Shown here in pieces: positions 1 through 64,000 of a stretch of DNA of 64,000 bases. The DNA comes from Alkalispirillum mobile. Its GTDB lineage: Bacteria; Pseudomonadota; Gammaproteobacteria; Nitrococcales; Halorhodospiraceae. The translations under genes were made by a program, and so were the position numbers. The notes under the pieces were generated by a model. It did not search any database and was not told the DNA's origin. It worked only from the letters and a program-made list of their open reading frames with translations. The DNA is taken from contig NZ_RCDA01000001.1 of the NCBI RefSeq assembly GCF_003664325.1, positions 620,001 to 684,000 on the forward strand, read 5' to 3'. The first letter of the stretch is position 1, and each line of letters begins with the position of its first letter.

Positions 1-351
1 CGTGAAGCGGTTCCGGCGCAGGATGCGCTACGCGATATCTTCACCCAACGGGGCCGCCAGTACGACGCCGCGCTGGCGCAGTACTTCATCAAGGTACTGG
101 GGGTCTACCCGCCCGGGGTTTACGTGGACCTGAGCAACGGCGAGGTGGCCGTGGTGGTGGAGCGCGGCGAGGATATCTCGCAGCCCCGGGTGGCCAGTGT
201 GCTCAAGCGCGGGGGCGAGCCTTACCTGAAGCCGGTGCACCGCCAGTGCGAGTACGGAACGCTCACCGTATCGGGGCTACACCAGCGCAACTACCAGGCC
301 TGGCACCTGGACCTGCCGGCCATCTGGGGTTACAGAGCCGTCAGCGCTTGA
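1..351 (+). CDS. HD-GYP domain phosphodiesterase, C-terminal fragment
   Basis: This is the last 116 residues of a gene that begins before the window, read in frame 1 to the TGA at 349-351. It contains the tail typical of HD-GYP proteins: a DIFTQRGRQYD segment, a YFIKVLGVYPPG segment and a NGEVAVVV strand followed by a proline-valine stretch. HD-GYP enzymes hydrolyse cyclic-di-GMP. The catalytic HD and GYP residues lie upstream of the window, so activity cannot be judged here. Its 3' end overlaps the converging peptidase gene by 11 bases. Confidence 0.8.
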   Translation, partial: REAVPAQDALRDIFTQRGRQYDAALAQYFIKVLGVYPPGVYVDLSNGEVAVVVERGEDISQPRVASVLKRGGEPYLKPVHRQCEYGTLTVSGLHQRNYQAWHLDLPAIWGYRAVSA

Positions 352-1030
352 GCATCTTGAGCCAGGCCCAGACGTTGAGCAGGCTGACCAGCGACTGCGC
401 CACGTAGGTCAGTGCCGCCGCGGTCAGAATCCTGCGGGCGTGGGGGTAGTCGACCGGCTTGAGGTACTCGCCCCGCTCCAACATGGGCAATGCCCGACCG
501 AAGCTGGCATCCCACTCCGTGGGCAGCGTGACCAGATGCACCACCGCCGCCAGGCCCATGGAGAGCAGCCCGGCGACAAAAAGCAGCAGGCCGGGCGCTG
601 GCACCCGCACCAGGAGCGTGACGACCGGGATGGCGAACATCATGATCGCCCCCAGCCGCTGCCCTCCGGCGGCCAACCGCACCAGGTGGCCCCGCGCCTT
701 GAAGGGCGGGTAGTTGCTGGCGTGCTGCAACGCGTGACCCACTTCGTGGGCGGCGACGGTGACGGCGGTCAGGGAGCGGCCGCGGTAGTTGTCGGGGGAC
801 AGGCGGACGGCGCGGGCCTCCGGGTCGTAATGGTCGGCGCCCGGCTCGGTCACCTCCACCTTCACCTCGTCAAGCTGGGCCCGTTGGAGCAGGTGGCGGG
901 CGAGTTCGCCGCCCGTGCCGGGGTAGCGATCCGCCGGCGCGCTGTACTTTCTCATGACGCGCTTGACCCACCAGCTGGGCAGGTACAGCACCGCCAACAG
1001 CAACAGCCCCAGTATGACCAGTGCAATCAT
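341..1030 (-). CDS. Membrane zinc metallopeptidase, YugP type
   Basis: 229 residues, matching the family length. An N-terminal hydrophobic segment (about residues 2-20) is followed by a soluble part with the zinc-binding HEVGH at residues 95-99. Two more hydrophobic stretches (about 128-166) precede a TEWDAS segment (171-176), where the family carries a further acidic ligand; a last hydrophobic stretch follows at about 200-220. The family is a group of putative neutral zinc membrane proteases of uncharacterised substrate, so the enzyme class is clear but the role is unknown. It starts 30 bases downstream of the recJ stop on the same strand and may be the last gene of that run. Its end overlaps the converging HD-GYP gene. 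Confidence 0.85.
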   Translation of the reverse strand: MIALVILGLLLLAVLYLPSWWVKRVMRKYSAPADRYPGTGGELARHLLQRAQLDEVKVEVTEPGADHYDPEARAVRLSPDNYRGRSLTAVTVAAHEVGHALQHASNYPPFKARGHLVRLAAGGQRLGAIMMFAIPVVTLLVRVPAPGLLLFVAGLLSMGLAAVVHLVTLPTEWDASFGRALPMLERGEYLKPVDYPHARRILTAAALTYVAQSLVSLLNVWAWLKMLKR

Positions 1031-1060
1031 CGCGCTTCCCGGAATCCGGTCGCCAACGCC

Positions 1061-2794
1061 TCAGTCCTCAACGTGCTCCACCACCAGTTGCGGGCGCTCA
1101 CGGCCCCGCCAGCGGTTGACATCAAGCCGGTAGGCCAACCGCGGGCAGGCCCCGTCCAGGCCGTCCCAGCCCCGGTCCACACCGTTGAAAGCGATCGCCT
1201 CCAGCGGTGCCCGCCCCTCGGGGTGGGCCAGATTGATGCGCACATGCCGCTCCCCGACGATACGGGTGCCGAGGACCTCGAACCGGCCGTCGAAGACGGG
1301 CTCGGGGAAGCCCTGCCCCCAGGGGCCCGCCTTACGCAGCTGACGGGCGGCCGCCAGGCCGAGCTCCGCGCCCGCCAACTCGCCGTCCGTGGCGATCTCG
1401 CCATCCGGCAGACCACCCTCCAGTTCTTCCTCAAGGGTGGCCTCGAAGGCCTGCTGGAACAGGGGGAAGTCCGACGCCTTCAGGCTCAGGCCCGCCGCCA
1501 TGGCGTGCCCCCCGAAGCGGGGGATCAGCCCCGGGTACTGCCGATTGATCGCCTCCAGCAGATCGCGCAGGTGGAGCCCCGGGATGGAGCGCCCGGACCC
1601 CTTCAGCATACCGTCTCCGGTGGGGGCAAAGGCCACCACCGGGCACTGGTACCGCTCCTTGAGCCGCGAGGCCAGGATGCCGATCACGCCCTGGTGCCAG
1701 GCCTCGTCCGACAGGCACAGCCCCATCGGGCGCGCCTGGCCGGAGACCGGGTCGCCCAGGTCGCCGAGCAGTTCCAGCGCCTCACCGGTCATCCGTGCCT
1801 CGATATCCCGACGTTCGCGGTTCAACCCGTCCAGACGCGCTGCCAGCGCCCGGGCCCGCTGGGGGTCGTCGGTGAGCAGACACTCCACGCCCAGGGCCAT
1901 GTCGGTGAGTCGCCCGGCGGCATTGAGCCGGGGGCCGACGGCGAAGCCCAGGTCGCTCGCCACCAGCAGGTCCGGCTCTCGCCCGGCCACCTCCAGCAGG
2001 GCGCGAATGCCGGCGCAACCCACACCGGCGCGAATGCGGCCCAACCCCTGGGAGACGAGAATACGGTTGTTGTGGTCGAGCGGTACCACGTCGGCCACGG
2101 TGCCCAGGGCCACCAGGTCCAGTAGCCGGTCCAGGCGGGGCACGGACAGCTTTTCCGCCTCGAACCAGCCAGCCCGCCGCAGGTGGCTGCGCAGCGCGGC
2201 AAGCACATAGAACATCACCCCGACCCCGGCCAGGTTCCGGCTCCCGAAGGCCTGCTCCGGGAGGTTGGGGTTTACGATCGCCTCGGCGTCCGGCAGCTTT
2301 TCCGGCGGCAGGTGGTGGTCAGTGATCACCACCGGGATGCCCCGGGCCCGGGCCGCGGCGACGCCCTCCAGGCTCGAGATACCGTTGTCCACGGTAATGA
2401 TCAGGTCGGGGGCCTGCTCCCTTACCGCCAACTCCACCAGCTCCGGGGTAAGCCCGTAGCCGTACTCGAAGCGGTTGGGCACCAGGTAGCCCACACGCTT
2501 CGCACCCATCGCCCGCAACCCCCGAAGCGCCAGCGCACAGCTGGTGGCGCCATCGGCATCGAAATCGCCCACCACGCAGATGCGCGCCTGTTGCCGCATG
2601 GCGCCGGCCAGCACTTCAGCGGCCCGCGCCGTACCGGCGAGATCGTCCGGCGGCAGCAACTGGTCGAGGCCCAGCTCCAGCTCATTCGCAGACTGTATCG
2701 GGCGGCGGGCATAGACCCGCTGCAGCACCTCGGGCAGCCTGCGGGTCAATTCAGCGGGTAGATCGGTGGCGGGACGTCGGACTATCCGGCGCAT
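1061..2794 (-). CDS. recJ: Single-stranded-DNA-specific 5'-3' exonuclease RecJ
   Basis: 577 residues, the usual RecJ length. RecJ degrades single-stranded DNA 5' to 3' in recombinational, base-excision and mismatch repair. The DHH-family motifs are visible: DFDADG at 77-82, a VDNGISS segment near 135-141 and the signature DHH at 159-161, followed by the DHHA1-type region with a GGHAMAAG motif and a C-terminal OB-like part. The ATG at 2792-2794 gives the expected N-terminus. It is the fourth gene after thrC in a minus-strand run, immediately after the RpfE-like gene, a pairing also known from the Xanthomonas rpf region. Confidence 0.96.
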   Translation of the reverse strand: MRRIVRRPATDLPAELTRRLPEVLQRVYARRPIQSANELELGLDQLLPPDDLAGTARAAEVLAGAMRQQARICVVGDFDADGATSCALALRGLRAMGAKRVGYLVPNRFEYGYGLTPELVELAVREQAPDLIITVDNGISSLEGVAAARARGIPVVITDHHLPPEKLPDAEAIVNPNLPEQAFGSRNLAGVGVMFYVLAALRSHLRRAGWFEAEKLSVPRLDRLLDLVALGTVADVVPLDHNNRILVSQGLGRIRAGVGCAGIRALLEVAGREPDLLVASDLGFAVGPRLNAAGRLTDMALGVECLLTDDPQRARALAARLDGLNRERRDIEARMTGEALELLGDLGDPVSGQARPMGLCLSDEAWHQGVIGILASRLKERYQCPVVAFAPTGDGMLKGSGRSIPGLHLRDLLEAINRQYPGLIPRFGGHAMAAGLSLKASDFPLFQQAFEATLEEELEGGLPDGEIATDGELAGAELGLAAARQLRKAGPWGQGFPEPVFDGRFEVLGTRIVGERHVRINLAHPEGRAPLEAIAFNGVDRGWDGLDGACPRLAYRLDVNRWRGRERPQLVVEHVED

Positions 2795-2861
2795 GGGTTA
2801 TCCAGTCGGAGCGGGCCGCTGCCCTCCTGGCCAGGCGCACCCGCAAACGGAAGTTCCCCGG

Positions 2862-3881
2862 TCAGCCCTCCAGGCTCAACCAGTGACCAAGGTCGTGCTC
2901 GCGCCGCCAGAAGCGCCAGCGGCCGCTGCCGTCGCGGCACCAGGCACGACCGGTGCCGGCATCCAGCCGCACCCGGCGCTGGTTACCGGCCAGCCCGCGA
3001 AACCATCCCCGTTCCAGGGCCTCGAGCCAGTCCAGCCAGCCCCCGAGGTCCTGAGCGGCCAGGGCGGCCGCGGGCCCGTCGGTGATCACCAGGTGGTCGC
3101 CTTCGTCTTCCGGTGGCAGGCGATCGCAATCCAGCGGTACGACCGACACCCCGGTGTGCTTGGCCAGGCCCGCCACGGTGGGGTTGTCGCTATGCAGCCC
3201 CGCGGGCCGATGGCGCCATTCCAGGGGCCGGAGCCGCCCCCCACCCCAGGGCCAGAGGCCGTTGATCATCGGCCGCCCCTGGTCCTCGCGGGCCTGGTTA
3301 ACCGGGTGGCTGTGGAACAGCATCTGGGCCTCGTTGAGCAGACTGGCCCAACGGCTGCCCCGCGGCCCGGCGGGCAGATGCTCCCCCATGCCCCGACCGA
3401 TGACCTGCAGCAGTGGCGTGGTGGTGACGGCGGCCAGTTCCTCGGGCACCTGCAGATACCAGCGCTCCGGTGTGGGCGCATGGAGCACCAGGCCGTCGTC
3501 GGAGAAGAAACCGTTGAAGGCCATGACCAGTTCATCGGCCTCGGTGCGGTCCGGCAGGGCCGCATCACCATGAAAGACCACGATACGGTCCCGGTCCGGC
3601 TGCAGCATGACCGGGTCGGCGCGGAACCAGTACTCATCGCCCGGTGTCCCGCCGTCGCCCAGCAAGCCCAGCGGCCCGGCGTTGAGCCCCTCCGGGTGGG
3701 TGAGCCAGGCGGAGAGCACGGTGCCCAGATCACCGCCCGGCGCCCGCTCCTTGCGGGCCCGGCTGAGCAGAGCACTGAGGCCGGGAAAGCGGCCCTGGAC
3801 CTCGGGGGCCGTGGCGGCCGCCCGGGGCACCGGGCCAAGCAGCCCGGGCAGGATCAGGTGGAGCGTACTGGAGCTGGCCAT
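2862..3881 (-). CDS. RpfE-like / phosphoglycerate-mutase-like protein of unknown function
   Basis: 339 residues from the ATG at 3879-3881, which follows the thrC stop by 10 bases; the open frame runs further upstream but that part overlaps thrC and has unrelated composition. The segment LLNEAQMLFHSHPVNQAR (181-198) and the WPWGGG at 210-215 are hallmarks of a conserved proteobacterial family annotated as RpfE-type regulatory protein or as distant cofactor-independent phosphoglycerate mutase. I see no full metal-binding set of the alkaline-phosphatase superfamily, so catalysis is doubtful. The position directly before recJ agrees with rpfE next to recJ in Xanthomonas. The function is not known; the family assignment is from motif recall, not a search. 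Confidence 0.65.
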   Translation of the reverse strand: MASSSTLHLILPGLLGPVPRAAATAPEVQGRFPGLSALLSRARKERAPGGDLGTVLSAWLTHPEGLNAGPLGLLGDGGTPGDEYWFRADPVMLQPDRDRIVVFHGDAALPDRTEADELVMAFNGFFSDDGLVLHAPTPERWYLQVPEELAAVTTTPLLQVIGRGMGEHLPAGPRGSRWASLLNEAQMLFHSHPVNQAREDQGRPMINGLWPWGGGRLRPLEWRHRPAGLHSDNPTVAGLAKHTGVSVVPLDCDRLPPEDEGDHLVITDGPAAALAAQDLGGWLDWLEALERGWFRGLAGNQRRVRLDAGTGRAWCRDGSGRWRFWRREHDLGHWLSLEG

Positions 3882-3891
3882 CCCTGCTCGC

Positions 3892-5028
3892 TTACAGCCG
3901 GTCGGTGATGGCGCGACGCACGTCGTCCAGCGTGGCGTCGATGGTGCGCAGGGCGTCGCTGGACTGCTGGATGGCAACGTCCGGGTCTTTCAGGCCGTGC
4001 CCGGTGAGCGTGCAGACCACGGTGCTGCCCTCGGGGATGACCCCGTTGCGGATATCGCGCATGGCGCCGGCCAGCGAGGTGGCCGAGGCCGGCTCGCAGA
4101 AGACGCCTTCCCGGTCGGCGAGCAGCCGTTGGGCCTCAAGGATCTCCCCGTCCGTGCATTCGTCGAACCAGCCGCCGGACTCCTCCTTGACCTTCCAGGC
4201 GTAGTCCCAGGACTGCGGGTGGCCGATGCGGATGGCGGTGGCCACGGTGTCCGGGTCATCCACCATGTGGCCGCGCAGGAAGGGGGCGCTGCCGCTGGCC
4301 TGGTAGCCCACCATGACCGGGCGCTTGTCGACGATGGCGCTGGCGTACCGGCAGTGGCCGTGGCACAGGCTGCACGCTTCGGTGAGGATGCCCTCGCCGC
4401 GCCCGGAGTACTCACAGTAGCCGATCCAGTGGGCGGTGATATTGCCGGCGTTGCCCACGGGCAGGCAGTGGTAGTCGGGGGCCCGCTCCAGCTCCTCGAC
4501 GATCTCGAACGCCGCGGTCTTCTGCCCCTGCAGGCGGTAGGGGTTCACCGAGTTGACGATGGTCACCGGCGCATGTTCGGCCACCTCCTTGACCAGGCGC
4601 ATCCCGTCGTCGAAGTTGCCGCGGATCTGCAGCACCTCGGCGCCGTGCATGATGGCCTGGGCCAGCTTGCCCATGGCGATCTTGCCATCGGGGATGAGCA
4701 CGAACGCCTTGATACCGGCGCGGGCGGCGTAGGCCGCCGCCGAGGCGGAGGTATTGCCGGTGGAGGCGCAGATGATGGCCTTGCTGCCCTCCTCCACCGC
4801 CTTGGTCACGGCCATCGTCATGCCGCGGTCCTTGAACGACCCGGTGGGGTTGAGCCCCTCGTACTTGACGTAGATATCCACGTCCTTGCCCAGCTCGCCC
4901 GGGATGTTGTTCAGCCGGATGAGGGGCGTGTTGCCCTCCCCCAGGCTGATCAGGCGGCTGTCATCCTTGACCGGCAGACGGTCGTGGTACTTGGCGATAA
5001 GACCGGTATAACGCGGGCGAAACGGCAT
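3892..5028 (-). CDS. thrC: Threonine synthase
   Basis: 378 residues. It converts O-phosphohomoserine to threonine with pyridoxal phosphate. The PLP lysine is K66 in NPTGSFKDRG, the phosphate loop is the GNAGN at 192-196, and the STGNTSAS motif is at 89-96. An unusual feature is a short insertion after the GNAGN region carrying four cysteines at 205, 219, 222 and 226, with the local pattern CSLCHGHC, which looks like a metal or iron-sulfur knuckle. Threonine synthase chemistry needs no metal, so its role is unknown. The gene follows hom by 21 bases, giving a hom-thrC pair for the last steps of threonine synthesis. Confidence 0.95.
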   Translation of the reverse strand: MPFRPRYTGLIAKYHDRLPVKDDSRLISLGEGNTPLIRLNNIPGELGKDVDIYVKYEGLNPTGSFKDRGMTMAVTKAVEEGSKAIICASTGNTSASAAAYAARAGIKAFVLIPDGKIAMGKLAQAIMHGAEVLQIRGNFDDGMRLVKEVAEHAPVTIVNSVNPYRLQGQKTAAFEIVEELERAPDYHCLPVGNAGNITAHWIGYCEYSGRGEGILTEACSLCHGHCRYASAIVDKRPVMVGYQASGSAPFLRGHMVDDPDTVATAIRIGHPQSWDYAWKVKEESGGWFDECTDGEILEAQRLLADREGVFCEPASATSLAGAMRDIRNGVIPEGSTVVCTLTGHGLKDPDVAIQQSSDALRTIDATLDDVRRAITDRL

Positions 5029-5049
5029 GGGTGTACGAACCTCGATGAT

Positions 5050-6363
5050 TCAGGAATCAAAACGCTCGACGCGGATGCGCGTCAGGCGCCCATTGACGGC
5101 CGGCAGGCCCTCGATCTGTTCGATGGCGGCGTTCATGCGGTGTTCCTTGACCCGGTGGGTCAGGAAGATAACCGGTACGTCCTCGGCACCCGGCGCCGGC
5201 TCCTTCTGCATGATGGCCTCGATGCTGATGCCGAGCTCACCCAGAATGCGCGTGACATCGGCCAGCACGCCGGGCTCGTCCTGGGCCATCAGGCGAATGT
5301 AGTACGCCGTCTCCACCTCGCCCATGTCCAGCACCGGGTCGTTGGACAGGAAGTGGGACTGGAAGGCCAGGTAGGGCACGCGGTTCTCGGGCTCGAGGTT
5401 GAACTCGCGCACCACGTCCACCAGGTCGGCGACCACCGCCGAGGCGGTCGGCTCAGAGCCGGCGCCCGGGCCATAGTAGAGGGTCGGACCCACCGCATCG
5501 CCGCTGACCATCACCGCGTTCATCACCCCGTCCACGTTGGCCAGCATGTGGCGCTGGGGCAGCAGCGTCGGGTGCACGCGCAGGGAGTAGCCGTTCTCCT
5601 CGTGCACGCAGATACCCAGATGCTTGATGCGGTAACCGAGTTCCTCGGCCCAGGCCACGTCCTCGGCGGTCACGTGGGCGATCCCCTCCACGTGCACCTT
5701 GTCGAACTGCAGCGGGATGCCGAAGGCGATGGAGGCCAGGATGGTGAGCTTGTGCGCCGCGTCGATGCCCTCCACGTCGAAGGTGGGGTCGGCCTCCGCG
5801 TAGCCCAGCCGCTGCGCCTCGGCCAGCACCTCGCCGAACTCGCGCTCGGCGTAGAACATCTCGGTGAAGATGTAGTTAGCGGTGCCGTTGATGATCCCGG
5901 CCAGCCACTGGATGCGGTTACCGGTCAACCCTTCGCGCATGGCTTTGATGATGGGGATCCCGCCGGCCACGGCCGCCTCGAAGACCACCGTGACCCCCTT
6001 CTCCCGCGCACGGGCGAAGATCTCATTGCCGTGCAGGGCGATGAGCGCCTTATTGGCGGTGACCACGTGCTTGCCGTTGTCGATGGCCCGTAATACCAGC
6101 TCCAGGGCCGGCTCGTAGCCACCGATCAGCTCGACGATGATCTCGGTTTCCGGATCGTCCACCACCTGGAAGGGGTCGGCGGTCAGGCGGATACCCTCGG
6201 TACGACAACTGCGCGGCCGGTCCAGGTGGCGGGTGGCCGCGGCAACCACCTGGATCTCACGACCGGCACGGCGGGTGATCTCATCGCTGTTGCGCTCAAG
6301 GATATTGACGGTACCGCTGCCCACGGTACCCAGGCCTAGCAGCCCGACTTTCACCGGTTTCAA
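5050..6363 (-). CDS. hom: Homoserine dehydrogenase
   Basis: 437 residues, monofunctional type. It reduces aspartate semialdehyde to homoserine with NAD(P)H for threonine and methionine synthesis. The N-terminal Rossmann motif GLGTVG is at residues 10-15, the ELIGGYEPA and TANKALIA segments of the family follow, and a C-terminal ACT domain (from about residue 350) is the likely threonine feedback site. The start is TTG: it overlaps the alaC stop as TTGA and is preceded by an excellent GGAGG seven bases upstream, so translation is probably coupled. No ATG nearby gives the conserved N-terminus. Confidence 0.96.
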
Positions 6364-7583
6364 GAGCTCACCTCCCCTTCCTGTTGATGGTCGTGCTGAC
6401 CGTCCGTGCGGAACATTTGCTTGATGCAGCGTATGGCCTGGCGCGTGCGGTGCTCGTTCTCGATCAGCCCAAACCGGACATAATCGTCCCCGTAATCACC
6501 GAAGCCGATCCCGGGCGAGACGGCAACCTTCGCATCGCGCAGCAGCTTCTTGGCGAATTCCAGCGAGCCCATGTCCCGGTACCGCTCGGGAATCCGCGCC
6601 CAGACGAACATAGTGGCCCGGGGCTTCTCCACCTCCCAGCCGGCGGCGTTGAGCCCTTCGCAAAGCACATCCCGCCGCCGCTGGTAGGTCTCGCGGATCT
6701 CTTTCACGCAGTCCTGCGGGCCCTCCAGGGCGGCAATGGCCGCCACCTGGATCGGCGTGAACATGCCGTAGTCCAGGTAGGACTTCATCCGCGCCAGCGC
6801 AGCGATCAGGTGGCGGTTGCCGCACATGAAGCCCACCCGCCAGCCCGGCATGTTGTAGCTCTTGGACAGAGAGAAGGACTCCACGGCCACTTCCTTCGCA
6901 CCCGGCACCTGCAGGATGGACGGCGCCTCGTAACCGTCATAGACCAGATCGGCATAGGCCAGGTCGTGTACCACCCAGATCTGATGCTGCCGGGCGATCG
7001 CCACCACCTTTTCGAAGAACTCCAGGTCCACGCAGGTGGTGGTGGGATTGGACGGGAAGCTCAAGATAAGCATCTTGGGCTTCGGGTAGCTGTCCCGGAT
7101 GCCTTTCTCCAGTTCGGAGAAGAAATCGCCCTCGGGCTGCATCGGCACGTGGCGGATGTCCGCGCCCGCGATCACCACCCCGTAGGGATGAATGGGATAG
7201 GCCGGGTTGGGCACCAGCACCGCGTCACCGGGTGCCAGTGTGGCCAGCGCCAAGTGCGCCAGGCCTTCCTTCGAGCCGATGGTGACAATGGCCTCGGTCT
7301 CACGATCGAGGTCCACGTCGTACCGGTCGCGATACCAGTTGCAGATGGCGCGACGCAACCGGGGGATGCCGCGGGAGACGGAGTAGCGGTGGGTGTCCCC
7401 CCGCTGCGACGCCTCGCAGAGCTTGTCGACGATATGCTGCGGCGTGGGCTGGTCCGGATTCCCCATCCCGAAGTCTACGATGTCCTCCCCGCGTGCCCGC
7501 GCGGCGGCCTTCAACTCGTTGACAATATTGAAGACATACGGCGGCAGGCGCTTGATTCGGGGAAACTCTTCGCTCAGGTTCAT
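6360..7583 (-). CDS. alaC: Alanine-synthesising aminotransferase, AlaC type
   Basis: 407 residues from the ATG at 7581-7583; the first residues ([20 protein letters not shown]) match the AlaC N-terminus, so the longer open frame upstream is not used. It is a fold-type I PLP enzyme: [11 protein letters not shown] substrate loop, FPSNPTTT cofactor loop and the Schiff-base lysine in [15 protein letters not shown]. AlaC moves an amino group from glutamate to pyruvate. It heads the alaC-hom-thrC run and overlaps hom by 4 bases. A strong hairpin lies in its leader at 7610-7649. Confidence 0.9.
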
Positions 7584-7609
7584 CGGACTCGCTCCAGTCT
7601 CACGGTAAA

Positions 7610-7649
7610 GCCCGCCCTTGCGCACTCCGGGTCGGCGCAAAGGGCGGGC
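7610..7649 (-). promoter_or_regulatory. Strong stem-loop in the alaC leader
   Basis: A 14-base arm (7610-7623) pairs with a 15-base arm (7635-7649) with one bulged base and an 11-base loop. Read on the minus strand it sits between a candidate promoter and the alaC start and is followed by TTTACC, a short U run. It could be a leader attenuator, an mRNA-stabilising element or a dispersed hairpin. No leader peptide was recognised. Confidence 0.6.
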
Positions 7650-7650
7650 A

Positions 7651-7678
7651 AGTTAATCCTCGCAAGTAAGCGTGCCAA
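7651..7678 (-). promoter_or_regulatory. Candidate alaC promoter
   Basis: On the minus strand a TTGGCA (7673-7678) is separated by 16 bases from TTAACT (7651-7656), in the only AT-containing part of the 197-base gap between the divergent genes. This is a moderate sigma-70 match. The leader hairpin begins directly downstream. Confidence 0.4.
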
Positions 7679-7730
7679 TGTACCGACTGGGGGCCCTGCT
7701 TGTCATCCCCAAGGCGCGTGGCGCGACACT

Positions 7731-7739
7731 TGGTACAAT
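7731..7739 (+). promoter_or_regulatory. Extended -10 promoter for the Mth938-like gene
   Basis: TGGTACAAT is an extended -10 (TG, one base, then TACAAT at 7734-7739) about 40 bases upstream of the ATG at 7781. No good -35 lies 17 bases upstream, which fits an extended -10 promoter. Confidence 0.45.
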
Positions 7740-7780
7740 GCCCCTCTCAGGCAAGCCACAGATTTCGGAGTACCCTGCCG

Positions 7781-8155
7781 ATGAAGATCTCACAGGATCT
7801 GGGGACCGCCAGCTACCGGATACGGGGCTACGAACCCGGCGAAGTCCGGATCAACCAGGACGCCCACCAGGCGAGTCTGGTGCTCGGGCTCGATGCCCTG
7901 ATCACCGATTGGGGGCCGGGCTCATTGGATGAGCTGACCGCGGCCCACATGGAGACCGTGCTAAGCCTCGCCCCGGAGGTGATCATCCTGGGCACCGGGG
8001 AGACACAGCGTTTCCCCGACCGCGAGATCATGCTCCCGCTGCTGCGCGAAGGTATCGGCGTCGAGGTAATGGCCAACGACGCCGCCTGCCGGACGTACAA
8101 CGTGCTGATGAGCGAGGACCGCAGGGTGGCGCTGGCGCTGATCATGGAACGTTAG
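7781..8155 (+). CDS. Mth938-like (DUF498) domain protein
   Basis: 124 residues from the ATG at 7781; the upstream extension of the open frame lacks homologous character. The segments DALITDWGP, EVIILGTGETQRFP and the ending with GIGVEVMANDAACRTYNVL are typical of the Mth938/DUF498 family, whose human relative NDUFAF3 helps assemble respiratory complex I. The bacterial role is not established. It is a lone plus-strand gene with its own extended -10 promoter, converging on rpoS, with a shared hairpin terminator between them. Confidence 0.85.
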   Translation: MKISQDLGTASYRIRGYEPGEVRINQDAHQASLVLGLDALITDWGPGSLDELTAAHMETVLSLAPEVIILGTGETQRFPDREIMLPLLREGIGVEVMANDAACRTYNVLMSEDRRVALALIMER

Positions 8156-8169
8156 CGCCCCAAAACGCG

Positions 8170-8204
8170 ATCACCCCGGCAGGCCAGAGGCCCGCCGGGG
8201 TGAT
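8170..8204. terminator. Bidirectional hairpin terminator between the Mth938-like gene and rpoS
   Basis: A perfect 11-base inverted repeat (8170-8180 with 8194-8204) with a 13-base loop stands between two converging genes. In the rpoS direction it is followed by CGCGTTTTGG, so it is a fair intrinsic terminator for rpoS; in the plus direction there is no U tract. Confidence 0.7.
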
Positions 8205-8233
8205 TGTCGCTGCTCTGCAGGTACTACCCTGGG

Positions 8234-9271
8234 TTAGCCGAAGACCGCGTCCTGGGAGAAGCCCTCCCGCTCCATCACCTCACGCAAGCGCCGCAGGGCG
8301 TCGATCTGGATCTGTCGGACCCGCTCCCGGGTCACCCCGATCTCGTTACCGACCTGCTCCAGGGTGGCCCGATCGTGGCCGTTGAGGCCGAAGCGCCGTT
8401 CCACCACCGCCCGTTGCTTGTCGGTCAGCTCGCCCAGCCACGCCCCGAGGTTACCGAACACATCGCCGTCCTGAAGCGCCGACACCGGGTCAACGTTGTT
8501 TTCGTCGGGGATGGCATCCAGAAGGACCCGGTCCGCGTCGCGACCGATGGGCACATCGACCGATGTCGTGCCCTCGTTCAGCCCGCGCATGCGGCGAACG
8601 TCCTCCACGTCACGGCCCATGTGCTCGGCGATCTCCTCCACCGTGGGCTCGTGATCCAACTGCTGGGTTAGCTTGCGCGCTGCCCGCAGGTACTGGTTGA
8701 TCTCCTTGATGACGTGGATAGGCAGACGGATGGTCCGGGTCTGGTTCATGATGGCCCGTTCGATAGTCTGCCGGATCCACCAGGTGGCGTAGGTGGAGAA
8801 CCGGAAACCACGCTCCGGATCGAACTTCTCCACCGCCCGGATCAGGCCGAGATTGCCTTCCTCGATCAGATCCAGGAATGCCAGCCCCCGGTTCATATAC
8901 CGACGGGCAATCTTGACCACCAAGCGCAGGTTGCTTTCGATCATCCGCGCCCGAGCGGCTGCGTCACCGCGCTGCGCTCGACGGGAGTAATAAACCTCTT
9001 CCTCGGCGCTGAGCAGCGGGGAGTAGCCGATCTCGTTGAGATATATCTGCGTGGCATCCAGCGAGGCCTGATATGCCGTCTGGGCCCGACGCCGCCGGGG
9101 CGCACGCTCCTTGACCGTCGGGGGAGTGAGTGGCTCAGGCTCCTCTTGTTCTTCCTGAACGCTTTCCGCCCCTAACTGCAGGGGTACGCTCTCGTTGTTG
9201 CCTTCTTCAAACTCGACTGAATCCATGTCGTCCGTCGTTCCCTCTCCATCAAGCCTTGTCAGATCCGCCAT
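8234..9271 (-). CDS. rpoS: RNA polymerase sigma factor RpoS
   Basis: 345 residues. It is the stationary-phase and general-stress sigma factor. An acidic N-terminal part (about 1-60) is followed by region 1.2 ([12 protein letters not shown]), region 2 with the [18 protein letters not shown] and [11 protein letters not shown] motifs, region 3, and region 4 with the [20 protein letters not shown] helix-turn-helix. The lack of a long region 1.1/non-conserved insert and the nlpD neighbour distinguish it from RpoD. The 230-base gap upstream, AT-rich unlike its surroundings, probably holds its promoter and a structured leader; the start has a clear CGGAGGATC ribosome-binding site. Confidence 0.97.
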
Positions 9272-9501
9272 GCCGATCCTCCGATCCTGACCCTCATTTG
9301 GCAGGCCCGCCGAGTTGATCCTCCCGGCTGAGCTGCCCCGGGCTACCCTTCAGCGTTACACGCACCCTAGCGCGTCTGATGCATTGATTTATTTTTGTTG
9401 TGCCAAGCAAGAACTTGACATGAGTCACTATAGGACCGCTCGATCGGGGCTTTACAATAATATTTTGCTATAAGGGTTCGCCTTAATCCCTGCCGACCAG
9501 C
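9272..9501 (-). promoter_or_regulatory. nlpD-rpoS intergenic region with AT-rich island
   Basis: No gene is seen here. The part at about 9381-9480 is strikingly AT-rich and contains several -10-like hexamers on the minus strand, for example TATAGT at 9427-9432 with TTGTAA at 9452-9457 (19-base spacing, not ideal). The GC-rich leader next to rpoS repeats GGAGGATC twice, only the nearer copy being placed as a ribosome-binding site. This is the likely main rpoS promoter and a long 5' leader. Confidence 0.5.
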
Positions 9502-10308
9502 TTATTCCCGTGAAGGCAGGTGCCCTAGCGGGTCCACGGGATCGCCGTCCCGCCGCAGTTCGAAATGCAGGCCGGGGCTGTTCGCCCCCGGGCCGCGCCC
9601 CATTTCGGCGATCACCTGCCCTTTGCGAACAGACTCGCCTTCGCTCACATGCAGCCGGCGGTTATAGCCGTACGCCGTAAGGTACTGGCTGTCGTGCTTG
9701 ATGATGACCAAATTGCCGTAGCCGCGCAGCGCCGAGCCGCTGTAAACCACCGAGCCATCCGCCGCGGCCCGGATATCAGCCCCTTCCCGGCCACGGATCT
9801 CGATACCGCGCTTACCACCGCCGCCGCTCTCGAAGCGCTTGGCCAGCTCGCCCTCCACCGGCCATTGCCAGTCGATGTCTCCGCCGCCTGAAGGCGCCGG
9901 CGCTGGGCTTGAACCGGAACCCGTGCTGCCACCCGCAGCGGGGCTACTGCCGCTACTGGACGAGCTCGGAGGCGTGCTGGTGCTGCCCCCGCCGCCCTCC
10001 GAACCGGACTGACCGGAACCGCTGGCCACGGGGCGCGTCCCGCCGCCGCTGCCGGAGGGTGGGTTGAGGCGCAGCCGTTGGCCGACCTGAATGTGGTCCG
10101 GGGACGAGAGGTTGTTCCAGCGGGCCACTTCGCGATAGTCCAGCCCGTGGCGCCAGGAGATGGCGTAGAGGGTATCGCCCGGCCGGACTTCGTAATGGTA
10201 GACCCGGCTACCGCCGTCGCCGGAAAACGACGGCCAGGAGAAGCTGGCGCAGCCGGTCAGCGTCAAGACCGACAAGGCCACCACCGCTAGCCGGGTCAGC
10301 CCTTTCAT
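9502..10308 (-). CDS. nlpD: NlpD-like lipoprotein with LysM and degenerate M23 peptidase domains
   Basis: 268 residues from the ATG at 10306-10308. The N-terminus is a lipoprotein signal with the lipobox LTGC, then a LysM peptidoglycan-binding domain (YEVRPGDTLYAISWRHG), a Ser/Gly/Pro-rich linker, and a C-terminal M23/LytM domain. The LytM active site is degenerate: the family HxHF is GLHFELR and the first zinc ligand region reads KRGIEIRG, as expected of NlpD/EnvC amidase activators. NlpD activates AmiC for septal peptidoglycan splitting. The start overlaps the yqaA stop as ATGA. Confidence 0.93.
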   Translation of the reverse strand: MKGLTRLAVVALSVLTLTGCASFSWPSFSGDGGSRVYHYEVRPGDTLYAISWRHGLDYREVARWNNLSSPDHIQVGQRLRLNPPSGSGGGTRPVASGSGQSGSEGGGGSTSTPPSSSSSGSSPAAGGSTGSGSSPAPAPSGGGDIDWQWPVEGELAKRFESGGGGKRGIEIRGREGADIRAAADGSVVYSGSALRGYGNLVIIKHDSQYLTAYGYNRRLHVSEGESVRKGQVIAEMGRGPGANSPGLHFELRRDGDPVDPLGHLPSRE

Positions 10309-10886
10309 AACAATCGATATATCACATAACCCAGGATCAACAGGGCTACTGTGGCCCATCCGAGCCGATCAATCCAGGCGCGCAAGGCGGGCTCCACCTT
10401 CGGCCCGCCCCAGCTGACCAGTCCGGCCACAAGGTAGAACCGCGAGCCCCGGCCCACCAGCGAGGCCAGGATGAAGGGCACGATGCCCACCCCCATGGCG
10501 CCGGCGGCGATGGTGAACACCTTGTACGGGACGGGCGAAAAACCGGCGAGCAGCACCACCCAGAAGCCCCAGTCGCTGAACCACTCCCGCGCCTGCTGGT
10601 AAGCGCCGTACTGCCCGGCCGCCTCAACCCAGGGGAGGACCACGGAGAGCGCGAAATAGCCGATGACGTACCCAAGCACACCGCCCGCCACCGAGGTCAA
10701 CGTGGTGATGGTGGCATACCACATGGCCCGTTGCGGCCGGGCCAAACTCATGGGCGCCAGCATGACGTCCGGGGGTATGGGAAAGAAAGACGACTCGGCG
10801 AAGCTGAGCGAGCCGAGGTACCAGGGTGCACGCGGGTGCGCCGCCCACAGCAACATGCGAACGTAGAGCCAGGAAAATGGATGCAT
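10305..10886 (-). CDS. yqaA: YqaA family membrane protein (DedA/VTT superfamily)
   Basis: 193 residues from the ATG at 10884-10886, which overlaps the pcm stop by one base (TGATG). It has the SNARE-associated/VTT fold signature: SFAESSFFPIPPDVML near the N-terminus, then hydrophobic segments and a GFSPVPYKVFTIAAGAMG motif with the re-entrant-loop character of DedA proteins. The substrate is unknown; DedA relatives act in lipid scrambling and proton-dependent envelope homeostasis. It is inserted between pcm and nlpD, which are adjacent in E. coli. Confidence 0.88.
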   Translation of the reverse strand: MHPFSWLYVRMLLWAAHPRAPWYLGSLSFAESSFFPIPPDVMLAPMSLARPQRAMWYATITTLTSVAGGVLGYVIGYFALSVVLPWVEAAGQYGAYQQAREWFSDWGFWVVLLAGFSPVPYKVFTIAAGAMGVGIVPFILASLVGRGSRFYLVAGLVSWGGPKVEPALRAWIDRLGWATVALLILGYVIYRLL

Positions 10887-11551
10887 CAACGACAGCCACC
10901 CAGCAGTGGAACAAAGCTCACCGACGCAACATGGCGCCGCTTCAGCTCACCGTTCTCCCGCTCCACCAGTACCAGCTCCTGGGGCTGCCCCGCACCGCCA
11001 ATGGGGGCCACCAGCCGCCCCCCCTCGTCCAGCTGATCCCACAGCGCCTCCGGCACCTCCTCGGGCGCAGCCGTCACGATAATGCCCTGGTAAGGCGCAT
11101 GCTGCGCCCAGCCCTCGCTACCGTCCCCATAGCGGACATGGACCCGGTAGAGCTTGAGCTCCCGCATCCGCTGCCGTGCCCGATCGGCCAGCACCTTGAT
11201 GCGTTCAACGGTGTAGACCTCCACCCCCAGGTAGGCCAGGATGGCCGCCTGGTAGCCGGAGCCGGTGCCCAACTCCAGCACCCGTTCGGGGATATCCCGC
11301 TCGATCAGCAGTTCGGTCATGCGCGCCACCACCCAGGGCTGGGAGATGGTCTGCCCGTGGCCGATCGGCAACGGGGTGTTGTCGTAGGCCCGGCTGGCCA
11401 GCGCCTCGTCCACGAAGAGGTGGCGCGGGACATCCAGGATGGCCTGCAGCACGCGTTGATCCCGGATGCCCTCGTCTGCCAGGCGGGCCACCAGGCGCTC
11501 TCGTGTGCGGCGGGAGGTCATGCCGATCCCCTCGAAGCGGTGCGGGTCCAT
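10886..11551 (-). CDS. pcm: Protein-L-isoaspartate O-methyltransferase
   Basis: 221 residues. It methylates L-isoaspartyl residues in aged proteins with S-adenosylmethionine as donor. SAM motif I is LELGTGSGY at 92-100, preceded by the family [19 protein letters not shown] at 64-82. An internal ATG at 11519-11521 ([10 protein letters not shown]) would give the E. coli-like N-terminus; the upstream ATG is kept because it follows the surE stop by one base. It forms the classical surE-pcm pair. Confidence 0.95.
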
Positions 11552-11552
11552 C

Positions 11553-12323
11553 TCAGCCCCCCTCCTCGGCCGGACGACCCAACCCGGTAACCCAGCCGGC
11601 CACCTGGTCCAGGGCGGTGTAGCGGGTCAGGTCCACCTGGATGGGGGTTACCGAGACAAACCCGTTGCGAACGGCGTAGAAATCCGTGCCGGGGCCGGCG
11701 TCCTCCTCGTTGCCGGGGGGCCCGATCCAGTAGATGGGCCGCCCACGGGGGTCCTCGCCACGGACTACCGGCTCGGCCCGGTGCCGCCGGCCCAACCGCG
11801 TGGCCTCCCAGCCCTGTATCTCCTCCCAGGGCAGGTCGGGCACGTTGATGTTCAGGATGGTGTCGGACGGCAGCGGATCGCGGCTGAGCCGTTCAACGAT
11901 CTGCCGGGCCACGCGCGCCCCCGAGGCCAGGTGCCGGGGGGCGAAGGAGTTCAGTGAGATAGCGATGGCCGGCAATCCGAGAAAGCGGCCCTCGGTGGCC
12001 GCGGCAACGGTGCCGCTGTAGAGTACGTCGTCCCCCATGTTGGCCCCGGCGTTGATACCGGAGACCACCATGTCCGGCTCTTCGCGCAGCAGGCCGGTAA
12101 TGGCCAGGTGGACGCAATCGGTCGGCGTCCCTTCCACACGGTAGCGCCGCTCACCCACCTCGTGTACCCGCAGCGGATAATCGAGGGTGAGCGAGTTGCT
12201 CGCGCCGCTGCGGTCGCGTTCAGGCGCGACCACGGTGACATCCGCCATCTTGGAAAGCGCATCGAAAAGGGCCAGGATGCCCGGCGCCTGATAACCATCG
12301 TCATTACTGACCAGAATGTGCAT
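11553..12323 (-). CDS. surE: 5'/3'-nucleotidase SurE
   Basis: 256 residues. SurE is a metal-dependent survival nucleotidase/exopolyphosphatase linked to stationary phase. The N-terminal [15 protein letters not shown] holds the metal-binding DD pair at residues 8-9; SNSLTL and [20 protein letters not shown] complete the active site. Two adjacent ATGs exist (12321-12323 and 12324-12326); the second matches the family start. The long upstream open frame is not conserved. It is the first gene of surE-pcm-yqaA-nlpD-rpoS. Confidence 0.96.
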
Positions 12324-12409
12324 CATAGAAATGCCATCGCGTGTACCGGTGGTGATATTCAAGTGAAGTGGCGAGAGTATACCGCGACAATCACCCGCTG
12401 AGGGCGGCC

Positions 12410-12946
12410 ATGAGTTCCAAGGATAACAATCAGGACTGGCGCCTGTTCCACGAGGAGATGGCCGACGTGAAGCCACTCCAGCATAACCGCGTTGCCGCGC
12501 GCAAACCGCCACCGCCGCCCCGCCCCCTGCAGCGGGAGCAGGACGAGCGCCAGGTCATGGACGAGTTGATGGACCCGCCCGACCCGGCAGAGATCGAGAC
12601 CGGCGAGGAACTGTTGTACTTCCGGGAGGGGTTACAACGCCGGGTGCGTCGTCAACTGCGTCGGGGGCAGTTTCCCCCCACCGCCTGGCTGGACCTGCAC
12701 GGCATGACATCGCTGCAGGCCCGTCGGGCCGTGGCCGAGTTTCTGCAACGGTGCCGCAAGGAGCGCCACCGCTGTGTTCGGATCATCCACGGCAAGGGCA
12801 AGCGCTCGAGCAACCACGGGCCGGTGCTCAAGCGCAAAGTCGATTACTGGCTGCGCCAGCGCGACGAGGTGCTGGCTTTTTGCTCCGCCCTACCCAGCGA
12901 TGGAGGCACCGGCGCTGCGTACGTGCTGCTGCGGTTGGAACGCTGA
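12410..12946 (+). CDS. Smr domain protein (putative DNA/RNA endonuclease)
   Basis: 178 residues from the ATG at 12410, with GAGGGCGG just upstream; an in-frame upstream start would add 14 non-conserved residues. A charged, proline-rich N-terminal part is followed by a C-terminal Smr domain: [18 protein letters not shown] is the diagnostic LDLHG motif and [10 protein letters not shown] the HGKG motif. Such SmrA/SmrB proteins are nucleases; E. coli SmrB cleaves mRNA at collided ribosomes, but I cannot say which subtype this is. It is divergent from surE. Its last 57 bases lie antisense to the end of the PAS-GGDEF gene. Confidence 0.9.
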
Positions 12947-13846
12947 CGCCGCCTCGATAGCGCCGGCCCGGACCCTTATATTGAGCCCACCACCGCGCTT
13001 GGCCTCGTAGCAGGCCTGATCGGCCAGTTCCAGTAACTGCTCCGCGGGCGGGCCATCGCCATGCACCAACACCACCCCGATACTGACCCCCAGCCGCAGG
13101 TTCTGGCCGCGCCACCACAAATTGTAATCGGCCACTGCATCCCGGATGGACTGACCGATCCGGATGGCCTGCAATAACGGGCAATGCTCCAGCAGGATCA
13201 GGAATTCGTCGCCGCCCAGCCGGGCAACGGTGTCCCGCTGCCGCACACAGGCGTGCAGCTGCTCGGCCACATCAGACAGCACCCGATCTCCCGTGCAGTG
13301 GCCGGCCAGGTCGTTGATCTGCTTGAACCTGTCCAGGTCCAGGTAACACAGCGCGTGCTCGGTACGCTGCTCCTTGGCGGAGGCGACCATGCGTTGCAGC
13401 CGCCGCAAGGCCTCTCTGCGGTTGACCAGCCCGGTCAGCCCGTCGTGGTTCGCTTCGTAGGTCAGACGCCGTGCCATCTTCAGGTAATCACCGATATCCC
13501 GGAATGAAATAACCAAACCCTGCACCGCCCCCAGGCCATCGCGGATGGTCGCGCCCGATAGCGCCAACTCCACCAGTTCGCCGTCGCGCCGACGCAGCTG
13601 CGCATACCGCTCCCCTGCCGACTCCGTGCCCAGGCATTGCTGCAACATCTCATCGACAACCACGGTGCCTCCGTCGCCCTCCAGGCGGAGCACGTCCGAC
13701 AGGACATGCCCCTTGGCATCTCCCACCGCCCAGCCGGTCAGGTGCGCCGCCCTCGGGTTGAGGTACCCCACCCGACCGTCCGGCCGGACCCAGACCACAG
13801 CCTCCGGCAGGGCTTCCAAAAGCGGTTCCTGGAAAGTCAGTCCCAT
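12890..13846 (-). CDS. PAS-GGDEF diguanylate cyclase
   Basis: 318 residues from the ATG at 13844-13846, chosen because a GGGAGGAT sits just upstream (inside the longer frame). A PAS domain (about 10-120, with EALPEAVVWVRPDGRVGYLN) precedes a GGDEF domain with the active site GGDEF at 211-215 and an inhibitory RxxD site (RQRD, 202-205) five residues before it, so it should make cyclic-di-GMP under product inhibition. No membrane segment is seen, so the PAS domain probably senses a cytosolic cue. It lies downstream of the kinase-regulator genes on the same strand. Its C-terminal tail overlaps the Smr gene. Confidence 0.93.
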   Translation of the reverse strand: MGLTFQEPLLEALPEAVVWVRPDGRVGYLNPRAAHLTGWAVGDAKGHVLSDVLRLEGDGGTVVVDEMLQQCLGTESAGERYAQLRRRDGELVELALSGATIRDGLGAVQGLVISFRDIGDYLKMARRLTYEANHDGLTGLVNRREALRRLQRMVASAKEQRTEHALCYLDLDRFKQINDLAGHCTGDRVLSDVAEQLHACVRQRDTVARLGGDEFLILLEHCPLLQAIRIGQSIRDAVADYNLWWRGQNLRLGVSIGVVLVHGDGPPAEQLLELADQACYEAKRGGGLNIRVRAGAIEAASAFQPQQHVRSAGASIAG

Positions 13847-13901
13847 TGCATCCTCCCGCACCATGCGGTCTCAACGACTTGGGCCCGCGATCGGCCACGC
13901 C

Positions 13902-14534
13902 TCAAGCCCGCTCGCAATCCACCATGCGGACCAGTACAGAGAGATTGCCCGTGCCCAGCTTCTCCCGAATTCGCCGCCGCCGCGCCTCCACGGTCGAGAG
14001 GCTGACATGCAACTGGCGGGCAATCAGCTTGTTGGGCTTACCCGCCACCACGGCCTCCAGCACGGCCCGCTCCCCATCGTTCAGCCTCGAAATGCGGTCA
14101 TGGATGCCCGATTGCCGCTCCCGTGCCCGCCGGTGCTCCGCCTCCTGTGCCAGGACCTGGCGCACTCGCTGTACCAGTTGGCTGCCCCTGAACGGCTTGC
14201 AAACGAAGTCCGTGGCGCCCTGCCTCATGGCATTGATGGCCGTGTCCACATCGCCATGGCCGGTCACGATAATGACAGGCAGGTGAATCCCCCTGACGAG
14301 CAAAGCCTTCTGCGCCCCCAGGCCACTGAGCCCTGGCATCCGCACATCGAGTAATACGCAGCCAGTCGTCTCCTCATCCACCGCATCCAGGAATGACCAG
14401 GCATCGGCGAAGCTCTGTACCGGCAATCCATGAACGCGCATTAACTCGCCTATCGATTCCCTTACAGCTTCATCGTCGTCGACGACAAATACGGTCGCAT
14501 CGTTTTGGGATTCTTTAATCAAAGTAGTTGCCAC
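13902..14534 (-). CDS. FixJ-family response regulator (receiver + LuxR helix-turn-helix)
   Basis: 210 residues with a GTG start (14532-14534); no ATG gives the receiver N-terminus. The receiver has the acidic pair in VVDDDEA (about 18-22), phospho-acceptor D63 in VLLDVRMPG and the lysine in VCKPF. The output is a LuxR/FixJ helix-turn-helix with LNDGERAVLEAVVAGKPNKLIARQL spread over about 151-175. The partner is most likely the histidine kinase 140 bases upstream. Two inverted repeats stand in that gap and could be its own operator. The target genes are unknown. Confidence 0.93.
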   Translation of the reverse strand: MATTLIKESQNDATVFVVDDDEAVRESIGELMRVHGLPVQSFADAWSFLDAVDEETTGCVLLDVRMPGLSGLGAQKALLVRGIHLPVIIVTGHGDVDTAINAMRQGATDFVCKPFRGSQLVQRVRQVLAQEAEHRRARERQSGIHDRISRLNDGERAVLEAVVAGKPNKLIARQLHVSLSTVEARRRRIREKLGTGNLSVLVRMVDCERA

Positions 14535-14584
14535 GCATTTGCGTTAGATCGCCCGGGCCTATTACCCACAACGGGTTCGGTTGC

Positions 14585-14608
14585 ACACGCCCACTGAATT
14601 GGGCGTGT
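14585..14608. repeat. Nine-base-pair stem-loop between the kinase and FixJ-type genes
   Basis: Perfect 9-base arms (14585-14593 with 14600-14608) around a 6-base loop. No U tract follows on the minus strand, so it is a poor intrinsic terminator and may instead be an operator or RNA-processing structure. Confidence 0.5.
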
Positions 14609-14618
14609 CACTCTCTCA

Positions 14619-14636
14619 AGAGTAGGGAACTACTCT
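14619..14636. promoter_or_regulatory. Palindrome upstream of the FixJ-type regulator
   Basis: AGAGTA-6-TACTCT is a perfect 6-base palindrome about 85 bases upstream of the regulator start. Size and position fit a dimeric LuxR/FixJ-type operator, possibly for autoregulation. Confidence 0.4.
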
Positions 14637-14674
14637 AACCGCTTGTATCCGGGGCGACCGCAAGGGACGTCAGG

Positions 14675-16759
14675 TTAGCCCTTATTTCCTGACCCACCCT
14701 TGGTATACCCGGTTGACCGGGGAATTGGCAAATGGAAACAAAAACAGGTGACATTTTCTGTTTCCTCGAACCACAAACGCCCGCCATGAGCCTCAATAAT
14801 GGAATAACTGATGGGCAGACCCAACCCCAATCCCGTAGGCTTAGTAGTAAAAAAGGGTTCGAAAAGCCCTTCCCGAACCCGCTCGCTCATACCGGGGCCC
14901 GTGTTACAGACCGAGAACCGCACGTACCCATCGGACTCTTCCACGGTGAGCCGGACACGCCGGTCCTCGGCGTCGGGGTGTGCATGCATCGCCTCTACCC
15001 CGTTCCGGACCAGGTTCAACAACACCTGCTGGATCTGGAGGGGATCGACCCGGAGATCGGGCAACGCGTCAGGCATGACGAATTTCAAGGAGGCTTGCCC
15101 CCGGCGCAACTCCAGGTCGATCAGGTCGCGCACATCGTCAATCAGTTGCCGTGGCTGCAGCCGCCGTTCAGGAATGCGCCCCGGTTCCCGGCGGGCGAAA
15201 GCGCGCGCCCGCTCCACCACCTGGCTGGCGCGCTCGGCCTGCGCACCGAGCTTGTCCAGTAACCTGAGCAGCTCCGCTTTCTCCACCGGGCCCTCGCCGG
15301 CCACCCGGTCGGTGACCGCGTCAGCGTAGTTAACGATCGCCGCCAGGGGCTGGTTCAACTCATGGGCCAGCCCTGTGGCAAGCTCCCCGAGCAGGCCGAC
15401 CCGGTCAATGTGATTCAGGGTGTCACGCTGCCGCTGCAGGTGCCGCTGGTGCAGCTCTTCGTTCCACTGGCCACCCAGCCATTGGGCAAGCAGCTGCACG
15501 CTCTCCGCGTCCATCGGCGTCCAGCCGGCGCAGTTCTCGCTGGTGCAAAAGAACCCGAGATACCCGGCGCAACGGCCCTGCACCACCACCGGCGCCTGCA
15601 GGCCGGCGTGCAGCGGCGGCCCGACGTGCCCGGTGCCAGTCAGCCAATGGCGGGGCGCCTCGTACCAGGTGCAACTGATGCCGACCCGCAAGTCATCGAT
15701 GGCGCCGCAGTCCGCTGGCAAAAGCGCTGTGACATCCAGCACCTCCCCGGGTGGCGGCCCGGGTTCCGGCAATGCACGCAGCACCCGCAGTGCGTCGTCC
15801 TTCCGGTGTGCCACCAGCGCCACGTCCGCGTTGAACGCCCTCAGGCCTTCTTCCAACAAAATGCGGCCTTTATCCGCCTTGGCTATTTCCTGATCGGTAC
15901 TCAGCCGGTGCAACAAGGTCATCAGGCGTTTGCCTTTTTGATGCGCCTGGTCCGTTTCCACCCGGATCAGGTAGACACGCAGGACCTCGAGCACGGCGTT
16001 GAGGATGCTCACCTCTTCCGCGTCCGGCCCTCCACCGGTGTCTGCCCACCCCGGGCGCGGAGTGAGCTCGACGACCCCTGGCCCGGACAGGGTGGTGTAG
16101 AGGGCCTCCCGGTGCAGTGGCGGTAGCGGTTGAAAGCCCGGGCTGGTGTAGTGGCGACCGTTGTAGGCAATCCGGGCAGCAGCCCGGGCGGGTTCCCGCA
16201 AGCTGGTGGGCAGTAAAACGGCAAAGTGCTGAAGGACCTCCTCTCGCCTGGAGGCGCCGGCGTCGTGGGCCAGCAACGCCGCCCGGTGCAAAAGCGTCAA
16301 TAGCCGCATCCGCCGCTTCTGCTCACGCTGGTAGCCCTGGGCCAGTTGGCGCTCCTGCCAAAGCCGGGTGACATCGCGCTGCACGCTGAGGTAATGGGTG
16401 ATTCGACCGGCGTCATCCCGCAGACCGGTGATCTTCCATTCGACCCGGTACTCCTCGCCATCGCGCCGGTAATTGGCGGTCTCGCCGACGAAATCTTCGC
16501 CCGCTTCCAGCTGTTGACGCTGGTGGCGTAACACCTCCGGATCGGTCTGCGGCCCTTGCAGCAATCGTGGGCTGTGGCCAACGATCTCGCCGCGGCGATA
16601 GCCGGACATGCGCTCGAAGGCCTCATTGACGAACAGGATGGTCGGGCCGGGCCAGTTGAGATTGGTGTCCGTAACCATGATCGGGTCAGGACACTGCTCG
16701 AGGGCCCGCCGGTAAAAGGCTGGGGGCGGCACCCCCTGGGCCGGCCTGGTCTCGGTCAC
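14675..16759 (-). CDS. Cytoplasmic PAS-GAF sensor histidine kinase
   Basis: 694 residues, GTG start overlapping the upstream regulator stop (GTGA). Order: PAS domain (about 20-132) with a LOV-like GHSPRLLQGPQTDP segment but proline where photoactive LOV domains have cysteine; a helical linker; a GAF-like region (about 285-430); a HisKA domain with the phospho-acceptor H466 in GLAHELNQPLAAIVNYADA; and an HATPase domain with N, G1 (NTGPGMS) and G2 (TGLGLGLPIS) boxes. No transmembrane segments are visible, so the signal is intracellular. The HELNQPLAA box matches the FixL/NtrB-like class, consistent with the FixJ-type partner downstream. Confidence 0.93.
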   Translation of the reverse strand: MTETRPAQGVPPPAFYRRALEQCPDPIMVTDTNLNWPGPTILFVNEAFERMSGYRRGEIVGHSPRLLQGPQTDPEVLRHQRQQLEAGEDFVGETANYRRDGEEYRVEWKITGLRDDAGRITHYLSVQRDVTRLWQERQLAQGYQREQKRRMRLLTLLHRAALLAHDAGASRREEVLQHFAVLLPTSLREPARAAARIAYNGRHYTSPGFQPLPPLHREALYTTLSGPGVVELTPRPGWADTGGGPDAEEVSILNAVLEVLRVYLIRVETDQAHQKGKRLMTLLHRLSTDQEIAKADKGRILLEEGLRAFNADVALVAHRKDDALRVLRALPEPGPPPGEVLDVTALLPADCGAIDDLRVGISCTWYEAPRHWLTGTGHVGPPLHAGLQAPVVVQGRCAGYLGFFCTSENCAGWTPMDAESVQLLAQWLGGQWNEELHQRHLQRQRDTLNHIDRVGLLGELATGLAHELNQPLAAIVNYADAVTDRVAGEGPVEKAELLRLLDKLGAQAERASQVVERARAFARREPGRIPERRLQPRQLIDDVRDLIDLELRRGQASLKFVMPDALPDLRVDPLQIQQVLLNLVRNGVEAMHAHPDAEDRRVRLTVEESDGYVRFSVCNTGPGMSERVREGLFEPFFTTKPTGLGLGLPISYSIIEAHGGRLWFEETENVTCFCFHLPIPRSTGYTKGGSGNKG

Positions 16760-17466
16760 GGTGAACGCCCCGTTGACTGCAGATCCCCGCCCGGGGCATC
16801 GGGCAGTTCGGGGTAACGCGACAACACGCCCACCGCGACGGCCATGCGGACCAACTCCGAGTAGGTCTCTATACGGAGCTTGCGGAACAGGCGCGCGCGA
16901 TGCACCTCCAGGGTACGGGGGCTAATCCCGAGGGCCTCGGCGAGCTCACGGTGGCAGCCACCTTCCGCCATGGCGCAGAACACCTCGTACTCCCTGTGCG
17001 TGAGTTGCGCCAACCGGTGCCGGGCGCGCTGGCGGGCCTCGCTCTCCGCCTGGGCAGCCTGGCTGACCTGTATTGCCTGGCAAATGGTATCCAGTAATTC
17101 CTGCTCACCTGCCGGCGCGCGCAAAATGTCCCAGGCCCCCTGACGCAGGGCGTCGATCACCGACTCGAGCGCGGTGGGCCCCACAACGGCCACCAGGGGG
17201 AGCAGGCGACGGCGATGAGAGCGCTCCTCCGGAGCCAACTCCGCCTCCGGCAGCGGCAACGCCCCGTCGACCCGGGTCACTATGCAGCCGGGCCCGTCGC
17301 CCAGCGTGCACCGGGCCCGCAGGCAAGTGCCATCACACAGGCGCGATGACAGGCCGGCGTTCTGTAACTGCCTACCCAACCGCTCCGCCTCGTCCGGCTG
17401 GAAACCGTGAAGGCAAACGGCTCCCTGATCAGAGTGATCTGTACTCAATACCCCCCCCCGGAACAC
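16756..17466 (-). CDS. Atypical LuxR-type regulator with degenerate, cysteine-rich receiver
   Basis: 236 residues with a putative GTG start at 17464-17466. The C-terminal half is a clear LuxR helix-turn-helix (LTHREYEVFCAMAEGGCHRE and a RTLEVHRARLFRKLRI recognition part). The N-terminal half aligns loosely with a receiver, but the phospho-acceptor position reads CIVTRVDG with no aspartate, and there are cysteines at 44, 48, 53 and 61 (CDGTC, RARC, GPGC). This suggests a non-phosphorylated regulator, perhaps metal- or redox-sensing. A G9 tract lies 7 bases after the GTG; an alternative TTG start (17446-17448) lies after it. It overlaps the kinase gene by 4 bases. Confidence 0.85.
   Translation of the reverse strand: MFRGGVLSTDHSDQGAVCLHGFQPDEAERLGRQLQNAGLSSRLCDGTCLRARCTLGDGPGCIVTRVDGALPLPEAELAPEERSHRRRLLPLVAVVGPTALESVIDALRQGAWDILRAPAGEQELLDTICQAIQVSQAAQAESEARQRARHRLAQLTHREYEVFCAMAEGGCHRELAEALGISPRTLEVHRARLFRKLRIETYSELVRMAVAVGVLSRYPELPDAPGGDLQSTGRSP
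17451..17459. repeat. C9/G9 homopolymer at the start of the LuxR-type regulator
   Basis: Nine consecutive C on the plus strand (G9 on the coding strand) fall between the GTG start (17466) and an alternative TTG (17448). Tracts of this length are prone to slippage. A one-base change would put the GTG frame out of register, or alter the spacing of a G-rich ribosome-binding site if TTG is used. Confidence 0.7.
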
Positions 17467-17472
17467 CTATAC

Positions 17473-17490
17473 GTGGTTATTGAATACCAC
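17473..17490. promoter_or_regulatory. Palindrome upstream of the LuxR-type regulator
   Basis: GTGGT-8-ACCAC (17473-17477 with 17486-17490) lies in an AT-rich patch immediately upstream of the regulator start, between it and the truD end. Placement fits an operator; the arms are short, so chance is possible. Confidence 0.3.
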
Positions 17491-17566
17491 AACTCAATAT
17501 AGACGCTCTGAAACGCGTGATCACCACGAGCCGCTGGAATTAGACGCGAAGTCCGTCGGTTACAAC

Positions 17567-18595
17567 TTACCCGACCACTTCCCGGATAAGCACAGTCGCG
17601 TAGGCGCCGGCTGGCAGGGAGAACCCGAGCTGCAATTGATTGCGCACCGGCCAGTGCCAGGCCAGGTCGGATACGCGCAGCCGCAGGGCACGCCGGGCGG
17701 CCTTCATCCGGGCCCGCGCCAGCCCGGCCTGCCAGATGGGCGCCGCCTCGAGGACAGCCTGCTCCAGCGCCGCGACATCCGCTGTCGGCTGAACATTGCC
17801 CTCACCGGCCAACGGCCCGGTGGGGTGGATCTCCAGGCGGGCACAACGGCCGTCCAGCGCCGGGTCGTCCGCCGCCGTTTCGAACACCGCTCCGCGCCCG
17901 TCGAGCATGGCCAGTTCGCCGGGCAGAATCCGGTGCCAGCTGCCACCCCTGACCCGCTGCGCCAGCACCCGGTTGAATAACTCCGAACGCACGCTGGAGA
18001 GCAGCAGGCCCCGGAGCTTACGGTCCCGTGGGGGGCGCCCGCCTTCGAACCAGACAGTGGCCTGGGCCAGGTTGCCGCCGCCGCGACCAAATCGCTGGCT
18101 GCCGAAGTAATTGGGCACGCCGCATTGGCTGATCCGGTATAGGCGGCGGGCCACCGCCTCCGGGTCGGCATCGCAGTCGCGCAGCGTCAACAGGAAGCGG
18201 TTGCCCTTGAGTGCGCCGGTACGCAACTTGCGTTCGTGCCGGCGGGCGATGAGGATCCGGCAGTCGTCCAGGGGACCAGGCCCCGGGCCGATAGGCAGAT
18301 TGCGGCCCGGGGCGTAGAGACTGAACCACTGCCGCGTCACGGCGTGTTTGTCCTTCAGGCCGGCGAAGGAAACGTCCCTGGGGTGAACGCCGGCCGCCCG
18401 AGCCAGGGCCTGGGCCACCTGCGCGGTGTTCACCCCCCGTTTCTCCACCCAAAGCCAGAGGTGCTCACCGATACCGCAGGGTGCGAGGCCGGTGATCTCC
18501 TCTACGATGAAATCCTCGGGATGGGCCTTCAGCCGGGCCTGGCCCAGCGGACCACCCCAGGCGTGGGGTAACTCGGCGGGGGCGTCAGCGCTCAA
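17567..18595 (-). CDS. truD: tRNA pseudouridine(13) synthase TruD
   Basis: 342 residues. It isomerises uridine 13 of tRNA-Glu to pseudouridine. The catalytic aspartate is D82 in [14 protein letters not shown], and the family [14 protein letters not shown] motif is present. The start is a TTG at 18593-18595, inside the end of ispF (11-base overlap), preceded by GGAAGG and a run of seven T. No ATG or GTG gives the conserved [21 protein letters not shown]-terminus. In E. coli truD is followed by surE; here about 5 kb of signalling genes intervene. Confidence 0.95.
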
Positions 18596-19079
18596 AAAAA
18601 CCTTCCCGGGCGATCAGCACCACGGCCGTGGCCGCAATGCCCTCGCCCCGCCCGGTGAAACCCATCTTCTCCGTGGTGGTGGCTTTCACGTTCACCGCCG
18701 CAGGCGCCACCCCGAGGTCCGCCGCGACGCGGTCGCGCATGGCCTCCACGTAGGGCGCCATGCGCGGGCGCTGCGCGATCAGCGTGGCGTCGGCATTGAT
18801 CACCCGCCAGCCGCCCGCCTGCACCCGTTCCAGCGCATCACGCAGCAACACGCGGCTGTCGATGCCCTTGTAGGCGGGGTCGGAGTCGGGGAAGTGCTTA
18901 CCCAGGTCCCCTTCACCGGCGGCGCCCAGCAGTGCGTCGGTCACCGCGTGCATCAGCACATCGCCGTCGGAGTGCGCGGCGAGGCCGCGTTCGTGGGGGA
19001 CCTGCACACCGCCCAGGATCAACGGTGTGCCGGGCTCACCGAATCGATGGGCGTCAACGCCCTGTCCTACCCGGATCAT
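18585..19079 (-). CDS. ispF: 2-C-methyl-D-erythritol 2,4-cyclodiphosphate synthase
   Basis: 164 residues from the ATG at 19077-19079, preceded by AGAGGA; the longer frame adds eight unconserved residues. IspF forms the cyclodiphosphate in the non-mevalonate isoprenoid pathway. Zinc ligands are visible as D9 and H11 (GVDAHRF) and H36 (LAAHSDGDV); [19 protein letters not shown] closes the CDP pocket. It works next to IspD, encoded just upstream, and overlaps truD. Confidence 0.97.
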
Positions 19080-19153
19080 GCCTGCTTTCCTCTCTTTTGC
19101 CACCGCCCGAGCGATGGCATCGGTAACCGCGCCGGGCCCATGCAGCCCGGCGT

Positions 19154-19852
19154 TCAGTGTTGCTGCGCCTGAAGTATGGCCTCGGCGAGTGCCAGGTCCG
19201 TTGGGCGGGTGATCTTGATGTTGGTGGCCTCGCCAGTTACCAGGCGCGGACGGACACCCGCCGCTTCCATGGCCGAGGCGTCATCGGTCACCGTCAGTCC
19301 GGCCTCCACTGCGCGTTCCAGCGCCTGCGCCAGTGCCGCCACGGGGAAGAGCTGCGGGGTCAGTGCATGCCAGAGGCCATCGCGGTCCGTGGTGCCAGCC
19401 ACGTGGCCCGCGCCGTCGTCACGCTTGAGGGTGTCCCGGACCGGGAAACCCAGCAACCCGCCCTGGTCATCGGCGGCGGTGGCGATCAGGCGCTGGACCT
19501 CCTCCAGCGTCACGCAGGGGCGTACAGCATCGTGCACCAGCGCGTATTCCCGCCCCGCCCCCTGCTCACACAGCCACCGCAGCGCAGAGAGTACCGAGTC
19601 ACAGCGCTCGGCCCCGCCGGGCACCCGCTGCACCGGCTTGTCGTGCCGGTAGCCCACCGCATCCCAATGGTCATCCTCCGGTGAGAGGGCCACCACGGCG
19701 CCCGCCACGCCGGGTACCGCCAGCAGGCGGTCCAGCGTGCGCGCGATGACGGGTCGACCGGCCAGCGACAGGTACTGTTTGGGAACCGGCCCGCCCATTC
19801 GCCGGCCGACACCGGCGGCGGGCAGCACCGCCCAGATTCGCCCCCTGCTCAC
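19154..19852 (-). CDS. ispD: 2-C-methyl-D-erythritol 4-phosphate cytidylyltransferase
   Basis: 232 residues, GTG start overlapping the ftsB stop as GTGA. The N-terminal CTP-binding motif [19 protein letters not shown] is at 10-28; HDAVRP and TDDASAMEA are further family motifs. It makes CDP-methylerythritol for isoprenoids. The order ftsB-ispD-ispF-truD is the conserved gammaproteobacterial one. Confidence 0.96.
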
Positions 19853-20136
19853 CGCTGCTCGTCCTCGTGCTCGATGACCTGGTAGAACGTCTCGCCCTCA
19901 CGGATCATGCCCAGCTCGCTGCGGGCGCGCTCTTCCAGCGCCTCCAGCCCGGTCTTCAAGTCCTCGACCTCGGCCTCCAGGGCCTGGTTGCGCTGACGCA
20001 GCTGCTCCACCTCGTCGCGCTGGGTCTCTACGCTGCGCTCCAACCCGCGCACCTCGGTCAAACCGCCCTCACCAAACCAGAGCGTGCCCTGGAGATAGAC
20101 CAGCAATACCACCAGCAGACCGAGCACCCAGCGCAT
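19849..20136 (-). CDS. ftsB: Cell division protein FtsB
   Basis: 95 residues, the usual FtsB size. A short cytoplasmic start leads into one transmembrane helix (about 3-20) followed by a coiled coil (about 28-72) and the conserved ARSELGMIREGETFYQV end. FtsB forms the FtsQLB divisome complex in the inner membrane. Its position between eno and ispD supports the assignment over other small coiled-coil proteins. Confidence 0.95.
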   Translation of the reverse strand: MRWVLGLLVVLLVYLQGTLWFGEGGLTEVRGLERSVETQRDEVEQLRQRNQALEAEVEDLKTGLEALEERARSELGMIREGETFYQVIEHEDEQR

Positions 20137-20163
20137 GGGGAATCACGGGGCGCGCCCCGCGCC

Positions 20164-21474
<1,311 letters not shown>

Positions 21475-21503
21475 TCAGAAACGGTTTGATATTCGGTGTC
21501 GGA

Positions 21504-22337
21504 TTACAGGCCCTGCTCGGTGAAGCCGCGCCCCTTGACCACCTGGTCCAGTTCCATGAGCGTCTCCAGCAGTTCGGCCATGCGATCGAGCGGCCAGGCG
21601 TTGGGGCCGTCGGAGAGCGCCTTGTCCGGGTCCGGGTGGGTCTCCATGAACAGCCCGGCTACCCCGGCGGCGACCGCAGCGCGGGCCAGCACCGGGACGA
21701 ACTCCCGCTGCCCACCCGAGGCACTGCCCTGCCCGCCCGGGAGCTGCACCGAGTGGGTGGCGTCGAAGACCACCGGGGCGCCGGTGTCACGCATCACGGC
21801 CAGGGCGCGCATGTCGGATACCAGGTTGTTATAGCCGAAGGAGACGCCGCGCTCGCAGACCATGATCTGCTCGTTCCCGGTATCCCGCGCTTTCGCCACC
21901 ACGTGGCGCATGTCCCAGGGCGCGAGGAACTGCCCCTTCTTGATGTTCACCGGTCGGCCCTGTTTGGCCACGTTGCGGATGAAGTTGGTCTGCCGGCAAA
22001 GGAAGGCGGGGGTCTGCAGCACGTCCACCACCGCCGCCACCTCTTGCAGCGGGGTGTCCTCGTGCACGTCGGTGATCACCGGCACGCCGATCTGGCGGCG
22101 CACCGTCTCCAGCACCTTCAAGCCAGCCTCCAGGCCCGGCCCGCGGTAGCTCTCGTGGGAACTGCGGTTGGCCTTGTCGAACGAGGACTTGTAGATAAAC
22201 GGAATGCCCAGCTCGCCGGCCATTTCCGCGAGCCGGCCGGCCGTATCCAGGGCAAGCTGTTCGGACTCCACCACGCAGGGGCCGGCGATAAGGAATAACG
22301 GTTTGTCCAGACCGACGCGATAACCGCAGAGATCCAT
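21504..22337 (-). CDS. kdsA: 3-deoxy-8-phosphooctulonate synthase
   Basis: 277 residues. It condenses arabinose 5-phosphate and phosphoenolpyruvate to Kdo 8-phosphate for lipopolysaccharide. The family motifs [42 protein letters not shown] and FDATHSVQ are in order. The second metal-site position reads RPVNIKKG, the asparagine being typical of the metal-independent class. It sits between pyrG and eno on the same strand. Confidence 0.97.
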
Positions 22338-22390
22338 GTTAATCCGCCCCCGTGGCGTGGTGTTGATACTGGACCCGCTCGACCGCCACC

Positions 22391-24073
<1,683 letters not shown>

Positions 24074-24164
24074 TTAGCAGAAGGGGGGAGAATTCACAAC
24101 GGAGCCGGATGCCGCAGGGGGCCTCCCGCGGCGGGTGAACCGCTAGCCGGCGGGCCGGGCGCGA

Positions 24165-25496
24165 TCAATCCGCGCCGGTATCCCGCCACTCCAGCCGATA
24201 GCCGGGCACCTGGCGGTAACGCCGCTCGGTCCCGATATTGGCCACCGCGACAATGTCCCCGCCTTGCCGCAGCACGGGGATGCGATCACGTTGCCAGGGG
24301 GGCACGCCCGCTTCCTGGAAGTAGCGTGAGAGCGGTCGGCGCCCCGGGCTGGTGTCCAGGCAGGCGCGCTCACCCGGGCGCCGTGGCCCGACGCTCAGCC
24401 CCGCCGCTGCCACCAGCGAGGCGGGGATACCCGCCTCCGCCGGCACCAGCCGCAGCTCGCCGATGCCGGGGATCACCAGGGGTTCGCGCAGATCCCACGG
24501 CAGCTCAGGAACCGGCCAGCGGGCGGGCCCTCCCGGCGGCAGGCGGAAAATCCGATCGCGGTAGCGGCGCAGTTCGCCCTCCGGCCAGCTGAGCACCGGT
24601 TGCCGGTCGGGCCCGGCCTGCAGCAAGTCCATCAGGCCCTGCTCCAGGCGGGCCCGCGGCGGGGGCCTGACGCCTGATTGGAGCAGCCAGTGGCGGACCA
24701 GGTTACGTGCTCGCGCTCCGCTCAACGCGGCCAGGGTAGGCACATGCAGCCCCGTACCGGCGGGCTGCCGGGCAAGGTCGAGTGCCGCCAGGTCCTGCAG
24801 CAACCCGTCGGCTTCCGCCTGCTCATGGGCCGCCCGGGCCAGCCGGTCGCTGACATCGGGCCAGCGGGCCGTGAGCACCGGCCACAGGGTATGCCGCAAC
24901 CAGTTGCGGTCGTGCCCGGTATGTTCATTGGTTGGGTCGTCCACCCAGCTCAGCCGGTGTTCACTGGCGTAGCGGCACAGGGACTGCCGGCCCCAGGGCA
25001 GGAGCGGGCGCAGCAGTAGGTGCTCGCCCAGTGCACGGCGCCCGCGCATGGCGGCCAGCCCCCGCGGGCCGCTGCCACGCAGCAAATGGAGCAGCACTGT
25101 CTCGGCCTGGTCATCGGCGTGATGGGCGGTGAGCAGCACTTCCCCGGCCTCCAGGACACCGCTCAGCGCTGCGTAGCGGGCCCGGCGGGCCGCGGCCTCC
25201 AGGCCCTCGCCGCTGGTTCGCTCAACCGCTACCGGTAGGACCTGGCAGGCCACGCCCAGCTCACCGGCCACCCGCACACAGTGGCTGGCCCAGTCGTCGG
25301 CGGCCGGCTGCAGCCCATGATGGACGTGCACAGCACGCAGGCGAAGCACCCCCTCCGCGGCGAGTGTGCTCATCAGGTGGAGCAGGACGGTGGAATCCAG
25401 CCCCCCGGAGTAGGCGATACAGAACCGCCCCCCTGCCCCCTCGCTCTGGAGGCGCTGATGCAGGGCCCGGGGGGTCAGTGGGGGCGTGCCGACCAT
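24165..25496 (-). CDS. tilS: tRNA(Ile)-lysidine synthase
   Basis: 443 residues. It attaches lysine to C34 of the isoleucine tRNA CAU anticodon, using ATP. The PP-loop SGGLDS is at about 30-35, followed by VHVHHGLQP and LTAHHADDQAETVLLHLLRG. The C-terminal part is the substrate-binding TilS domain ending in a barrel. It follows accA by 28 bases; accA-tilS proximity is also found in E. coli. Confidence 0.95.
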   Translation of the reverse strand: MVGTPPLTPRALHQRLQSEGAGGRFCIAYSGGLDSTVLLHLMSTLAAEGVLRLRAVHVHHGLQPAADDWASHCVRVAGELGVACQVLPVAVERTSGEGLEAAARRARYAALSGVLEAGEVLLTAHHADDQAETVLLHLLRGSGPRGLAAMRGRRALGEHLLLRPLLPWGRQSLCRYASEHRLSWVDDPTNEHTGHDRNWLRHTLWPVLTARWPDVSDRLARAAHEQAEADGLLQDLAALDLARQPAGTGLHVPTLAALSGARARNLVRHWLLQSGVRPPPRARLEQGLMDLLQAGPDRQPVLSWPEGELRRYRDRIFRLPPGGPARWPVPELPWDLREPLVIPGIGELRLVPAEAGIPASLVAAAGLSVGPRRPGERACLDTSPGRRPLSRYFQEAGVPPWQRDRIPVLRQGGDIVAVANIGTERRYRQVPGYRLEWRDTGAD

Positions 25497-25524
25497 GATG
25501 GGCGGTGGCCCGGCGGGCGCCGGA

Positions 25525-26481
25525 TCAGTCTCGGAACTGGCCGAAGGCCATCAGCCGACGGTAGCGCTGTTCAAGCAGGTGCGCCTGGTCCATGCCGTCC
25601 AGTGCCTGCAACTGCGCTCGCAGTTCGGCCCGCAGGCTCTCCATCATGGCGTCGGGGTTGCGGTGCGCACCGCCCAGGGGTTCTTCCAGGACCTTGTCGT
25701 TCAGGCCGAGCTCGTGCAGCCGTTGCGCGGTAATGCCCATGGCATCGGCCGCGTCGGAGGCCCGCTCGGCGCTTTTCCAGAGGATGGAGGCGCAGCCCTC
25801 GGGCGAGATCACCGAGTAGACGCTGTAGCCGAGCATCAGCAGCCGGTCGCCCACACCGATCGCCAGCGCACCGCCGGAGCCGCCCTCGCCGGTCACCGTG
25901 CAGATGATGGGGGTACGCAGCCGGGACATGACCTCGAGATTACGGGCAATGGCCTCGCTCTGGCCACGCTCCTCCGCACCGACGCCGGGATAGGCGCCCG
26001 GGGTGTCGATAAACGTGAACACGGGCAGTTCGAAACGCTCCGCCATGCGCATCAGGCGCAGGGCCTTGCGGTAGCCCTCCGGCCGTGGCATGCCGAAGTT
26101 GCGGCGGACCTTCTCGTTGGTGTCACGGCCCTTCTGATGCCCGATAACCATCACCGGACGGCCCTCGAAGCGGGCCGGCCCGCCGACAATCGCCGGATCA
26201 TCGGCATAGGCGCGATCGCCGTGCAGCTCCTGGAAGTCCTCGAACAGCCCGTGGATGTAATCCAGCGCGTGGGGACGGTTCGGGTGGCGGGCCAGTTGGG
26301 CGATCTGCCAGGCAGTGAGGTTGGCGAAGATCTTTTCGGTGAGGACGTGGCTTTTATCCTGCAGCCGCTGGATCTCCTCGCTGATGTTCACCTCGGCGTC
26401 GTGGCCGACGTGGCGCAGCTCTTCGATTTTCGCCTCAAGCTCGGCGATGGGTTGTTCAAAGTCCAGGAAGTTCAGGTTCAT
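25525..26481 (-). CDS. accA: Acetyl-CoA carboxylase carboxyltransferase subunit alpha
   Basis: 318 residues from the ATG at 26479-26481, which gives the typical [20 protein letters not shown] start; the 85-codon upstream extension is an out-of-family frame overlapping the PilZ gene. With AccD it transfers carboxyl from biotin carrier to acetyl-CoA, the first step of fatty acid synthesis. Visible motifs include [25 protein letters not shown] and [15 protein letters not shown]. In E. coli accA directly follows dnaE; here five genes stand between. Confidence 0.97.
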
Positions 26482-26569
26482 CGGAAACAGGCAGTCCGGC
26501 ATGTGGGGGCATAACGGTAACCGCCGGCAACGCCTGGCGCAAGCGGCCGCAGGCGAGCGGTTTCCCCGG

Positions 26570-27154
26570 CTACCGGGGCCCTTGGTCGTGCATTGCCTTG
26601 ATCTGCTGCGACTGCTTATGCAGCGTGTACTGCAGCAGCTTCTGCTGGTCTTCCTCGTTGATGTGGTGAAAAGCCACCGCGACGCCCCATTGGCCCGGGG
26701 AATCCTCGTGACAACGCACCACCTTGCCACCGGCAAACACGGTACGCCCCATCTCCAGCAGGCCGAGTTTTACCACGATGTTTTCACCGACCAGGACCGG
26801 CTGCACCGTTTGGAAGGCCACGCCGCCGGCGCTCAGATTGACCTGCTGCAGATCGGCCCGGGAGTGGCGACGGTCCCAATGCAGCACCCGGTCGGCCAGC
26901 ATCTCCAGGCGCTGCTCAAGCAGTTCGAACAACGCCCGCAGCTCCGGCTCCTGCACCCGCCGCAATTTCTCGGCACGACGGCTCAGTGCGGCGAAGGCCT
27001 CGTCGGCTTCAATGCCCTGATCCTCCTCCCGCCGGAGTTGCTCCATGACCGCCTGGACGCGCCCTTCGGGCACGGTGACCCAGCTGATCGCCAAGGTGTC
27101 CTCAATACGGAAATACTGGCGGCGTTCTTGGCCGCGCTGCTCTGGCCGATTCAT
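26570..27154 (-). CDS. PilZ domain protein
   Basis: 194 residues. The cyclic-di-GMP-binding PilZ motifs are spread over the protein: RQYFR at 12-16 (the RxxxR type) near the N-terminus and NLSAGG at 106-111 (the D/NxSxxG type), separated by an unusually long charged, helical stretch (about 30-100) that probably forms a coiled coil. It resembles proteobacterial PilZ proteins with an inserted helical bundle; the effector target is not evident. It lies between tonB and accA on the same strand. Confidence 0.85.
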
Positions 27155-27233
27155 TGTTCTCCCCCCTCAGCGCTAACCCTGCAACAATAACGCACTTCTC
27201 GCAAGGCTAAAGGGGCGCACCAGCCGCCGCGCC

Positions 27234-27998
27234 TCAACGCAGCTGAAACTCCACGGGCACGCGCCACTCCAGCTCCCGGTGGGGGACATCATCCGGAATG
27301 GCGGGCAGGCGTACCCGGTCGCGCATCGCTTCCACCTCGTCGTCCAGCAGCGATTGACCGGATGAGTCCACGATGCGCCACTCCACCACCTGGCCGTCGC
27401 GATCCATCCGGAAGTACAGCATTACCGTCCCCTCCAGGCGTCTGCGCTGGGCCTGGCGGGGGTACTGCTGCACCGCCTGGAGCTCGGCGCGCACCTCGGC
27501 GGCGAAGGCATCGTCGACCTCGCCCACCTCGCCGATCTCGACCACCTCCTCGTCGTCATCACCGGGGGTGCCGGCCTCTTCCGGCGTGACCTCATCCTCG
27601 TCTTCCACGACCTCGTCCGGCTCGACCTGTTCGGTGGGTTCCGGTTCCGGTTCGGGTTCCGGTTCGGGTTCCGGTTCCGGTTCGGGTTCGGGCTCGGGCT
27701 CCGGCTCGGGCTCCGGCTCTGGCTCCGGCTCGGGTTCGGGCTCCGGCTCCGGCTCGGGTTCGGGCTCGGGTTCGGGCTCCGGTTCGGGCTCCGGTTCGGG
27801 CTCCGGTTCGGGTTCCGGGGGTTCCGGGACCGCGGGCACCTCGGCGCCATCGCCGGCCAGGCGGATCTCCGCCACCTGGACGTATTCCACCTCTTCGGTA
27901 TCCCGCTCACGCGGCAGCATCCAGGCCAGGCCGACGTGAAGCAGAGCCGCCACGCTCAAGGCCACAACCCAGTGCCGCCAATCCGGACCGCTGCTCAC
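27234..27998 (-). CDS. tonB: TonB-type energy transducer with long Glu-Pro spacer
   Basis: 254 residues, GTG start overlapping the exbD stop (GTGA). One N-terminal membrane anchor (about 9-28) leads to a periplasmic spacer containing thirty consecutive Glu-Pro dipeptides (62-121), then an acidic stretch and a C-terminal TonB domain (about 165-254; QYPRQAQRRRLEGTVMLYF and a late EWRVPVEF). TonB carries energy from the ExbB/ExbD motor to outer-membrane receptors. E. coli TonB has Glu-Pro/Lys-Pro spacers too, but this one has only Glu-Pro in that run. No receptor gene is adjacent. Confidence 0.93.
   Translation of the reverse strand: MSSGPDWRHWVVALSVAALLHVGLAWMLPRERDTEEVEYVQVAEIRLAGDGAEVPAVPEPPEPEPEPEPEPEPEPEPEPEPEPEPEPEPEPEPEPEPEPEPEPEPEPEPEPEPEPEPEPEPTEQVEPDEVVEDEDEVTPEEAGTPGDDDEEVVEIGEVGEVDDAFAAEVRAELQAVQQYPRQAQRRRLEGTVMLYFRMDRDGQVVEWRIVDSSGQSLLDDEVEAMRDRVRLPAIPDDVPHRELEWRVPVEFQLR
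27636..27815. repeat. Hexanucleotide tandem repeat encoding thirty Glu-Pro units
   Basis: 180 bases of imperfect six-base repeats (GAA/GAG followed by CCC/CCG on the coding strand) inside tonB. Length changes in steps of six would alter the periplasmic spacer without a frameshift. Confidence 0.9.
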
Positions 27999-28399
27999 GT
28001 ATCCTCCCTGCGGGTCAGCAACACCACCCGGTCGGCACCCGCCTCCCGGAGGTCATCAAGCACCGTCATGAGCGCGCCGGCACCTGCACCGCCATCCGCC
28101 TTGATCTGCACCGTCAACGCCGAAAGATCGCCCTCCCATGCGCTGAGCGCGGCGGGCAGTCCGGCAAGTTCCAACTCATCGCTGTTGAGTGCAAGCTCAC
28201 CATCCGGTCCAAGCAGGATCACCAGCTCATCCGGATCGGTCTCCTCCGGGCTGGTGCTGATCGGTGGCGTCACATCGAAGGGCTCCGGCCGGGTGAACAC
28301 GCCGGCGAGCATGAAGAAGATCAGCAACAGAAAGACGATGTTGATCAGGGGAATCACGTTCTCTTCCGGGAGCCGGCTCTCCTTCTGCGGCAACTTCAT
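27995..28399 (-). CDS. exbD: ExbD/TolR-family protein, Asn variant
   Basis: 134 residues with one N-terminal membrane helix (about 16-34) and a periplasmic domain. The helix carries VIPLINIVFLLLIFFML: at the position of the essential proton-carrying aspartate of ExbD it has N20, encoded AAC at 28340-28342. The second ExbD of the operon has aspartate there. It probably forms a mixed stator complex with that partner and ExbB, energising TonB. The gene lies between exbD2 and tonB, 5 bases after the former and overlapping the latter. Confidence 0.9.
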   Translation of the reverse strand: MKLPQKESRLPEENVIPLINIVFLLLIFFMLAGVFTRPEPFDVTPPISTSPEETDPDELVILLGPDGELALNSDELELAGLPAALSAWEGDLSALTVQIKADGGAGAGALMTVLDDLREAGADRVVLLTRREDT

Positions 28400-28404
28400 C
28401 AGAG

Positions 28405-28797
28405 CTACTCCCGGGCCAGGCTGAGGTTATGGCCGTCGGCATCACGAATGGCGTCCATGGCCGCAACCACCGCCCGCAACGGGGCATCGTCGTGGGTTGC
28501 CAGCACGATTCGGCGGTCCTCGTCGACGGCCAGTCCGTCGCGCACCCGCCTGATGAGTCCGTCGAGATCCACCGACTGGCCATCCATGCGGTACGCGCCG
28601 TCCGCATCGACGCTCACCCTCAGGGCGGTCAGGTCGGCCGCCTCCCCGCCGCCTTCACCCGCCGCGCTGACCGGCACTGCCCGCCACTCCGCGAAGGTGG
28701 TGGCCAGCATAAAGAAAATCAGCAGGATAAAGACGACATCGATAAGCGGGGTGAGGCTGACCAGCCGTGGTCGCCGTCGCCGTTGCTCAAGTTGCAT
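28405..28797 (-). CDS. exbD: ExbD/TolR-family protein, canonical Asp variant
   Basis: 130 residues from the ATG at 28795-28797; a GTG four codons upstream (28809) is an alternative, and neither has a strong ribosome-binding site, so coupling to exbB (overlap at 28787) is likely. The membrane helix contains LTPLIDVVFILLIFFML with the proton-path aspartate D20, followed by a periplasmic domain. It should be the functional proton carrier of the ExbB-ExbD motor. Confidence 0.92.
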   Translation of the reverse strand: MQLEQRRRRPRLVSLTPLIDVVFILLIFFMLATTFAEWRAVPVSAAGEGGGEAADLTALRVSVDADGAYRMDGQSVDLDGLIRRVRDGLAVDEDRRIVLATHDDAPLRAVVAAMDAIRDADGHNLSLARE

Positions 28798-29506
28798 GGG
28801 CGACGGCACGGGCCGGGCGACCCGCCTCGGAAGCCTCGGACGACGTCTCGTTCTGCTGGCTCTCCCAGGCCCTCGCCGTGAACACGCGGGTCACCGCGTC
28901 TTCGAGCCGGTGGCGGAACTGGTCGATGTAGCGCTCCAGCAGGCTGGCCAGGGCGATGGCCGGTATGGCCAGCGACAGCCCGGCGGCGGTGGTCAGCAGT
29001 GCCACCCAGATGCCCCCGGAGAGCAGAGCCGGGTCGACATTGCTCCCGCCCCCCTCCAGTTGCTGGAAGGCCTGGATCATGCCGATAACCGTCCCCAGCA
29101 ACCCGAGCATGGGGGACAGCGCCCCGATCACCTCCAGGCCGCGGATCATGCTGCGCAGCCGCTCCAGGGTGCTGCTGGCCACCCGGGTAACCTCCTCCCG
29201 GACCAGGTCGGCGGGTACCCGCGGATCCAGGCAGCCGCGCATGGCCACTTCCAGCACCCGGCCGGCCGGGTTGCGGCTCCCGGCTACCGTGTCCAGCGCC
29301 TGCTGCGTCTGACCCTGCCCCCAGTGGTGCAGCGCCTCTTCGACAAAGCCCATCTGGGTGAGGCGGACGCTGCGGAATTGCCAGACCTTGAGCAGCACGA
29401 TGGCCAGGGTCAGGACCGAGAGCGCGGCGATCAGCTTCAGGACCGGCCCGCCGGCATCCATAAAGGAGGCCAGCGCACCGAGGGTTCCGTTGGCGGTTTC
29501 TAGCAT
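28787..29506 (-). CDS. exbB: ExbB/TolQ-family proton channel protein
   Basis: 239 residues. Three membrane helices are visible (about 18-42, 120-150 and 165-190), with the family stretches IGALSPMLGLLGTVIGMIQAF and GIWVALLTTAAGLSLAIPAI. ExbB forms the pentameric channel around ExbD that powers TonB. TolQ is the alternative, but the following two exbD genes and tonB, and the Fur-like promoter, favour ExbB. It is the first gene of the operon. Confidence 0.93.
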   Translation of the reverse strand: MLETANGTLGALASFMDAGGPVLKLIAALSVLTLAIVLLKVWQFRSVRLTQMGFVEEALHHWGQGQTQQALDTVAGSRNPAGRVLEVAMRGCLDPRVPADLVREEVTRVASSTLERLRSMIRGLEVIGALSPMLGLLGTVIGMIQAFQQLEGGGSNVDPALLSGGIWVALLTTAAGLSLAIPAIALASLLERYIDQFRHRLEDAVTRVFTARAWESQQNETSSEASEAGRPARAVAHAT

Positions 29507-29542
29507 GGTGATGACTACCGGATTCGCCCGAGAATGGGGCTC

Positions 29543-29571
29543 AGACTATTGCGGATGAGAACTATTTTCAA
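29543..29571 (-). promoter_or_regulatory. Candidate exbB promoter
   Basis: On the minus strand TTGAAA (29566-29571) is separated by 17 bases from TAGTCT (29543-29548), about 37 bases upstream of the exbB ATG. The spacer is occupied by a Fur-like sequence, giving the usual arrangement of an iron-repressed promoter. Confidence 0.5.
29551..29569. promoter_or_regulatory. Fur-like box in the exbB promoter
   Basis: The 19 bases GCGGATGAGAACTATTTTC match 12 of 19 positions of the classical Fur consensus, including the ATGA, AA, ATT and TC blocks. It lies between the -35 and -10 of the candidate promoter, in front of a tonB operon that is expected to be iron-regulated. Confidence 0.55.
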
Positions 29572-29623
29572 CAGGAAATCTTCCTGACCCGCCCGGAAAT
29601 TGCTCCAGGTCAAGCATCACGCC

Positions 29624-32600
29624 CTAGTATTCCAGCCGAACCTGCTCCGGACCGGCCAGACGCTCCAGGCGGCGGAGTAATTCGTCACTGGGGTGGACAC
29701 GCCAGTCGGGGCCCAGCCGCAGTCGCCCGCTGGCCTCCTCCCCGTGGTAGTCCAGCTGCACTTCACAGCGGCCCTGTCGATAGGGGCGCAGGGCCTCGTC
29801 CAGGGCATCGGCGAAGCCGTTGCCGGCCCCCCCCGCGGTGACCCCGACCACCAACCGGCGCAACCGGTCGGCCCGGGCGTCGGCGATATCCTGCAACTGC
29901 TCGACGGTGATCCGCCAACCGCCGGCGAAATCGTCGTAGTCCAGCTTGCCCTCCACCACCAGCACCCGGTCCACGGCAATCAGGCTGCGTAACCGTTCAT
30001 AGGCCTCGGGGAAGAGCATGGCCTCCATGCGCGCCGTGCGGTCATCCAGGGCCAGGCTGGCCATGCGACCGCCATTGGCGGTGTTGCGCGTCCGCATGGC
30101 CACCACCAGGCCGACCACCCGCACCGTGGGCCCGTTCCGGCGCCGGCCGTTCTCCGGTTTTTCACCCGGATCGCCGGCCGCAGCCAACACCTGCGCGATG
30201 CGCCGTTCCGCCAGGTGGGGCAATTCCGCCTCGTAGGGGTCGATGGGGTGCCCGGTGAGAAAGAGCCCCAATGTCTCCTTTTCCGCCGCCAGCCGGTCGT
30301 GCTCGTCCCATTCCGGCTGTTCCGGGGTGGAGAAGTGGGGCACGGCCGCCTCCGCGGCCGGCTCGGCGTCGCCCGGCAGCCCGAACAGGTCGTCCTGACC
30401 GGCGGCGGCGTTGCGGGTCTTCTGTTCCGCAGCCGCCAGGGCTTCGGGCAGCCAGGCCATCCCGGTGGCGCGGTTCGGAATCAGGCTGTCGAGGCTGCCA
30501 GAGCGGCAGAGCGCCTCCAGCACCCGTCGGTTGACCTTGCGCAGGTCCACCCGGTTGCACAGGTCCTGCAAGTCCTGGAAGGGGCCGTTGGCATCGCGCT
30601 CTTCGATAATGGCATCCAGCGCCGACTGGCCCACGCCCTTCACCGCCCCCAGGCCGTAGATGATGGTGTGCTCGTCGGCCGCGCGGAAGCGGTAGCCGCT
30701 GCGATTCACGTCCGGCGGCTCCACCCGCAGGTCCATCTCCCGGCACTCCTCGATGAAGATCACCACCTTGTCGGTGTTGTCCATGTCCGAGGAGAGCACC
30801 GAGGCCATGAAGGGGGCCGGGTAGTGGTGCTTCAGCCAGGCGGTCTGGTAGGAGAGCAGCGCATAGGCGGCGGAGTGGGACTTGTTGAAGCCGTAGCCGG
30901 CAAACTTCTCCATCAGGTCGAAGATGGCCCCGGCATGCTCCTCGGTCAGACCGTGCTCCTGCGCGCCCTTGAGGAAGATCTCCCGCTGCTTGGCCATCTC
31001 GGCCGCTTTCTTCTTGCCCATCGCCCGGCGCAGCAGGTCAGCGGCCCCCAGGCTGTAGCCGGCGAGGGCCTGGGCAATCTGCATCACCTGCTCCTGGTAG
31101 AGGATGACGCCGTAGGTGGGCTTGAGGATCGGCTCCAGATCGTCGTGGTGGAGCTCCGGTGTCGGGTAGGCCACCTGCGCACGGCCGTGCTTGCGGTCGA
31201 TGAAATCATCCACCATGCCCGATTGCAGCGGCCCGGGCCGGAACAGCGCCACCAGCGCGACGATATCCTCAAAGCTGTCCGGCTGCAGGCGCTTGATCAG
31301 CTCCTTCATGCCCCGCGATTCCAGCTGGAACACCGCGGTGGTCTGGCAGCGCTTGAGCAGGGTGAAGGTGTCGCGATCGTCCAGCGGGATCTGGGCGATA
31401 TCCAGCGGGTCGTCGCCCCGCTGCTCCCGCAGCGCGTTCACCGCCTTCACCGTCCAGTCGATGATGGTGAGCGTGCGCAGGCCCAGGAAGTCGAACTTGA
31501 CCAGCCCGACCTCTTCCACGTCGTCCTTGTCGTACTGGGTGGCGAGCCCCTCCCCCCCGGGCTCGCAGTAGAGCGGCGAGAAGTCAGTGAGCGGCGTCGG
31601 GGCGATCACCACCCCACCCGCATGCTTGCCCACGTTACGGGCCAGCCCCTCAAGCTTCAGCGCCATCGCCAACAGCGGGCCGGCCTCGTCGTCCTTCTCG
31701 TAGAGCTCCTTGAGTTCCGGCTCCAGTTCGAAGGCCTTGGTGAGCTGCATGCCCGGCTCGAAGGGCACCAGCTTGGCAATGCGGTCCACGTAGCCGTAGC
31801 CATGCCCCAGCACCCGCCCCACGTCACGGACAACGGCGCGGGCGGCCATGGTGCCATGGGTGGCGATCTGCGAAACCTTGTCCCGGCCGTAGCGTTCCGC
31901 CACGTATTCGATGACGTCGTCCCGCTGCTCCATGCAGAAATCGACGTCGAAGTCGGGCATGGAGACCCGCTCCGGGTTGAGAAAGCGCTCGAACAACAGG
32001 TCGTAACGCAATGGATCCAGGTCGGTTATCGCCAGTGCATACGCCACCAATGAGCCCGCGCCGGAACCGCGCCCCGGCCCCACCGGGATGTCGTGCTCCT
32101 TCGCCCAGCGGATGAAGTCGGCCACGATCAGGAAGTAGCCGGGGAAGCCCATCTGGTTGATGATGCCCAGTTCCCAGTCCAGCCGCTGCAGGTAGGTCTC
32201 GCGCACCGACGCCTCGGTCTCCCCCTCGGCCAACCCGCGCAGCCCCAGGCGCCAGTCCAGTCCGCGCAGGGACTCCTCGCGCAGGAACTCCTCGATGGTG
32301 AGCCCCTCCGGGATCGGGAAGTCGGGCAGCACGTTCTCGCCCAGGGTCAGGTCCAGGCTGCAGCGCCGGGCGATTTCGACGGTGTTCTCCAGTGCCTCGG
32401 GCAGGTCGGAGAACAGCGCTGCCATCTCCTCCGGGCTGCGCAGGTACTGCTGGTCGGTGTAGCGGCGCGGGCGCTTGGGGTCATCCAGCGCGTAGCCGTC
32501 GTGGATGCAGACCCGCACCTCGTGGGCGTCGAAATCATCGGCGGCCAGGAAACGCACGGCGTTGGTGGCCACCACCGGCACGGCGAGCCGGCCGGCCAGC

Positions 32601-33166
32601 GCGACGGCGGCATGCAGGTGGTCTTCGTCGCCCGGTCGGCCGATGCGCTGCAACTCCAGGTAGTAGGCATCGGGGAAGAGATCGGCGTACCAGCGGCATA
32701 GCGCTTCCGCCCGTTGGTCATTGCCCGCCAGCAGGGCCTTGCCCACATCGCCGTCCTTGCCCCCGGAGAGGACGATCAGGCCCTCGTGATCCGCCTCCAG
32801 CCAGTCGCGATGCACCACCGGCGTATCGTCATGGGTACGCCCCTCCTGATAGCTGAGGGAGATCAGCCGGGAGAGCGCGGCGTAGCCGTCCAGGTCGCGG
32901 CACAGCAGGGTCAGCGCCGAGTGGCCGGTATCACACCCATCGTCCTGAACGCGCACCTCGGCCCCGATGATCGGCTTGATCCCGGCCCCCAGCGCCTGCT
33001 TGTAGAACTTGACCATGCCAAACAGGTTGCCCTGGTCGGTCATGGCCACCGCCGGCATGCCCTGCTCCCCGACGGTGTTCACCAGCTCGGGAATACGCAG
33101 GATGCCATCGGAGAGGGAGAACTCCGAGTGAACGTTCAGGTGTACGAAACCGCTCTGGGCACTCAT
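29624..33166 (-). CDS. dnaE: DNA polymerase III subunit alpha
   Basis: 1180 residues, close to E. coli DnaE (1160). The replicative polymerase. N-terminal PHP domain (HLNVHSEFSLSDG), the palm catalytic aspartates in MPDFDVDFCMEQRDDV, the beta-clamp and tandem helix-hairpin-helix region, and a C-terminal OB-fold (GPTVRVVGLVVAMRTR) are all in order. It ends with the fold that binds tau. It follows rnhB on the same strand, as in the conserved lpxB-rnhB-dnaE order. Confidence 0.98.
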   Translation of the reverse strand: MSAQSGFVHLNVHSEFSLSDGILRIPELVNTVGEQGMPAVAMTDQGNLFGMVKFYKQALGAGIKPIIGAEVRVQDDGCDTGHSALTLLCRDLDGYAALSRLISLSYQEGRTHDDTPVVHRDWLEADHEGLIVLSGGKDGDVGKALLAGNDQRAEALCRWYADLFPDAYYLELQRIGRPGDEDHLHAAVALAGRLAVPVVATNAVRFLAADDFDAHEVRVCIHDGYALDDPKRPRRYTDQQYLRSPEEMAALFSDLPEALENTVEIARRCSLDLTLGENVLPDFPIPEGLTIEEFLREESLRGLDWRLGLRGLAEGETEASVRETYLQRLDWELGIINQMGFPGYFLIVADFIRWAKEHDIPVGPGRGSGAGSLVAYALAITDLDPLRYDLLFERFLNPERVSMPDFDVDFCMEQRDDVIEYVAERYGRDKVSQIATHGTMAARAVVRDVGRVLGHGYGYVDRIAKLVPFEPGMQLTKAFELEPELKELYEKDDEAGPLLAMALKLEGLARNVGKHAGGVVIAPTPLTDFSPLYCEPGGEGLATQYDKDDVEEVGLVKFDFLGLRTLTIIDWTVKAVNALREQRGDDPLDIAQIPLDDRDTFTLLKRCQTTAVFQLESRGMKELIKRLQPDSFEDIVALVALFRPGPLQSGMVDDFIDRKHGRAQVAYPTPELHHDDLEPILKPTYGVILYQEQVMQIAQALAGYSLGAADLLRRAMGKKKAAEMAKQREIFLKGAQEHGLTEEHAGAIFDLMEKFAGYGFNKSHSAAYALLSYQTAWLKHHYPAPFMASVLSSDMDNTDKVVIFIEECREMDLRVEPPDVNRSGYRFRAADEHTIIYGLGAVKGVGQSALDAIIEERDANGPFQDLQDLCNRVDLRKVNRRVLEALCRSGSLDSLIPNRATGMAWLPEALAAAEQKTRNAAAGQDDLFGLPGDAEPAAEAAVPHFSTPEQPEWDEHDRLAAEKETLGLFLTGHPIDPYEAELPHLAERRIAQVLAAAGDPGEKPENGRRRNGPTVRVVGLVVAMRTRNTANGGRMASLALDDRTARMEAMLFPEAYERLRSLIAVDRVLVVEGKLDYDDFAGGWRITVEQLQDIADARADRLRRLVVGVTAGGAGNGFADALDEALRPYRQGRCEVQLDYHGEEASGRLRLGPDWRVHPSDELLRRLERLAGPEQVRLEY

Positions 33167-33208
33167 CGCTATCCGTCCAGTCCAGTGGGTGAAGCCGCCG
33201 ACAGCGAC

Positions 33209-33826
33209 TCAGTCTGCAAGGCAACGCCGCACCGGGGCAAAGCTGCGCCGGTGCGCGGGGGTGGGCCCCAGGGTGCGGAGGGCTTCCAGGTGCGCGGCGG
33301 TGGGATACCCCATGTGGCGCTCGAAGCCGTAGCCCGGGTAGCGGGCTGCCAGATCACCCATCTCGGCATCACGGGCCTGCTTGGCCAATATGGATGCCGC
33401 GGCGATGGCAGGCACCCGGTCGTCGCCCTTGATCACCGCCTGCGCCGGACAGGCCAGAGCCGGGGCCCGGTTGCCATCCACCAGCGCCTGGGTAGGGGCC
33501 GGATCCAGCCCGGCCACGGCACGCTGCATGGCCAGCATACTGGCGTGGAGGATGTTCAGCCGGTCGATCTCCTCCACCTCGGCGCGGCCCAGGGCCCAGG
33601 CCAACGCCTGCGCCCGGATCAGCCCGTCGAGCTCGGCACGACGTACGGCGCTGAGCCGTTTGGAGTCGCGCAGCCCTTCGATCGGGCGTGCCGGGTCCAG
33701 TATGACCGCCGCCGCTACCACGGCACCGGCCAGCGGGCCCCGCCCTACTTCATCGACACCCGCGAGTAACGGACTCCCGTCCCCGTCCAGTGGCAATTGT
33801 GGCCATTCCCCGGCGCCGGTGCTCAC
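33209..33826 (-). CDS. rnhB: Ribonuclease HII
   Basis: 205 residues, GTG start overlapping the lpxB stop as GTGA. It cuts the RNA strand of RNA-DNA hybrids and excises misincorporated ribonucleotides. Catalytic acidic residues appear in [13 protein letters not shown] (D and E), in ALVDGN and in [13 protein letters not shown]. The conserved lpxB-rnhB-dnaE order is kept. Confidence 0.97.
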
Positions 33827-34965
33827 CGCCCTGCCTCCACCACCGCCACCACGGAGGCCGCCGCCTGGTCATCGGCGCCGCGCCGCAGCGTCTGGTGCAG
33901 CTCGGTGAAACGGTGCTGTAGATACTCCGTGCGCAGGCGGTCTTCCAGCAAGCGGTGCAGCGCCAGCGCCAGGTTATCCGGCGTGGCCTGCGACTGCAGG
34001 TATTCCTCCACCAGCCCCTCACCGGCCAGCAGGTTGGGCTGCGAGACCCACGGCACCTTCACCAGTCGCTTCATGAGCCAGAACGTCAGGGGCGCCAGGC
34101 GGTAGGCCACCACCATGGGGCGCTTCAGCAACATCGCCTCCAGCGTCGCTGTGCCGGAGGCGGTGAGCACGACATCCGCGGCCGCCATGACCTCGTCCGC
34201 CCGGCCATCGAACAGTTGCACCGCATCCGAGACCCCCTGTTGCACCAGGGCTTCGTGAAAAACGGCCCGCAACCCCGGCCAGGCCAGCGGTGTGATGAAC
34301 CGGGCATCCGGCCTGCGTTCACGCAACCGTGCGACCGTTTGCGCATAGAGCGTGGCGTGGCGTTGCACCTCGCCCATGCGGCTGCCGGGCAGCAGTGCGA
34401 TAACGGCGCCCTCGTCCTGCGCCATGCCCAGCGCCTCCCGGGCGGCGGCGCAGTCCGGGCGCAGCGGAAAACGGTCGGCGGCCGGGTGGCCGACAAAGTC
34501 CACCGGAACCCCGTGCCGGGCGTAGAACTCGGCCTCAAAGGGGTACAGTGCCAGGATGCGGTCGACGGAGCGGCCGATGGTGCGCACCCGCCCCTGCCGC
34601 CAGGCCCAGACCTGCGGGCTGACGTAGTGCACGGTGGGCACGCCGGCCGCTTTCAGCCGTCGCTCAACGCTGAGGTTGAAATCCGGCAGATCGATCCCGA
34701 CGAATACATCGGGCGGGTCATCTCGGAACCGCCGGACCAGGTCCCGCCGGATACCGAGCAGCCGCGGCAGGTGGCGCAGCACCTCCACCAATCCCATCAC
34801 CGAGAGGGCCTCCATGGGGGCGTGGCTCTGCAACCCCTCCGCTTGCATCAGCGGGCCGCCCACCCCCTCGAAACGGGCATCGGGGTGGCGTGCCTTGATG
34901 GCACGGATCAGCCCTGCGCCCAGGCGATCACCGGAGTGCTCGCCGGCAACCATTGCCACCCGCAT
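33823..34965 (-). CDS. lpxB: Lipid-A-disaccharide synthase
   Basis: 380 residues from the ATG at 34963-34965, preceded by GGGGGGAAG; a GTG one codon upstream is also possible. A GT-B glycosyltransferase that joins UDP-diacylglucosamine and lipid X. Family motifs include [23 protein letters not shown] and [12 protein letters not shown]. It follows lpxA by 14 bases and overlaps rnhB. Confidence 0.97.
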
Positions 34966-34979
34966 CACTTCCCCCCGGG

Positions 34980-35756
34980 TTAACGCAAGATGCCGCGGTT
35001 GCTGGCCTCTATAAAGGCAACCAAACGGGCCAGGTCGGGGTTCTCCCGCGCCTTCTCCCGCAACTCCACCAACGCCTCGTCCAGTCGCTTGCCGGACTTG
35101 AAGATCAGCTTGTATGCCCGCTTCAGCTCGCGGATTCTCTCCGGGCTCAGGCCGTGGCGCCGCAGGCCGACGACGTTGACCCCGTGGGGTTCCGCCATGT
35201 GGCCGGAAACCGTGGTGTAGGGCAGGACATCACGGTTGATAACACTGCCGAAACCGCAGAAAGCGTAGGCGCCGATTCGGCAGAACTGGTGCACCAGGGA
35301 AAACCCCCCGAGGATCGCGTGATCCTCCACGTCCACGTGGCCGGCCAACGATGCGGAGTTGGCAAAGGTAATGTCATTGCCCAACCGACAGTCGTGCGCC
35401 ACGTGGCTGTAGGCCATGATCCAGTTCCTGTCGCCAAGGCGGGTGACACCCCCGCCCTCCGGCGTTCCGCGGTTCAGGGTCACGTACTCGCGGATGACGT
35501 TGTCGTCGCCGACCTCCAGGAGCGTGGGCTCCCCGGCGTACTTTTTGTCCTGAGGGGCGTCTCCGACCGAGGCGAAGGGGTGGATTCGGTTGTTCCGCCC
35601 CAGCCGGGTCGGCCCGTGAATCACCACATGCGCGCCGATGTGCGTCCCGGCGCCCACCTGCACGTCCGGGCCAATGACTGAAAAGGGCCCGACGGTCACA
35701 TCCTCGCCCAAGTCGGCCGAAGGATCGACTACGGCTTTTGGGTCTATCTGCGTCAC
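34980..35756 (-). CDS. lpxA: UDP-N-acetylglucosamine O-acyltransferase
   Basis: 258 residues from the GTG at 35754-35756, which overlaps the fabZ stop as GTGA; the 26-codon upstream extension lies inside fabZ and is discarded. It begins lipid A synthesis by 3-O-acylation of UDP-GlcNAc. The left-handed beta-helix hexapeptides cover most of the N-terminal two thirds, with the catalytic histidine in [13 protein letters not shown]. The helical C-terminus carries [12 protein letters not shown]. Confidence 0.96.
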
Positions 35757-36220
35757 GCCTCTTTCACCGTGCAGCGAATCTCGGCCTCGGCCACCAGGGC
35801 ACCGTCCACCAGCGCCCGGGCCTCGAACATCCACAGCCCCCTCATCACCCGTTTGAGCCGGGTCTCCAGACGCATCTGGTCGCCGGGCTCCACCGGGCGC
35901 TTGAAGCGCGCCTTGTCGATGGCCACCAGGTAGATGATGTGGTTACCCCCCAACTCGGCCTGCTCGCTCTTGAACGCCAGCATGCCGCAGGCCTGCGCCA
36001 TGGACTCGAGGATGAGGACCCCCGGCATCACCGGCTTCTGCGGAAAGTGCCCGGCAAAGTAGGGCTCGTTGATGGTGACATTCTTGATGCCGACCAGGCT
36101 CTCCCGCGGGCTGAATTCCACCACCCGGTCAATGAGCAACATCGGGTAGCGATGCGGGAGGTTCCGCATGATCTCGTTAATGTCAGGTAAATCGATCTGG
36201 GGTTCTGTCGGTGCGTTCAA
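35753..36220 (-). CDS. fabZ: 3-hydroxyacyl-[acyl-carrier-protein] dehydratase FabZ
   Basis: 155 residues with a TTG start (36218-36220), preceded by AAAGGAAG; no ATG upstream of the [13 protein letters not shown] segment is in frame. It dehydrates beta-hydroxyacyl-ACP in fatty acid elongation. The catalytic histidine lies in [14 protein letters not shown] and the glutamate in LILESMAQA. It precedes lpxA and shares the hydroxyacyl-ACP pool. The expected upstream neighbour lpxD is missing. Confidence 0.95.
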
Positions 36221-36329
36221 TGCTCAATCTTCCTTTCGTCATGTCCGTTACGCAGGCTGTCCGGCTGATGCGCCCGAGGTGCCGGGGCGATCGGAGAGGC
36301 AGAATGCGGGGCCTGACGGCTGGCAGCCC

Positions 36330-36860
36330 TTATTGGGCGGCACGGTGCTGCTCTTCCAGCCGCTCAATGACCTTGTCGGTAATATCCACCTTGTCGCTCG
36401 CAAACACCACGCCTTCGCTGAGCACCAGGTCAAAATCATTGTCCCGGGCGACCTCATGGATGGTCTCGAGGATGTGCCGCTGCAGCCGGCTCAACTCCTC
36501 GTTGCGGCGCATGTTGAAGTCCTCCCTGAACTCCTCCTGACTGCGCCGGATCTCCCGCTGCCTCGAGGCCAGTTCGCGCTCCGTCCGGCGCAACTCCGTC
36601 TCGCTCATCGCGGCGGTCTCACGGGTGAGCTGCTGCTCCAGTTCCGACACTTCCTGCTGCAACTGCGCCAGTTCCTGGTCCCGGCCGGAGAACTCATCTT
36701 CGAGCAGGGCCCGGGCGGCGTCCGCCTGGGGCGCCTCGGCCGTGACCCGGGCCGGGTTCACAAACCCGATACGCAAGTCCGCCAGCGCCGGCCAGGCCAG
36801 GGTAAGCAGGATCAGACCAAGCAGACCCTGGCGCCATAAACCAGAGAGTTTGACCGCCAT
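36330..36860 (-). CDS. skp: Periplasmic chaperone Skp (OmpH)
   Basis: 176 residues from the ATG at 36858-36860. A signal peptide ends after WPALA, followed by DLRIGFVNPARV, a long charged coiled coil (about 50-135, the tentacles of the Skp jellyfish) and the body-forming end VVFASDKVDITDKVIERL. Skp trims and delivers unfolded outer-membrane proteins to BamA, encoded directly upstream. Confidence 0.93.
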   Translation of the reverse strand: MAVKLSGLWRQGLLGLILLTLAWPALADLRIGFVNPARVTAEAPQADAARALLEDEFSGRDQELAQLQQEVSELEQQLTRETAAMSETELRRTERELASRQREIRRSQEEFREDFNMRRNEELSRLQRHILETIHEVARDNDFDLVLSEGVVFASDKVDITDKVIERLEEQHRAAQ

Positions 36861-36881
36861 TACACCCAAGCCCGCACTAGG

Positions 36882-39212
36882 TCAGAAGGAGGTGCCAAGG
36901 GAGAACTGGAAGGTTTCCGTGTCGTCGTCATTCGTATCATTTAACGGCTCCGCGATGCTGAATGTCAATGCGCCGATCGGCGACATCCAGGTCAGACCCA
37001 CACCGGCGGCGGCCCGCAGTTCATTCAGGTTCACGCTGTCCAGGTTGTCGGGATAAACGTCGCTCTCCCCACCATAGATATCGCCCCGGGTCTGGTAGAC
37101 CTGCCCGGCGTCCACGAACACCGACATGCGCACCGACTCCGCCTCGGTGAAGGGCGGCGGGAAGAGCACTTCGGCACTGCCGAGCAGCCGCACGTTACCG
37201 CCCCTGGGCCGATCATTGCCGTTCTCTTCAGACCGCGGGCCCAGGAAGTTGGAGCGGTACCCGCGAACCGTCGACACGCCCCCGGCGTAGTAGTGCTCGA
37301 AGAAGGGCAGGCGGCTGGTATCGCCGTAGCTGTCGCCGTAGCTGATGGAGCCATCCACGGAGAATGTCAGATTCTCGCTAAGGGGCCAGAACCGGCGATG
37401 GCTGTAACTGGTCTTGAAGAAAGTGAGATCCATCCCGGGAACGCTCACCTCACCGCTGAGCCGTTGCCGCGCCCCCTCGCGGGGGAAGATGGCCCGGTCC
37501 CGGGTATCACGGGTCCAGGCCGCTTCCAGCTTCAACATGTCGAAGCGGTTGCCCTCGTTTTCAATGAAGCTGGTGATCCGCTCCGGGGTGTTGTCCCGCT
37601 CGTCGATCTCGATATTCTCGTAGGCCAGGTCGAGGGAGATCCGGTCATTGTTGGTTATCGGGATCCCGAGCCCCGCCCCGCCACGAATGGCCGTCAGATC
37701 GTAGTCGGAGAGATCGGCCCGGCGGGCGCGGGTCTCCCGGTAGCTGCCGAAGAACCGACGGGAGACACCGTCAAGGGTGTAGTAGCGGTCTGTGTAAGAG
37801 GCGGAATACACCGTGTTCACCCGGCTGTTGTTCAGCTCCAGGCTCATGCGGTCGCCGGTGCCCAGCACGTTGTCCTGCGCCACACCCAGGTTCAGCAACA
37901 GCCCCTGGCTCTCGCCGTAGCCGATCCCGGCCGTCAGGCTCCCGGACAAGCGCTCATCCACCGTGACATCCACGTCCACCTCGTCGTCACTGCCCGGGAC
38001 CTGCGGGGTCTCGATATTGACCCGGTCGAAGAAGCCGGTGCGATCGAGTTGACGCTGGGACTCGCGCAGGTCGGCCGTGTTCAGCGCGGAGCCCTCCAGC
38101 TGGCGCAGCTCCCGCCGAACCACCTCGTCTTGTGTGCGCTCGTTCCCTGAGATGTTGATCCGCCGAACGTAGACGCGCCGGCCGGGGTCCACCATGTAGG
38201 TGAGGTCCACCACGCCAGTATCTTCGTCCACCTCGGGCCGTATGGTGACGTTGGAGAAGGCGTAGCCCTCCTGGCCCAACCGGTCCTGCATCGCCCGGCT
38301 GGCTGCCTGAGCCTCAGACCGCGAGTAGGTATCCCCGCTCTCCAGCTCGAGCAATCCCTCCAGCTCCTCACGGTCGACGATAAGGTCGCCGGCGATCCGC
38401 TGCTGCCCGATGGTGTACTGCTGCCCCTCGGAGAGGTTCACCGTCACGTGCACGTCCTCACGATCCGGGGTGATCGAGACCTGGGTGGAGGTTACGGTGA
38501 AATTGATGTAGCCCCGGTCCATGTAGTAGGAGCGGAGGTTCTCAAGGTCATTCCCCAGGCGGTCCCGCGAGTAGCGGTGGCGATCGGAGAAGAAGTGCCA
38601 CCAGCGCCGCGGCCGCAGCTCCATCTCCCGCCGCAGTTGCCGCTCACTGAAGGCCTCGTTGCCGACGAAGTGGATCTCGCGGATCGCGGCAATGGGCCCC
38701 TCGTCAATATCGAGACGAACGGCCACGCGGTTGCGCTCCAACGGCGAGATGGTGCTTTCCACCGAGACGTCGTATTTGCCCCGGCTGAAGTAAAGCTCGC
38801 GCAGCTCCCGCTCGATGTCGGCGAGCCGGAACCGATCGAACACCTGCCCCTCCGCGAGCCCGACGCTGGCAAGGGCATCGATGATGTCATCGCTGCGGAT
38901 CTCGTCGTTGCCGCGAATCTCGATACGGGCCACCGCCGGGCGCTCCGCGACCGAGACCACGAGCACGCCGTTCTCCTGTTGCAGCTCGATGTCGCGGAAA
39001 AAGCCGGTCTCGTAAAGCGAGCGGATGGACTCGGACGCTCGTTCCTGGTCCATGACCTCACCCACCTCGAGGGGCAGGTAGTTGAATACCGTGCCCTCCG
39101 CGATGCGCTGGAGGCCATCCACGCGGATCTCTTCCACCTCGAAGGGATCAAAGGCCTGGGCCGACGGAACGGCCAGTGCAAGAAGCAGTGCGGGTACCAG
39201 TGGTCGTCGCAT
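36882..39212 (-). CDS. bamA: Outer membrane protein assembly factor BamA
   Basis: 776 residues from the ATG at 39210-39212 (MRRPLVPALLLALAVPSAQA is a signal peptide); the 152-codon upstream extension is spurious. Five POTRA domains (about 20-420) precede a 16-strand barrel. The barrel motif VRGYRSNFLGPR corresponds to the family VRGF/Y motif of loop 6. The protein ends in SLGTSF with the terminal aromatic residue typical of outer-membrane barrels. It folds outer-membrane proteins; skp follows. Confidence 0.97.
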   Translation of the reverse strand: MRRPLVPALLLALAVPSAQAFDPFEVEEIRVDGLQRIAEGTVFNYLPLEVGEVMDQERASESIRSLYETGFFRDIELQQENGVLVVSVAERPAVARIEIRGNDEIRSDDIIDALASVGLAEGQVFDRFRLADIERELRELYFSRGKYDVSVESTISPLERNRVAVRLDIDEGPIAAIREIHFVGNEAFSERQLRREMELRPRRWWHFFSDRHRYSRDRLGNDLENLRSYYMDRGYINFTVTSTQVSITPDREDVHVTVNLSEGQQYTIGQQRIAGDLIVDREELEGLLELESGDTYSRSEAQAASRAMQDRLGQEGYAFSNVTIRPEVDEDTGVVDLTYMVDPGRRVYVRRINISGNERTQDEVVRRELRQLEGSALNTADLRESQRQLDRTGFFDRVNIETPQVPGSDDEVDVDVTVDERLSGSLTAGIGYGESQGLLLNLGVAQDNVLGTGDRMSLELNNSRVNTVYSASYTDRYYTLDGVSRRFFGSYRETRARRADLSDYDLTAIRGGAGLGIPITNNDRISLDLAYENIEIDERDNTPERITSFIENEGNRFDMLKLEAAWTRDTRDRAIFPREGARQRLSGEVSVPGMDLTFFKTSYSHRRFWPLSENLTFSVDGSISYGDSYGDTSRLPFFEHYYAGGVSTVRGYRSNFLGPRSEENGNDRPRGGNVRLLGSAEVLFPPPFTEAESVRMSVFVDAGQVYQTRGDIYGGESDVYPDNLDSVNLNELRAAAGVGLTWMSPIGALTFSIAEPLNDTNDDDTETFQFSLGTSF

Positions 39213-39307
39213 CGACTCTCGTCCAATCTGAACCGGCGGGGCAAGGCCCCGCACCGGTGCGGAAAATGTGGCGATAGTAACGGGCCCGGTTGCACCGGTA
39301 ACCCGTC

Positions 39308-40672
39308 TCAGCTGCCGAACAGGCGCGCCAGGTCGTTGTAGAAGGCCAGGCCCATGAGCAGGAAAATCAGTAGCAGACCCACCTGCTGACCAATGGCCTG
39401 GGCGTGCTCTGATAGCGGCTTGCCCCGCACGGCCTCGACAGCGAAATAAAGCAAGTGTCCCCCATCCAGCACCGGGATGGGCAACAGGTTGATAATCCCA
39501 AGGCTGATACTGACGATGGCGAGAAAGCCAAGGAAGGGTACCACGCCCAAGGCCGCCGTATCGCCCGCGAACTGACCGATTGTCAGCGGTCCGCTCAGGT
39601 TCTGCAGCGACGCCTGGCCAATCACCATGCGCCCCAGGATCTTGACGGTCAGCACGCTCGCGTCCCACGTGGCGCTCAGCCCATGGCCCAGGGCACCGAC
39701 CGGCCCGTACTGCACCTCGCGATACAGGCGGTCATAGGCCCCTTCCGGCACCTCCGGCGCCACCCCGAGCTGGCCGATCGTGCGCCCCCCGGCCTCGGCA
39801 CTGTCGAGTTCCGGGCGCAGGGTCTCGCGCTCCCCGTTACGCTCCACCACCAGGGTCAGCGTCTGCCCCGGGCTTTGCTCGATGTGGCGAACCAGGTCAC
39901 GCCACTCGCCCACCGGCTCGCCCTCGGCCTCGATGATCCGGTCGCCGGGTTGGAGCCCGGCACGGGCCGCCGGCCCGCTGTCCACCACCCGGCCGAGCAC
40001 CGGCTCTAGCGGCGGCATCCAGGTCTGGAAGCCGGCCTGGGCCAGTAAATTGTCCGCCCGGCCGAGCTCGCCGGCCAGGGTCATGTCCAGCACCAGGCTA
40101 CGGCGCTGCCCGGCCTCGTCCTGCACCTCGACCGGGATATCGGACCGGTTGAACCCGGCATCCACCAAAGCCATGGCGGCCCGCTGCCAGTTCGGGGTCT
40201 CCCGGCCGTCAATGGCCAGCAGCTCATCGCCTTCCTGAAGCCCGGCTTCCGCTGCCGGCGTATTCTCGGTCACCGGCCCGAGCACCGGACGCAGCTCGGT
40301 GGTGCCAATCATTCCGATCGCCATGTAGGCAAGCACCGCGAACAGGAAATTGAACAGCGGCCCGGCCAGCACCACCGCCGTCCGCTTGTAGAGCGGCTGC
40401 GCATTGAACGCCCGGTGGCGCTCCTCGCCCGGGACATCCCCTTCGCGCTCGTCGAGCATCTTGACGTAGCCGCCCAGCGGCACGGCAGCGATCACGTACT
40501 CGGTGCGATCCGCGCCCCGGGTCCAGCGCAGCAAGGGCTTGCCGAAGCCCACCGAGAAACGCAGCACCTTGATACCGGCCCGCCGCGCCACCCAGTAGTG
40601 CCCGAACTCGTGCACCGTGACCAGGATGCCGATGGCCACGACAAACGCCAGGATGCTCCAGAGGATGCCCAT
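39308..40672 (-). CDS. rseP: Site-2 protease RseP
   Basis: 454 residues. The zinc site HEFGH is at 21-25 in the first membrane helix, with NLLPIPVLDGGHL in the penultimate one. Two PDZ domains lie between (about 125-290). RseP cuts the anti-sigma factor RseA and remnant signal peptides inside the membrane. It sits between dxr and bamA, the canonical place. Confidence 0.96.
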   Translation of the reverse strand: MGILWSILAFVVAIGILVTVHEFGHYWVARRAGIKVLRFSVGFGKPLLRWTRGADRTEYVIAAVPLGGYVKMLDEREGDVPGEERHRAFNAQPLYKRTAVVLAGPLFNFLFAVLAYMAIGMIGTTELRPVLGPVTENTPAAEAGLQEGDELLAIDGRETPNWQRAAMALVDAGFNRSDIPVEVQDEAGQRRSLVLDMTLAGELGRADNLLAQAGFQTWMPPLEPVLGRVVDSGPAARAGLQPGDRIIEAEGEPVGEWRDLVRHIEQSPGQTLTLVVERNGERETLRPELDSAEAGGRTIGQLGVAPEVPEGAYDRLYREVQYGPVGALGHGLSATWDASVLTVKILGRMVIGQASLQNLSGPLTIGQFAGDTAALGVVPFLGFLAIVSISLGIINLLPIPVLDGGHLLYFAVEAVRGKPLSEHAQAIGQQVGLLLIFLLMGLAFYNDLARLFGS

Positions 40673-40678
40673 CGTTCG

Positions 40679-41887
40679 TTATACCACCTGTTCTCGAAGG
40701 GCCTGCCCGGCCATTGTTCGCGCCTCCGCGTCCACCGCCCGGATGGCCTCGACACTGTTTGCGGAGGCCCCGCCCGCATTCATCCGCTCCAGAACGGCAG
40801 CCACCACGGTCGTGATGGCCGTGTAACCGATCCGGCCGTCCAGGAAGGCCTGGACCGCGATCTCGTTGGCGGCATTCAGTACCGCACAGGCATCGCCGCC
40901 CGCTTCGAGGGCATCGTAGGCCAGCTGCAGGCAGGGGAAGCGTTGCGGATCCGGCTGCTCGAAGTCCAGCCGTCCCATTGCCGTCAGATCCAGCGGGGCC
41001 ACGCCGGATTCCAACCGCTCCGGCCACCCGAGGGCGTGCGCGATGGGAATACGCATGTCCGGCTGCCCCAGCTGCGCCAACATGGAGCCGTCACGGTATT
41101 CCACCAGCGAATGCACAATGCTCTGTGGATGAATGACCACATCGACCCGGCGGGGTTCCGCGCTGAATAGCCGACAGGCCTCGATCAGCTCCAAACCCTT
41201 GTTCATCATCGTCGCCGAGTCGACGGAAATCTTCCGCCCCATGGACCAGTTAGGGTGGGCACAGGCCTCATCCGGCGTGACCCGAACCAGGGTGTCGGGC
41301 GCCCGGGTACGAAACGGCCCGCCGGAGGCGGTCAAAATCAGGCGGCGGACCCCAAGGCTGTCCAGATCGCGGGCCGGGTAAGCATCGGGCAGGCACTGGA
41401 AGATGGCGTTGTGCTCGCTGTCCACCGGCAGCACCACGGCGCCGTGGGCACGCGCTTCGGCCATGAACAGCTCGCCGGCCATCACCAGCACCTCCTTGTT
41501 GGCGAGCAGAATCCGGCGCCCTTGCCGCGCTGCCGCCAGGGTCGGCAAAAGACCGGCGGCCCCGACGATGGCGGCTACCACACAGTCGACGCCCTCCACT
41601 TCCGCGGCCTGCATCAGCCCCGCCTCGCCGCCCTCCACCCGGGTGCCGGGCAAGTCGGCGTTGAGTTCGCGGTAGAGCGCCTGCGCGGCTGCCGGATCGG
41701 CCATGACCGCCAACTCCGGCCGGAACTGACGGCAGAGCCGGGCCATGCCCTTCACATCGCGATGGGCTGCCAGGGCGCGGACACGGAACCGCCCCGGGTG
41801 CCGCGCCACCACATCCAGTGTGCTGGTGCCAATGGAGCCGGTGGCTCCAAGGATGCTCAGTCCAGTTACAGCGTCGTGTGCCACCAT
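40679..41887 (-). CDS. dxr: 1-deoxy-D-xylulose 5-phosphate reductoisomerase
   Basis: 402 residues. It makes 2-C-methylerythritol 4-phosphate with NADPH. The NADPH motif [10 protein letters not shown] is at about 14-23, the acidic metal ligands are in [14 protein letters not shown], and the flexible loop [21 protein letters not shown] is present. The start overlaps the cdsA stop by 22 bases. With IspD and IspF this window encodes three steps of the pathway. Confidence 0.97.
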
Positions 41888-42696
41888 GCCAGTCCCATTG
41901 CCAACAGGGGCGCCGCGGCCGTCAGGCTGTCAATCCGGTCGAGAATGCCGCCATGCCCCGGCAGCATGTTACCGCTGTCCTTGATACCGCGCCGCCGCTT
42001 CAACATGCTCTCGAAAAGGTCTCCAACCACCGACACGGCCACGGTTAACAGGATGAGGACCACCAGGGGAAGCAGCCCGGGCGCCGGTACCCGGAACAGC
42101 GCGAGCAGCAACAGTCCCGATACCGTGGCGGCGATCAGACCGCCCGCAACCCCCTCCCAGCTCTTGCCCGGGCTGACCCGGGGCGCCAGCTTCCGCCGGC
42201 CAAGGGCACGCCCGGCGAAATAGGCACCGGTATCCGCCCCCCAGACCAGTACGAAGAGGAATGTAATCCAGAACCCACCGTGCGCGGTCCCGCCTTGAAG
42301 CCAGAGCAGGCCCATCCAGGCCGGCCAGAACACGCACCAGCCCACGCCGACCAGCAGCGCATCGGAGAGCTCACCCGCGGGGTCGGAACGGCTGCTGTAG
42401 CGCAGCACCCAAGCCAGTGCCACCAGCCACCACAGAGCCCCGAAGACAAGCACGGGGAGCATGGCGCCGCCGGAACGGAACCAGGCCCACCCGGCCAGCA
42501 GGGTCAGCGCCAGCCCGACCAGCCAGGCCAGGCGGGCGGGCAGCCGGTTGTTGTGGAAAAAACCGGACCACTCCCAGGCTGCCAGTAACGTCACCACCGC
42601 GTAGAGCAGCGCAACGGCCTGCAGGGGCCAGCCCCAGACGGCCCAGAGCACCAGCGGGATCAACACCGCAGCGGTCAACAGGCGCTGTTTAAGCAC
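41866..42696 (-). CDS. cdsA: Phosphatidate cytidylyltransferase
   Basis: 276 residues from the GTG at 42694-42696, overlapping the uppS stop by eight bases; the 104-codon upstream extension lies antiphase within uppS. It makes CDP-diacylglycerol for phospholipids. A string of hydrophobic helices ends in the signature [13 protein letters not shown] with [25 protein letters not shown] in two stretches. The uppS-cdsA-dxr-rseP order is canonical apart from local permutation. Confidence 0.95.
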
Positions 42697-43471
42697 GGCC
42701 CGACTCCCTCCCCTCGACCTGTTCGGAAGTCTGCCCGAACCGCCGCTCGCGACCGGCAAAGTCGGAGAACGCCTCGTCCAGGTCCGCAGGGGTGAAGTCA
42801 GGCCAAAGCACAGGGGTAAAATAGAGTTCGGTATACGCCAGTTGCCAGAGCATAAAGTTACTGATCCGGCGCTCGCCGCCCGTGCGGATAAACAGATCCG
42901 GCTCCGGCAACTCTGCCAGGCAGACCTCCTGCCCGAGGCGCTCGGGGGTGATCTCCTCCGGCCGCAGTGCACCCGCCTGAACCGCCTCGGCGAGCCGCCG
43001 CGCCGCACTGGAGATATCCCACCGGCCGCCGTAGCTGGCAGCGATGTTCAATTGCAAACCGGAATTGTCGCGGGTCAGCCGTTCGGCCTCGAGGAGCCGC
43101 TGCTGCAGACGGCGGGGGAAATCCTCGCGCGCGCCCATGAAGCGCAACCGCACGTTATTCCGGTGCAAACGCTCGGATTCCCTGTCCAGCGTGCTGAGAA
43201 ACAGCTCCATCAACACCCGAACCTCGGTCCGGGGCCGACGCCAGTTCTCGCTGCTGAACGCGAACAGGGTCAACGCATGGATACCGCGCTGGCCACAATA
43301 CTCCACGATCTTGCGAACGGTCTTGGCACCCGCCCGGTGCCCGGCATGCCGGGCCATCCCGCGGCCGCGGGCCCAGCGCCCGTTACCATCCATGATAATC
43401 GCCACATGTTCAGGCAAGGACCTGGCAGCCTGGCCCTGCACCCCTGCCGCGGTATCTCTGCGCATTGCCAT
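42689..43471 (-). CDS. uppS: Undecaprenyl diphosphate synthase
   Basis: 260 residues from the ATG at 43469-43471; a second ATG two codons later is equally possible. A cis-prenyltransferase making the C55 lipid carrier for peptidoglycan and lipopolysaccharide. Catalytic aspartate in AIIMDGNGRWA, then GHRAGAKTVR, LTLFAFSSENWRRP, and the late PDLFIRTGGERRISNF. The upstream start codons of the frame precede family similarity. Confidence 0.96.
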   Translation of the reverse strand: MAMRRDTAAGVQGQAARSLPEHVAIIMDGNGRWARGRGMARHAGHRAGAKTVRKIVEYCGQRGIHALTLFAFSSENWRRPRTEVRVLMELFLSTLDRESERLHRNNVRLRFMGAREDFPRRLQQRLLEAERLTRDNSGLQLNIAASYGGRWDISSAARRLAEAVQAGALRPEEITPERLGQEVCLAELPEPDLFIRTGGERRISNFMLWQLAYTELYFTPVLWPDFTPADLDEAFSDFAGRERRFGQTSEQVEGRESGRA

Positions 43472-43514
43472 CCCGGATTGTGGGGCGGGGTACCACCCCG
43501 GACAAACAGCAAGA

Positions 43515-43540
43515 CCCCGGCGGCGTGCACGCCGGCGGGG
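43515..43540 (-). terminator. Hairpin terminator downstream of frr
   Basis: A near-perfect 26-base palindrome (12 of 13 pairs) lies 60 bases beyond the frr stop. On the minus strand it is followed by TCTTGCTGTTTGTC, half T. It may end or attenuate transcription between frr and uppS. Confidence 0.55.
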
Positions 43541-43599
43541 CCTGCCCGGATCCGACCGGGCGCCGCGGGCCCGGCTCATGCGCGAGTCTCGACTCGCGC

Positions 43600-44157
43600 T
43601 CAGATCTCCATCAATTCCTTCTCTTTCTCCTGAAGAATGCTGTCCACCTCACCGGTGTACTTGTCGGTGAGCTTCTGGATGGCATCCTCACCCCCGCGCT
43701 CCTCGTCCTCGCTGATCTCCTTCTCTTTCAGGAGCTCCTTGAGGTCGGAGTTGGCGTCGCGACGGATATTGCGGATGGCGACCTTGGCCTGCTCCCCCTC
43801 GCTGCGCACGACCTTGACCAGTTCCTTGCGGCGGTCCTCGGTCAGCGGCGGCATGGGCACGCGGATCACCGTACCCGCGGTATTCGGCGTGAGGCCGAGA
43901 TCGGAGCTGAGGATCGCCTTCTCCACCACGGGCACCATGCTCTTCTCGAAGGGGATCACCGACAGCGTCCGGGCATCCTCCACCTTGACCGATGCCGCCT
44001 GGTTCAGCGGCACTTCGGTACCGTAGTAGGACACGGTCACGTGGTCCAGCAGGTTGGTATTGGCGCGACCGGTGCGGATCTTGCGAAGCTCGGCCCGGAA
44101 GGACTCGATGCTCTTTTTCATCCGCGTCTCGGCGTCTTTACGAATCTCGTCAATCAC
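43600..44157 (-). CDS. frr: Ribosome recycling factor
   Basis: 185 residues, exactly the family size, with a GTG start overlapping the pyrH stop as GTGA. It splits post-termination ribosomes with EF-G. The three-helix bundle carries the typical [17 protein letters not shown] and VRNIRRDAN-like ([14 protein letters not shown]) segments and [17 protein letters not shown]. The rpsB-tsf-pyrH-frr order is the universal one. Confidence 0.97.
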
Positions 44158-44882
44158 TGATCGTCTCCCCTCTCGACGATGGTGCCGGTGCGCTGGCCGG
44201 TGACCACATCCACCAGGGCGCCCGGAGAGGTAATATCAAACACCATGATGCGCATATTCTGGTCCCGGCACAGCACCACGGCCGTGGCGTCCATCACCAT
44301 CAGACGCTCTTCCAGAACCTGATCGTAAGTCAATAATTCGTAACGGCGGGCATTGGGGTCCTCGGTGGGATCGGCGGAGTAGACCCCGTCGACCTTGGTC
44401 CCCTTGAGCATGATGTCGGCGCCGACCTCGATGGCCCGCAGGCTCGCGGCCGAGTCGGTGGTAAAGAATGGATTGCCGGTGCCGGCGGCGAAGACCACCA
44501 CACGGCCCTTTTCCAGGTGCCGGACGGCGCGCCGGCGGATGTAGTCCTCGCAGACCTGGTTGATCTTGACCGCGGACATCACCCGGCAGTAGATCCCCTC
44601 ATGCTCCAGGGCATCCTGTAGCGCCAGCCCGTTCATCACGGTGGCGAGCATGCCCATGTGATCGGCGGTTACCCGATCCATCCCGGCGGCGGCCAGGCCT
44701 GCACCGCGGAAGATGTTGCCGCCCCCGATAACCAGGGCGACTTCCACGCCCATGCGGCTGATCTCGCCCACCTCGTGGGCGATCCGCCGGATCACCTCCG
44801 GGCTGATACCGTAGGCAGAGTCCCCCATCAGGGCCTCGCCGCTGAGCTTGAGAAGAATGCGTTTGTACTTGGGCTGGCTCAT
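44154..44882 (-). CDS. pyrH: UMP kinase
   Basis: 242 residues from the ATG at 44880-44882 ([18 protein letters not shown]); the 25 upstream codons run back into the tsf spacer. It phosphorylates UMP and belongs to the amino-acid-kinase fold, with [10 protein letters not shown], the [16 protein letters not shown] segment and [15 protein letters not shown]. Allosteric control by GTP and UTP is typical of the family. Confidence 0.97.
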
Positions 44883-44918
44883 GCTGGTACCCCTGTCGTC
44901 CGGCTGAAGTATACAGGA

Positions 44919-44936
44919 CGCCCCACTCCCGGGGCG
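44919..44936 (-). repeat. Stem-loop between tsf and pyrH
   Basis: A 6-base stem (44919-44924 with 44931-44936), extended by three more pairs beyond one mismatch, stands between the tsf stop and the pyrH start. It is GC-rich and followed on the minus strand by TCCTGTATACTTC, so partial attenuation is possible. Confidence 0.35.
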
Positions 44937-44957
44937 CCCCTGTTCAGGCCTGGACAA

Positions 44958-45836
44958 TCAGGAACCGCGCGCCTGCGCCATCACCTCTTCGGCGAAGTTC
45001 TCTTCCTTCTTCTCCTTGCCCTCGCCCACCTCGTAGCGGACGAAGCGGACTACCTTCGCACCGGCGGCCTTCAGCAGATCGCCAACGCTCTGGTCCGGAT
45101 CCTTGACGAAGGGCTGACCGACCAGGGTCTGCTCGTTGATAAACTTCTTCAGGCGACCCTGGACCATCTTTTCGATGATCTCTTCAGGCTTGCCGGACTC
45201 ACGGGCCTGCTCCACCAGAATGGCCTTCTCTTTCTCGACCACGTCGGCGGGCATGTCGTCCTCGGAGACGCAGGCCGGCTTGCTGGCGGCGATGTGCATG
45301 GCCACGTCACGGGCCAGCTGCTCGTCGCCACCCTCCAGCTCCACCATCACGCCGATGCGGCTGCCGTGCAGGTACTGAGCGACGGTGTTGCCACTGCTGC
45401 CGAACCGCACGAACCGGCGCACCTGGATGTTCTCGCCGATCTTGGCGACCAGCTCCTTGGTGGCCATCGCCAGGTCCTGACCGTCCAGCGTGCAGGCCAT
45501 CAGGCCGTCCAGGTCCTCGGGCTTCTCGTCCAGCGCCAGTGCGGCCACGCCGTTGGCGAAGTTCAGGAAGTCATCGCCCTTGGCAACGAAATCGGTCTCG
45601 CTGTTGATCTCGACCAGCACGCCGCTGTGACCATCATCGCTGCGCTTGGAGGCAATGATGCCCTCGGCGGCGATGCGGCCGGACTTCTTGTCGGCCTTGG
45701 CCAGGCCCTTTTTGCGCATGTGCTCAACGGCGGCCTCGAGGTCACCGTCGGTCTCCACCAGCGCCTTCTTGCACTCCATCATGCCGGAGCCGGTGCGCTC
45801 GCGGAGCTGCTTAACCAGAGATGCGGAAATCGCCAT
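44958..45836 (-). CDS. tsf: Elongation factor Ts
   Basis: 292 residues. It is the nucleotide exchange factor for EF-Tu. The N-terminal UBA-like domain ([19 protein letters not shown]), the [10 protein letters not shown] contact motif and the core repeats are complete. Co-transcribed with rpsB, from which it is separated by 87 bases with a hairpin. Confidence 0.98.
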
Positions 45837-45866
45837 GGTGCCTTACCCCTTAATGTCTGGTTTGGA

Positions 45867-45890
45867 CGCGGCGGGTGCTGCCCCGCCGCG
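45867..45890 (-). repeat. Stem-loop in the rpsB-tsf spacer
   Basis: A perfect 9-base stem (45867-45875 with 45882-45890) and 6-base loop lies between rpsB and tsf. E. coli has an attenuating hairpin in the same spacer. No U tract follows here, so partial termination or mRNA processing is as likely. Confidence 0.55.
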
Positions 45891-45923
45891 CACTGTCAGT
45901 TGAATGCCGGGTGCCCCGGCGAT

Positions 45924-46670
45924 TCAGCCCTGCTGCTCGCTGGCCTCGTCCACCTCGACGAAGTCGTCATCGCCGGTGGGACGGGCGGTGGCCGTCTTGG
46001 CCTCCAGCACGGCATCGGCCGCACCGCGCAGGTAGAGCTGGATGGCGCGGATGGCATCGTCGTTACCGGGAATGACGTAGTCCACCTCACGCGGGGAGTT
46101 GTTGGTGTCGACCACGGCCACCACCGGGATACCCAGCTTGCGGGCTTCCTGGATGGCGATGTGCTCGAAGCCCACGTCGATCACGAACAGCGCGTCGGGC
46201 AGCCCGTTCATGTCCTTGATGCCGGACAGGGTGCGGTTCAGCTTTTCCTTTTCCCGGGTCAGGGACAGGGCCTCGCGCTTGGTGAGCTTGTCGAAGGTGC
46301 CGTCCTCGGCCTGGGCCTCCAGGTCCTTCAGGCGGCGGATGGAGACCTTCACGGTGCGGAAGTTGGTGAGCATCCCGCCCAGCCAGCGGTGGTCGACGTA
46401 GGGCATGCCGCAGCGGCTGGCCTCTTCACGCACGGCCTTGCGGGCGGAGCGCTTGGTGCCCACGAACATCACCTTGCCACCCTCGGCGGCCAGGCGGCCG
46501 ATGTAGTTCATCGCCTCCTGGTACAGGGGCAGGGTCTTTTCCAGGTTGACGATGTGGATCTTGTTGCGTTGACCGAAGATGTAGGGGGCCATCTTCGGGT
46601 CCCAGTAACGGGTCTGGTGGCCGAAATGAACGCCGGCCTCCAGCATGTCACGCATGCTGACAGTTGCCAT
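45924..46670 (-). CDS. rpsB: 30S ribosomal protein S2
   Basis: 248 residues with the family start [20 protein letters not shown], the [12 protein letters not shown] and [14 protein letters not shown] segments. An acidic tail (about 235-248) is present. Transcription probably starts from the strong promoter at 46831-46859, giving a leader of about 150 bases in which S2 autoregulation would act; AGGAG precedes the ATG. Confidence 0.98.
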
Positions 46671-46830
46671 GATATAAACTCCTGATTTTACGGGTTACGC
46701 CTCCATGCACCCTCCCGCGACGACCCCCGGCGGCGAGCCGCTGGGGCACCCGGCCGCGAGTGCCGGTGCATGTGTGTAGTTGCTGCCGGTTTACTGATGG
46801 GCAGCGGGTATTTGCCTGAATGGCCGGCGC

Positions 46831-46859
46831 TTTATACCATACTCGGCCCGCCGCCACAA
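46831..46859 (-). promoter_or_regulatory. rpsB promoter
   Basis: On the minus strand TTGTGG (46854-46859), a 17-base spacer and TATAAA (46831-46836) make a near-consensus sigma-70 promoter about 160 bases upstream of rpsB. It lies in the gap with the divergent map gene, whose own promoter must overlap this region. Confidence 0.7.
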
Positions 46860-46915
46860 TTTGCCTGAAGCCCGGCCCCGGCCAACGAGGCCGCGCCGTG
46901 ATACCATTCGCTGCC

Positions 46916-47683
46916 ATGAGCGTAATCATCAAAACCCCGGAAGAGATCGAGCGCATGCGCGAGGCCGGCCGCGTGGCCGCCAGCGTATTGGACATGATCG
47001 GCGAGCACGTCAAGCCCGGTGTCACCACCGAGCACCTGGACGCCCTCTGCCACGATTACATGGAGAACGAGTTGGGTGTCATTCCGGCCCCGCTCAATTA
47101 CCGCGGCTTCCCCAAGGCCACCTGCACCTCCGTGAACCACGTGGTCTGCCACGGCATCCCGGGCCCGAAAAAACTGCGCAAGGGCGACATACTCAACATC
47201 GACATCACCGTCATCAAGGATGGCTGGCACGGCGATACCAGCCGGATGTTTTACGTCGGAGAGCCGAGCATCAAGGCCCGGCGGCTGGTGGAGATCACCA
47301 AAGAGTGTCTCTGGGAAGGCATCGAGGCGGTGCGCCCCGGCGCCACGCTGGGCGACATCGGCCACGCGATCCAACAGTGGGCCGAGAAACACAACTTTTC
47401 CATCGTGCGCGAATACTGCGGCCACGGCATTGGCCAGAGCTTCCACGAAGATCCGCAGGTGCTGCACTACGGCAATCCCGGCGAAGGCCTGCGCCTGGAG
47501 GAAGGCATGACCTTCACCATCGAGCCGATGGTCAACGCCGGCAAGCCGGGCACCAAGCTGCTGCGTGACAACTGGACCGCCGTCACCCGGGATCGCAGCC
47601 TCTCGGCCCAGTGGGAGCACACCCTGGCGGTCACCGCGGACGGTTACGACATCCTGACGGTCACCGACCAGTACCCCGGCTGA
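46916..47683 (+). CDS. map: Methionine aminopeptidase, type I
   Basis: 255 residues from the ATG at 46916 (MSVIIKTPEEIERMREAG); the 32 codons before it run over the rpsB promoter. It removes the initiator methionine. The five metal ligands fall in NIDITVIKDGWHGDTSRM (two aspartates), CGHGIGQSFHE (histidine), FTIEPMVN (glutamate) and the late QWEHTLAV (glutamate). Divergent to rpsB and followed by glnD by 3 bases. Confidence 0.97.
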   Translation: MSVIIKTPEEIERMREAGRVAASVLDMIGEHVKPGVTTEHLDALCHDYMENELGVIPAPLNYRGFPKATCTSVNHVVCHGIPGPKKLRKGDILNIDITVIKDGWHGDTSRMFYVGEPSIKARRLVEITKECLWEGIEAVRPGATLGDIGHAIQQWAEKHNFSIVREYCGHGIGQSFHEDPQVLHYGNPGEGLRLEEGMTFTIEPMVNAGKPGTKLLRDNWTAVTRDRSLSAQWEHTLAVTADGYDILTVTDQYPG

Positions 47684-47686
47684 TCC

Positions 47687-50374
47687 ATGAATACATTCTC
47701 CGCCGTGGCGGCCGGCAATGACCTGTTCGACGCCGCCGCCCTGGATACGGCCCTGGCGCAGGGACAGCCCCCCATTGCCGCACTGCGCCAGGCGCTGAAA
47801 GAGGGTGACCAGGCGCTCGCCGACCAGTTCCACGCCGGCACCCCCGCCGCCGAGCTGGTCCCCCGCCGCGCCTACCTGATGGACCGCATCATCCAGCGGC
47901 TGTGGCGCCAGCACCTGCAGCACGCCGAAGATCGCTGTGCGCTGGTGGCGGTGGGCGGCTACGGGCGCGGCGAGCTGCACCCCGGGTCCGATGTGGACGT
48001 AATGATCCTGGTGGAGCCGGACGGCCGCGAGGAACTGGGCGATCAGCTGGAAGGCATGATCACCGCCCTCTGGGACCTGGGCCTGGAGGTGGGCCACAGC
48101 GTGCGCAGTGTGGATGACTGCCTGCGTGAGGCCGAGATGGACATCACGGTGGCCACCAACCTGATGGAGGCCCGCCTGCTCTGCGGACAGGCCGGGCTGT
48201 TCCGGGCCATGCGCGACGTGACCGCCCCGGACCGGATCTGGCCCTCCCGCGCCTTTTTCGAGGCCAAGTGGGCGGAACAGGTGGCCCGCCACCAGAAGTA
48301 CCACGACACCGGCTACAACCTCGAGCCCAACATCAAGAGCAGCCCCGGTGGGCTGCGCGATATCCAGATGGTGGGCTGGGTGGCCAAGCGCCATTTCGGT
48401 GCCAACACCCTGCGCGCGCTGGTGGACCACGAGTTCCTCACTGAGCAGGAGTTCGATGCCCTGATCGCCGGCCAGAACTTCCTCTGGGATATTCGCTACG
48501 CCCTGCACCTGCTGGCCGGGCGGCGCGAGGACCGGCTGCTGTTCGACCACCAGACCCAGCTGGCCGAGCAGTTCGGCTACCGCGACCGCGAACACAACCT
48601 CGCGGTCGAGCAGTTCATGCAGCGCTATTTCCGGACCGTGATGGAGCTCTCGCGGCTGAACGAAATGCTGCTGCAGCTGTTCCAGGAGGCCATCCTGTAT
48701 GCCGGGGAGCACGAGACCCCGGTACTGCTCAACAAGCGGTTCCAGTCCCGGCGCGGCTTCCTGGAGGTGACCCACCGCAACGTCTTCCGGCGCTACCCCT
48801 TCGCGCTGCTCGAGGTCTTTCTGATCATGCAGCAGCACCCGGAGCTCAAGGGGGTGCGGGCGTCCACCATCCGGCTGATCCGCCAGTACCGGAACCTCAT
48901 TGATCAGCGCTTCCGCAAGGACATTCGTGCCCGCAGCCTGTTCATGGAGATCATGCGCCAGCCGCGGGGCCTGACCCACGAGCTGCGCCGCATGCACCGA
49001 TACGGGGTGCTGGGCCGGTACATCCCGGCCTTCGGCCAGATCACCGGTCGGATGCAGTACGACCTGTTCCACGTCTACACGGTGGACAGCCATACCCTGT
49101 TCGTGGTGCGCAGCCTGCGCCGCTTCGCCATCCCGAAGCACGCCCACGAGTTTCCGCAGTGCAACACCATCATGGCGCGGCTGCCGAAACCGGAACTGCT
49201 GTACCTGGCCGGCCTGTTCCACGACATCGCCAAGGGCCGGGGCGGCGATCACTCCGAGTTGGGAGCGCGGGACGCCTACGACTTCTGCATCCAGCACGGG
49301 CTGGGCGCCTACGACGCCCGCCTGGTGAGCTGGCTGGTGCGCACCCACCTGCTGATGTCCATGACCGCCCAGCGCAAGGACATCTCCGACCCGGACGTGA
49401 TCACCGAGTTCGCCCGCCAGGTGGGTGACCAAATCCACCTGGACTACCTCTACCTGCTGACGGTGGCGGACATCCGCTCCACCAACCCGTCGCTGTGGAA
49501 CTCCTGGCGCGACGCGCTGCTGGCGGAGCTTTATATCCTGACCAAGCGCGCCCTGCGCCGCGGGCTTGGCAACCCGGTAGACAAGAGCGAGCTGATCAAG
49601 GAAACCCAGGCCCAGGCCCGGCGCCGCCTGCGCCAGCGCGGCCTGCACCACATGACGGTGCGCGCGATATGGCGCCGGCTGGCCGACGATTACTTCCTGC
49701 GCCACTCCGCCGAGGAGATCGCCTGGCACACCGAGGCCATCGCGGCGGCCAGCCGGGACGACCTTCCACTGGTGCTGGTCAAACCGCGGGGCCCGCGGGG
49801 CGGCACCGAACTGTTCATCTACGCCCGCGACCACCGCTACGTCTTCGCCCGCACGGTATCCGCGCTGGACCGCCTGGGCCTGAACATCCAGGACGCCCGC
49901 ATCATCACCACGGACCAGGGCTACACCCTGGACAGTTACCTGGTGCTGGAGGATGACGGTGAACCGGTCAGCGACGAGGCCCGCTGCCAGCAGATGGTTG
50001 ACCGGTTGCGAACGAGCCTCGACCAGGCCAACGAGCCGCCGGACCTGGCCGAGCACCGGCTGCCGCGCCGGCTCAAGCACTTTTCCACACCGACACAGAT
50101 CAACTTCAGCAACGACGGACCAAACCAGCGCACGGTCCTGGAACTGATCACCGGGGACCGACCGGGCCTGCTGGCGCAGGTGGGCCAGGCGTTCAGCCAG
50201 TGCCGGGTGAAACTGAAAAACGCAAAGATTGCCACCATCGGCGAGCGGGCCGAGGACGTCTTCTTCATCACCGACGAGCACGACGCCCCGCTCAGCGATC
50301 CGGCGCAGTACCGCTGCCTGCGCGATGCGCTGGCACAGTGCGTCGATGACCAGAACGAGAGTACGGCCCGATGA
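47687..50374 (+). CDS. glnD: Bifunctional uridylyltransferase/uridylyl-removing enzyme GlnD
   Basis: 895 residues. It senses glutamine and modifies PII proteins. Order: nucleotidyltransferase domain with GGYGRGELHPGSDVDVMIL (about 88-106), a helical domain, an HD domain with GLFHDIAKGRGGDHSELG, and two C-terminal ACT domains (FARTVSALDRLGLNIQDARI and GDRPGLLAQVGQAFSQCRV). All catalytic motifs are intact. It ends in an ATGA overlap with dapC. Confidence 0.97.
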   Translation: MNTFSAVAAGNDLFDAAALDTALAQGQPPIAALRQALKEGDQALADQFHAGTPAAELVPRRAYLMDRIIQRLWRQHLQHAEDRCALVAVGGYGRGELHPGSDVDVMILVEPDGREELGDQLEGMITALWDLGLEVGHSVRSVDDCLREAEMDITVATNLMEARLLCGQAGLFRAMRDVTAPDRIWPSRAFFEAKWAEQVARHQKYHDTGYNLEPNIKSSPGGLRDIQMVGWVAKRHFGANTLRALVDHEFLTEQEFDALIAGQNFLWDIRYALHLLAGRREDRLLFDHQTQLAEQFGYRDREHNLAVEQFMQRYFRTVMELSRLNEMLLQLFQEAILYAGEHETPVLLNKRFQSRRGFLEVTHRNVFRRYPFALLEVFLIMQQHPELKGVRASTIRLIRQYRNLIDQRFRKDIRARSLFMEIMRQPRGLTHELRRMHRYGVLGRYIPAFGQITGRMQYDLFHVYTVDSHTLFVVRSLRRFAIPKHAHEFPQCNTIMARLPKPELLYLAGLFHDIAKGRGGDHSELGARDAYDFCIQHGLGAYDARLVSWLVRTHLLMSMTAQRKDISDPDVITEFARQVGDQIHLDYLYLLTVADIRSTNPSLWNSWRDALLAELYILTKRALRRGLGNPVDKSELIKETQAQARRRLRQRGLHHMTVRAIWRRLADDYFLRHSAEEIAWHTEAIAAASRDDLPLVLVKPRGPRGGTELFIYARDHRYVFARTVSALDRLGLNIQDARIITTDQGYTLDSYLVLEDDGEPVSDEARCQQMVDRLRTSLDQANEPPDLAEHRLPRRLKHFSTPTQINFSNDGPNQRTVLELITGDRPGLLAQVGQAFSQCRVKLKNAKIATIGERAEDVFFITDEHDAPLSDPAQYRCLRDALAQCVDDQNESTAR

Positions 50375-51561
50375 GCAACCCCGACCTGGACCGCCTCCAG
50401 CCCTACCCCTTCCAGCGCCTGGCCGCGCTGCGCGAGCCGGTGACGCCGCCGCCGGACCGGCCGATGATCAGCCTGGCCATGGGCGAGCCGCGCCATCCGG
50501 CCCCAGCCTTCGTGGCCGAGGCGCTGATCGAACACGCCCACGGGCTGTCCAGCTACCCGGCTACCAAGGGGGCGCCGGCGTTACGCCAGGCCATCTGCCA
50601 ATGGCTAAGCCGTCGGTTCCAGGTCCCGCTGGACTGGCTGGACGCGGAGCACCATGCACTGCCCGTCAATGGCACCCGGGAGGCGTTGTTCGCCTTCGCC
50701 CAGGCCATGGTGGACCGGACCCGGCCCAACGCCCGCGTCCTGATGCCCAACCCCTTTTACCAGATCTACGAGGGCGCAGCGCTGCTAGCCGGTGCCGAGC
50801 CCCACTACCTGGACGCCACCGCCACCGGGCAGCCCGATTTCGACGCGGTACCCGACGCCGTCTGGGCCGATTGCCAGCTGCTCTATATCTGCACCCCGGG
50901 CAACCCGACCGGGGCCGTACTGTCGGTTGACCAACTCCAGCAGTTGATCCGGCTGGCGGACCGGCACGACTTCATTATTGCCGCGGACGAGTGTTACTCG
51001 GAGATCTACCCGGACGAGGACCAGCCGCCCCCGGGCCTGCTACAGGCCTGTGCCGAGATGGGGCGGAGCGGCTTTGAGCGCTGCGTGGTCTTTCACAGCC
51101 TGTCCAAGCGCTCCAACCTGCCGGGGCTGCGTTCCGGGTTCGTGGCTGGTGATGCGGCGTTGCTCGCCCGTTTCCTGCTCTACCGCACCTACCACGGCTG
51201 CGCCATGCCGCCAGCCACCCAGTCTGCCAGCATCGTGGCCTGGTCGGACGAGGCCCATGTGCGCGAAAACCGGGCGCTGTACCGGGAGAAGTTCGATGCG
51301 GTGCTGGACATCCTGGGCGGCCCCCTGGGCCTGGCGCCACCCCAGGCGGGCTTTTATCTCTGGCCGGAGGTACCCGGGTCCGACACCGACTTCACCCTGG
51401 GGCTGTGGCGCGAGGAGCACGTGGCGGTGCTGCCCGGCAGCTTCCTTGCCCGCGACGGTGGCCAGGGTAACCCCGGGGCGCAACGGGTACGCATGGCCCT
51501 GGTGGCCGAGCCGGAGGCGTGCATCGAGGCAGCACACCGCATCCTCCGGTACCTCGGCTAG
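50371..51561 (+). CDS. dapC: Succinyldiaminopimelate transaminase
   Basis: 396 residues, starting at the ATG that overlaps the glnD stop. A PLP enzyme of the aminotransferase I/II group: [11 protein letters not shown] substrate region, STPGNPTG-like [11 protein letters not shown] and the lysine in [15 protein letters not shown]. It converts N-succinyl-2-amino-6-ketopimelate in the lysine pathway. Identity as DapC rests on the clustering with dapD and dapE. Confidence 0.92.
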
Positions 51562-51650
51562 ACCGGTTTTTGGTTATCATGTGCGGCTTGGCCGAGCCCG
51601 TGTGGACTCGGCCGCCCACTTCCGCAACGAATCAACGGGAGCAGTACACC

Positions 51651-52469
<819 letters not shown>

Positions 52470-52488
52470 TAGCCCGCTCGCCGGGACC

Positions 52489-52610
52489 GGCCAGTGGCCG
52501 GGGGCGGGGCCCCCACAGGGGGCGTCGGCGGCCAAGGACGGCCGCCGACGAGCTTACAGGGACGTACTTGCAGCGTCCCCCTGTGGGGGCCCCGCCCCCG
52601 GCCACTGGCC
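52489..52610. repeat. Large nested palindromic element between dapD and dapE
   Basis: Perfect 34-base inverted arms (52489-52522 with 52577-52610) enclose a second perfect 11-base hairpin (52523-52533 with 52540-52550, loop 52534-52539) and a 26-base linker. The arms are extremely GC-rich and contain GGGGCCCC-type cores. An alternative fold pairs 52559-52564 with 52574-52579 and competes with the base of the large stem. No open frame lies in it. It could be a dispersed intergenic repeat, a strong transcription stop between dapD and dapE, or a transposase-less element. Confidence 0.85.
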
Positions 52611-52663
52611 TCGGCACCGCCTACCTGACACCACCACCCTCTTTACCGGACTCGGCCCAATTC

Positions 52664-53791
52664 ATGTCTGAAACGCTGGAACTCGCCTCCGCCCTCATCG
52701 CCCGCCGCTCCGTCACGCCGTTGGACGCTGGCTGCCAGCAACTCCTGGCTGACCGGCTGCAGCCGCTGGGCTTTGACTGTGACCGGCTGGACTATGGCGA
52801 CGTAAGCAACCTATGGGCTCGCCGCGGCCGCGCCGGCCCGGTCTTCTGCTTCGCCGGCCATACCGACGTGGTCCCCCCCGGACCCGAGGCGCAATGGCGC
52901 CACCCCCCCTTCCAGCCGGTAGTCGAGGACGGACTGCTGTACGGCCGCGGGGCCGCCGACATGAAGGGCAGCGTGGCGGCCTTCGTCACCGCACTGGAGC
53001 GCTACCTGGCCGACGGCCATCAGCCACGCGGCGATATCGCCCTGCTGATTACCAGCGACGAGGAGGGGCCGGCCGTGGACGGGACCCGGCGGGTAATCGA
53101 GACGCTGAGCCAGCGCGATGAACGAATCGACTGGTGTCTGGTCGGCGAACCCTCCAGCACCGAACGGGTGGGCGACGTGGTCAAGGTCGGGCGGCGCGGT
53201 TCGCTCAACGGCCGGCTGACCGTGCGCGGCGACCAGGGCCACGTGGCCTACCCGCACCTGGCGCGCAACCCGGTACACCTGGCCCTGGCGGCACTGGATA
53301 CGCTGCAGGCCACCCGCTGGGACGAGGGCAACGACCACTTCCCGCCCACCAGCTTCCAGATCTCCAACATCAACGCCGGCACCGGTGCCACCAACGTCAT
53401 CCCCGGTGAACTGGAGGTGCTGTTCAACTTCCGCTTCTCCACCGAGGTGACCGCCGAACAGCTGCAACAACGGGTGGCGGCCGTACTGGACGACCACAAC
53501 CTGGACTGGGCCATCGACTGGTCACTCTCCGGTGAGCCCTTCCTGACGGCGGAGGGCGACCTGGTGGCCGCCACGCAGGCCGCGGTGCAGCGGGTTTGCG
53601 GTGAGCCGCCCGTGCTCTCCACCTCCGGCGGGACCTCGGATGGACGGTTCATCGCCCCCACCGGCGCTCAGGTGCTGGAACTCGGGCCGGTGAACGCCAC
53701 CATTCACAAGGTCAACGAGCACGTCCGGGCGGCGGACCTGGACCGTCTGTCCGCCATCTACGAGCAAATGTTGCGGGAGTTGCTCGGCTGA
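52664..53791 (+). CDS. dapE: Succinyl-diaminopimelate desuccinylase
   Basis: 375 residues from the ATG at 52664 ([19 protein letters not shown]); the open frame extends far upstream through dapD but only in a spurious phase. A dizinc M20 peptidase: [11 protein letters not shown] (histidine), RGAADMKGS (aspartate), [11 protein letters not shown] (glutamates) and the terminal [10 protein letters not shown]. It yields LL-diaminopimelate. It is separated from dapD by the palindromic element. Confidence 0.97.
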
Positions 53792-53801
53792 GCGCGACGG
53801 C

Positions 53802-54428
53802 TCAGCCGGGCCGGCGCCCCCGGCCGGCGCGGAGCAGTCGACGAAGACGGTGCTGCGCGAGATAAAGTAGCAGACCTGCTATAACCATCACCGTGGCAGC
53901 GGAGTACACCCCCAGCCACTCGGCCAGACGCGCCCACTGGTTGCCCAGCCAGTAGCCCGCCAAGGCAAGCACGGCATTCCATAGCGCCGTACCGGCCGCG
54001 GTCAGCAACAGAAAACGCAGAAAGCCCATGGGCAGCAAACCGGCTGGGATGGAGACCAGGCTGCGAACGCTCGGCACCAGACGCCCCAGAAAGACCAGCC
54101 AGTCACCGTACTGCTGAAAGGCAGCCATCACCCGGTCCAGGTCCCGTCCCTTCAGCAACAGGTAGCGCCCCGGACCGCTGACCAGGCAACGGGTCTGCGC
54201 CTCCCCCACCTGCCGGGCCACCAGGTAGATCAGTGTCGACCCAAGGGTGGCCCCGATACTGCCGGCCAGCACCACACCGCTCAGCGTGAAGACCTCGGTG
54301 AAGGCCAGGAACCCGGCAAAGGGCATGATCACCTCGGGGGCGACCACCACCATCACCAGTGCCACGCCGCGGTAGCCCAGGGCCTCCACCACCGAGCGCC
54401 ACCACCCCACGGTTAGCTCATCCGACAT
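53802..54428 (-). CDS. DedA family membrane protein
   Basis: 208 residues from the ATG at 54426-54428, preceded by GGACGGAG; a start nine codons further up lacks a site. The DedA signature is clear: MPFAGFLAFTE, LGSTLIYLVARQVGE, and FLGRLVPSVRSLVSIPAGLLPM with the essential arginine-proline loop. Four to five membrane helices and a basic tail. DedA proteins act in lipid carrier or phospholipid translocation and alkaline or antimicrobial stress; the specific substrate is not deducible. It converges with dapE. Confidence 0.9.
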   Translation of the reverse strand: MSDELTVGWWRSVVEALGYRGVALVMVVVAPEVIMPFAGFLAFTEVFTLSGVVLAGSIGATLGSTLIYLVARQVGEAQTRCLVSGPGRYLLLKGRDLDRVMAAFQQYGDWLVFLGRLVPSVRSLVSIPAGLLPMGFLRFLLLTAAGTALWNAVLALAGYWLGNQWARLAEWLGVYSAATVMVIAGLLLYLAQHRLRRLLRAGRGRRPG

Positions 54429-54619
54429 CCACACTCCGTCCTTTCCCGGCGTCACACCCGCTTAACACACCGGGGATGGCAGGGTTTTGCCCTTACTGTT
54501 AAGTTGAGAAGAATACAATCGTTGGCTGCGCGCTGTTTGTCCCGCCAAGGCTACCACTATCCGAGTCCGCGCCTCAGCCGCAGCCCCGAAGGACAATCGC
54601 AGGGGAACGCACAAACTGC
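54429..54619 (+). promoter_or_regulatory. Divergent DedA-ppk gap
   Basis: No gene is seen. A TACAAT at 54514-54519 with TTACTG 15 bases upstream (54493-54498) is a weak candidate ppk promoter in a short AT-rich patch. No recognisable Pho box was found. Confidence 0.3.
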
Positions 54620-56701
54620 ATGGACCAGGAAATCGACCTCAAGCAACCCGACCTCTATTTCAACCGCCTGCTCAGCCTGCTCGAGTTCAACCGCCGGGTC
54701 TTGGCCCAGGCGCAGGACCCCGATACGCCGCTGCTGGAGCGACTGAAGTTTCTCTGCATCTGCACGGCCAACATGGACGAGTTTTTCGAAGTGCGGGTCT
54801 CGGGCGTGAAGCACAAGGCCGAGGCCGGGTCCGTGCAGGCGGAGTCCGACAACCGCAGTCCGCAAGAGATCCTCAAGGCCATCAGCGCCACCAGCCACGA
54901 GCTGGTGGACGAGCAGTACCGGGTACTCAACGAGGAGTTGATCCCGAGCCTGGCCGAGCAGGATATCCGCTTCATCCGGCGTGCCCACTGGACCGACGCC
55001 CAGACCGAATGGTTGCGTGAGTACTTCGAAGACGAGTTGCTGCCCGTGCTGAGCCCCCTGGGGCTAGACCCGGCACACCCCTTCCCCAAGGTGCTCAACA
55101 AGAGCCTGAATTTTATCATCAGCCTTGAGGGCAAAGACGCCTTCGGCCGAAACAGCGGTTTCGCCATCGTCCAGGCCCCCCGCGCCCTGCCCCGGGTCAT
55201 CCAACTGCCCCGTGATGGCGAGGATAACGGCCCGTGGGATTTCGTGTTTCTCTCCTCGGTCATTCACGCCTTCGTGGACCAGCTCTTCCCAGGCATGAAG
55301 ATCAAGGGCTGCTTCCAGTTCCGGGTCACGCGAAACAGCGACCTGTTCGTGGACGAGGAGGAGGTGGACGACCTGCTGCGGGCGCTGGAGGGCGAACTGC
55401 CTTCACGCCGGTACGGTGAGGGGATCCGTCTTGAGGTGGCTGCCAACTGCTCCGAGGAGCTGGCGAACTTCCTGCTGCGCAAGTTCGAGTTGGGGCCGGA
55501 CGACCTCTACCAGGTGGATGGCCCGGTGAACCTGAACCGGTTGATGGCGGTTTACGACATGGTGGACCGGCCAGAGCTCAAGTTCCCCTCCTTCACCCCG
55601 GGGCTGCCCGCTGATTTCAGTCGTAGCGGCAATATCTTCAAGTACTTGCGCAAGCGTGAGCTGCTCCTCCACCACCCCTACCAGTCCTTCGCCCCGGTCA
55701 TCGAGCTGGTGAACCAGGCCTCCACCGACCCGGACGTGCTGGCCATCAAGCAGACCCTGTACCGCACCGGCCCGGATTCGGCCATTGTCGATCACCTGGT
55801 CCGCGCCGCCCGCGAAGGCAAGGAGGTGACCGTCGTCATCGAGCTCCGGGCCCGCTTCGACGAGGAGGCCAATATCGCACTGGCCAACCGGCTGCAGGAG
55901 GCCGGCGTACACGTGGTCTACGGGGTGGTCGGGCACAAAACCCACGCCAAGATGCTGCTGGTGGTCCGGCGGGAGGGGCGCAAGCTGCGCCATTACGTGC
56001 ACCTGGGCACCGGCAACTACCACTCGCGGACAGCGCGTCTCTACAGCGACTACGGGCTGTTCACCAGCGACAAGCAGATCGGCGAGGACGTCCACCGGCT
56101 GTTCCTGCAGCTGACCAGCCTCGGGCGCTTCTCGGAACTCAAACGGCTGCTGCAGTCCCCCTTCACCCTCCAGGAGACCATCGTCCAGCGGATCCACCGG
56201 GAGGCGGAACACGCCCGCGCCGGGCGCGAGGCGCGGATCATCGTCAAGGTGAACTCGCTGACCGAGACCGGGGTGATCCAGGCCCTTTACCAGGCCTCTC
56301 AGGCCGGCGTACAGATTGACCTGATCGTGCGCGGGATGTGCTGCCTGCGCCCGGGGGTGCACGGCGTCTCGGAGAACATCCGGGTGCGCTCGATCATCGG
56401 GCGGTTCCTGGAGCACACGCGGGTGTTCTACTTCCACAATGATGGCAAGTCGGACCTCTATGCCAGCAGCGCCGACTGGATGGAGCGCAACTTCTTCCGC
56501 CGGGTGGAAACCGCCTTCCCGCTGCTCGACGAGGAGGCAAGGCGTCGGGTGCTGCTGGACCTTGACTGCTACCTGCGGGATAACACCCAGGCCTGGGCGC
56601 TCCAACCCGACGGGCGCTACGTGCGGCTACAGCCCGGTGACGGTGAAGCGCCCTATTCCGCGCAGCGGGCGCTGTTGGAGTTGCTGTCTGACAGCGGCTG
56701 A
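54620..56701 (+). CDS. ppk: Polyphosphate kinase 1
   Basis: 693 residues. It polymerises ATP gamma-phosphate into polyphosphate. The phosphorylated histidine is H442 in GHKTHAKMLLV, and the second essential histidine lies in RVFYFHNDGKSDLYASSADWM (conserved second phospholipase-D-like domain). The N domain (FNRRVLAQAQD), the head and the two PLD-like domains are complete. It converges on ppx, whose product degrades the polymer. Confidence 0.97.
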   Translation: MDQEIDLKQPDLYFNRLLSLLEFNRRVLAQAQDPDTPLLERLKFLCICTANMDEFFEVRVSGVKHKAEAGSVQAESDNRSPQEILKAISATSHELVDEQYRVLNEELIPSLAEQDIRFIRRAHWTDAQTEWLREYFEDELLPVLSPLGLDPAHPFPKVLNKSLNFIISLEGKDAFGRNSGFAIVQAPRALPRVIQLPRDGEDNGPWDFVFLSSVIHAFVDQLFPGMKIKGCFQFRVTRNSDLFVDEEEVDDLLRALEGELPSRRYGEGIRLEVAANCSEELANFLLRKFELGPDDLYQVDGPVNLNRLMAVYDMVDRPELKFPSFTPGLPADFSRSGNIFKYLRKRELLLHHPYQSFAPVIELVNQASTDPDVLAIKQTLYRTGPDSAIVDHLVRAAREGKEVTVVIELRARFDEEANIALANRLQEAGVHVVYGVVGHKTHAKMLLVVRREGRKLRHYVHLGTGNYHSRTARLYSDYGLFTSDKQIGEDVHRLFLQLTSLGRFSELKRLLQSPFTLQETIVQRIHREAEHARAGREARIIVKVNSLTETGVIQALYQASQAGVQIDLIVRGMCCLRPGVHGVSENIRVRSIIGRFLEHTRVFYFHNDGKSDLYASSADWMERNFFRRVETAFPLLDEEARRRVLLDLDCYLRDNTQAWALQPDGRYVRLQPGDGEAPYSAQRALLELLSDSG

Positions 56702-56724
56702 ACGGGGGACGCCAGCCAGCGCTT

Positions 56725-58218
56725 TCAGTCACCCGTGTGGAGCAGCACGCCGCCCCGTTTGAGCCAGTGCTGCTCCGCCTCGAGATCCGCACGCACCAGC
56801 GGATGCTGCTCCAGCCACTCCCCGGGCAGTGCCAACTTGAGATGCTGCCCCTCGGCCGTGAGGCGGAACTCCGGGAGCGGCGAGTCACTGCGGCTGCGGT
56901 GCAGCAGGACTGCCAGGCGCAGCAATGCGCCCAGGCGCATGAGCGGAATCCGGTGGGGACCTGGCAAGGCGTTGAACTCCCGGATCGGAAACTTGCGCCG
57001 GTGCGCGCGGACCAGGGTGGCGAGCAACTGCTGGTCCAGGCTGGAGAAACCGGCCATGTCCGCATGGCGGGTGATGTAGGCACCGTGCTTGTGGTACTGG
57101 CTGTGGGAGATATCCAGCCCCACCTCGTGCAGCTGTGCCGCCCAGCGAAGCTGTCGGGCCCAGGGAGGCGACTGCAGGGACCACGCCTCCGCCACCTGCT
57201 CCAGGCAGAAATGGGCAGTGGCGGCCACCCGTTCGGCCTGCAGTTCATCAACGTGATAGCGACGGGCCAGGCTGTCCACCGTGGCACTCCTGACATCCGC
57301 CTCGCCCATACGGCCCAGCAAGTCGTGCAGCAGCCCTTCACGCAGGGCGCCCTCGGCCACTTCCATCCGGTTGACCCCGAGCGACTCGAATACCGCACTG
57401 AGCACCACGAACCCACCGGGGAGGACGGGACGGCGATCCTCGCTCAACCCGGCCAGCTGCAAGCGGTCCACCCGACCCGCCTCCAACAGGGCATCTCCGA
57501 GCCGCTGCAGCCCTTCCCGGGTGATGCCGTAATCACACCACCCCTGAGCCTGAAGCACGCTGGCAATGGAACGCACGGTGCCGGATGCGCCCACTGCCTC
57601 GGCCCAGACCGGTGTCTGGTAGTGCGCGGCCACCGGCTCCAGCTCGACACCCGCCGCCACCAGCGCCTTTTCCATCTTCTTTCCGGTGATGGCCCCATTG
57701 GCGAAATAGCGCTCGGTGAAGCTCACACAGCCCATGTGCAGGCTGTCCATGGCCCGCGGGCGCATCCCGGTGCCGATGATCAGCTCCGTGCTGCCCCCTC
57801 CGATATCCACCACAAGGCGGGGACGGTCGTCGAAATCCAGACTGCGCGCCACCCCCAGGTAGACCAGGCGCGCCTCCTCGTACCCCGGGATGACCTCGAT
57901 GCCGTGTCCCAGCGCCGCCTCCGCCTGGCGCAGGAACGCCTCGGTACGGCGCGCCCGCCGCAGGGTATTGGTCCCCACCGCACGCACGCCACCCGCGTCC
58001 ACCGCCCGGAGCCGCTGGCCAAACCGGTCGAGGCATGCCAGTGCCCGTTGCCGAGCCGCGTCCGAAAGCTTCCGGCTGGCTTCCAGCCCCTCGGCCAGGC
58101 GCACCGGCTCCCGCAAGCGATCGAGGATACGCAGGTGGTGGCCCTCACGGCGGGCCACAATCATGTGAAAGCTGTTGGAGCCGAGGTCAACCGCGGCCAG
58201 AATCTCCGGTTTACCCAT
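56725..58218 (-). CDS. ppx: Exopolyphosphatase / GppA-type phosphatase
   Basis: 497 residues. The actin-like fold has the phosphate motifs AVDLGSNSFHM (9-19) and VVDIGGGSTELIIG, and a C-terminal HD-like domain. It releases phosphate from polyphosphate, or hydrolyses pppGpp; the sequence cannot decide between Ppx and GppA, but its facing ppk favours Ppx. It follows sixA by 3 bases. Confidence 0.93.
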   Translation of the reverse strand: MGKPEILAAVDLGSNSFHMIVARREGHHLRILDRLREPVRLAEGLEASRKLSDAARQRALACLDRFGQRLRAVDAGGVRAVGTNTLRRARRTEAFLRQAEAALGHGIEVIPGYEEARLVYLGVARSLDFDDRPRLVVDIGGGSTELIIGTGMRPRAMDSLHMGCVSFTERYFANGAITGKKMEKALVAAGVELEPVAAHYQTPVWAEAVGASGTVRSIASVLQAQGWCDYGITREGLQRLGDALLEAGRVDRLQLAGLSEDRRPVLPGGFVVLSAVFESLGVNRMEVAEGALREGLLHDLLGRMGEADVRSATVDSLARRYHVDELQAERVAATAHFCLEQVAEAWSLQSPPWARQLRWAAQLHEVGLDISHSQYHKHGAYITRHADMAGFSSLDQQLLATLVRAHRRKFPIREFNALPGPHRIPLMRLGALLRLAVLLHRSRSDSPLPEFRLTAEGQHLKLALPGEWLEQHPLVRADLEAEQHWLKRGGVLLHTGD

Positions 58219-58221
58219 GCC

Positions 58222-58734
58222 TCAGCGCTCGCAACGCGCCAGGGTGCGCAACACTCGGGCCGGCAGGTACCACTGCAACACCGCCCCACCGGGCGCCGGT
58301 GGCCCGGCAAAGCCGAGTGCCAGCGCCCCGCCCTTCTTGAAGTGCATGAAGGCCCGCGGTTGCCCGGTGAGCGCAAGGGCCACCAGCCCGCTGAGGTCCG
58401 GCTCATGGCCGACGGCGATACTGCGGCTGGCGGGGCCGGAGGCCAGATCAGTCAGAAACCGGGTGGGGTCGGCGCCCGGCGACAGCCCCTCGTCCACCGC
58501 CCGGGCCCCCGGCCGGGGGCCATGCTCGGCGAGGATGTCCGCGGTCTGCCGCGCCCGCAGCAGCGGGCTGCTGAGCAGTTGATCGCACGCGTTAATAGAC
58601 TGGCGAAGCCCCTGTGCGCCCGCTTGCATCCGCTCCCGACCCTTGGCCGTCAGCGCCCGCTGGGCATCAGGCAGGCTGCCGTCATCGGGCGGGTCCTCGG
58701 CGATGGCGTGACGCACCAGAATCAGTTCCCACAT
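58222..58734 (-). CDS. sixA: Phosphohistidine phosphatase SixA
   Basis: 170 residues from the ATG at 58732-58734. A short histidine-phosphatase fold with the catalytic RHA motif in MWELILVRHAIAE (H9), the middle LLSSPLLRARQTADI and the later GHEPDLSGL. SixA dephosphorylates histidine of phosphotransfer proteins. It sits between the HDOD-GGDEF gene and ppx on one strand. Confidence 0.92.
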   Translation of the reverse strand: MWELILVRHAIAEDPPDDGSLPDAQRALTAKGRERMQAGAQGLRQSINACDQLLSSPLLRARQTADILAEHGPRPGARAVDEGLSPGADPTRFLTDLASGPASRSIAVGHEPDLSGLVALALTGQPRAFMHFKKGGALALGFAGPPAPGGAVLQWYLPARVLRTLARCER

Positions 58735-58755
58735 GAGTATCTGCCCCACAGCGGT

Positions 58756-60285
58756 TCAGGCGTGTTCCAGCGTGATCGGATCCACCACCAGGCGGTTACG
58801 GCCCTGTTTCTTGGCAACATAGAGGGCCTCGTCGGCGGCGGCCACCAACGCCTCCGTGTCCCGGAAGGGCTGGGTGCCCTCCTGCACCGCCAATCCGGCC
58901 GAGGCGGTGACGCGCAGCGCCGGTGCCTCCTTGACCTCCATGTCCGCGCAACGGAGCTGTTCGAGGACCCGGCGAACCGCGCCCTGCGCATCCTGCCAAT
59001 GCACGCCGGGCAACAGCAACACGAACTCCTCTCCACCGTAACGGGCGATCAGGTCCTCACCCCGCAATGCATCGCGCAGCACCGCGCTGGCCTGGCGCAG
59101 GACCCGGTCGCCGGCCAAGTGGCCGTAGTCGTCGTTGACCTGCTTGAAATGATCAAGGTCGAGCAGGACGAGGGTCAACGGCCAGTGCCCGGCGGCCGCG
59201 ACCCGAAACTCCTCTTCCAGTCGGTTGAAGAAGTGCTCGCGGTTGAACAGACCGGTCAGCGGATCGCGGCGCGTGCGCTCCTCCAGCTCGCGGACCTGCT
59301 GCTCCGAGGCGCGGACCTGCTCGTTGGCTTGCGCCACCTCGCTGACCATCCGCAGGTTATGCAGGATGAGTGCTTCCCGGGCCTGATCCAGCACCCCGGC
59401 CGTCGCTGCGGGGTGGTCCAACGCGATCTCGAACATCCCGGCCAGCTCCGGCTCGGCCTCGCCAACCGCATCCAGCAGCTCCTGTACCTGCTCGGGCGAC
59501 CAGCCCAACGCCGCCCCCACCTGTTCCGCAGCGTAGGCCGCGGACCGGGCGGGGTCACCGTCCATCCAGACGTCCGCGATGATTCCAGAGAGCGCCACCG
59601 CGGCCTGCAGCCTTTGCTGGGGATCCTCGGGCGCCACACGGTCGCCAGGCTTCACGCGATGGCTGTCCCGTATCGCCTGTGCCAGGTATTCGGGCAAACG
59701 CCAGCGGGCCATCAACCAGGCACCGACATCAGCGTGGTCGGCGTCCAGCCACGCCCTTTCCGCCGCAACGAGGTGGTCGTGGGTCTCTGCCTTACCGGCC
59801 AGCGTCTGGTACTCGTCGCCCAACGCCACGTCCAGGGCCAGGATGCCGACGTCTTGAAGCAGCCCGGCCAGCATCAGGTCCTCGTCAAGCAAGCTACGGT
59901 GACGACGCCCAATCTCGCGGGCCGCGGCCGCGGCCAGCAGAGAACGCCGCCAGAACCGCTGGTAACCATAACCACCGGCAGCGGAGCTCTGGTGCAGGGC
60001 GGGGATCAGGGTGAAGCTCAGTGCCAGGGTGACCGCTGCGTTCATGCCCATGGTCACCAGGGCCTGGCGGATGTTGGTGATCTCGCGCCTGCGGGCATAG
60101 AAGGGGGAGTTGGCGACTTTGAGGAAGCGGACGCTCAGCGCCGGGTCTTTGCTGATGGCCTGGGCCAGTTCCGTGGTGCTGACCTCGGGCTGATGGCCCA
60201 ACTCCACTACCCGCATTGCTGCGGCCGGCAGACTGGGCAGGCCGGGCGCGAGTTCCAGGCGTCTCGCCAGCCGTGCGTCAAGCAT
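58756..60285 (-). CDS. HDOD-GGDEF signalling protein
   Basis: 509 residues. An N-terminal HDOD domain (about 12-215, with LPSLPAAAMRVVELG and a degenerate HD region) is joined by a helical linker to a GGDEF domain with the active site variant GGEEF at 417-421 and a product-inhibition RxxD (RGED, 408-411). It is a likely diguanylate cyclase with an unknown HDOD input, and no membrane segment. Its ribosome-binding site lies in the loop of a small hairpin just before the ATG. Confidence 0.93.
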   Translation of the reverse strand: MLDARLARRLELAPGLPSLPAAAMRVVELGHQPEVSTTELAQAISKDPALSVRFLKVANSPFYARRREITNIRQALVTMGMNAAVTLALSFTLIPALHQSSAAGGYGYQRFWRRSLLAAAAAREIGRRHRSLLDEDLMLAGLLQDVGILALDVALGDEYQTLAGKAETHDHLVAAERAWLDADHADVGAWLMARWRLPEYLAQAIRDSHRVKPGDRVAPEDPQQRLQAAVALSGIIADVWMDGDPARSAAYAAEQVGAALGWSPEQVQELLDAVGEAEPELAGMFEIALDHPAATAGVLDQAREALILHNLRMVSEVAQANEQVRASEQQVRELEERTRRDPLTGLFNREHFFNRLEEEFRVAAAGHWPLTLVLLDLDHFKQVNDDYGHLAGDRVLRQASAVLRDALRGEDLIARYGGEEFVLLLPGVHWQDAQGAVRRVLEQLRCADMEVKEAPALRVTASAGLAVQEGTQPFRDTEALVAAADEALYVAKKQGRNRLVVDPITLEHA

Positions 60286-60306
60286 CCACTACCCTCCCCC
60301 TAGTGG
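60286..60306 (-). promoter_or_regulatory. Ribosome-binding site in a hairpin loop before the HDOD-GGDEF gene
   Basis: CCACTA and TAGTGG (6-base arms, 60301-60306 and 60286-60291) flank a nine-base G-rich loop GGGGGAGGG that is the only ribosome-binding site, with the ATG directly following the second arm. Folding could expose or block ribosome access. Confidence 0.45.
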
Positions 60307-60363
60307 ACCGGTCCGGCACCTGCGGCGGGCACGCCCCACTTTAACGATGGGATCGGGGCACGC

Positions 60364-60609
60364 TCAGCGCACCTTCCGCGGGCCATCATCGGCACTGGGT
60401 GTGCCTTTGTTCTCCGGCTGCTCGTCTCCCGCCTCGGCCTGCTGTTGGTCACGCTTGTCACCAGGCAGGGGCTCCTCATCGAGCAGCGGCTGATAGGCCG
60501 GACTGTCCAAGTCGTCGTACTGGCCGGAATCCACGGCCCAGAAAAAGGCCCAGATGGCGATGATCATGAAGATGATCCCAACCGGGATCGAGAAAAAGAT
60601 CACACTCAT
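60364..60609 (-). CDS. ccoS: cbb3-type cytochrome oxidase assembly protein CcoS
   Basis: 81 residues from the ATG at 60607-60609, which overlaps the ccoI stop as ATGA. A short protein with one membrane helix (about 3-24) and the family FWAVDSGQYDDLDSPAYQPLLDEE segment, followed by a charged tail that is longer than usual. CcoS (FixS) is needed for cofactor insertion into cbb3 oxidase. It is the last gene of ccoG-H-I-S. Confidence 0.94.
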   Translation of the reverse strand: MSVIFFSIPVGIIFMIIAIWAFFWAVDSGQYDDLDSPAYQPLLDEEPLPGDKRDQQQAEAGDEQPENKGTPSADDGPRKVR

Positions 60610-63089
60610 GCTTCGGACCCACCAGGCACAGGCTGAGACGAGATCTTCCCACGGTCGAGCGGAACGGGGCAACTGCTGAGATTCCGCTGGCCCCGGCTCA
60701 GGCGGCTGGCGTTAAGGATAACCAGAATGGAGCTCCCGGCCATGCCGAGGGCGGCCATCCACGGGGTCAGAATGCCGACAGCCGCCAGCGGGAGGGCTGA
60801 AAAGTTGTAGCACGCCGACAGGGTCAGGTTCTGGATCATGATCCGCCGGCTCTGTCGGGCCCAGTGGAAGCCGCGCTCCACCGGGGCAAGCCGATCGCCC
60901 AGCAGCACCATATCGGCCGTGGTCTGCGCCAGCGTCGTGCCGCTGTTCATGGCAATGGCCACATCGGCGCCCGCTAGCACCGGCGCATCATTCAACCCAT
61001 CGCCAACCATGGCCACCTTGCTGCCATCCGCTTGCAGCTCGCGGATGCGCGCCAGTTTATCCTCCGGCCGCATCCGGGCCCGCCACTCGCTGATCCCGAG
61101 GCTCCGGGCGACTGCCTTCACCACGGCCGGGTGGTCGCCGCTGGCCAGTTCTACCTGCAACCCTCGCGCCTTCAGCGCTGCCACCAACTCCGCCGCATCC
61201 TCCCTCGGGCTGTCCACCAGGTGGAAGCGTGCCAACGGCTGACCTTCCCGCGCCAGCACGACCCAGCTCCCCTGACTGCTGCCCTCGCCTTCGCGCCCCG
61301 CCTCTGCGCAAGCAAACCGGGGCAGGCCAATCCGGTATTCCACGCCGTCCAGGCGACCACGCACCCCATCGCCGCGCACCGCTTCCACGTCCTCGAACGC
61401 AAGGCCCTGTCCAAGGCCATCAAACGCCCGAGCGATGGGGTGCTCGGAGTGGCGCTCCAGTGCACCGGCCAGTTCCAGCACCGTCGACTTGTGCACACCC
61501 GGCTCGTCGACAAGGACCTCGACCTGGTCCAGGCGGAGCGCCCCCTGCGTCAACGTGCCGGTCTTGTCGAAGACCACATGCGAGACCTTGGTCATGGTCT
61601 CCAGGGCATCCCGCTGCGTGATCAGCAGCCCGGCGCGCGCCAGGCGGTTCGTACCACCGGCGATGGCCATCGGGGTCGCCATGGCCAGGGCGCAGGGGCA
61701 GGTCGCGGCCAGGCAGGCCATGAGCACCGGGAAGGCTTGCACTGGGTCGTGTTGCCACCACCAGGCGAAGACGCCGGCGGCAGCGACCAGCACCACGGAA
61801 ATGAACCGGGCGGCCACCCAATTCGCCACCCGGGCCAGCCGTGGCCGATCCGCCTGGGCCCGGGCCAACAGCCGCGAGATTGAGGAGAGGACCGTATCCT
61901 GACCGAGGGCATGGACGCGCAGGCGGAACACACCCGAGGTGTTGAGGCTGCCCCCGATAACCCGCTCACCCTGGGAGCGCAGCTGCGGCAACGACTCACC
62001 GGTCAGCAGGGATTCATCGAGATTGCCCTCCCCCCAGATCAGCTCGCCGTCCGCGGGCACCGTCTCACCGGGACGAACCAGGACGATATCTCCGGCCTCC
62101 AGCTGCGAGACGGGGACCAGTTCCTCGCCCTGCTCGGTGACCCGGGTGGCGTTACTGGGGATCAAGCGCGCCAGCGCATCAGTGGTCTCGTTGGCCTTGT
62201 GCCGCGCTGCCATCTCGGCGAAGCGGGCGATGCCGAGGAAGAAGATGAACATGACCACCGAGTCAAAGTAGACCTTTGGCCCGTCGGTCAGGGTCCACCA
62301 GACACTGGCACTGTAGGTCAGACCGATGGCCAGGCTGACCGGGACATCCATACCCACGGTACGCGCCCGGATATCGCGCCAGGCGCCGATGAAGAACGGG
62401 GCACCGGAGTACAGCAGCACCGGGGTGGCCACCAGCATGCTTATCAGTCGCAGAAATTGTTCATGCACTGAATCCATGCCGTAATGGGCGCCCATGTACA
62501 GGCCGATGCCCATCATCATGACCTGCATCATCCCCAGCCCGGAGACGATAAGCCGGCGGAGCGCCTTGCGCCGCTCCTGCTGAGCCATGGATTGCACCTT
62601 ATCGGCGCGCAGGGGATGGGCCCGGTACCCCAATCGGGCCATTTCGCGCAGCAGGTAGGACAGCGGTGCCCGGGCCTGGTCCCAGCGGATGACCGCCCGC
62701 CCGGTGGCTGCATTGACACGCACATCCAGCACACCGTCCACTTGGCCGAGGAGGTGTTCGATCAGCCAGCCACAGGCCGCACAATAAAGGTTCTCGACGA
62801 GAAAGGAGCCCTCGCGTGGCCCGTCCCCGACCTGCACGAAATCGCTCTGGATCTCGTCCCGGTCGTAAGCCGACCACTGGTCAGGGCTGGCGGCGACCGC
62901 CTCGTCATCGGGCCGCCCACCCGCGCTGGTGCGGACCTGGTAGAACTTTTCGAGCCCGCTGCCCAGGATCATGTTGGCCACGGCGTGGCACCCGGTGCAG
63001 CAAACCGGCTGCTCCTCTCCCTGAACGGTGACCGTGCGATCCTCCCCCGGCGGGACCACTTCACCGCAGTGGAAGCACTTTTCCGTCAC
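60606..63089 (-). CDS. ccoI: Copper-translocating P-type ATPase CcoI
   Basis: 827 residues with a GTG start (63087-63089) two bases after the ccoH stop. N-terminal cysteine cluster CFHCG and CCTGC (5-34), a heavy-metal-associated domain with CAACG (103-107), P1B-ATPase helices, TGES (363-366), the metal channel CPC at 464-466, DKTGT at 508-512 and GDGLNDAP. CcoI (FixI) supplies copper to cbb3 oxidase. Copper tolerance ATPases lack the N-terminal cluster and the ccoH/ccoS neighbours. Confidence 0.96.
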   Translation of the reverse strand: MTEKCFHCGEVVPPGEDRTVTVQGEEQPVCCTGCHAVANMILGSGLEKFYQVRTSAGGRPDDEAVAASPDQWSAYDRDEIQSDFVQVGDGPREGSFLVENLYCAACGWLIEHLLGQVDGVLDVRVNAATGRAVIRWDQARAPLSYLLREMARLGYRAHPLRADKVQSMAQQERRKALRRLIVSGLGMMQVMMMGIGLYMGAHYGMDSVHEQFLRLISMLVATPVLLYSGAPFFIGAWRDIRARTVGMDVPVSLAIGLTYSASVWWTLTDGPKVYFDSVVMFIFFLGIARFAEMAARHKANETTDALARLIPSNATRVTEQGEELVPVSQLEAGDIVLVRPGETVPADGELIWGEGNLDESLLTGESLPQLRSQGERVIGGSLNTSGVFRLRVHALGQDTVLSSISRLLARAQADRPRLARVANWVAARFISVVLVAAAGVFAWWWQHDPVQAFPVLMACLAATCPCALAMATPMAIAGGTNRLARAGLLITQRDALETMTKVSHVVFDKTGTLTQGALRLDQVEVLVDEPGVHKSTVLELAGALERHSEHPIARAFDGLGQGLAFEDVEAVRGDGVRGRLDGVEYRIGLPRFACAEAGREGEGSSQGSWVVLAREGQPLARFHLVDSPREDAAELVAALKARGLQVELASGDHPAVVKAVARSLGISEWRARMRPEDKLARIRELQADGSKVAMVGDGLNDAPVLAGADVAIAMNSGTTLAQTTADMVLLGDRLAPVERGFHWARQSRRIMIQNLTLSACYNFSALPLAAVGILTPWMAALGMAGSSILVILNASRLSRGQRNLSSCPVPLDRGKISSQPVPGGSEA

Positions 63090-63091
63090 AC

Positions 63092-63649
63092 TCAGTACTC
63101 CAGGTCAGCAGCGCGCTGCACGTTGGGAATCATATCCCGTCGCGGCTCCATCTCGGCGTGCATTTGCGTGGCATCGAGTTCGCCCGTGATCCGCCAGCCG
63201 GCATCTACCGGTTCCAGATGGAGGTAGCGCCGGTTGGGTACAGCGCGCACCTGGCCGCGGTAGACCCCGTCCGAGCCGAGCTCGAGTTCGGCCGTCACGT
63301 CGTCGGCGCCCGTGCGCGGCTCGAGGGTCAGGTTAAGGCGGTCGGGGCGCGCCTCACCGTTTTTCCCCTGAAGCACCAGTTGCAGCTCACCGCCTTCGCG
63401 GGGCACCTGAACCCGCGCACTCAGCCCCATTTCGTAAGCGACCAGCTCGCGCTCGAAGTTGCGGTAAGTGGCCCGGCCGGTGTCGTAGTGATCGTCGATC
63501 ACCAGCGGGTCCTGGTTGGTGACGGCCGTGTACACCAGCCCGAGCCCCATAGGTACCACCAGGATCGGTGGCGCGAACACGAACCAGCACCAGAACTCCT
63601 TGTACCAGGGCTTGGACTGCGCCTCGTCCGGTTTGCGATTGGTCGTCAT
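63092..63649 (-). CDS. ccoH: cbb3 oxidase maturation protein CcoH (FixH)
   Basis: 185 residues with one N-terminal membrane helix (about 20-44; WCWFVFAPPILVVPMGLGL) and a periplasmic beta-rich domain containing DHYDTGRATYRNFERE, typical of FixH. It acts with CcoI in cbb3 oxidase assembly. The order ccoG-ccoH-ccoI-ccoS agrees with most proteobacteria. Confidence 0.93.
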   Translation of the reverse strand: MTTNRKPDEAQSKPWYKEFWCWFVFAPPILVVPMGLGLVYTAVTNQDPLVIDDHYDTGRATYRNFERELVAYEMGLSARVQVPREGGELQLVLQGKNGEARPDRLNLTLEPRTGADDVTAELELGSDGVYRGQVRAVPNRRYLHLEPVDAGWRITGELDATQMHAEMEPRRDMIPNVQRAADLEY

Positions 63650-63667
63650 GCTGGCTGTTGCCTCCGG

Positions 63668-64000
63668 TTACTGCGCCGGGCCGTGGAAACGGCTCCTGGT
63701 GGTTGTGGTGACGCTTTCATCGTCGGTGCGCGTGATGGTGAAGTATACATCAGAGGTACGGCCCTCCAGATGCTCGATATTCACCGTCACGGAGGCGATA
63801 ACATCCGCTACACCGCCAGGTTGCACCGTGACTGTCTCCGGACGGAGGGAGAGTTCCATGTTCTCCAGACCGGCCACCTCAACCTCGAACTGCCTGGGCT
63901 CGCTGTCCTTGTTGAGCACTTTCAGCGTGTACACGTTTTCTATGTCGCCGAAACCGGACTCGCGGAACATGGGGTTGCGCTCGGGCAGCACGTCCAGGCC
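63668..64000 (-). CDS. ccoG: Cytochrome oxidase accessory protein CcoG (RdxA/FixG), C-terminal part
   Basis: The last 110 residues, continuing beyond the window in frame. It begins GLDVLPERNPMFRESG, then ENVYTLKVLNKD and ends in an immunoglobulin-like domain, the known C-terminus of CcoG. The membrane helices and the two ferredoxin-type iron-sulfur motifs lie outside. The protein is a cupric reductase or electron-transfer factor of the cbb3 assembly pathway. Confidence 0.9.
   Translation of the reverse strand, partial: GLDVLPERNPMFRESGFGDIENVYTLKVLNKDSEPRQFEVEVAGLENMELSLRPETVTVQPGGVADVIASVTVNIEHLEGRTSDVYFTITRTDDESVTTTTRSRFHGPAQ

Follow-up and report, generated by a model that had tools for sequence, protein, structure and literature searches.

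ERIC is a 127-bp intergenic palindrome of enterobacteria, and integron attC sites are recognised as folded single strands in a strand-selective way that tolerates change in the sequence of the stem, with conserved boxes at their foot and a variable tip. Other described systems are the REP, BIME and REPIN sequences, short intergenic palindromes present in many copies and often in inverted pairs (PMC8266576, PMC6006769). GTAG REPs are defined by a hairpin of 20-40 bp or 21-65 nt in which, on the folded strand, GT[AG]G stands 0-2 nt from the foot (PMC3733652, PMC6006769), and CGTC REPs by an 8-9 bp stem opening with A/T pairs and an unpaired CGTC at one end (PMC3733652). Di Nocera 2013 further describes, for A. 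variabilis and H. neapolitanus, REP dimers embedded in long palindromes, as well as TIRtrons and TIRYTs, in which tyrosine transposase genes lie between long inverted repeats, some of these repeats being self-complementary and dispersed in S. maltophilia (PMC3733652). As to the enzymes, the TnpA-REP and IS200/IS605 proteins are reported to read folded single strands strand-specifically (PMC8266576, PMC6006769), and the TnpAY1 subclass 2.3 to have spread recently in Chromatiales and Alteromonadales, no REP partners being recognised for it (PMC6006769).

The element considered here lies between dapD and dapE in a 64,000-nucleotide stretch of the Alkalispirillum mobile genome (the window). It is probably one copy of a dispersed, non-autonomous mobile element, best read as REP/REPIN-like and of a new structural type. 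From left to right on the plus strand, it comprises the left arm of an outer stem (52489-52522, 34 nt), an inner hairpin of 11 bp with the loop AAGGAC (52523-52550), the 26-nt linker AGCTTACAGGGACGTACTTGCAGCGT (52551-52576) and the right arm of the outer stem (52577-52610, 34 nt). The two arms are 100% complementary, and are the longest and the sole perfect ones among the 13 inverted repeats of 16 nt or more (maximum distance 150) of the 64-kb window. The inner hairpin is apparent both from reading the sequence and from the RNA fold, and its pairing is kept in the family by compensatory changes. Folding of 52480-52620 as RNA gave -131.9 kcal/mol, compared to a mean of -79.5 (sd 4.5; z -11.7) for 200 dinucleotide shuffles of the same interval, none of which reached the observed energy. 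The arms, inner hairpin and linker of the preliminary description are confirmed. The latter had also proposed two mutually exclusive folds. The alternative pairing exists on paper, as GGGACG at 52559-52564 can pair with CGTCCC at 52574-52579, but the predicted minimum fold retains the long stem, the linker making a small third helix instead. In the family model, this plus-strand helix joins GCT (52552-52554) to AGC (52572-52574) and TAC (52555-52557) to GTA (52564-52566). Since the linker letters involved in the alternative pairing are near-invariant in relatives, covariation is no test of the alternative fold.

Both flanking genes were confirmed by NCBIfam: on the plus strand, the portion of dapD taken into the family search runs from 51672 to 52469 (TIGR00965), its stop codon being at 52467-52469, and dapE from 52664 to 53791 (TIGR01246, NF009557; end from the gene call). 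As to the close dapD-dapE pair that the element was said to interrupt, the spacing is 197 nt here, compared to -1 (the start overlapping the stop) in eight of 10 same-family genomes, with 5 nt and 1270 nt in the other two, and it ranges from 41 to 625 nt in 19 further relatives. None of these 29 junctions holds a unit. A weak unit (27 bits) of the relative G006 (L300, 2951-3004) lies past the expected 5' end of dapD, as placed from dapD length, outside the dapD-dapE junction. A gene judged by eye as arsC/Spx-like often stands between dapD and dapE in other families of the order (L276, L283-L285 and others).

The sequence itself recurs widely. BLAST searches with a 62-nt core recovered a second clear copy from the own genome and were positive for 21 of 59 relatives (own genome counted in), and a search with the pattern of the tail yielded at least 120 matching stretches, the genera among the matches listed being Xanthomonas, Stenotrophomonas, Luteimonas, Marinobacter, Haliea, Aquisalimonas, Halopseudomonas, Sedimenticola and Rheinheimera; the linker thus does occur in other gammaproteobacteria, as the preliminary description had suggested. 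A covariance model, R1, was built from 61 non-redundant copies. It matches the window on the plus strand at 52510-52589 (C1:672510-672589) over model positions 1-78 of 78, with 83.9 bits. Over the whole of the own genome it detects five units, of which three score 83.9, 82.9 and 75.4 bits and the other two, at 39.5 and 34.3 bits, are weak, so that the element is not single-copy. Units were detected by R1 in 28 of 149 gammaproteobacterial genomes, own genome included, in a class-wide survey with stricter filters, no more than 31 candidates being scored in each genome; 11 genomes picked as carriers hold from 20 to at least 150 units each, and the counts for Luteimonas and Haliea are 82 and 35, respectively. 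These further copies, in the own genome and in many gammaproteobacteria, support the initial suggestion of a dispersed repeat. The typical unit measures 100-125 nt, and in Luteimonas the 62-nt core is identical in 20 of the 20 copies retrieved. Neither a Xanthomonas unit nor the window unit matched a plasmid or a phage at E 1e-3, and the tail pattern was not matched exactly on any viral contig.

The copies share a fold. RNAalifold gives for the family an outer stem, an inner hairpin and a small linker helix, which together form a three-way junction. The outer stem has a median length of 26 bp (130 copies), and its sequence is free while its pairing is kept. In the alignment of the copies, 92.7% of 1707 cells are paired and 409 are compensated, both sides having changed, compared to 116.6 in shuffles, none of 500 shuffles reaching the observed count; five or six standard pair types occur in nine of 13 outer-stem pairs. 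Pairing drops to 29-41% when the partner is slid by 1-3 columns, a control that leans in favour of the structure because the latter was derived from the same alignment. Inner stems are of 8-11 bp (25 non-redundant copies), and the inner-hairpin columns are 84% paired, being partly misaligned because stem length varies. The linker is the best-conserved portion of the family and near-invariant. Within it, the column pair 48/66 (columns numbered from 0) covaries (C-G 40, T-A 10, G-A 11) and the pair 61/64 of alignment A1 is C-G in 28 and T-A in 33 copies with no exception, merely two bases lying between, and the two pairs vary independently of each other. The arms have a G+C content of 75%, compared to 65% for their loci.

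The residual mismatches in the arms point to one strand. If the fold were used on both strands alike, or on neither, G-T and A-C mismatches would be expected in equal numbers. On the core strand, 81 G-T and 15 A-C mismatches were counted in 75 non-redundant arms with symmetric scoring, 41 arms having more G-T and three more A-C. The signal weakens with stricter de-duplication, to 26:6 in 30 arms and to 10:3 in 13 arms (p 0.09, not significant). Other counts are 42:14 with fixed 20-nt arms and 98:11 with symmetric scoring and de-duplication within categories only, and a count of 70:13 came from a score that spares G-T; the inner hairpin, at 3:2, has too few mismatches to tell. Sorted by host-gene context, the ratio is 21:1 for units in sense and 31:2 for units in antisense to co-directional genes, and 41:6 in convergent gaps. 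Since the excess is alike in sense and antisense units, folding of the host transcript does not account for it, and the signal argues for a fold that is read on the own strand of the unit and not on the host mRNA. A mutation bias linked to replication or to host transcription should, for its part, average out across orientations.

A G-T excess independent of host-gene direction, together with strong RNA covariation, is also what a small non-coding RNA gene would leave, the unit or the doublet being transcribed from its own strand and selection keeping the fold of the core-strand RNA. Such a gene is nevertheless very unlikely, given that more than 100 copies and frequent absence at orthologous sites would be unusual for it. 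Besides, neither a sigma-70-like nor a terminator-like pattern was called in 52300-52800, which for the promoter represents one copy and one promoter type, and Rfam returned no family at gathering score for the window copy (best 35.9 bits, 168 being needed) and nothing except one tRNA over 15 and 11 unit-bearing loci. Matches of the window copy to MIR1437, Ysr224 and other Rfam families lay far under the gathering score and were ascribed to chance similarity with a long hairpin.

The genomic places of the units bear on another possibility, that of an element functioning in mRNA at gene ends, whose stem would block 3' exonucleases or be cut by RNase III, thereby setting the levels of neighbouring cistrons in a REP- or ERIC-like manner, and which would have spread by rare duplication. 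Two of 113 unique-context units lie inside a predicted gene. The 84 gaps holding units are co-directional in 45 cases, convergent in 34 and divergent in five, compared to 367, 116 and 108, respectively, of 591 background gaps at the same loci; convergent gaps are over-represented (Fisher p 6e-5) and divergent ones under-represented (p 0.003), these counts being approximate, as the gene calls are home-made and based on codon usage and the background includes the unit-holding gaps. A larger set comprises 57 co-directional, 47 convergent and six divergent gaps and two units inside predicted genes. This preference for convergent and avoidance of divergent gaps speaks for the mRNA element, as do some units that by eye outdo their flanks in conservation and, in the own genome, the presence of three units between prp operon genes and of one 3' of fba. 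However, no clear orientation bias exists relative to co-directional genes (22 sense and 23 antisense; 32 and 25 in the larger set), the core-strand G-T excess persists even in antisense units, presence differs between related species, and the units are devoid of an intrinsic terminator, a T-run following the stem in one of 153 units on one strand and in none of 153 on the other. An mRNA element is therefore rather unlikely, and the transcript-end or stability role that had been envisaged is not supported as main function. Host mRNA may still be affected secondarily, the units being rare in divergent and frequent in convergent gaps.

One operon of the own genome contains three of its five units (L256, C3:17000-31000; units at 4078-4157, 5522-5603 and 9891-9971), in the order prpB-unit-prpC-unit-acnD-prpF-unit-prpD, and a further palindromic sequence breaks into the second of these units after TACAGGG. 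The pgk/fba region carries units in four genomes (L255, L267, L101, L089), placed 3' of fba in the own genome, in the pgk-fba gap and 3' of fba in M. vulgaris, between pgk and fba in M. azerbaijanicus, and 5' of pgk in Pseudomonas sp. WN033.

Units that neighbour each other mostly form inverted pairs. Among 208 distinct neighbour pairs at most 4 kb apart, 135 are -/+, with a median gap of 169 nt, 32 are +/-, 22 -/- and 19 +/+, in a sample rich in Xanthomonas, where the pair and its spacer form a repeat of about 400 bp. In Luteimonas, the repeated stretch runs about 300 nt upstream of the unit. In these two genera the moving entity may thus exceed the unit, the repeated stretch being longer (about 400 and 300+ bp). 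In Luteimonas weifangensis (L235-L254), many units are followed downstream by degenerate right-half copies, made of the tail and right arm, and preceded upstream by a more extended repeat that contains a terminator-like stretch.

Orthologous sites were aligned in ten groups and judged by eye. In two of these groups, the core is flipped between conserved flanks (L100 and L150 compared to L151 and L056; L123 compared to L067). In three groups, the inner hairpin and the arms except their innermost 7-12 nt are exchanged while the flanks are alike, pairing being retained between the new arms (L060/L068; L067 and L104/L123; L119 and L169/L125), and in a fourth the arms are replaced (L056 compared to L100, L150 and L151). 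A more specific version of the mobile element would account for such exchanges. In it, the enzyme would see the folded tip of the core strand only and each copying or insertion event could rebuild the outer stem, one arm being recopied, for example, by fold-back or template switch, so that a given site could change its arms or invert its core with pairing intact; mobilisation would then differ from that of RAYT/REP and from DDE transposition. This shape-read version is unlikely. In two further groups, the unit is better conserved than its flanks (L101/L209, L118/L122), which fits a host function too. Presence itself varies: of the loci examined at two Xanthomonas sites, units were found in seven of 30 at one and in 11 of 25 at the other, with one to three per site, the sites having a match in 34 of 35 and 32 of 35 genomes, some of them not true orthologues, and units being sought within 900 nt. 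Deletions leaving one arm end are seen in L420 and L422 compared to L428, and in L457 compared to L450. No base-exact empty site was obtained among the sites compared, and absences can be deletions.

If the units are mobile and non-autonomous, the nearest model is a single-strand enzyme acting in trans, because TnpA-REP and IS200/IS605 proteins are reported to read folded single strands strand-specifically. One may ask in this context whether the units are simply an outlying REP family moved in trans by an ordinary RAYT, or TnpA-REP, enzyme of the Y1 HUH class. Their intergenic sites and inverted pairs are traits of GTAG REPs and REPINs, Y1 transposase genes occur in eight of nine and 11 of 13 genomes searched, all of them unit-bearing, and before the inner hairpin on the opposite strand the copies show GTAG-GCTC (40 of 61), GTAC-GCTC (11 of 61) or GTAA-GCTC (10 of 61). 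Yet none of 25 Y1 loci has a unit within 1.5 kb, and in a first set of 18 Y1 matches one region contains units, the nearest at about 1.5 kb from the Pfam match, so that a RAYT was rejected as flanking partner; Luteimonas and Haliea gave no Y1 match, despite their 82 and 35 units. The GTAG-like foot, moreover, is separated from the hairpin by 4 nt, and the strand that carries it is not the one showing the arm G-T excess; the unit also exceeds GTAG REPs and REPINs in size. An ordinary RAYT-driven family is accordingly quite improbable. CGTC REPs do not correspond either, the inner stems being of 8-11 bp and the CGTC of the window copy sitting within a stem, paired in the predicted fold. The TnpAY1 subclass 2.3 is a candidate mover, by host range only.

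Nor did other movers emerge near the units. No recurrent neighbour gene family was recognised within 3 kb, and no transposase was seen by eye among the 40 clusters listed, the largest ORF clusters being frames through the repeats or ordinary neighbours. An autonomous copy was looked for among -/+ pairs separated by over 350 nt; the sole pair beyond 400 nt encloses prpC in the own genome and, since it consists of two separate prp-operon units, is not an autonomous copy. A DDE-type MITE would fit the lack of coding capacity, the inverted-repeat ends and the many copies; however, no parent element was found, and direct repeats of at least 4 nt beside the arms of 150 units show no excess (nine observed compared to about 12 in shuffled flanks), in a test which assumes that the ends are at the arms and whose outcome could change if the true ends lie elsewhere.

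Relative to the systems described at the outset, the unit thus resembles REP, BIME and REPIN sequences in the traits that PMC8266576 and PMC6006769 give for them, and is unlike them by its three-way junction, conserved tip, free outer stem and lack of a flanking RAYT. As to TIRtrons and TIRYTs, no unit lies within 1.5 kb of any of the four Y1 genes in the S. maltophilia genome analysed; the comparison with the families of PMC3733652 is one of text, and identity with some of them is possible. The open-access texts searched contain no description of the unit sequence, an earlier one in subscription papers or figures being possible. ERIC has in common with the unit an intergenic, imperfectly palindromic and non-autonomous nature, and the 9-mer GAGCTTACA occurs both in ERIC and in the window copy, but R1 gave no match, at E up to 10 and with filters off, on the two E. 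coli ERIC copies tried. The attC site is the reverse of the unit, whose tip is conserved and whose stem is free. Finally, an intrinsic terminator, with a GC stem followed by a T-run, was dismissed for the window copy as for the family.

Taken together, the copy number, patchy spread, covariation, presence and absence at orthologous sites, inverted pairs, strand signal and dapD-dapE junctions empty in 29 of 29 relatives underlie the reading of the unit as a non-autonomous mobile element, and three of them, namely the copies, the covariation and the variable presence, lend weight to the transposase-less mobile element already suggested from the window alone. In this mobile element, an enzyme acting in trans would recognise the unit as a folded single strand, always the core strand; by analogy it could be of the HUH/Y1 type or another single-strand recombinase. 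The stem would need pairing alone, whereas the tip would carry the recognition letters. In the own genome, one unit would have landed between dapD and dapE and the others in four other gene gaps, and effects on host transcripts, if any, would be by-products.

With tens to more than 100 copies per genome in several gammaproteobacterial genera and no mover found, the family bears on how bacterial palindromic repeats spread and on why their stems stay paired as their letters change. It is also relevant to the annotation of gene gaps such as dapD-dapE, those of the prp operon and those of the pgk-fba region. The strand-specific count of wobble pairs provides, in addition, a simple sequence test for single-strand recognition, applicable to REP, ERIC and other repeats.
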